Shown here piece after piece: positions 1 through 33,128 of a DNA stretch of 33,128 nucleotides (positions within the stretch are counted from its first letter, which is position 1; every line of letters starts with the position of its first letter). A program made the position numbers and the translations under genes. The notes beneath the pieces are model-generated. The model searched no databases and was not told where the DNA came from. It worked only from the letters and a program-made list of their open reading frames with translations. The DNA is taken from positions 1-33,128 of the forward strand of contig JAKDMF010000003.1 in NCBI GenBank assembly GCA_030452455.1, written 5' to 3'. Origin of the DNA: a bacterium (GTDB taxonomy: Bacteria; Patescibacteriota; Saccharimonadia; Saccharimonadales; Saccharimonadaceae).

Positions 1-2288
1 ATATCTTTTTTAGTTATCGGGTTGGTTGATTTTGTGACCGTTAGCTTGATTTCGGCTCCCGATGGAGTACATTTTGTGGCCAGTTTTTTGGATACCTTGT
101 CAAATGTCATGCTAGTTCCGCTCGAGGATTTTTTGTACCACGACGGGTATAGCTCACCGCCAATGTGTTTGATACCCTTAGGCTCTTTCAGCCAAGCGCC
201 ATACTTACTCTTAACACCCTCGTCATAATGCTTGTCGGTGTATTTCATGACCGGGTCAACAATCTTGCCTGGAATCAGAGAGTTACCATTTTTGAGAGCT
301 TTTGTAGTGGCGTTACCGAGCCAGACGCCCATCGATATCTTCTTGCTATACGTCATAACCCATAGATCGCGTGGCTTACCGTTCAGGTCGGACGTACCAG
401 TCTTGACGGCTGTCTTGATACCGGGTATTTCAACGCCAGTTACGTAGCGGCCTTTGGTTAAGCCAAGACGAGCGTATGGATCAGACAGGATATCACCGAT
501 GATGTAGGCAATCTCAGGATCGAGGATTTGCTTCGATTTATCCTTCCATTTGATTAGGGTCTGTCCCTGGCTGTTTTTGACACTTAAGATGCTCGACTGT
601 TCGTGCCTAGTACCGGCATTGGCCAGTGTCGCAAAGGCATTAACGTGATCGATCTGGCGAGTACCACAGCCACCAATGGCGGCTGATAGACCGGCCTGTT
701 GCTCGACACCACGAGTACAGTAGTATTTGTCACCCATTTTACGGATATTATCAATTGTCGACTCGACGCCAGCGACATACATGGCTTTGACGGCCGGTAC
801 GTTGCGAGATTCGGCCAGGGCCTTACGGAGGGTGATAGCTCCCTCGAATCGCTTGTCGGCGTTTTGAAGCGGGGCTCCGTATTCTTTAGCAAAGTCGTTG
901 GAGTCGGTCAGTGTCCTCGTGCCGCTACCAAAACCGTCGCTCTTGAGTAGCTGAGCATAGACTTCCGGCTTGATACTTGAGCCCGGTTGGATAAATGACG
1001 TTGCGGCATTGTTCTGGCCGTAGCCGGGGTAGTTGTAGTCGCGACTACCCATCAGGGCTATTATTTGTCCATTGGTATTGTCCTGAACGGTGGCGGCGCC
1101 ATTATTGAAGCCGTAATAGCTCGGGTCGTATGTCTTGAACTCTTTTTTCATGGCTTTTTTGAGTTCTTTTTGGACGCCCCAATCAAGGGTTGTCTTGATG
1201 GTTAGGCCGCCCTTACCGACGGTCGCTTTACCGAGCTCAGCCTCGAGCTGAGAGCGAACCATCTGGACGAAGTGAGGTGCTTTTATATTTGAGTACTGGT
1301 CAGACTCTGGCCGTATCTTGTCAAGGATTGGCACTTTCTTGGCATCGTCAGCTTCTTTTTGCGTGATGTAGTTATTAGCTACCATCTTGTTAAGGACTTC
1401 ATGTTGGCGATTGATCAGTGCTTCATTGCCAGCTTCATTATAGGGGTCATATAGGCCTGGCTGGTTCGGCACGCCGGCCAGGAGGGCTGCCTGAGGCAGG
1501 TTAATCTTGCTAGCTGGTATACCGAAATAGGTCTGTGAGGCAGACTGAACTCCGTTACGACGGCCACCATAAGGTGATTCATTCAGGTAAAGTGTTAGAA
1601 TCTGGTCTTTATCGTAGAGGCGCTCGACTTCGATAGCTAGAATCATTTCCTTAATCTTACGCGGAATACCACTCAGGCTTCGGTCATGGGCCTCATCGGC
1701 GAAGTAGACCTGTTTGACGAGTTGTTGGGTCAGAGTTGAACCACCTTGGATGGATTCGCCGCGCAAATCTGTAATAGCGGCTCGGGCAATGCCAATTGGA
1801 CTAATACCGCCATGCTTATAGAAGTTACGATCCTCAATGGCGACGGTAGCTTGCTTCATATACTCACTGATCTGATCGGCTTTAACGGTCAGCTTGTAGT
1901 TGCCCTCGCCCTTGTCTTCCCAGAGTAGTTTGTCATTGCGGTCATAGTATTTAGATACCGTGGTTTGGACCTGTTTGGCGAGTTCGCTCGGACGGATGGC
2001 GTCGAGATCTTTACGGTAATAGGCAAATAGGGCTCCGGCTAGTAGCACCATGAGCAGTATAAAAATACCAACAAGCTTGATAAGCATGAATAGTCCTCGC
2101 CTGGAGAACCAATACGACCAGAATCGTTTCGGATGGACCCGATAGAAGAAGCGCTGAACTGGGTTCTTCGGCAAACTAGCCAAATATTCGGCTCGCTTAC
2201 GGGCTGAAGAATCCTTCTTGGTCTTGAGCCGACGAGTTAAGTTTGAATATACGTTCAACTTGCGTGATTTACTGCTTTTTTTAGCCAC
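1..2288 (-). CDS. Class A penicillin-binding protein (transglycosylase/transpeptidase), C-terminus cut by window edge
   Basis: My reverse-strand translation starts at GTG 2288 (VAKKSSKSRKLNVYSNLTRRL...), has one TM segment (LIKLVGIFILLMVLLAGALFAYY), GT51 motifs (ATVAIEDRNFYKHGGIS, GGSTLTQQLVKQ), and transpeptidase motifs GSSIKP (SxxK), SRN (SxN) and KTGT. No stop before position 1. Confidence 0.93.
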   Translation of the reverse strand, partial: MAKKSSKSRKLNVYSNLTRRLKTKKDSSARKRAEYLASLPKNPVQRFFYRVHPKRFWSYWFSRRGLFMLIKLVGIFILLMVLLAGALFAYYRKDLDAIRPSELAKQVQTTVSKYYDRNDKLLWEDKGEGNYKLTVKADQISEYMKQATVAIEDRNFYKHGGISPIGIARAAITDLRGESIQGGSTLTQQLVKQVYFADEAHDRSLSGIPRKIKEMILAIEVERLYDKDQILTLYLNESPYGGRRNGVQSASQTYFGIPASKINLPQAALLAGVPNQPGLYDPYNEAGNEALINRQHEVLNKMVANNYITQKEADDAKKVPILDKIRPESDQYSNIKAPHFVQMVRSQLEAELGKATVGKGGLTIKTTLDWGVQKELKKAMKKEFKTYDPSYYGFNNGAATVQDNTNGQIIALMGSRDYNYPGYGQNNAATSFIQPGSSIKPEVYAQLLKSDGFGSGTRTLTDSNDFAKEYGAPLQNADKRFEGAITLRKALAESRNVPAVKAMYVAGVESTIDNIRKMGDKYYCTRGVEQQAGLSAAIGGCGTRQIDHVNAFATLANAGTRHEQSSILSVKNSQGQTLIKWKDKSKQILDPEIAYIIGDILSDPYARLGLTKGRYVTGVEIPGIKTAVKTGTSDLNGKPRDLWVMTYSKKISMGVWLGNATTKALKNGNSLIPGKIVDPVMKYTDKHYDEGVKSKYGAWLKEPKGIKHIGGELYPSWYKKSSSGTSMTFDKVSKKLATKCTPSGAEIKLTVTKSTNPITKKD

Positions 2289-2621
2289 CTAATTTATATC
2301 CTCATAAAGTCTAACTTTAAATACTATTGTAACACGACGAGTTGAGAGAAATGTCAGTTAATTAAACTAAATTTAAATTAATCTTGGACCGCTCAATCTG
2401 GTGCAGCAGCAGCCTTCGAGTGAAGAAAATCAGCTGGCTTATTTTATTCCGAGAAGGCACCCTGATGAAACGAATGTTAAGATCGTAGCAGGCTGCTGCA
2501 CTTCCTTGTTCGGTCTTGTGAACAAGTTAGCAAGACTCTCACTTCGTAGTGCAGTAGTAACCGAGAGAAGAACCGAGCTTGCTCGTGTTATTCCGAAGAT
2601 GCGACCGAGCGCAGCGAATGC

Positions 2622-2627
2622 TATAAT
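2622..2627 (+). promoter_or_regulatory. Extended -10 (TGC TATAAT) of tyrS promoter
   Basis: tgcTATAAT, then ~30 nt leader with AAGGAG SD before ATG 2658. Confidence 0.6.
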
Positions 2628-2657
2628 AGTACAAACAATACCTAACAAGGAGATCTC

Positions 2658-3878
2658 ATGACGCTTTCACAAGAGCTGCAGTGGCGGGGCTTTGTAAACC
2701 AGACTACCTACAACGATATCAGTCAACTAGACGGAGATCCTATTAAGTTTTATCTAGGCGTCGACCCGAGTGCTGACAGCATGACAATCGGTAATTTGGC
2801 CGCGGCTATGATGGTCAGGCACTTTATAGATCATGGCCATGAGGCATTTTTACTAGTTGGCGGCGCGACCGGTATGATTGGTGACCCCGACGGCAAAGCT
2901 GATGAACGCAACCTAAAAACACTTGATGAAATCGCCAAAAATAAAGCCGGCATCGCCCGGCAGTATGACCAAGTCTTTTCCGGTCAGAAGTTCACGATCG
3001 TTGATAATTACGACTGGTTCAAGGACATGAACTACCTAGAGTTTCTGCGCGAAGTCGGAAAAAATGTTCCGCTGAGCCAGATGATTGGACGTGACTTCAT
3101 ACAGTCGAGGATCGGTGAAGGTGGCTCCGGTATTAGCTACGCCGAATTTAGCTACTCATTAATTCAAGGCTACGACTTCGTCCACCTAAACCGCAACCAC
3201 GGCGTCACGCTTCAGGTCTGCGGAGCTGACCAATGGGGTAATTCAATCGCTGGTGTCGATCTGATCCGCCGGATTGAAGGGACTGAGGCTCACGTCTACT
3301 CAACACCGCTTATTATCAACCAAGCGACCGGTAAAAAGTTCGGCAAGAGCGAAGATGGAGCTGTTTGGCTTGATCCAGCCAAAACAAGTGTCTATAAGTT
3401 CTACCAGTTCTGGCTAAATGTCGATGACAAGGGTGTAATCGACTACATGAAGGTTTACACATTGCTATCACGTGAAGAGATTGACGAAATCGCCCAAATT
3501 CATCAGCAAACTCCAGAGCAGCGCCAGGCCCAAAAACAGCTAGCTTACGCCGTAACTCGGCTTGTTCACGGGCAGGAGGCAGCTGACAACGTCGTCAAGG
3601 TCACCGGAGTGTTATTTGGGTCGTCGGATGTTTCGTTAGCTGATCTATCGAGCGAAGCTATCGGCATGCTATCGAACGAAATTCCAGTCGCTACAACTAA
3701 TCAGCCGGTTGTCGACTGTCTGATCGAGGCTAACCTTGCTAGTAGTAAGGGTGAAGCCCGACGACTCATAATTGGCGGTGCCGTATCTGTTGACGGTGAC
3801 AAGATTAGTGATGACATTACACTTGATGGCCAGCACTTGGTCAAAAAGGGCAAAAATAGTTTCGTATTAGTTAAATAG
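2658..3878 (+). CDS. tyrS: Tyrosyl-tRNA synthetase
   Basis: Full-length ORF with FYLGVDPSADS, QVCGADQWGNS, KFGKSEDGAVW (KMSKS region) and C-terminal S4-like domain (GEARRLIIGGAVSVDG). Confidence 0.95.
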   Translation: MTLSQELQWRGFVNQTTYNDISQLDGDPIKFYLGVDPSADSMTIGNLAAAMMVRHFIDHGHEAFLLVGGATGMIGDPDGKADERNLKTLDEIAKNKAGIARQYDQVFSGQKFTIVDNYDWFKDMNYLEFLREVGKNVPLSQMIGRDFIQSRIGEGGSGISYAEFSYSLIQGYDFVHLNRNHGVTLQVCGADQWGNSIAGVDLIRRIEGTEAHVYSTPLIINQATGKKFGKSEDGAVWLDPAKTSVYKFYQFWLNVDDKGVIDYMKVYTLLSREEIDEIAQIHQQTPEQRQAQKQLAYAVTRLVHGQEAADNVVKVTGVLFGSSDVSLADLSSEAIGMLSNEIPVATTNQPVVDCLIEANLASSKGEARRLIIGGAVSVDGDKISDDITLDGQHLVKKGKNSFVLVK

Positions 3879-3890
3879 GGAGTATGGATT

Positions 3891-4664
3891 ATGTCCAAAA
3901 AAATTATTGCATTTGATCTTGATGATACATTGGCACCGAGCAAGTCGCACTTTGATCCACAGATGGTGGCGCTATTTGATAGGCTATTAGCCGTCTATGA
4001 TGTCTGCGTTATATCTGGGGCTCGCTTTGAGCTGTTTCAGCGACAGTTTTTGTCGCAGATTACGACTGAGCCGGACTCACTTGCTCGGCTCCATCTTATG
4101 CCGACAAGTGGTACCCGCTACTATACGCACGTTGATGGCGAGTGGCAGATGCAGTACGCCGAAGATTTCACTCCCGATGAAAAAGTGAAAATTATCCAGG
4201 CTCTCGAAGAGGGTCTAAAGGAGTCGGGCCTGGAGGAGGCTACGACCTACGGTGAAATAATCGAAGACCGTGACAGTCAGATAACTATGTCAGCTCTCGG
4301 CCAAGATATCGTCGCCCAACTTGGCGATGAAGGTGTCCGAATCAAAAAAGCTTGGGATCCGAACCGCACCAAAAAGAGTAAAATCCGCGACCTAGTTCAG
4401 CCAAAAATCCCTGAGTTTAACGTCAATGCTGCCGGCGCAACATCGATTGATGTCACCCGGCCAGGCGTTAACAAGGCCTACGGTATCGGGCGGCTGATCG
4501 AGATGACTGGTGTCAAAAAGAGCGAGATCCTGTTCATGGGCGATTCGATCGTGCCTGGCGGTAACGACTATCCAGTCGAGGAAATGGGCGTCGACTGTAT
4601 ATCTGTTCGCAACTGGCGCGATACGGCCTACGCTATCGAGGGGATACTTGGTGTCACTGAGTAG
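3891..4664 (+). CDS. HAD-superfamily hydrolase, phosphomannomutase/sugar-phosphatase-like
   Basis: N-terminal DLDDTLAPSKS (DxDxT), later GDSIVPGGNDYPV (HAD motif IV). Confidence 0.75.
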   Translation: MSKKIIAFDLDDTLAPSKSHFDPQMVALFDRLLAVYDVCVISGARFELFQRQFLSQITTEPDSLARLHLMPTSGTRYYTHVDGEWQMQYAEDFTPDEKVKIIQALEEGLKESGLEEATTYGEIIEDRDSQITMSALGQDIVAQLGDEGVRIKKAWDPNRTKKSKIRDLVQPKIPEFNVNAAGATSIDVTRPGVNKAYGIGRLIEMTGVKKSEILFMGDSIVPGGNDYPVEEMGVDCISVRNWRDTAYAIEGILGVTE

Positions 4665-4678
4665 CACTAAGTGATTGT

Positions 4679-6709
4679 ATGATTCTATCGACAGACATCA
4701 CCAAGGTTAAGGGTGTCGGCCCAAAAACCGCCCTCCAGCTGCAGTCTGCCAATATAAATACTGTCGAAGACATGCTGAATTTCCTGCCGCGCCGTTATGA
4801 TGACTTTTCAGATGTTGTAGCGATTGAAGACATCAAGGCTGGCAAAGCAACGATAAAAGCTAAGTGCGAGTCCATCACTACCAAACAAGTTCGTCGTGGA
4901 CTGAAGATAACTACTGCCACGCTCGTCGATGACAGCGGCCGGCTCCAAGCTGTTTGGTTTAATCAGCCCTACCGAGCTACTCAGCTCAAACCAGACGAGG
5001 ATTTTCTCTTCTCGGGTGATTTTGAATTTAAATACAATAAATACCAGCTGACTAATCCGAGCTCTGAAAAAGTTAGTGATGCCCCGATTCAGACAGATCG
5101 AATGCTGCCAGTCTACCGGCATATTAAAGGCCTTAAGTCGCAAACTACTCGCAAAATACTAAATGAACTGAAACCTCTGATGACGATGTTGCCTGAAACT
5201 TTGCCAGGTGAGTTGATTAAGCGCGAAGGTCTAATCAGCCGCGGCGATGCCATGCTCGGCCTGCACTTTCCCAAAACCGCGTCTGATATTGAGTCAGGCC
5301 GGGAGAGATTTGCCTTCGAGGAGCTATTTCAGCTGCTACTAGCTAGTCAATACAACCGCCAAGCTAATAGTCAACTAGAGGGCTGGGTCATACCGTTCCA
5401 GCAGGAGTCGGTTAAGAAGTTCGTGGCTAGCTTGCCATTTAATCTGACTAACTCACAGCGGTTAGCTGCCTGGGAGGTTTTACAGGACTTTGAACGACAG
5501 ACACCGATGAACCGCCTGCTGCAGGGTGATGTCGGAGCTGGCAAGACTGTCGTGGCTGGTCTAGCTATGGAGCAGGCGTCTCGAGCCGGTATGCAATCGG
5601 CCCTCATGGCGCCAACCGAGATACTGGCCTCGCAGCACGCCGAAACTCTTCGAAAGTTGTTGGGCCCATTTGGCATTACTGTCGGTCTATTGACTGGCAG
5701 TGTCAAGACTCAGGCTCGTAAGGAAATATTAAGTCAGCTAGCGACCGGTGGCGTCGACGTGGTTGTCGGCACTCATGCGCTAATCCAGGACACCATAGAG
5801 TTTCATAAGCTCGGCTTTGTGGTCATTGATGAGCAACATCGTTTTGGTGTTAAGCAGCGCCAACAACTACTCGATAAGTCGACTAAAATGCCGCACCTGC
5901 TGGCTATGACGGCTACTCCGATACCACGCAGCTTGGCGCTAACGGTCTACGGCGAGCTAGACGTCTCGGTTCTGCGTGACATGCCAAAAGGCCGCAAGCC
6001 GATCGAAACTCACCTGTGGTCTCCGAATAGTCGGACGCAGCTCTATGACAGGATCGATCAGCAAATCGAGCTTGGTCGACAGGTCTACGTTGTTTGCAGT
6101 CTAATCGACGACAACCCCGACAACGATACCAGGAGCGTCGAGGCTGAATATAAACGATTATCGGGATCTGTCTTTAAACATCGTCGAATCGGGTTATTGC
6201 ACGGTCGCCTGAAGCCAGACGAAAAGACCGAAATTATGACCCGATTTTTAAGCGGCGAACTAGATATTTTGGTCAGCACTACAGTGGTCGAGGTTGGTGT
6301 CGATGTACCGAACGCCACTGTCATGATGATAGAAAACGCTGATCAGTTTGGTCTGTCGCAGCTTCACCAGCTGCGTGGTCGAGTCGGCCGGAGCGAACAC
6401 CAGAGCTACTGCTACTTAGTTATGACTGACAGCAAGCGACCATCACAGCGCCTACGGGAGATCGAGAAGTCTGGTGACGGTTTCTACTTGGCTGAAGTTG
6501 ACCTCAGGCTTCGCGGCCCAGGCGAAATATACGGCAAGGCTCAGCACGGTGCACTTAACCTCCAGATCGCTACTTTAGCTGATACTAAATTGATAGCGCG
6601 GGCTCAATCGGCCGCCCGACGTTTCGTGGAATCTGGCCTGGATTTGATACAATACAAACAGTTAGCTGATCAAGTTCACTATTATCAGCGTTTGACGACA
6701 TTAAACTAG
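4679..6709 (+). CDS. recG: ATP-dependent DNA helicase RecG
   Basis: KGVGPKTALQL, GDVGAGKTVVAGLA (Walker A), DEQHRFGVKQR, TATPIPRSLALT, QLRGRVGRSEHQSYCYL. Confidence 0.96.
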   Translation: MILSTDITKVKGVGPKTALQLQSANINTVEDMLNFLPRRYDDFSDVVAIEDIKAGKATIKAKCESITTKQVRRGLKITTATLVDDSGRLQAVWFNQPYRATQLKPDEDFLFSGDFEFKYNKYQLTNPSSEKVSDAPIQTDRMLPVYRHIKGLKSQTTRKILNELKPLMTMLPETLPGELIKREGLISRGDAMLGLHFPKTASDIESGRERFAFEELFQLLLASQYNRQANSQLEGWVIPFQQESVKKFVASLPFNLTNSQRLAAWEVLQDFERQTPMNRLLQGDVGAGKTVVAGLAMEQASRAGMQSALMAPTEILASQHAETLRKLLGPFGITVGLLTGSVKTQARKEILSQLATGGVDVVVGTHALIQDTIEFHKLGFVVIDEQHRFGVKQRQQLLDKSTKMPHLLAMTATPIPRSLALTVYGELDVSVLRDMPKGRKPIETHLWSPNSRTQLYDRIDQQIELGRQVYVVCSLIDDNPDNDTRSVEAEYKRLSGSVFKHRRIGLLHGRLKPDEKTEIMTRFLSGELDILVSTTVVEVGVDVPNATVMMIENADQFGLSQLHQLRGRVGRSEHQSYCYLVMTDSKRPSQRLREIEKSGDGFYLAEVDLRLRGPGEIYGKAQHGALNLQIATLADTKLIARAQSAARRFVESGLDLIQYKQLADQVHYYQRLTTLN

Positions 6710-6710
6710 T

Positions 6711-7520
6711 ATGTACTCAGGAACAACATTTCGAATAAAATCTGGTCTAGTGATGGGAGTCCATCAAAAAATCGACCGTGTAGCACGCCGCAAATTAGGT
6801 GGGTTACTTGACGATGCCACCGATTTTCCGACTATTTCTGAGATTTTACATTTCGAGGGCCTGAACGGTCCGGATGGAATTAAGCGTAAAAGCCCTGGCA
6901 AAGACGAACCTTGGCACTTTATAGACCCAACCAAACCAGAAGAGTCCAAGCTACTCGAGCTGATAGATAATCACATCAATAACCTGGCCCGGGCGCTGCA
7001 GGCCGGCAATCAAGAGCGAGCTGCCTTTGAAGCGGCCTGGCTTTCACATGCTGTAACTGATGGGTTAACTCCGGCTCATCATTACCCACTTGAGGATAAA
7101 CTAATCGAGCTCCGTGGCGGCGAAGGACTCGATAGCCGTTCCAGCAAGCGTAAAAAGGTTATCCTACCTGGAGACACTAAACTAAAACAGATTGCCAACA
7201 ACTGGGAGTTCTGGGGTGCTCGTGGCGTCATGACAACTCATCTCGGGTTTGAGCTTGGCGTGGCGTCGACTATTTCGTCGCATAAATTCTCAGTTGAAAA
7301 GCCAGATGAGGACATGCTAGCGGCAGTTAAAAAGGATGGCTACCGGCGAGTGTTCATAAATATACTACGAGAAGTTAATTCCCTTCATATGTACGAGGCT
7401 TACACCAAAGCTGGTTGGAGTCGTAAGTTGGCTCGCCAGACACGACATGAGCTGATGCCATTTATTATTGAAGCGGTCTGCCTGTCGTGGTACGCCGCGT
7501 TTTACGGGGCAAAAAAGTGA
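6711..7520 (+). CDS. Zinc-dependent phospholipase C / P1 nuclease superfamily-like protein (predicted)
   Basis: GVHQKIDR; WHFIDP (compare HFYDP of bacterial Zn-PLC); HAVTDGLTPAH (HxxxDxxxxxH); HLGFE (HxxxE). Order and spacing match the Zn-PLC ligand pattern. Start may instead be the ATG of MGVHQKI. Confidence 0.55.
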   Translation: MYSGTTFRIKSGLVMGVHQKIDRVARRKLGGLLDDATDFPTISEILHFEGLNGPDGIKRKSPGKDEPWHFIDPTKPEESKLLELIDNHINNLARALQAGNQERAAFEAAWLSHAVTDGLTPAHHYPLEDKLIELRGGEGLDSRSSKRKKVILPGDTKLKQIANNWEFWGARGVMTTHLGFELGVASTISSHKFSVEKPDEDMLAAVKKDGYRRVFINILREVNSLHMYEAYTKAGWSRKLARQTRHELMPFIIEAVCLSWYAAFYGAKK

Positions 7521-8059
7521 ACATCCGAATAATAGCTGGTACATATGGTGGTCGGACAATGGCCGCTCCAGCTGGGCGTACAACGCACCCGATGGGTGAG
7601 AGGATACGCAACGCCGTGTTTAATAGCTTGGGCGGCGAAATCAGCGGAGCCAGCGTGCTAGACGTCTTCGCGGGTAGCGGAGTGGTTGGTCTCGAGGCGT
7701 TGAGTCGGGGGGCTAAGCAGGCAATCTTCGTCGAACGAGATCGAAATGCTCAGCGTTGTATATTAGACAATATAAAATCTTTGCAGATTGCGGGCAGTAC
7801 GAAGCTAATCAAAACGACTGTTTCTAATTGGCTAGAATCGTCTGAGCCAGAGGATTTTGATATTATTTTCGCCGACCCACCGTACCACGATCCACAGTTA
7901 TCCACAGTCGCCCGATTATTCGGACTATTAAAACCGGGCGGGCTTATGGTATTATCACATTCAGGTAGGGGTGAGTTGCCGACCAAAACGGGAGTTGTTG
8001 TGGTGGACAATCGTAGTTATGGTAATGCGGTGATAACCCTCTACCGCCGAGAATCTTAG
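7517..8059 (+). CDS. rsmD: 16S rRNA (guanine966-N2)-methyltransferase RsmD
   Basis: GTG start overlapping the previous stop (GTGA); NIRIIAGTYGGRTM, ERIRNAVFNSLG, DVFAGSGVVGLEALSRGA, FADPPYHD. Confidence 0.92.
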   Translation: MNIRIIAGTYGGRTMAAPAGRTTHPMGERIRNAVFNSLGGEISGASVLDVFAGSGVVGLEALSRGAKQAIFVERDRNAQRCILDNIKSLQIAGSTKLIKTTVSNWLESSEPEDFDIIFADPPYHDPQLSTVARLFGLLKPGGLMVLSHSGRGELPTKTGVVVVDNRSYGNAVITLYRRES

Positions 8060-8072
8060 TATGTATTGATAA

Positions 8073-8097
8073 GTCGACATTATGTCGTCTTTTTTAT
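8073..8097 (+). terminator. Probable Rho-independent terminator after rsmD
   Basis: CGACAttaTGTCG short stem followed by a T run (TCTTTTTTATTT). Confidence 0.5.
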
Positions 8098-8128
8098 TTC
8101 CAGTAGTATCTAAAGGATTTTATAGAAA

Positions 8129-8160
8129 CCAAAAACCGCCCCAATGGGCGGTTTTATAAT
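8129..8160 (-). terminator. Terminator of tRNA-Leu
   Basis: On the minus strand: AAAACCGCCCattggGGCGGTTTTT, strong GC stem with T tract. Confidence 0.8.
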
Positions 8161-8171
8161 AAAGTTCAATT

Positions 8172-8256
8172 TGGTACGGATGAAAGGACTTGAACCTTCA
8201 CGCCCGAGGGCACGTGCTCCTAAGGCACGCGTGTCTACCAATTCCACCACATCCGC
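8172..8256 (-). tRNA. tRNA-Leu(UAG), CCA encoded
   Basis: Minus strand GCGGATGTGGTGGAATTGGTAGACACGCGTGCCTTAGGAGCACGTGCCCTCGGGCGTGAAGGTTCAAGTCCTTTCATCCGTACCA; 7-nt anticodon loop CTTAGGA, class II variable arm, GGTTCAAGTCC T-loop, acceptor GCGGATG/CATCCGT. Confidence 0.95.
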
Positions 8257-8345
8257 AAATATTGTTTGTGATTGAACTTATTCTAAGTCATATTATAGCA
8301 TAATAATTGCCAACACTTATATATTTTCGTCGGTTTTTTAATAAA

Positions 8346-8384
8346 AATGCCCAGCATCACGACTCTGTCGTTCAACTGGGCTTT
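8346..8384 (-). terminator. Probable terminator of minus-strand orphan gene
   Basis: Minus strand AGCCCAG...CTGGGC followed by ATTTTTATT. Confidence 0.55.
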
Positions 8385-8395
8385 GGTACTGAGAA

Positions 8396-8797
8396 TTAGA
8401 TATTCTCGATGAAGTAGAAGTTGGCCTCGTTGAATCCTCGCCTGAAACCACGTCCACGAAGGTCTCTATTCACCTTCTGCGCCATAACAGTGAGCATTTC
8501 GCGCGAGTCAGACCATTCTTTCGCCATTTCGTACAAGAACTGTAAGAATGAATCAGCCCCTTCCTTGTCTGAGTCCCTGAAGGGGGCGACTATTCTTTGC
8601 TCGTAATTTTCGTTCAGCCATTTCTCGAAATTTGACGATTGGCTTTCTTCGTATATTTGCATTAGCCTTTGAACAAACATGGAGCTAGCTATAGTGGCAA
8701 CTGTTTCCTGCTGCTCACGTCTTGTTTGACTTATTCCTTTCATGTTCTCGAACGCTGCGTTTAGAAAATCTGTTTCGTACGACACTTCGCACCTCAT
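8396..8797 (-). CDS. Hypothetical protein, 133 aa
   Basis: Uninterrupted ORF with its own TATAAT-type box upstream and terminator downstream; no family recognised. Confidence 0.6.
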   Translation of the reverse strand: MRCEVSYETDFLNAAFENMKGISQTRREQQETVATIASSMFVQRLMQIYEESQSSNFEKWLNENYEQRIVAPFRDSDKEGADSFLQFLYEMAKEWSDSREMLTVMAQKVNRDLRGRGFRRGFNEANFYFIENI

Positions 8798-8944
8798 TCA
8801 GTCCAAATCCGACTCTCTGTCAGACCATAGCACGATTATACAACTAGGTTATTATAATTCAAATCACAAGCAAAATGCGGTTGTTTATGATTTTATTCAG
8901 CTTGTGCTATGATAGTTATACATGGAAATAAGGGGTTGTTACAG

Positions 8945-10564
8945 ATGAGCAAAATAGCTAAATATCTTAATGAGCACATACTTGGAGAGGTTGACTATAG
9001 GACTGGCACTCTGAGCGCCTTTTCTAATGACGCCAGCGTACTGTCTATTAAGCCAGACATGGTCGTCAGCCCTCGTAATACCAGTGACATTCGCAAAGTA
9101 GCCCGGTTCACTTGGCAGCTAGCCGACAAGGGCCATATTCTGCCAATTGTTAGCCGCGGCGCAGGTAGTGACCAAACTGGGGCAGCTATCGGTAAAGGTA
9201 TTATTCTAAATACCACGTCGCATATGACAGATATATTAGAGCTCGACATCAAACAGAAGTTAGTCAGGGTTCAGCCAGGTATCACCTATAAATCCCTGAA
9301 CGACGCTCTTAGTCTGCATGGTCTGACTATCCCGAGCTATCCAGCCTCGCACCACTACAGCACTGTCGGCGGGGCGATTGCCAACAACGCTGGTGGTATG
9401 CTATCTGGGCGATATGGACGGACAGACGCCTGGGTCCGCCAGCTAGAAGTCGTGCTGGCGAGTGGTGATGTGCTGCAGACTGGGCGTATTTCTCGGCGCG
9501 AGGTCAGTCGGATCAAGGGACTTCAGAACTACGTCGGTGAAGTCTATCGTAAGATCGATGGATTGATCGACGACAACAAAGAATTAATTGATGAAAAAAT
9601 TAGCGGCCAAGAAGATGGCGCCGCCGGCTATCCAGGTATCGCTAAGGTTAAAAATAAGGATGGCTCAATCGATCTAACGCCACTCATCCTGGGTAGCCAA
9701 GGCACGCTCGGCGTTATATCAGAAGTCATCATGCGATCAGACTACATCTCACCAAATAGCTCATCTCTTGTAGCTATCTTCTCTGGGTTTGACGCCGCCC
9801 AGGATTCACTCGATGAAATCGCCGCACTGAAACCTAGTAGCCTTCACATCTATGACGGTGAGCTATTCATGCAAGCGACTGCCGAGGGTAAGAAGTATAA
9901 GTTCAATAGTGAGCTAGCTGAAACCGGAGCTGTCGTCGTCATGCAAGTCGATGATTTCAGTGATCGCAATCGCGCTAAGCGACTCAAAAAAGCCGCTAGG
10001 CTACTTGAAAAACGCGGTGCTCAAGTCCTAAATGACCCAGATGATGAAGATGCCTACCGGGCGATAGATAGCGTGACGTCAACCGTCAATGTTCAGTCAA
10101 TAGGCGATACACTCGGGCTGTTTGATGGAGTCTACATACCGTCTAATCGCCTCGATGGATTCAAGCAGGCAGTTGAGCTATTATCAAAGCGTTTCAGTAC
10201 GCCACTGCCGCTATATGCTCGGGTTCTGGAGTCTAGTATCTATTGCCGACCGGTCTTTCATCTCCACAAGGTAACTGACCGCCAGCGGGCTATCAAGTTA
10301 CTAGAGGAGTTCAGCGATGCAGTTTATGAGCACGACGGCTACTTATGTAATAACTCCGCCGAGGGACGACTGTTGGCAAACTATAGTTATCAGCATATCG
10401 ACGCTGGCGTCTTGAAGTTATATGAACAAATCCGCAAAATATTTGACCCGAACAACTCCCTAAACCCGGGCGTTAAGCAATCTATCGAGAAAAAAGAGCT
10501 TGCCAAGCTAGTCCGGAGCGACTACTCAACACCGAAACTAGCCGGCCAGAGCCTTAAAAGCTAG
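8945..10564 (+). CDS. FAD-binding oxidoreductase (GlcD / D-lactate dehydrogenase-like)
   Basis: FAD-binding type 4 features: MVVSPRNTSDIRKVARF, PIVSRGAGSDQTGAAIGKGIILNT, VQPGITYKSLNDAL, STVGGAIANNAGGMLSGRYG, LILGSQGTLGVISEV, IFDPNNSLNPGVK. ATG 8945 is preferred because of the upstream AAGGGG. Confidence 0.88.
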   Translation: MSKIAKYLNEHILGEVDYRTGTLSAFSNDASVLSIKPDMVVSPRNTSDIRKVARFTWQLADKGHILPIVSRGAGSDQTGAAIGKGIILNTTSHMTDILELDIKQKLVRVQPGITYKSLNDALSLHGLTIPSYPASHHYSTVGGAIANNAGGMLSGRYGRTDAWVRQLEVVLASGDVLQTGRISRREVSRIKGLQNYVGEVYRKIDGLIDDNKELIDEKISGQEDGAAGYPGIAKVKNKDGSIDLTPLILGSQGTLGVISEVIMRSDYISPNSSSLVAIFSGFDAAQDSLDEIAALKPSSLHIYDGELFMQATAEGKKYKFNSELAETGAVVVMQVDDFSDRNRAKRLKKAARLLEKRGAQVLNDPDDEDAYRAIDSVTSTVNVQSIGDTLGLFDGVYIPSNRLDGFKQAVELLSKRFSTPLPLYARVLESSIYCRPVFHLHKVTDRQRAIKLLEEFSDAVYEHDGYLCNNSAEGRLLANYSYQHIDAGVLKLYEQIRKIFDPNNSLNPGVKQSIEKKELAKLVRSDYSTPKLAGQSLKS

Positions 10565-10605
10565 TACTTATTTCAAGCAGTTTATTGTGTGCTATAGTTA
10601 AGCAT

Positions 10606-10857
10606 ATGGATAATCAAATATACACACCTCAAGAAGCAAAAGAGACAGAAAAGAAGTCGATGTACCTAACTATCGGTACTTGGACGCTTGTGATTATAGC
10701 CGTGGCTTTTATGTTCACGACCGTCATGATGGTAAAATCGCAGTTAGCTGAAAACAAGCAAGCTATCTACGAAAACTCGAAAAGAATTCTAGAGCTACAA
10801 GACTGTGTCGACAATGGCATCAAGCCATGTACACCTGAAGCCAGAGAAAACGACTAG
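10606..10857 (+). CDS. Small single-TM membrane protein, hypothetical
   Basis: ATG 10606 (MDNQIYTPQEAKETEKKS...) with hydrophobic YLTIGTWTLVIIAVAFMFTTVMMV; extended -10 TGC TATAGT lies 7 nt upstream. The ORF-track start (TTG 10585) lies upstream of this -10 box. Confidence 0.6.
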   Translation: MDNQIYTPQEAKETEKKSMYLTIGTWTLVIIAVAFMFTTVMMVKSQLAENKQAIYENSKRILELQDCVDNGIKPCTPEAREND

Positions 10858-11651
10858 TTCACTAAATCGGAGCCAAGTAGCGACAGGAGCGCCATGATAC
10901 GCCGGGCGTGTTCGTTGTTGTCCTGAAATAGGGTTTCTATTTCTTCATTATTATCAGTTATCTCTGCGAATGTCTGATCGTACAGTATCGTTTCTGGGTC
11001 ATCGCTGTCGTTGCTTTCGGTCTGATCATAGTAGGGTCCGAGTTCGTGGGCGAGCTGGTCCGTGTCTTCACTGTGGACAATCGATCTGTCATTGACCGAG
11101 TGAAACGACTCGCCTGCAATGTCTATAATATCCATGTAGGAATATACAATATCTTCGGTGTATAGTATGCTGTCGTCTTCTTCGAGGACTGAGTATCTGT
11201 GCATGTGCACCTCTGACAGTTCGTCGTAAGAGCCTAGTCCAATATCAGCGTCGTTGTCTTCATTGTAGCTCGTCACCGCTTGATTTAAGTGCTCCTTGTA
11301 GTGCTCCGGTATAACTTGGACACGAGTTGGCAGTACGTGGGTGTACTCTATGTCGTATGAGGTGTAAAAGTACTCGTTGTCGAGTAGTTCTTTTTCGGCA
11401 TCGAATCTGATGCGAATATCTTCAGGATCGCTGATTTCCTCAGTCTCAAGTGGATACTCTGCAATTTCGGCCTCTCGGCAGTCTTCAAATTGCATTGACA
11501 CTGAGCGTTCAAACCCAATCCGACAGGCTCTATTTTCTTGCCATGACTTACCGCCAATTTTATCGGCGAATTCACTTAGGTCACCAAATAGCTCGTCGAA
11601 TGACTCGGTTGAATCTGTAATTCTTTCTGGGGTACTTCTTTCAATATCCAT
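10854..11651 (-). CDS. Hypothetical acidic protein, 265 aa
   Basis: Long ORF with very high D/E content; TATAAT 9 nt upstream of ATG on the minus strand. Confidence 0.6.
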   Translation of the reverse strand: MDIERSTPERITDSTESFDELFGDLSEFADKIGGKSWQENRACRIGFERSVSMQFEDCREAEIAEYPLETEEISDPEDIRIRFDAEKELLDNEYFYTSYDIEYTHVLPTRVQVIPEHYKEHLNQAVTSYNEDNDADIGLGSYDELSEVHMHRYSVLEEDDSILYTEDIVYSYMDIIDIAGESFHSVNDRSIVHSEDTDQLAHELGPYYDQTESNDSDDPETILYDQTFAEITDNNEEIETLFQDNNEHARRIMALLSLLGSDLVN

Positions 11652-11710
11652 AGTCGTTTAATTATACAATAAAATAGAATAAATACCATACGTGTTATAT
11701 ACTATATACA

Positions 11711-12313
11711 ATGGATAAAAACGAAATAGGCGTCGGCCCGCACCCCGAACCCTGGCCGACTGATGAAAAATACGACAAAGACTTGCTCGAGGCTGGTGAT
11801 CGTCGAAACGTCGTCGACAAATACCGTTACTGGACGAACCAGGCAATAAAAGAGGATATGCAGTCGAGTAGCCATAAGCTTGAAGTTGCTATCGAGAATC
11901 ATCAGCACGATTTTAATATCGGCACCATCGTCCGCAATGCCAACGCCTTCAATGTTAGTAAAGTGCATATTATCGGTCGTCGTCAGTGGAACAAGCGTGG
12001 GGCGATGGTGACGAATCGTTACCTAGAGGTTGTTCATCATGAGTCGGTTGAAGGGTTTTGTGAGGCAATCGGTGCAAGCCGAGAAATAATCGCCATCGAC
12101 AATCAGCCCGGTGCCGAGAACTTGACAGATGTCGAATTGCCACCCAGCTGTGTCTTGGTGTTCGGTGGCGAGGGGCCCGGTCTTAGCCAGGAAATGATCG
12201 AGGCCAGCTCCAAGATGATTCAGATTGAGCAGTTTGGCAGTACGCGTTCGGTCAACGTTGGCGTGGCATCGGGTATAGTTATGTATCAGTGGCTGCGCGA
12301 GAATAGCCTTTAG
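11711..12313 (+). CDS. TrmH/SpoU-family RNA 2'-O-methyltransferase
   Basis: NIGTIVRNANAFNVSKVHIIG, CVLVFGGEGPGLSQEMI, RSVNVGVASGIVMYQWLR: the three SPOUT motifs. Confidence 0.88.
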   Translation: MDKNEIGVGPHPEPWPTDEKYDKDLLEAGDRRNVVDKYRYWTNQAIKEDMQSSSHKLEVAIENHQHDFNIGTIVRNANAFNVSKVHIIGRRQWNKRGAMVTNRYLEVVHHESVEGFCEAIGASREIIAIDNQPGAENLTDVELPPSCVLVFGGEGPGLSQEMIEASSKMIQIEQFGSTRSVNVGVASGIVMYQWLRENSL

Positions 12314-12445
12314 GAGGGGCCGTGCCACTCCGCGATTGTTTCAGGAGGGGCAGCCCCTCCGCTATCATTTTCGGAATGAATCCGAAAACTCACTCCACCC
12401 ACTGAAGCCGACGCGAGACGTCGGTGCTATCGCGATTATGATGTT
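12313..12445 (-). repeat. Structured repeat unit 0 (inverted relative to units A and B)
   Basis: Reverse complement reads ...CGGCTTCAGTGGGTGGAG-TGAG-TTTTCGGA-TTCAT-TCCGAAAA-TGATAGC-GGAGGGGCTGCCCCTCC..., co-linear with units A and B; distal GGAGGGGCCGTGCCACTCC at 12313-12331. Confidence 0.8.
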
Positions 12446-12469
12446 CTAGGGCGGACGTGTCAGCATGTC

Positions 12470-12598
12470 ACTCCTAGTGCAGCTACGCCGTTCGTGTCCA
12501 CACGAACACGAGGACCCGTCCGAGCGGATCTTAGATCCGAGGGTGGAGCGAAGTTTTTTAATTTACTTCAAAAACGAGCGGAGGGGCCGTGCCACTCC
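12470..12598 (+). repeat. Structured repeat unit A
   Basis: ACTCCTAGTG; hairpin GTTCGTG-TCCA-CACGAAC (12490-12507); GAGGGTGGAG; hairpin GTTTTT(T)AA-TTTAC-TT(C)AAAAAC (12553-12575); terminal GGAGGGGC-CGT-GCCACTCC (12580-12598). Confidence 0.85.
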
Positions 12599-12715
12599 TA
12601 GTGGTGAATCCCGTTCGTGTCCCCACGAACACGAGGCCCCGGCCGAGCTTCAGAGGGTGGAGACGATACCTCGAATTCATTTCGAGGTGAAATCGGAGGG
12701 GCCGTGCCCCTCCTA
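12594..12715 (+). repeat. Structured repeat unit B
   Basis: ACTCCTAGTG; hairpin GTTCGTG-TCCC-CACGAAC (12613-12630); GAGGGTGGAG; hairpin ACCTCGAA-TTCAT-TTCGAGGT (12668-12688); terminal GGAGGGGC-CGT-GCCCCTCC (12695-12713). Confidence 0.85.
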
Positions 12716-12768
12716 ACAATGCTACTTATGCTTGCAATAACCAGCTGTAAATGACACAATATTAACAA

Positions 12769-14106
12769 ATGAGTTCACTATCCCCACAGCCGTACAAAGG
12801 TACGCGAGACTACTACCCAACAGATAAGCGAATCCAAAATTATATTTTTAATGTTTGGCATCAGGTGTCCGAGCTATATGGCTATGAGGAGTATGGCGCC
12901 CCGATACTAGAGCTACTCGACGTCTACGCTGCGAAAAGCGGTCAAGACCTAGTCAATGACGAGACCTATAGTTTTACCGATCGCGGTGGCCGTCTAGTCG
13001 CTATTAGACCGGAAATGACGCCTAGCATATCGCGGATGGTGGCTGCTAAGCGTCAGGAACTTGGCTATCCAGCTCGTCTCTACAGCATAGCTAACTTTAT
13101 GCGCTACGAGCGCCCACAGCGGGGCCGCGAACGTGAATTCTGGCAGCTTAACGCCGACATCTTTGGGGTTGACGGTCCACGACCGGAGTCAGAAATAATC
13201 GCCCTAGTCAACGACATGATGAAGACATTTGGCGCAACTGATGAGATGTACGAAATCCGAGTCAATAATCGCAAACTAATTGACGCTATTATGACTAGCT
13301 ACTTGGGCCTCGACACGGTTGGCGCTCAGCTTATGGTCAAGCTGTTTGATAAAAAAAGCAAGATCTCGCACGAGGATTTTCGTGACAAAGCTATCGACAT
13401 ATTTGGCGCCGAGCAAGCTCCCGACGGCCTCAAGAAGATATCTAAACTGCTATCAATGACGTCCGTCAAAGATTTGCCTCAGGAGATTCGTGAAGATGAT
13501 GCCACTAAGGAGCTTCAGGCGCTATTTGAGCTACTAGGCGAGGCCGGAATCACTAGCGCTAGGTTTGACGTAACCTTAATGCGCGGACTCGACTACTATA
13601 CCGGTACAGTTTTTGAAATGTTTGATCTTCACCCTGAAAACAATCGATCAATGTTCGGTGGCGGACGCTACGACGGACTGGTCGGTCTATTTGGCGTCGA
13701 CCCAATCCCGACCGTCGGTGTCGCTCCAGGCTATACTACTGTCGAATTATTCCTTCGATCGCACGACTTACTGCCAGACTTCCCGTCATCGACTGAGGTC
13801 GGCATAGTTGTACTGGGTGGAGCTGATAGTGGCGCACTTGAGCTGGCTAAGGGTCTCCGCCGTGAGGGAGTTAAGACTGAGGTTGACATCACAAGCCGCA
13901 AGATCGATAAGCAGATCAAGTCTATTCTAAAAAAGAAAATTCCTTTCATGGTATTCGTCGGCGAAGACGAAGTTGATAGTGAGATTTATCCATTCAAAGA
14001 CACCGGCCTGGCCGAGGAACAGAAGCTTAGTTTTGAGCGAATTGTTAGTGTCGTCAAAGATCGCCGCCGCTCTAATGTTGGCGAATTTGACGATTTGTTT
14101 GAATAG
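12769..14106 (+). CDS. hisS: Histidyl-tRNA synthetase
   Basis: PYKGTRDYYP, FMRYERPQRGREREFWQLNADIFG (motif 2), GLDYYTGTVFEM, GGGRYDGLVGLFG (motif 3). Confidence 0.95.
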   Translation: MSSLSPQPYKGTRDYYPTDKRIQNYIFNVWHQVSELYGYEEYGAPILELLDVYAAKSGQDLVNDETYSFTDRGGRLVAIRPEMTPSISRMVAAKRQELGYPARLYSIANFMRYERPQRGREREFWQLNADIFGVDGPRPESEIIALVNDMMKTFGATDEMYEIRVNNRKLIDAIMTSYLGLDTVGAQLMVKLFDKKSKISHEDFRDKAIDIFGAEQAPDGLKKISKLLSMTSVKDLPQEIREDDATKELQALFELLGEAGITSARFDVTLMRGLDYYTGTVFEMFDLHPENNRSMFGGGRYDGLVGLFGVDPIPTVGVAPGYTTVELFLRSHDLLPDFPSSTEVGIVVLGGADSGALELAKGLRREGVKTEVDITSRKIDKQIKSILKKKIPFMVFVGEDEVDSEIYPFKDTGLAEEQKLSFERIVSVVKDRRRSNVGEFDDLFE

Positions 14107-14131
14107 GCCACAGCTGTTATAGTTAATCTTT

Positions 14132-15421
14132 ATGAAGATTACACGAAAAAATTTATCCGACACGAAAGTAAAACTAACTATTACCTTGGGTAAAGAGGAG
14201 CTTGAGCCAGCCCGCGAAGTGGCTCTATCTAAGCTAGCCAAGGACATGAAAGTCGAAGGCTTTCGTAAGGGCAAGGTTCCGATGGCCGTGGCGGCTAAAA
14301 ACGTCAGCCCGGAAGCTCTCGATCAGCAGACGCTAGACGACGCCCTTTCAAAAGCTGTCGCCGAAGCGTTCACAGAGCAAGATATTCGCGCTCTAGAGCG
14401 CCCGCAGGTTGATGTTACTAAGTATGTACCGGGTGAGTCAGCTGAATTTACAGCTGAGGCAGAAATGCTACCAGAGGTAAAACTTGGTGACTACAAAAAA
14501 CTTAAAATCGAAAAAGCTGATGTCAAAGTCGCTGCTAGTGAAGTTGACGAAATTGTCGAACGGATGCGAGCTAACTTCGCCGAACGTAAAGATGTTAAAC
14601 GAGCTGCTAAAAACGGTGACGAAACTGTAATTGACTTCATCGGTAAAAAAGATGACGTCGCTTTTGACGGTGGCACCGCCAAAGATTACTCACTAGAGCT
14701 TGGAAGTAATTCATTTATTCCTGGTTTCGAAGAAGGTGTTGTCGGTAAAAAACCGGGCGAAGAATTTGACGTGCCGCTATCATTCCCAGATGACTACCAC
14801 GTCGACACCCTAAAAGGTGCCAAAGTAGTGTTCACGGTCACTCTAAACAAAGTTAAAGAGATCGCCCTACCTGAGGTTGACGACGTCTTTGCAGCTAAGT
14901 GTGGTCCGTTTACATCAGTTGATGATCTCAAAAAAGACATCAAGCGGGAGCTAACTGAGCGCAAAACTCGTGAGTCGCAAGATAAAGTCCGTGATAACCT
15001 AGTTGAACAGCTGATTTCAGCCAGCACTATCCCAGTACCGAATGTTTTGATTGAAGACCAATCAAAAAGTATTGAGCAAGACTTCCAGCAGAACCTAGCT
15101 GGACAGGGCATGACACTCGACATGTACCTGGAGTCAAAGGGTATCGATAAAGATAAGTGGCTAGACACAGAGGTCAAAGACTCAGCCAAGAAGCGAGTCC
15201 AGGCCGGTCTAGTTTTAGCTGAACTATCAAAGGTTGAAAAAATCGAAGCTAACGATCAAGAGTTGGCCGCTCGAATCGATGAGTACCGCCAGCAGTACGC
15301 CTCTCGACCTGAGATTGTTAAACAGCTTGAATCACCTGAGGCTCAGCGTGAAATCGCCAACCAGATGATCACCGAAAAAACAGTCGATCGCTTAGTTGAA
15401 CTAAACTCTAAAAAATCATAG
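14132..15421 (+). CDS. tig: Trigger factor
   Basis: VEGFRKGKVP ribosome-binding signature, FKBP-like domain (GDETVIDFIGKKDDVAFDGGTAKDYSLELGSNSFIPGFEEGVVG), C-terminal chaperone domain. Confidence 0.92.
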   Translation: MKITRKNLSDTKVKLTITLGKEELEPAREVALSKLAKDMKVEGFRKGKVPMAVAAKNVSPEALDQQTLDDALSKAVAEAFTEQDIRALERPQVDVTKYVPGESAEFTAEAEMLPEVKLGDYKKLKIEKADVKVAASEVDEIVERMRANFAERKDVKRAAKNGDETVIDFIGKKDDVAFDGGTAKDYSLELGSNSFIPGFEEGVVGKKPGEEFDVPLSFPDDYHVDTLKGAKVVFTVTLNKVKEIALPEVDDVFAAKCGPFTSVDDLKKDIKRELTERKTRESQDKVRDNLVEQLISASTIPVPNVLIEDQSKSIEQDFQQNLAGQGMTLDMYLESKGIDKDKWLDTEVKDSAKKRVQAGLVLAELSKVEKIEANDQELAARIDEYRQQYASRPEIVKQLESPEAQREIANQMITEKTVDRLVELNSKKS

Positions 15422-15442
15422 GTTGATAAACTAACCTTAATT

Positions 15443-15475
15443 ACTAGCACTCAGTTTTAATGAGTGCTAGTTTTT
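15443..15475 (+). terminator. Rho-independent terminator after tig
   Basis: ACTAGCACTCA-gttttaa-TGAGTGCTAGT TTTT, 11-bp perfect stem plus T tract. Confidence 0.85.
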
Positions 15476-15492
15476 GATATAATTAATATATT

Positions 15493-16089
15493 ATGAGTAA
15501 ACCATCCAACTATCTTGTACCGACAGTAATTGAAAAAAGCTCCGATGGCGAACGCGCCTTTGATATCTACTCACGTCTGTTAAATGAGCGGATTATCTTC
15601 TTAGGTGATGAGGTCAACGAGCACACCGCTAATATCGTTGTCGCCCAGCTACTGCACCTATCATACGAAGACCCCAAAAAAGATATCAAGCTCTATATCA
15701 ACAGTCCAGGCGGCAGTGTCTATGACGGCCTGGCTATCTATGACACCATGCAGTACATCGCGTCTGATGTTGTGACTATCGGTATCGGTCTGCAGGCCAG
15801 CATGGGCGCGTTCCTGCTGAGTAGCGGCACCAAGGGCAAACGCTACGCCCTGCCGAGTAGTCGGATTATGATTCACCAGCCGTCGAGCGGTACTCAGGGT
15901 AAAATATCCGACCAAGAAATAACCCTGCGAGAAGGCATCTATCTCAAAAAGCAGCTCAACCAAATTCTTGCCAAAAACACCGGTCAAAAACTAGCCAAGA
16001 TCGAAAAAGATGTCGACCGTGACTTCTGGATGAGCGCCAAAGAATCAGTCGACTACGGTATCATCGACGAAGTAATCCGAAAGGCCTAA
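15493..16089 (+). CDS. clpP: ATP-dependent Clp protease proteolytic subunit
   Basis: [31 protein letters not shown] (Ser), [13 protein letters not shown] (His), [18 protein letters not shown] (Asp). Confidence 0.96.
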
Positions 16090-16090
16090 T

Positions 16091-16846
16091 ATGATTCGCG
16101 GCGAACAGCTCTACGATTTTGATAAAAATGACTTCACGGCCGACGAGCTAGAATATATCGAAACCAGATCACTTGAACTGTCCGACGAAGACGCCGACTT
16201 CGTAACAGGCGTCAGTTCGATCGAGTACGACGACGGGCACTACGTGGCTATCAATACACAGTTCCCCGGTGTTGAGACGTTTGCTAGAGCCGGCCAGATC
16301 CATGACGAAAAAGCTCAAGATTTCGAAGATTCGATCGAGCTTGTCAGTCTTCGCGAGCGTGTCGGTCGATCACTGGGTGGGACAAGTCTGTATGGCATAG
16401 CTGATAAAATGCCAACCGAAATAATCGACCGAAAGACCGAAAGAGAAGTCAGCCCCGAAGAGGTCTACAAAGGCCATGTTGATTTTATGTTTTATACCGA
16501 CGGCAGTGCCGATAGCTTCTCGACCGATGAGCTCGATTATGTCTGGGCGTCTATCCAGAAACGGATCGAAAGTCTAGCTCCCTATACCAGGCTGAAAGTT
16601 TCTCAGTCCGAAGGCCATGTTAGTATGACGGTTGGTATCGAATCTTCACTAGAGACGCATAGTGATAATCTGGATCGACTACACAGCTTACTTGTCTCAT
16701 CTATTGGCGATACTAGTCTTCGAATAAAAGTCAGACACTCTTACGCTGGTCAGGGTGGAGCTAGTAGCCAATATCGACAAGACGAATTTGGCTATGGTGT
16801 CAGTAGCTTTGATGAATATCTAGAATCTCGTAAAAACGCTAATTAA
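16091..16846 (+). CDS. Hypothetical acidic protein, 251 aa
   Basis: ORF immediately after clpP (1-nt gap); no recognised family. Confidence 0.65.
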   Translation: MIRGEQLYDFDKNDFTADELEYIETRSLELSDEDADFVTGVSSIEYDDGHYVAINTQFPGVETFARAGQIHDEKAQDFEDSIELVSLRERVGRSLGGTSLYGIADKMPTEIIDRKTEREVSPEEVYKGHVDFMFYTDGSADSFSTDELDYVWASIQKRIESLAPYTRLKVSQSEGHVSMTVGIESSLETHSDNLDRLHSLLVSSIGDTSLRIKVRHSYAGQGGASSQYRQDEFGYGVSSFDEYLESRKNAN

Positions 16847-16850
16847 TTGG

Positions 16851-16879
16851 TTGACTATTCATCTGTAACAGCGCATACT
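16851..16879 (+). promoter_or_regulatory. Candidate rpoBC promoter
   Basis: TTGACT (16851-16856), 17-nt spacer, CATACT (16874-16879). Confidence 0.45.
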
Positions 16880-17013
16880 TAGGATAAGAAGTAGTGTAGT
16901 TTGGTTATTTATGCTCAAAAACCTGTGGCAAGGTTTTACGAGCAATCCTAAACTTAGAGAATCTTCGGCGCCGATTCTATATCAAAACACTAAATACAAT
17001 GCGAGGAGAGCAA

Positions 17014-20000
17014 ATGGCAAAATCCCAGCCTAGTACTGGTAAGCGCGTGTTTTTTACGGACGATGACACAGCCCTATCAATACCAAGTCTAATTGCTCAT
17101 CAAGAAGATTCTTGGCGTGAATTCGTCGAGACTGGTCTTGGTGAGATTTTTACTGAACTTAATCCAATCGAGGATTATACCGGTCAAAAACTAGAATTAC
17201 GATTTAAACAATATGCATTTCAGGATCCAAAAGTTTCTGAAAAAGACGCAAAAGAGAACAACCTAACTTTTGAAGCTCCGCTTCATGTTAACGTTGAGCT
17301 AACCAACAAGGTGACCGGTGAGGTAAAAGAGCAAGAGATCTATCTTGGTGATTATCCATGGATGACTGAACGTGGTACTTTCGTTATCAACGGCACCGAG
17401 CGTGTGGTTGTTTCACAGCTTATCCGATCAGCTGGTGTATTCTTCACAGCTGACAAGGGTCTAACTCATAGCAACTACGGCGCCAAGATGATTCCTGGCC
17501 GCGGTGCATGGCTCGAGTTTGAAACGGCTGCCAACGGTACTATCTATGTTAAGATTGACCGCCGCCGTAAACTACCGATTACGACTCTCCTGCGAGCGCT
17601 TGGCCACAAAAAGTCGACCGAAATCAAAGAAATGTTTGCCGATGTTGACACTGGCGACGTGAAGTATATCGAGAAAACACTTGAAAAAGATCCTTCACGA
17701 AGCGTCAACGAAGCTCTTATCGAGGTTTACCGTCGTCTCCGACCAGGTGATCTTGCGACAGTAGAGAATGCGCGAACAATGATTGAGCGGATGTTCTTTG
17801 ATTTCAAACGATTTGACTACTCACGTGTCGGACGATACAAAATCAACCAGCGCCTGAACCGCGACGTACCGAATAACACTGAAAATCGTATTTTCCAGAT
17901 GGAAGATCTTGTTGCTATCATCAAAGAGATTATCCGCTTGAACAATACTCAGGAAGCTCCCGATGATATCGATGCTCTATATAACCGTCGAATTAAGCTC
18001 GTTGGTGAGCTTGTGGCTCGTCAGTTCCGTGTCGGTATGCTACGTATGCAGCGTAACGCCATGGATCGTATGTCTATGTCGGATCTCGAAAACGTCTCAC
18101 CAGGTCAGCTAATCAACGCTCGTCCAGTTGTAGCGGCTGTTAAGGAATTCTTCGCGTCATCCCAGCTAAGCCAGCTAATCGACGACATTAACCCGCTAGC
18201 CGAACTATCACACAAGCGTCGTCTCAGCTCAATGGGCCCCGGTGGCCTAAGCCGTGAGCGTGCCGGATTCGATGTGCGTGATGCTCACCCAACTCACTAC
18301 GGCCGTCTCTGTGTCGTTGAAACGCCAGAGGGTGCCAATATTGGTCTAGTGCTAAACTTGGCCGCTTATGCTCGTGTCAATGAGTATGGTTTCATTGAAA
18401 CTCCATATCTTAAGGTTAAGAACAGTCGGGTGACTGATGAAGTAGTCTATCTTGACGCTAGCCAGGAACTTGGCGAAATTATCGCTGATGCCGGCGCTAA
18501 ACTCGATGATAAAGGCAACTTTGTCGACGAGCGTGTTAGTGCTCGTAACGACCTCAACCCAGAGCAAGTCGATGCTGTTGACGTAACTTACATGGATGCT
18601 GCCCACAAGCAGATCCTCGGTTCAACTGCCTCACTCGTGCCGTTTATTGAGAAAAACCGTGTCGACCGAAGCTTGACCGGTTCAAACATGCAAAAACAGG
18701 CCGTCCCACTTCTAACACCACAGTCTCCAATTGTTGGTACTGGTATTGAAGGTGAGATTGCTAAAAACGCTGGACAACTCATCACGGCTCAAGCAGCTGG
18801 TGAAGTCGTCCGAGCTGACGGTAAAGAAGTCCACGTCAAATACAAAGACGGTGTCAAAATTTACGAATTGATTCACTTTGCTAAAAGCAACGACCACCGC
18901 TCAATTAACCAAAAAGTTCGCGTCACACGGGGCGACAAGGTTAAGGCCGGCGATGTTCTAATCGAAGGCGCCTCAATCGCTGACGGCGAACTAGCTCTTG
19001 GTAAGGATCTAACTGTAGCCTTCATGCCATGGGGCGGCTATAACATGGATGACGCGATTGTCCTGAGCCAACGAATCGTCCAAGACGACACACTAACCTC
19101 AATCGATATTGAAGATTACTCAGTTGAAGTCCGTGAAACTAAGCTTGGCCCAGAGATTGTAACCCGTGATATTCCGAACGTGTCTGAGGAAAGTCTCCGA
19201 CACCTTGATGAGAATGGCGTGGTTCAAATCGGTAGCGAAGTAAAAGCCGGTGACGTACTTGTCGGTAAAATCACACCAAAGGGTGAACAGGAACTATCAA
19301 GCGAAGAGCGACTACTCCGAGCTATCTTTGGCGAAAAAGCTAAAGATATCCGTGATACATCACAAAGAATGCACAATACAGGCGGCGGTAAAGTTGTCGG
19401 TGTTAAGATCTTCTCACGTGAGAACGGTCATGAGCTAAAAGCTGGTGTTCTGATGCAGATCCAGATCTTCATAGCTAAGCTACGTAAGATTGATGTCGGT
19501 GATAAGATTGCCGGTCGTCACGGTAATAAGGGTGTTATCGCCCGAATCTTGCCGGTCGAAGACATGCCGTACATGGCTGATGGTACATCTGTTGATGTTA
19601 TCTTGAACCCACTCGGCGTGCCAAGCCGTATGAATATCGGTCAGCTATTTGAGACTCACCTTGGTATGGCAGCCCGCGCCCTTGGATATAGGGTAGCGAC
19701 TCCACCATTTAACGGTGTTCCAAATGACAAGATCGCTGATGAGCTTGAGCGTGCCGGCTACGACCGCGATGGTAAGAGCCAGCTATTCGACGGCCGCAAC
19801 GGTGAGCCATTCGAAGAGCGAACTACTGTTGGCGTCATGCACATGATTAAGCTCCATCACATGGTATCTGATAAGATCCACGCTCGTTCAACTGGTCCAT
19901 ACACTATGGTTACACAGCAGCCACTCGGTGGTAAGGCTCAAAACGGTGGTCAGCGATTCGGAGAGATGGAAGTCTGGGCTCTTGAGGCCTACGGCGCCGC

Positions 20001-20376
20001 AACTACACTCCAGGAAATGCTTACTATCAAGTCTGATGATGTCTACGGACGTGCTAAAGCCTATGAGTCAATCATCAAAGATGAGCCGATTGTCGGTCCG
20101 AAACTTCCAGAGAGCTTCAACGTGCTCGTTAAGGAGCTTCAGGGACTGGGCCTTCGAGTTGACCTACTTGATGAGTCAGAAGACGAGGTGATTGATGCCG
20201 AAAGTATTATTGCCCAAAGTGGACCAGCCGACAAAACTGTCGCAATTGATCTTGAGAAAGACGAAGAAGATGAAACAGTACTTGACGAGTCCGACGATAT
20301 CGGTGATCTAGATGAGGAACCGGGTCTGAGCGTTCAGGATATTGATGAAGTAGAAAATTTTAAGGAGGAGGCGTAA
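17014..20376 (+). CDS. rpoB: RNA polymerase beta subunit
   Basis: FFASSQLSQLIDDINPLAELSHKRRLSSMGPGGLSRERAGFDVRDAHPTHYGRLC, GDKIAGRHGNKGVI, GGKAQNGGQRFGEMEVWALEAYGA. ATG 17014 preferred (GGAGAG SD). Confidence 0.98.
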   Translation: MAKSQPSTGKRVFFTDDDTALSIPSLIAHQEDSWREFVETGLGEIFTELNPIEDYTGQKLELRFKQYAFQDPKVSEKDAKENNLTFEAPLHVNVELTNKVTGEVKEQEIYLGDYPWMTERGTFVINGTERVVVSQLIRSAGVFFTADKGLTHSNYGAKMIPGRGAWLEFETAANGTIYVKIDRRRKLPITTLLRALGHKKSTEIKEMFADVDTGDVKYIEKTLEKDPSRSVNEALIEVYRRLRPGDLATVENARTMIERMFFDFKRFDYSRVGRYKINQRLNRDVPNNTENRIFQMEDLVAIIKEIIRLNNTQEAPDDIDALYNRRIKLVGELVARQFRVGMLRMQRNAMDRMSMSDLENVSPGQLINARPVVAAVKEFFASSQLSQLIDDINPLAELSHKRRLSSMGPGGLSRERAGFDVRDAHPTHYGRLCVVETPEGANIGLVLNLAAYARVNEYGFIETPYLKVKNSRVTDEVVYLDASQELGEIIADAGAKLDDKGNFVDERVSARNDLNPEQVDAVDVTYMDAAHKQILGSTASLVPFIEKNRVDRSLTGSNMQKQAVPLLTPQSPIVGTGIEGEIAKNAGQLITAQAAGEVVRADGKEVHVKYKDGVKIYELIHFAKSNDHRSINQKVRVTRGDKVKAGDVLIEGASIADGELALGKDLTVAFMPWGGYNMDDAIVLSQRIVQDDTLTSIDIEDYSVEVRETKLGPEIVTRDIPNVSEESLRHLDENGVVQIGSEVKAGDVLVGKITPKGEQELSSEERLLRAIFGEKAKDIRDTSQRMHNTGGGKVVGVKIFSRENGHELKAGVLMQIQIFIAKLRKIDVGDKIAGRHGNKGVIARILPVEDMPYMADGTSVDVILNPLGVPSRMNIGQLFETHLGMAARALGYRVATPPFNGVPNDKIADELERAGYDRDGKSQLFDGRNGEPFEERTTVGVMHMIKLHHMVSDKIHARSTGPYTMVTQQPLGGKAQNGGQRFGEMEVWALEAYGAATTLQEMLTIKSDDVYGRAKAYESIIKDEPIVGPKLPESFNVLVKELQGLGLRVDLLDESEDEVIDAESIIAQSGPADKTVAIDLEKDEEDETVLDESDDIGDLDEEPGLSVQDIDEVENFKEEA

Positions 20377-23300
20377 TGAGCAAAGTTGTTGCCAGTACTG
20401 GAATTGCCGACTTTGATGCGATAAGTATCGCGGTTTCAAGCGAAGAGGACATCCTTAAATGGAGTCACGGCGAAGTAACCAAGCCGGAAACTATTAACTA
20501 TCGAACTCAGAAGCCTGAGCGTGATGGACTGTTTTGTGAGCGTATTTTTGGCCCGGTCAAAGATATCAACCCACACGACAACAAGCTAAAAGGCGTCCGA
20601 TCACGTGAAGCTGCCATCGATAAAAATGGTGAATTGGTTACAAAGTCTATCGTTCGGCGTGAACGAATGGCTCACATTAAACTAGCCGCCCCAGTAGCGC
20701 ATATCTGGTTCATGCGTGGCACTCCTAGTGCTATGAGCTTGATCCTTGGTATAACTGTTCGAAACCTCGAGCGAATCGCTTACTTTGCTAGCTATGTCGT
20801 ACTTGATGTTGACGTCACCAAGCGTGATCAACTACTAGCAGACCTTGAGGCCGAGACTGATGCTGGTCGAGCTGCAATTAAAATGCGCTACGAAAAAGAA
20901 GCGGAAGCTGAAGGCGCAGATGTTAAAAAACTAGCTGAGATGCAGTCTAAAGAGGTCGAGGATCTTAACGAATCATACGCAGCTAAGAAAGCTCAGCTTG
21001 ATAGCCTAGTTCAGTCAGCTCTTATGAACGAGTCAGACTACCGAAACCTACCAGAAGAATACGAAGAAATCATTCGTGTTGGTATGGGCGGTAAGGCTCT
21101 AAAAGACTTGCTTGACGCGGTTGACCTTGAGACTCTAATCGTTCAACTATCCGAGGAAGCTGAAGCAGCCAAGGGTCAGCGCGAGAAGAAGCTTTTGAAG
21201 CGACTAAAAGTCCTAGAAGGTATGCACGCGGCCGGTATCCGACCAAACAGCCTAGCCGTGACTGTCCTGCCAGTTATCCCACCAGACCTTCGTCCGATGG
21301 TCCAGCTAACCGGTGGCCGATTTGCGACAAGTGACCTTAATGACCTATACCGACGTGTCATTAACCGTAATAACCGACTCAAGAAGCTTGTTGATCTCAA
21401 CGCTCCTGAGGTTATCTGCCGCAACGAAATGCGCATGCTCCAGGAAGCCGTCGATGCACTAATCGACAACTCAGCTGTCCGCGGTGGACGCGCTGTAAAT
21501 GCCACCGGTGGTCGCCGACGCCTTAAATCTCTTAGCGACATGCTAAAAGGTAAGCAGGGTCGTTTCCGCCAGAACCTACTTGGTAAGCGTGTTGACTACT
21601 CAGGCCGCTCTGTTATCGTGGTTGGTCCGAAGCTGAAAATTGATCAGTGTGGACTACCGAAACAGATGGCAATCGAGCTATTCAAACCATTTGTTATTAG
21701 CTGGTTAATTCGCAACGAGTACGCCCACAATATCCGTAGCGCCACTCGTCTAATCGACGCTGGTGATACAGCAGCTTGGGATGCACTCGACGCCGTGACT
21801 GAAGATAAGTACGTCTTGCTAAACCGTGCGCCAAGTCTTCACCGTCTATCTATCCAGGCTTTCCGACCAAAACTAGTTGAAGGTAAAGCTATCCAGCTTC
21901 ATCCACTAGTGGCCAACGGTTTCAACGCCGATTATGATGGTGACCAGATGGCTGTTCACTTGCCGCTATCTAAAGATGCTCAGGCTGAAGCCCGTGAATT
22001 GATGAGTGCGACTAACAACCTTCTAAAGCCGGCTGATGGTGCCCCAGTGCTAAACATCGGTCAGGACGTCGTGCTAGGTAATTACTACCTAACCTACGAA
22101 AAGGCTGGCGCTCAGACCGACAACGTTAAGTCATTCATCTCTGAGCAGGAAGCTGAAATGGCTTATGACAACGGTCATATCCAGTTACAGACGCCTATCC
22201 GAGTCTTCGCTAAGGGTGAAATGCGTACCACAACTCTTGGTCGTGTCTTCTTCAACGATATCCTACCGGAAGATTTCCCATACGACAACAATGTCCAAAG
22301 CAAAAAACAACTTAAAAAGGTTCTAGCTAAGGTCTTCACGAAGTATGGCAACGAAGAAACAGCTCGTACGGCTGACCGTATGAAAGGCCTAGCCTTCCGA
22401 TTTGCGACCGTTGCAGCTGTCTCGACTGGTAAAGATGACTACATTAGCTTCAAGGAAATTCCAATACTAGTGGCTGAAGGTGACAAAAAGACCGCCCTGA
22501 TCTCTGAGCAATTCGACAACGGTCTGATTACAGAGGAAGAGCGCTACAACCTAACAGTTGCTGCATGGCGTGAAGTTGATAATAGTATTACTAAGTTCCT
22601 CCAGGGCGAGCTAGCTCACATGGAAACAAGTATCTCAATGATGGTCAACTCTGGTGCTCGTGGTGATATCACCAACGTCAAGCTAGCCAGTGCCATGATT
22701 GGTATTCAGGTTGACGCGGCTAACCGTGAAATCGAGCTACCGATTCGATCAAACTACAAAGACGGCCTAAGCTCCCTCGAGTCATTCGTGGCAACCCGTG
22801 GTGCTCGTAAGGGTCTGATCGATACAGCGCTTAAGACAGCTGACTCAGGCTACCTAACTCGTCGTCTAGTTGATGTCTCACAGGACGTCTTCACAGTTGA
22901 AGACGAAACCGGTGACGACGCAGGCTTCGCAGTTCGACGAGCTGAGACAGAAGAGACTATGATTGAGTTCGGTAACCGACTATTCGGACGTTACACAGCT
23001 GAAGATGTCCCAGGTCACATCGGTCGGGATGAGCTCATTACACGTGAGGTAGCTGACGCTATCGACGCCGACAAATCAATCGACGAGATTAAGATTCAAT
23101 CAGTTCTATCAACCAACAATCTTCGTGGCATTCCACGCCGAAGCTACGGTATCGACATGGCAAGCGGTAAGCTTGTTGCCGGTGCGCAGCCAGTCGGTGT
23201 TGTAGCCGCTCAGTCAGTTGGTGAGCCGGGTACACAGCTAACCCTCCGTACTTTCCATAACTCTGGTGTTGCCGGTGGCGATATCACCCAGGGTCTACCT

Positions 23301-24200
23301 CGTGTTGAAGAGCTATTTGAAGCTCGTTCACCAAAAGGTATGGCGTTTATATCTGAGGTGGCCGGTACAGTTGATACTTGGGAAGATGGCAAAAAGTACA
23401 TTGTCCAGGTTGTCCCATCAGCCGGTAAGACTGATAAACTAGCCCTTGATGGCCGTAAAGCTGCGGTTAAGACTGGCAGCAACGTCAAGTCAGGTGACGT
23501 CCTAGCCTCAGCTAAAGACGAGAGCAAGCCACTTGTCGCACCGTTTGATGGAATTGTTGAAGTAACTAAGACTGATATCGTAATATCATCTAACGACTCA
23601 ACTCCAGCTCGCTACGAGGTTCCAGGTGCGGCTCAGCTAGTTGTTAAGGCTGGCGACGTGATCGAGGCCGGTGACAGGCTAACAGCCGGTTCATTGAACC
23701 TGCACGATCTAATGCGCCTCAAAGGTACAGAAACTACTCAGCGATATATCATCAATGAAGTACTTCGTATCTACGCGGCTCAGGGTCAGGACGTTGCTGA
23801 TAAGCACCTTGAGATCATCGTTCGTCAAATGTTCAGCCGAGTTCAGATTGAAGAACCAGGCGATAGTACATTTGTAACCGGCGATATCGTCTCTAAGGCA
23901 GCTGTCGTTGACGCCAACGCCGAGCTAGCTGAATCAGGCGAAGAGCTTGTTAGCTACACTCAGTTGCTACTTGGTATTACTAAGGTCTCTATCTGGAGCG
24001 ACAGCTTCCTATCAGCTGCCTCATTCCAGGATACAACCCGAGTGTTGATCAACGCTGCTATAACTGGTCGTGTCGATCGTCTCCACGGTCTGAAGGAAAA
24101 CGTTATTATCGGACGCAAGATTCCTGTTGGAACCGGTGCTCGACAAACTGACGAAGACCTAAGTCGTGAGATAGCTGAAGATCTCGATCTAGCAGACTAG
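20376..24200 (+). CDS. rpoC: RNA polymerase beta' subunit
   Basis: [16 protein letters not shown] catalytic motif, [63 protein letters not shown]. Confidence 0.98.
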
Positions 24201-24219
24201 TAGGGTTTATCTACTCCTG

Positions 24220-24250
24220 AACAGCCCCGCATCTGCCGGGGCTGTTTTGC
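24220..24250 (+). terminator. Rho-independent terminator after rpoC
   Basis: ACAGCCCCG-catctgc-CGGGGCTGT followed by TTTT. Confidence 0.8.
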
Positions 24251-24273
24251 TGTATCTAATATTGACTTAGCAT

Positions 24274-24302
24274 TTGAAAAGTTACGAAATATTTGCTATA
24301 GT
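24274..24302 (+). promoter_or_regulatory. rpsL-rpsG promoter
   Basis: TTGAAA (24274-24279), 17-nt spacer, TATAGT (24297-24302). Confidence 0.65.
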
Positions 24303-24463
24303 AATTAATGAGTTTCATCTTTTAAAGATATCGGTCATTGCAAGAGTGTGTACAAAACCGATATTTTAGAAAAAGAACAGAGATGGTGAGCCCATGCTGA
24401 GGTCAATCCATACGAAAGAGCATCTTATCTTTGCTCAAAATAAATTATTTAACAGGAGTTTCA

Positions 24464-24877
24464 ATGCCTACAATTAACCAGCTTGTGCGTAAACCGCGCA
24501 AAACTGCTAAGAAAAAGTCGAGCTCGCCGGCGCTAGGACGTATTCATAATTCGCTTAAAACTCGATATTTTGAACACAATGCTCCTTTGAAGCGCGGTGT
24601 CTGTGTTCGCGTGACAACAAAAACACCTAAAAAGCCTAACTCGGCTCTTCGTAAGGTTGCCCGCGTGCGACTTACAAATGGACATGAAGTTTGGGCTTAT
24701 ATCGGTGGCGAAGGCCATAACCTACAGGAGCACGCCGTTGTTCTTGTTCGCGGTGGACGAATCCCAGACCTTCCAGGTGTCCGCTACCACGTAGTTCGTG
24801 GTGCACTTGACCTTCAGGGCGTATCAGATCGAAAACAAGGTCGATCAAAGTACGGTACTAAGAAGGGAGCTAAGTAA
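24464..24877 (+). CDS. rpsL: 30S ribosomal protein S12
   Basis: [73 protein letters not shown] 24464 with AGGAG SD. Confidence 0.97.
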
Positions 24878-25356
24878 TGCCACGTAAAGTTACTCGTAAA
24901 TTACAGCGTGAACTAAAGCCAGACCGTAAGTATCAGTCAGTTCTAGTTCAGCGTCTTATCAACAAGTCTATCCTAGACGGCAAAAAGAGCACGGCTGAAA
25001 AAGCTGTCTACGACGCTCTTGAGATGGCTGCTAAGAAGCTAGAGTCAGAAGACCCACTAAAGGTTTTCGAGACTGCACTAAACAACATCTTGCCTAACTT
25101 CGAGGTTAAGTCTCGACGTGTCGGCGGTGCTAACTACCAGATCCCGTTCCCAGTATCTGGACACCGTCAGCTACACTTCGCCTTTTCATGGCTCGTTCAG
25201 GCATCTCGTGCTCGTCACGGTATGCCGTATTCCAAGCGCCTAGCGCTTGAGATCGTGGACGCCCACAACGAAGCTGGTGCTGCTTTCAAGAAGAAAGAAG
25301 ACACTCACAAGATGGCCGAAGCCAACCGAGCATTCGCTCACTTCGCCCGCGGCTAG
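24877..25356 (+). CDS. rpsG: 30S ribosomal protein S7
   Basis: [71 protein letters not shown]. Confidence 0.96.
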   Translation: MPRKVTRKLQRELKPDRKYQSVLVQRLINKSILDGKKSTAEKAVYDALEMAAKKLESEDPLKVFETALNNILPNFEVKSRRVGGANYQIPFPVSGHRQLHFAFSWLVQASRARHGMPYSKRLALEIVDAHNEAGAAFKKKEDTHKMAEANRAFAHFARG

Positions 25357-25378
25357 TTTATACTACCCGAGTTCAAAA

Positions 25379-25410
25379 TACCGTCACTCTTCAGTAGTGA
25401 CGGTATTTTA
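25379..25410 (+). terminator. Rho-independent terminator after rpsG
   Basis: TACCGTCACT-cttcagt-AGTGACGGTA followed by TTTTA. Confidence 0.75.
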
Positions 25411-25447
25411 GTATTGTATTTATTAAATATTATGATATAAATAAAAC

Positions 25448-25963
25448 ATGGAACAATACACAGCCGAGTGGCGAGAAATTGTAAACAACTATCCGGACGA
25501 GATAGAAAACTACAGCACGTCTGTCAATGATATGCGCGACGTCCTAATCGAGTGCTTTCTAGAGCTAACCGATGACGTCGATGAGATTGACCCAGATGAA
25601 CTTCTGACCATCTCTCAGGCGATAGAGGGCGTCGTAGACAGCCTAGACGCTATCTACGCATCCGAACAGCTCCATGTCGCTGGTAACGGCCTGTACTACT
25701 CGGAGAACACTGATGAGATAAGCTTCCTCGACTCAACGGCTGGTATTCAGGGCGAGTTCGCGGGCTTCACTATCGATAGCGCTATTCCGAAATATAGCCA
25801 GCTAGTCTATGACGACGAATATGTCTATAAACCAGTCCTCTGCATGAAACTCGAAAACTATCGAACGTTTGCCGACAATGGTACTCAGAGCGAAGCTCAT
25901 GACGATACGGCTATCGTGCCCGTTATGAACCAGGATATCTGCGTAAATAGAAGTCTCTACTAA
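25448..25963 (+). CDS. Hypothetical acidic protein, 171 aa
   Basis: ORF with its own extended -10 (TGA TATAAA) 6 nt upstream. Confidence 0.6.
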   Translation: MEQYTAEWREIVNNYPDEIENYSTSVNDMRDVLIECFLELTDDVDEIDPDELLTISQAIEGVVDSLDAIYASEQLHVAGNGLYYSENTDEISFLDSTAGIQGEFAGFTIDSAIPKYSQLVYDDEYVYKPVLCMKLENYRTFADNGTQSEAHDDTAIVPVMNQDICVNRSLY

Positions 25964-25981
25964 ATCTGGTACACTAGACAT

Positions 25982-26476
25982 ATGGCAACATTTTCATTCG
26001 ACATAACAAGTGACTACGACAAATCTGAGATGAGCAATGTCTTTTTGCAGGCTGAAAAAGAACTCGGCAGCCGCTACGACCTGAAAGGCTCGAAAGCCGC
26101 GATTGAGTGGATGCCAGATAAGCAAGGCTTCGAAGTGACGGCCGACAACGATTGGCAGCTCGAGCAAGTAGTCGATATTATCCGCAAAAAACTATCAAGC
26201 CGTAATATGTCATCCAAGGTGTTGGATCTTGACGGCACGCTTAATACTTCCAATATGAAAGTAACTCAAAAGATACCATTTGTATCTGGGCTCGATCAAG
26301 ATAAGGCCAAAAAGATAACAAAGCTGATACGCGACAACTACCCAAAAGCTAAGAGCCAAATTCAATCCGACAGTGTCCGCGTAACTAGTGCTAGCAAAAA
26401 CGACCTTCAGGCTATCATGAAACTGATTGATGAACAAGATTTTGACTTCGTCACTAACTACGGCAACTTCCGCTAG
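25982..26476 (+). CDS. YajQ family (UPF0234) nucleotide-binding protein
   Basis: MATFSFDITSDYDKSEMSNVFLQAEKELGSRYDLKGSKAAIEW and KKITKLIRDNYPKAKSQIQSDSVRVTSASKNDLQ are characteristic. Confidence 0.92.
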   Translation: MATFSFDITSDYDKSEMSNVFLQAEKELGSRYDLKGSKAAIEWMPDKQGFEVTADNDWQLEQVVDIIRKKLSSRNMSSKVLDLDGTLNTSNMKVTQKIPFVSGLDQDKAKKITKLIRDNYPKAKSQIQSDSVRVTSASKNDLQAIMKLIDEQDFDFVTNYGNFR

Positions 26477-26480
26477 TCAA

Positions 26481-26509
26481 TTGACATCAGTCGAGTATTG
26501 ATGTTAAAT
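26481..26509 (+). promoter_or_regulatory. Promoter for downstream orphan gene
   Basis: TTGACA (26481-26486), 17-nt spacer, TTAAAT (26504-26509); ATG 8 nt later. Confidence 0.65.
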
Positions 26510-26517
26510 ATATCGAC

Positions 26518-27462
26518 ATGAGTGAGATGAGTAACTACAACGAAATTTTTGAGGATCTTCGCCGCAATCTAGAAGACCCATACGTTGTTGATTTTTTTAG
26601 CGAGCTGAAAGAGCAGCAAGAATCAATCAATACCGGGCTTGAAGCCGGAGACTTTACCGAAGGTCAAAGAGAAAAAATTATCGACGACCTAGATCGAAAT
26701 TGGATATATTTCAACAAAAATATCAATGTAAGCGGCAGCTTAATAATGCTTAGTGCCGACGAGCGAGTCAAGGTCATAGTCGAGGACATGCCGGCTAAGT
26801 CGAAAGGCTTCCAGGCTTACAGACCTTCATCGATTGACCCAGAGTCGACTAAAGATTCTGTTAATATTGGCATGGTCTTTCTGGTTGAACACAGCGATGG
26901 TACAACTTCTAACGCCCTGGCTGACATCGATGATCTTTCGCTAGAATATCCGTTCCCATCGCAGGTGAAAATGGAACAAATGCTCGATGACGATTTGCTA
27001 GAGCAGAGAATTAACATTGACGAAATGGTGTTTCAAGATGGCTCAGTTGAAAAAGCTGTTAAAAATTTGGCAGACTTTCGCTATGAATATGATACCGACA
27101 GGGGACCGGACACTAATTCGGTACGCGCTCTAGAGAGATACATTAACCTGGCGCTTGATTTCGATAAACAATTGCCGTACTACGTCTGTATTGAAAATGA
27201 AATTTATGCAGAGAAAAATAAGCATTTTTATGTCAAAGAAGTCGACGACGAACTCTATGATGTTGCCGGGGTAGACAGACTAGTTCTGTTGGCGTACGAC
27301 GAGACAGCTGAAGACGAGAAGAGTTACATGTCTTGTTTTGTTAAAATGAAACACTATTCGTCCATAAATGGCGAGCCGCCGACTAGCTATTACGTCAAAG
27401 CAGCCAACATAAAAAGCATGCTAGCAATGCGAGATGACGTCGATACGGAGTATCTCGACTAG
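26518..27462 (+). CDS. Hypothetical acidic protein, 314 aa
   Basis: Long ORF with near-consensus promoter; no recognised family. Confidence 0.65.
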   Translation: MSEMSNYNEIFEDLRRNLEDPYVVDFFSELKEQQESINTGLEAGDFTEGQREKIIDDLDRNWIYFNKNINVSGSLIMLSADERVKVIVEDMPAKSKGFQAYRPSSIDPESTKDSVNIGMVFLVEHSDGTTSNALADIDDLSLEYPFPSQVKMEQMLDDDLLEQRINIDEMVFQDGSVEKAVKNLADFRYEYDTDRGPDTNSVRALERYINLALDFDKQLPYYVCIENEIYAEKNKHFYVKEVDDELYDVAGVDRLVLLAYDETAEDEKSYMSCFVKMKHYSSINGEPPTSYYVKAANIKSMLAMRDDVDTEYLD

Positions 27463-27519
27463 ATAGACCTAGTCAGACCTGGCATTATCTGTTAATATAT
27501 TTACAAGGTGTTATTTTTT

Positions 27520-27591
27520 ATGTCTAAAAATAACGAGCTAATAAAAGTAAAGGAAGAATTAAACTTATGGCAGAGAAAAACGTCCCACTAA
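27520..27591 (+). CDS. Candidate upstream ORF overlapping the fusA start (23 aa)
   Basis: [25 protein letters not shown]-like AAGGTG 9 nt upstream; overlaps fusA by 25 nt out of frame. Confidence 0.25.
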
Positions 27592-29648
27592 AGGACTATC
27601 GCAACATCGGTATTATCGCTCATATTGACGCTGGTAAGACCACTACGACAGAAGGTATTCTGTACCGAACCGGTATCAAGCACAAAATTGGTGCAACCCA
27701 CCAGGGTGAGTCGACGACTGACTGGATGGAGCAGGAAAAAGAACGTGGTATCACGATTACTTCAGCTGCCGTAACCGCCTTCTGGAAAGACCACAAAGTC
27801 AACATTATTGACACACCAGGTCACATCGACTTCACAGTTGAAGTTGAGCGTTCCCTCCGTGTCCTCGACGGTGCCGTGACGGTTTTCGACGGTAAGATGG
27901 GTGTTGAGGCTCAGACCGAGACAGTCTGGCGTCAGGCCAATAAGTACGGTGTTCCTCGTATTTGTTTCATCAACAAGATTAACCAAACAGGTGGTGATTT
28001 CTTCAAGTCACTCGAGACAATTCATACTAGGCTATCCAAGCACGCTCTACCGGTACATCTTCCTATCGGCTTTGAGAAAGACATCAACGGTGTAGTTGAC
28101 CTAGTAGACATGAAAGCTTATACCTACGATGACTTCACTGATCACGAGCTAAAGGTTAGCGATATTCCAGCTGACATGCTAGAAAAAGCTAAGAACGCCC
28201 GGAGCCTACTGGTTGAAGCAGCGGTTGAAGCTGATGATGAGCTATTTGAGCGATTCCTTGAAAAAGGCGAAGACTCAATCACTACTCCCGAGCTAAAATC
28301 TGCTCTCCGTAAGCGAGTTCTAGCTGGTGACTTTTACCTCGTAACAGGTGGTGACGGCCGTGGTGTGATCGTTGAAAAGGTACTTGACCTTGTAGTTGAC
28401 TACCTGCCAAGCCCACTAGACGTTGAGTCTATCTGGGGTACTGATGTTAAAACTGGCGACAAAGTTGAGCGCCATCCCGATGCGTCAGAGCCGATGGCTG
28501 GTCTAGCCTTCAAGGTTGCGACCGACCCATTTGTTGGTAAGTTAATTTTCGTTCGTGTTTATAGCGGCAAAATCAAAGCTGGTTCATATGTCCTAAACTC
28601 AGCTACCGGCACCAAAGAGCGTATCGGTCGTATCGTTCGTATGCATGCCGATAAGCGTGAAGAGATCGATGAAATCGGTGCCGGCGATATCGCCGCAGTG
28701 GTTGGCCTAAAAGACACGACTACTGGTGCGACTCTCTGTGACGTGGCTAAGCCAGTCCTGCTCGAGAGCATTACATTCGCCGACCCTCCAGTTTCAATTG
28801 CGGTCGAGCCAAAGACTAAAGCCGACCAGGAGAAGATGGGCATCGCTCTGAAGCGACTAACTGACGAGGATCCAACCTTCCGAGTCCACACTGATGATGA
28901 AACTGGTCAAACAATCATGTCCGGCATGGGTGAGCTTCACCTCGATATCTATATTGACCGAATGCGCCGCGAGTTCAACGTCGAGGCCAATATCGGTGAG
29001 CCACAGGTTGCTTACCGTGAATCGATCAAAGGCACTACTAAAATCCAGGGTAAGTACGCCAAGCAGTCCGGTGGACGTGGTCAGTACGGTGACGTTTGGA
29101 TTGAATTTGAGCCAAACGAAGTCGGCAAGGGCTTCGAGTTTGTCGACATCATCAAGGGTGGCGTCGTGCCTCAGGAATACCGCAAGCCAGTTGAGCAGGG
29201 TATTCGTGAGACGCTTAATAGCGGTGTTATCGCTGGCTATCCAGTGGTTGACGTCAAGGCGACTCTCTACGATGGTAGTTACCACGATGTCGACTCCAAC
29301 GAAATGGCCTTCAAGATGGCCGGTAGCTTAGCCACTCGCGACGGTATCAAACAGGCTAACCCAGCCCTGCTTGAGCCAGTCATGAATGTTGAAGTTACCA
29401 CCCCAGAGGAGTTCATGGGTGATATCATCGGCGATCTTAGCTCTCGTCGTGGCCGGATCGAAGCCATGGAAGATATTCCAGGCGCTAAGCTGGTCAAAGC
29501 CTTTGTGCCCCTAGCTAGTTTGTTTGGCTACACTTCAGACCTCCGCTCAATGAGCCAGGGCCGAGCCGCTTCAACTATGGAGCTTGCTCAGTACGAAGAA
29601 GTACCACCGAACGTTTCTCAAGAGATTATTGAGAAACGAACCAAGTAG
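27567..29648 (+). CDS. fusA: Elongation factor G
   Basis: [62 protein letters not shown]-terminal [21 protein letters not shown]. Confidence 0.97.
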
Positions 29649-29666
29649 CTTAACTCAGCCCACTTC

Positions 29667-29702
29667 CTAAACACCGCTCAGAGATCTTCGAGCGGTGTTT
29701 AG
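29667..29702 (+). terminator. Strong hairpin terminator after fusA
   Basis: CTAAACACCGCTC-agagatcttc-GAGCGGTGTTTAG, 13-bp perfect stem. Confidence 0.65.
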
Positions 29703-29731
29703 TTGACTTAATATATCTTTTGTTTTAAAAT
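29703..29731 (+). promoter_or_regulatory. Promoter for downstream orphan gene
   Basis: TTGACT (29703-29708), 17-nt spacer, TAAAAT (29726-29731); ATG 8 nt later. Confidence 0.65.
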
Positions 29732-29739
29732 TAGCCATC

Positions 29740-30447
29740 ATGTCGCTAGAGCATCCAAATGACAGTGAACGTCGAGAATCGTTTCAACAGCCTGTTCGTC
29801 GCTATTTCAAAGCTCTAGATAACCTTGTCGAGAACTACTATGGTCTCTACGACGAAACTCAGAAAATATTTCAACACGAGCTCGGCTTAGACTACGCCCA
29901 GTGGATGGAACACGACGGCAGGGCAGGCTACAAACTCTTGCACAAGCTCGGACTACCAACTGATGGCGACTACGAACATGATTCTGACAACGCCAGGTGT
30001 CGCGCCGCCCAGATGACTGTTAGTCACCTAGGCTCATTAATCGAGTCCCGAGTCAGGACTTTTGATGAGTCATGGCAAGACTACAATGACGGCGAGGCGT
30101 TAGTTAAGGATGAAGGCATCGACATTAGAGACCTAGAGGTTTGGTATTTGAACGCCGCCAAGGGCGCCATGGCTATCTACGAAAAATATAGCGACCACAG
30201 CACTGACTGCGTCGATCCAGTCACGGAAGATAACTCAGACGGCTGTAGTGTAGCTGATAATTGCCCGGTTGTGAGCCTATATAATCAATTGACTACACGG
30301 TCAGTCTACGACGGTGACAGTCAAAGCTTCATTGAGTCCGATGCTGAGCTAGGCTTAGTTATATATAAGCAAAAAATGCATACCGCCCACGATATCGGCC
30401 TTGTCTCACAGGCGGAGCTTGATATCAGTCAACGCTGGACGAAATAG
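29740..30447 (+). CDS. Hypothetical acidic protein, 235 aa
   Basis: ORF between fusA and tuf with own promoter; no recognised family. Confidence 0.6.
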   Translation: MSLEHPNDSERRESFQQPVRRYFKALDNLVENYYGLYDETQKIFQHELGLDYAQWMEHDGRAGYKLLHKLGLPTDGDYEHDSDNARCRAAQMTVSHLGSLIESRVRTFDESWQDYNDGEALVKDEGIDIRDLEVWYLNAAKGAMAIYEKYSDHSTDCVDPVTEDNSDGCSVADNCPVVSLYNQLTTRSVYDGDSQSFIESDAELGLVIYKQKMHTAHDIGLVSQAELDISQRWTK

Positions 30448-30457
30448 CAATAACTAC

Positions 30458-30486
30458 TTTACTAGAGAGCATTTTAGCTGTATAAT
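30458..30486 (+). promoter_or_regulatory. tuf promoter
   Basis: TTTACT (30458-30463), 17-nt spacer, TATAAT (30481-30486). Confidence 0.65.
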
Positions 30487-30563
30487 CAACTGTATACGTC
30501 GTGGAGTATGCTGGCCACGCGAAACAACATAAATTAAATCGTTTTCCAGCGAAGGAGTAATAA

Positions 30564-31748
30564 ATGGCAGATTTTGATCGAACCAAGCCACATGTCAATG
30601 TGGGCACAATGGGTCACGTTGACCACGGTAAAACAACTTTAACTGCTGCAATTACACACGTACTTGCTAAGAAGCTTCCGAGCGATGTCAACAAGCCTCG
30701 TAACTACGACGAGATTGACAACGCCCCAGAAGAAAAGCAACGTGGTATCACAATTGCATCATCTCACCAAGAGTATGAATCAGAGAATCGTCACTACGCA
30801 CACGTCGATATGCCAGGACACGCCGACTATGTTAAGAACATGATCACCGGTGCTGCCCAGATCGACGGCGCTATTCTAGTGGTCGCAGCCAACGACGGTC
30901 CGTTGCCACAGACACGTGAGCACGTACTTCTTGCCCACCAGGTTAACGTACCTAAGATTGTTGTTTTCTTGAACAAGATGGACCTTGCAGATCCTGAACT
31001 AGTTGAACTAGTTGAAATGGATGTTCGTGAGCTTCTAACTAAGAACGGTTTCGATGGCGACAACGCACCTATCATCAAGGGTTCAGCTACTAAAGCCCTA
31101 GAGGATGACGCTGAGTCTGAAGACGCTATTATGGAGCTTGTTAAATCACTTGATGAGTACGTTGAAGAACCACCTCGCGATCTTGATAAGCCATTCCTAA
31201 TGCCTATCGAAGACGTCTTCTCAATCAAAGGTCGTGGTACTGTTGCCACTGGTCGTATTGAGCAGGGTATCGTTAAGCTAAACGACGAAGTTGAAGTTGT
31301 TGGACTTAAAGCCACCCAGAAAACTGTCGTAACTGGTATCGAAGCCTTCAAGAAGAGCCTTGATCAGGGTCAAGCTGGTGATAACGCCGGACTGTTGCTT
31401 CGTGGTATCGAGCGCGAACAAGTTGAGCGCGGCCAGGTTCTTGCTAAGACAGGATCAGTTGCACCTCACACCGAGTTCGAATCAGAGGTTTATATCCTTA
31501 AAAAGGAAGAAGGCGGACGCCACACTCCTTTTGCAAAGGGCTACAAACCACAGTTCTACTTCCGTACAACTGATGTTACCGGTGAAGTTGAACTACCAGC
31601 TGACAAAGAAATGGTCATGCCTGGTGATACACTTACATTCTCAGTTAAGCTTCAGGCGCCGATCGCTATGGAGCAGGGTCTAAACTTCGCTATCCGTGAA
31701 GGTGGACGTACTGTTGGTGCTGGTGTTGTTACTAAAATCAATAAATAG
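30564..31748 (+). CDS. tuf: Elongation factor Tu
   Basis: [77 protein letters not shown]. Confidence 0.98.
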
Positions 31749-31763
31749 TAACACCTAAACTAT

Positions 31764-31793
31764 AAAAAGACCGGCGCCTAGCCGGTCTTTTTA
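31764..31793 (+). terminator. Rho-independent terminator after tuf (near-symmetric, possibly bidirectional)
   Basis: AAAAAGACCGGC-gccta-GCCGGTCTTTTT. Confidence 0.85.
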
Positions 31794-31813
31794 TTTATCT
31801 ATGTTTTATAGCC

Positions 31814-31849
31814 AAGAAAAAACCCGCTTACCATGTCGGCAAGCGGGTG
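31814..31849 (-). terminator. Terminator of minus-strand orphan gene
   Basis: Minus strand ACCCGCTTgccgacatggtAAGCGGGT followed by TTTTTT. Confidence 0.75.
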
Positions 31850-31857
31850 AACCACTG

Positions 31858-32307
31858 TCAGTATCGCTCGAATAAATCGATGAACACCGTCAGGGTGGCG
31901 TATTCGACGTTTAGTCGAATACTGAGTCTTCTGGTGTCGTACTTTGTCGCCTCTAGGGCAGACTGGATTTCAGTAGCTACACCCTTGAGGTATTCTCGGC
32001 GCTCGAGCTGCATAGACTCATGTTCGGCACCAGACTTCATATAGAAGCCGGTTGTCGACATGGTGAATGCCGGATCTTTTCCAGGACGAATTCTGTATTC
32101 AGCTGTCCACCTGGGGTGGGTTTTGCTGACGTCGAGATCCGAGTCATGGATGTTCCTGACCGGGCCCGAGAGGGGAATGGTGGTGTTGATGTGGGACCTA
32201 GAGTAGATCCGCTCCGGTTTAGCAATGATATTGCGAAACACATCTCCGATTCTTTTGATAGTGATTCTATCGCTATGGAGAGAAATCAGCTGCCCTGACA
32301 TTGTCAC
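31858..32307 (-). CDS. Hypothetical protein, 149 aa
   Basis: ORF with own terminator; no family recognised. Confidence 0.6.
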   Translation of the reverse strand: MTMSGQLISLHSDRITIKRIGDVFRNIIAKPERIYSRSHINTTIPLSGPVRNIHDSDLDVSKTHPRWTAEYRIRPGKDPAFTMSTTGFYMKSGAEHESMQLERREYLKGVATEIQSALEATKYDTRRLSIRLNVEYATLTVFIDLFERY

Positions 32308-32401
32308 TCACGACCTTATTTTGTAGTGGTTCGTACCTATGTTTACACGATAAGTATGTTTAATAGGCTAACATATAACAGATTTCAAAGCAAATGAAAC
32401 A

Positions 32402-32440
32402 TGAAAAACCCGCTAAATATATAATATCTAGCGGGCATGG
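32402..32440 (-). terminator. Terminator of minus-strand orphan gene
   Basis: Minus strand CCCGCTAgatattatatatTTAGCGGG followed by TTTTT. Confidence 0.75.
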
Positions 32441-32443
32441 TGC

Positions 32444-32893
32444 TCACAGGCGATACAGTGTCAAAGCGAATGATATTGAATCAGACTTTGTGTATAACGA
32501 CACGTCGAACTGGTCAAGGTCGTAGTAATTGTTCGTTTCCATAAGCTTGAGGTAGCCGGATGTATGCATCATCAGATGCAGCAGGTCGCCAGTCACACCC
32601 TTAGGGGTTCGTTTGTAGGCTCCCATTTCAAGCATCTGAATGTCACCGCTGCGGTATTGCAACTTCCACCCGACGGCAAGTTGTGCGATACGCTGCAGGA
32701 CATCATTCGGGTCATCGGCCTCAGCCACATCGTGATGAAACACGATAGTGTCACCAGGCCGAACCCCCTGTGGTCGAGGTTGCCTAGACACATGCTCCAT
32801 CATAGATTTGACGGCGAGTGTCACGGTTTCGATCGCTCGCTGCTGGTTAGTAGAGTCTACTGCGCCTTGGCTGTCGTCGTTCATTGCATACAT
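32444..32893 (-). CDS. Hypothetical protein, 149 aa
   Basis: ORF with own terminator; no family recognised. Confidence 0.6.
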   Translation of the reverse strand: MYAMNDDSQGAVDSTNQQRAIETVTLAVKSMMEHVSRQPRPQGVRPGDTIVFHHDVAEADDPNDVLQRIAQLAVGWKLQYRSGDIQMLEMGAYKRTPKGVTGDLLHLMMHTSGYLKLMETNNYYDLDQFDVSLYTKSDSISFALTLYRL

Positions 32894-32987
32894 GGGTAAT
32901 CACCCCTTCTTGATGTGCGTATTATCACCAGGCGGTGTAATATAGTATAACTTTAGCATATTTTGGCAATATTCTCAAGGCGGGTAG

Positions 32988-33016
32988 TTGTCGCGCAGCA
33001 CCATATATGATATAAA
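32988..33016 (+). promoter_or_regulatory. Promoter of the presumed S10 operon
   Basis: TTGTCG (32988-32993), 17-nt spacer, extended -10 TGA TATAAA (33011-33016). Confidence 0.55.
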
Positions 33017-33108
33017 TAAGTGGAATATAAATTATATTGTCGAGAACTTAGCCAGGGAAATTATTCATCCGAGCTAAGGTTACGACAAAGTACATAAAGG
33101 AGTGTTTT

Positions 33109-33128
33109 ATGGCACAAAAAGAAGAGGG
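33109..33128 (+). CDS. Start of a gene, probably 30S ribosomal protein S10 (cut by window end)
   Basis: AAAGGAG SD and ATGGCACAAAAAGAAGAG (MAQKEE...). Identity inferred from position after tuf; only 20 nt visible. Confidence 0.4.

Follow-up and report, generated by a model that had tools for sequence, protein, structure and literature searches.

Results

The window, the whole 33,128-nt stretch of DNA analyzed here, comes from a genome of the Candidatus Saccharibacteria type (G000; 672,962 bases in 55 contigs, 85.6% complete). Between a trmH-like gene (11711-12313, with its TAG stop codon at 12311-12313) and hisS (12769-14106) lies an intergenic array that consists of one terminal-hairpin remnant, an inverted full unit (unit 0) and two further units (A and B). 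The motifs, coordinates and hairpins that the original prediction had assigned to three units are all present, and, as it had described, unit 0 lies on the minus strand while units A and B are arranged in tandem on the plus strand. The terminal box GGAGGGGCNGTGCCMCTCC is matched six times in the window (three sites, both strands) against 0.03 matches expected, and the whole 421 nt folds more stably than its shuffled versions (z -8.0 as RNA, z -10.0 as DNA).

The remnant comprises the terminal hairpin only (GGAGGGG-CCGTG-CCACTCC, 12313..12331, plus strand), and the final base of the trmH TAG stop codon doubles as its first G. Unit 0 is a full element (12343..12425, minus strand, 54.8 bits with covariance model R1) with its 3' end towards trmH. 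On the minus strand it carries the hairpin P3 (GGAGGGG-CTG-CCCCTCC, 12344..12360), the hairpin P2 (TTTTCGGA-ATGAA-TCCGAAAA, 12368..12388, whose loop reads TTCAT on that strand), the predicted triplex third strand GGGTGGAG (12393..12400) and the hairpin P1 in a fully Watson-Crick form (CCGACG-TCTCG-CGTCGG, 12408..12424).

Unit A, on the plus strand, is preceded by an extra 5' hairpin that is present in copies of this genome (GTTCGTGT-CC-ACACGAAC, 12490..12507). Its core (12512..12599, 43.4 bits with R1) begins with P1 (GGAC-CC-GTCC, 12512..12521), for which other copies in the same genome have GGCC..GGCC, GGAT..ATCC, GGGC..GCCC or GGGT..ACCC, followed by another extra hairpin (CGGATC-TTA-GATCCG, 12525..12539) found at nine sites in the genome. 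The predicted third strand AGGGTGG (12540..12546), P2 with a TTTAC loop (GTTTTTTAA-TTTAC-TTCAAAAAC, 12553..12575) and P3 (GGAGGGGC-CGT-GCCACTCC, 12580..12598) complete the unit. Unit B, also on the plus strand, is again a full element (12630..12714, 76.6 bits with R1) with an extra 5' hairpin ahead of it (TTCGTGTCCCCACGAA, 12613..12628). It contains a P1 with tandem G.A/A.G mismatches (CGA-GGC..GCC-GAG, 12632..12647), the predicted third strand AGGGTGG (12654..12660), P2 with a TTCAT loop (ACCTCGAA-TTCAT-TTCGAGGT, 12668..12688) and P3 (GGAGGGGC-CGT-GCCCCTCC, 12695..12713). The module of about 120-130 nt originally proposed is correct as a spacing, but the core unit is only about 84 nt long, and the extra 5' hairpins fill the rest. 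The two extra hairpins (GTTCGTGT..ACACGAAC and CGGATC-TTA-GATCCG) are absent from most relatives, and the units that carry them form a local extended subtype. At the gathering threshold no Rfam family matches the element, in line with the original prediction, which did not recognize a named family in it; the sole match anywhere in the window is a tRNA gene at 8175-8256 on the minus strand.

Searching the source genome and its relatives showed that the array is part of a dispersed element and not a local oddity. A DNA search of the source genome first found eight loci, several of them at the ends of contigs, as would be expected where a repeat interrupts assembly. With R1, a covariance model built from 32 copies, 19 copies are found in this genome, and copies occur in 39 of 394 genomes of the same family, spread over 14 of its 61 genera. 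Copy number ranges from 0 to 20 per genome, and the element is also present in two further families of the same order. An exact 18-mer scan for the conserved box across 84,980 species returned 60 stretches, and those with the full structure all come from Saccharibacteria, CPR or taxonomically unlabelled metagenome-assembled genomes (MAGs); the named relatives that carry the element are Saccharibacteria MAGs. The same scan found no true copy outside Saccharibacteria: the 30-odd matches there lack the hairpins and are attributable to chance, about 30 being expected by our own arithmetic, and one of them, L118, proved to be a regular-expression false positive. A phage or virus origin was also considered and rejected, as an exact-box scan of viral contigs gave two matches, both without the structure. 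A literature search, with most subscription journals outside its reach, found no report of palindromic elements in Saccharibacteria.

In about 147 copies, three hairpins covary within a core of about 84 nt that has sharp ends (5' (C/A)ACGAG ... CTCCT 3'). P1 is a stem of 3-6 bp that tandem G.A/A.G mismatches often close; other copies have Watson-Crick pairs in their place. Between P1 and P2 come CTTYA and the purine box GGGGGWGGAG; P2 has 7-9 bp, and P3 has the form GGAGGGG-N2..6-CCCCTCC. The near-constant TTCAT-type loop claimed for P2 is indeed conserved, but its consensus is TTYAY in most of 127 distinct copies rather than TTCAT alone. The stem covariation first read from three copies holds over 113 distinct rows, in which 86.9% of cells are paired (70.9% shuffled) and double changes affect every one of the 21 pairs (14.8 in shuffles). 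The covariation score of 0.410 stands against 0.150 in shuffles, none of 500 shuffles scoring as high, and against 0.05-0.11 in slid controls, which bears out the selection on structure that had been proposed. Neither outcome named beforehand as fatal to the original prediction, a lack of further copies or a loss of covariation once more of them were aligned, came about. Because the alignment had been fitted to the model, P2 was recounted with the loop as the only anchor; without the covariance model its outer positions still pair at 0.75-0.97, compared with 0.40-0.59 when the arms are re-dealt. At one locus (L298, G099:C35) an internal deletion has joined the third strand directly to the P3 pyrimidine strand (GGGGGAGGGG-TTTA-CCCCTCC), leaving a remnant that resembles the one at the trmH stop codon in the window.

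The original prediction did not assign a role to the conserved box GGGTGGAG (GGGGWGG), which mirrors GGAGGGG, the purine strand of P3. In the antiparallel purine motif, G lies over G-C pairs and A or T over A-T pairs (PMC4666352), and the box changes alongside P3 by this code. GGGTGGG is found over GGGAGGG (L071, L076, L195, L196), GGGATGG or GGGTTGG over GGAAGGG (L061, L228, L234), GGTGAGG over GGAGAGG (L084), GAGGAGG over GGAGGAG (L252), GGGGAGA and GGGGTGT over AGAGGGG (L166, L186), and AGGATGGG over GGGAAGGA (L249). Across 99 unique combinations, the third strand has A 69, T 58, G 12 and C 4 times over A-T pairs, and G 484, A 31, T 12 and C 4 times over G-C pairs. Third-strand fit is thus about 90%, not 100%. 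Among non-canonical copies the fit to the code is 0.897, compared with 0.791 in shuffles (sd 0.012; best of 2000 shuffles 0.827; z 8.9); these shuffles leave the relatedness among copies in place, yet the variants are drawn from separate genera and are unlike one another. The mirror register (z 8.6) exceeds the direct register (z 4.9); a direct repeat would have implied an alternative hairpin. With the register fixed, the third strand has A or T in 6 of 7 cases when P3 position 1 is A, against 8 of 108 otherwise (p=7e-6), and in 11 of 15 cases when position 4 is A, against 8 of 100 otherwise (p=1.1e-7); position 5 gives a weak signal (p=0.019), and positions 2, 6 and 7 taken alone give none that is significant.

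The mirror box and its code-following changes lead us to predict a class I intrastrand DNA triplex, with the P2 hairpin as linker. Read from sequence variation, third-strand covariation provides evolutionary evidence that the putative DNA triplex, and not a mere sequence potential, is under selection. The G-rich boxes could instead form a G-quadruplex, as GGGGWGG and GGAGGGG together supply four G-tracts and mirror matching that counts G only is significant too (z 8.3). This ambiguity has also arisen in E. coli, where NMR decided the matter for the triplex (Holder et al. 2015; PMC4666352). We regard a quadruplex as quite improbable here. It too would call for aligned G-tracts, but it would need no pyrimidine strand in P3, yet that strand covaries with the purine strand (97.8% of cells paired); it would have no need of A/T-only positions; and broken tracts (GGTGAGG/GGAGAGG) still match. 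In addition, T occurs over 58 of 143 A-T pairs but over only 12 of 531 G-C pairs, as the T.A-T rule has it.

The two ends of the element differ in their surroundings. Among 128 non-coding copies, 16 have a tRNA 7-14 nt from the 3' end, and only one or two have a tRNA that close to the 5' end. The copies beside tRNAs (e.g. L061, L062, L084, L200, L239) occur on both flanks of the tRNA and nearly always point their 3' end at it. A convergent stop codon lies flush (-5 to +11 nt) with 29 of 56 3' ends, compared with 9 of 65 5' ends (p=1e-5), and a 6-nt patch just past the 3' end is AT-rich (72% vs about 51%). A TATAAT-like sequence (one mismatch) occurs at the 3' flank of 22 of the 128 copies, against 6-9 further downstream and 13-15 on the 5' side, an excess that the AT-rich patch explains at least in part; an extended -10 promoter at this flank was rejected since TGnTATAAT shows no excess. 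The array had also been likened to a MITE. Both hallmarks were looked for and neither was found: the ends ACGAG.. and ..CTCCT do not pair as terminal inverted repeats, and the best k-mer excess for a target-site duplication is at noise level.

Relatives of the array are also read through within housekeeping genes, a feature beyond the original prediction. Eighteen of the 147 copies sit in conserved open reading frames of seven genes and are read through in frame in either orientation: in sense in TopA (two copies), RecJ (one), GltX (three), Der (one) and PcrA/UvrD (five), and in antisense in MutM (four) and MnmA (two, one of them in the source genome). The sequence is poor in stop codons and adds about 28-30 residues, with the recurrent sense peptide ARGxSRALGGGxE...EAEGQAPP. 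One genome (G016) carries the element in both topA and recJ with the frames intact, and these two inserts are 72% identical. Compared with solved structures, the inserts fall at short loops of the homologs: after GHYA in MnmA, between residues 242 and 247 in GltX (T. maritima numbering), between residues 82 and 93 in MutM and between 550 and 554 in TopA. In PcrA, most orthologs lack the insert; the site is empty in more than 25 of them, reading RLxxLLxQxxxxR.FMPWMGTFH, whereas in carriers the protein is 25-35 residues longer there and the added stretch ends in EGQAPPR, with two genomes keeping remnants only. In all five PcrA copies the frame requires CTTCAG, where the common CTTTAG would give a stop codon.

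Six changes are needed to place the six carriers on the tree of pcrA flanks, which is no improvement on shuffled labels; this scatter reflects repeated gain or repeated loss. The copies might be old vertical insertions that are only lost, without present mobility, and are homogenized by gene conversion. Sites in pcrA, mutM, gltX and mnmA are shared across genera, remnants exist, and the scattered presence in pcrA could also reflect repeated loss. We nevertheless find this history unlikely, given that carriers scatter among non-carriers, that members of one genus can differ even when closely related (g18, g16, g24) and that copy number per genome runs from 0 to 20.

Another explanation is a structured RNA conserved at the RNA level, such as a 3'/5' UTR regulatory element, an attenuator or a terminator. 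Most copies lie in transcribed positions, whether past stop codons, before tRNAs or within mRNAs, and P3 is a strong hairpin from the gene side. Stem mismatches are G.T rather than A.C at about 2:1 in absolute counts, which hints mildly at some role for RNA folding as well. However, the element occurs in both orientations relative to the transcript, including the interiors of open reading frames, no U-run follows P3, the only Rfam match in the window is one tRNA, and there is no tie to a single gene family or pathway. Moreover, purine-motif triplexes have a general preference for DNA. The multi-domain ncRNA of the original prediction is disfavored by the third-strand code, which is a DNA purine-motif one, and by copies that occur both ways round within coding frames and beside tRNAs, and we consider conservation at the RNA level improbable.

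Mobilization by a RAYT (TnpA_REP, Y1_Tnp), as in a REP/REPIN system, would suit dispersed palindromes that lack target-site duplications and have a GGAG box ahead of a hairpin. Y1 genes are indeed more common in carriers (16 of 39 genomes vs 38 of 355, p=6e-6), a difference that is confounded by clade. However, a search for Y1_Tnp gave no match in the source genome, whose assembly is 85.6% complete, and, across the 394 family genomes, none in 23 of the 39 carriers. None of the 20 Y1 loci in carriers has an element alongside, as judged by an unfiltered covariance-model search and a mirror-hairpin scan. The unit also departs from the REP type (a GTAG/CGTC tag and a length of 20-50 nt): it is about 84 nt long with three hairpins and many intragenic copies, and has no GTAG, the nearest being GGAG before P2. 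Membership of a RAYT/REP system therefore failed on Y1 presence, Y1 adjacency, tag and unit size, and the REP/BIME-like reading with a RAYT, as originally put forward, is improbable as well. No transposase was linked to the element, and no movement was observed. Many RAYT-like Y1_Tnp genes of about 200 aa, mostly partial Pfam matches, occur in Saccharibacteria (G016, G164, G177, the g36 genomes and others).

Discussion

We consider it likely that the array between trmH and hisS is made up of three complete copies, and a fourth partial one, of a non-autonomous, dispersed Saccharibacteria element that folds into a triplex and is probably mobilized as single-stranded DNA (ssDNA). In our proposed mechanism, the top strand would be exposed as a single strand during replication or in transcription bubbles and would fold into P1, the purine third strand, P2 with its TTYAY loop, and P3. 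P2 would turn the third strand antiparallel into the major groove of P3, giving an R.R-Y class I intrastrand triplex, which we infer forms in vivo and in DNA rather than RNA. An enzyme encoded elsewhere in the host would presumably recognize this fold and copy or transfer the element as ssDNA, with the 3' end joined beside genes, at AT-rich sites that open readily. The copies seen today would then be the harmless insertions that survived: in exposed loops of proteins, flush past stop codons, or between a promoter and a tRNA. We suggest more tentatively, as a possibility that is still doubtful, that the element represents a class of mobile DNA recognized by an ssDNA triplex under selection, which carries no enzyme and has repeatedly colonized the same housekeeping-protein loops in frame.

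The element resembles the Rickettsia palindromic elements (RPE) in being palindromic, dispersed, both intergenic and intragenic, and about 85-150 nt in size (Ogata 2000, 2002; PMC10969869; PMC3767692). Both insert in frame in conserved genes, with a recurrent peptide and at the same sites in several species, and neither has been linked to a mobilizing enzyme. In contrast to RPE, the present element belongs to the Saccharibacteria phylum, enters genes in frame in both orientations, and has a fixed three-hairpin architecture with a TTYAY loop and a predicted triplex third strand; the likeness is one of coding habit.

TM-ECO, an E. coli/cyanobacterial repeat (Holder et al. 2015), is likewise a dispersed single-strand purine-motif triplex and follows the same code of G.G-C, A.A-T and T.A-T (PMC4666352). 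Its triplex has been physically demonstrated (PMC4666352), whereas ours is predicted from sequence. TM-ECO is class II, 37 nt long, with loops of 1-6 nt, and always intergenic (PMC4666352); the Saccharibacteria element is predicted to be class I, with a 20-35-nt hairpin linker (P2, about 22-35 nt with its flanks) plus another hairpin, and is often intragenic. The published triplex search was limited to 1-6-nt loops and would thus miss it. By analogy, the element appears to combine two known kinds, an RPE-like coding habit and a TM-ECO-like fold, in another phylum.

With REP/REPIN sequences and their RAYT it shares dispersed extragenic palindromes, inverted and tandem arrangement, and the lack of target-site duplications (PMC8266576, PMC3116915). 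It differs from them in having no GTAG tag, no linked RAYT, a bigger multi-hairpin unit and intragenic copies. The subterminal hairpins of IS200/IS605 elements, for which an ssDNA hairpin mechanism is known, and the MITEs derived from them offer a further parallel: no terminal inverted repeats, no target-site duplication and hairpins in ssDNA. However, no TnpA/TnpB-bearing parent was found for the present element, and it has no pair of hairpins at its two ends.

In-frame 'selfish' palindromes in essential genes were formerly described as a peculiarity of Rickettsiales. An independent case in Saccharibacteria, which are also host-dependent and have reduced genomes, allows the phenomenon to be compared and tested, and the third-strand covariation yields a direct biophysical prediction. 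Annotated Saccharibacterial proteins contain such peptide insertions unnoticed. The pcrA/uvrD loop (TNKAA.EM to FMPWMGTFH; L287-L301) also holds unrelated insertions of 10-60 residues in other genera, unmatched by R1, and may be a general insertion hotspot.
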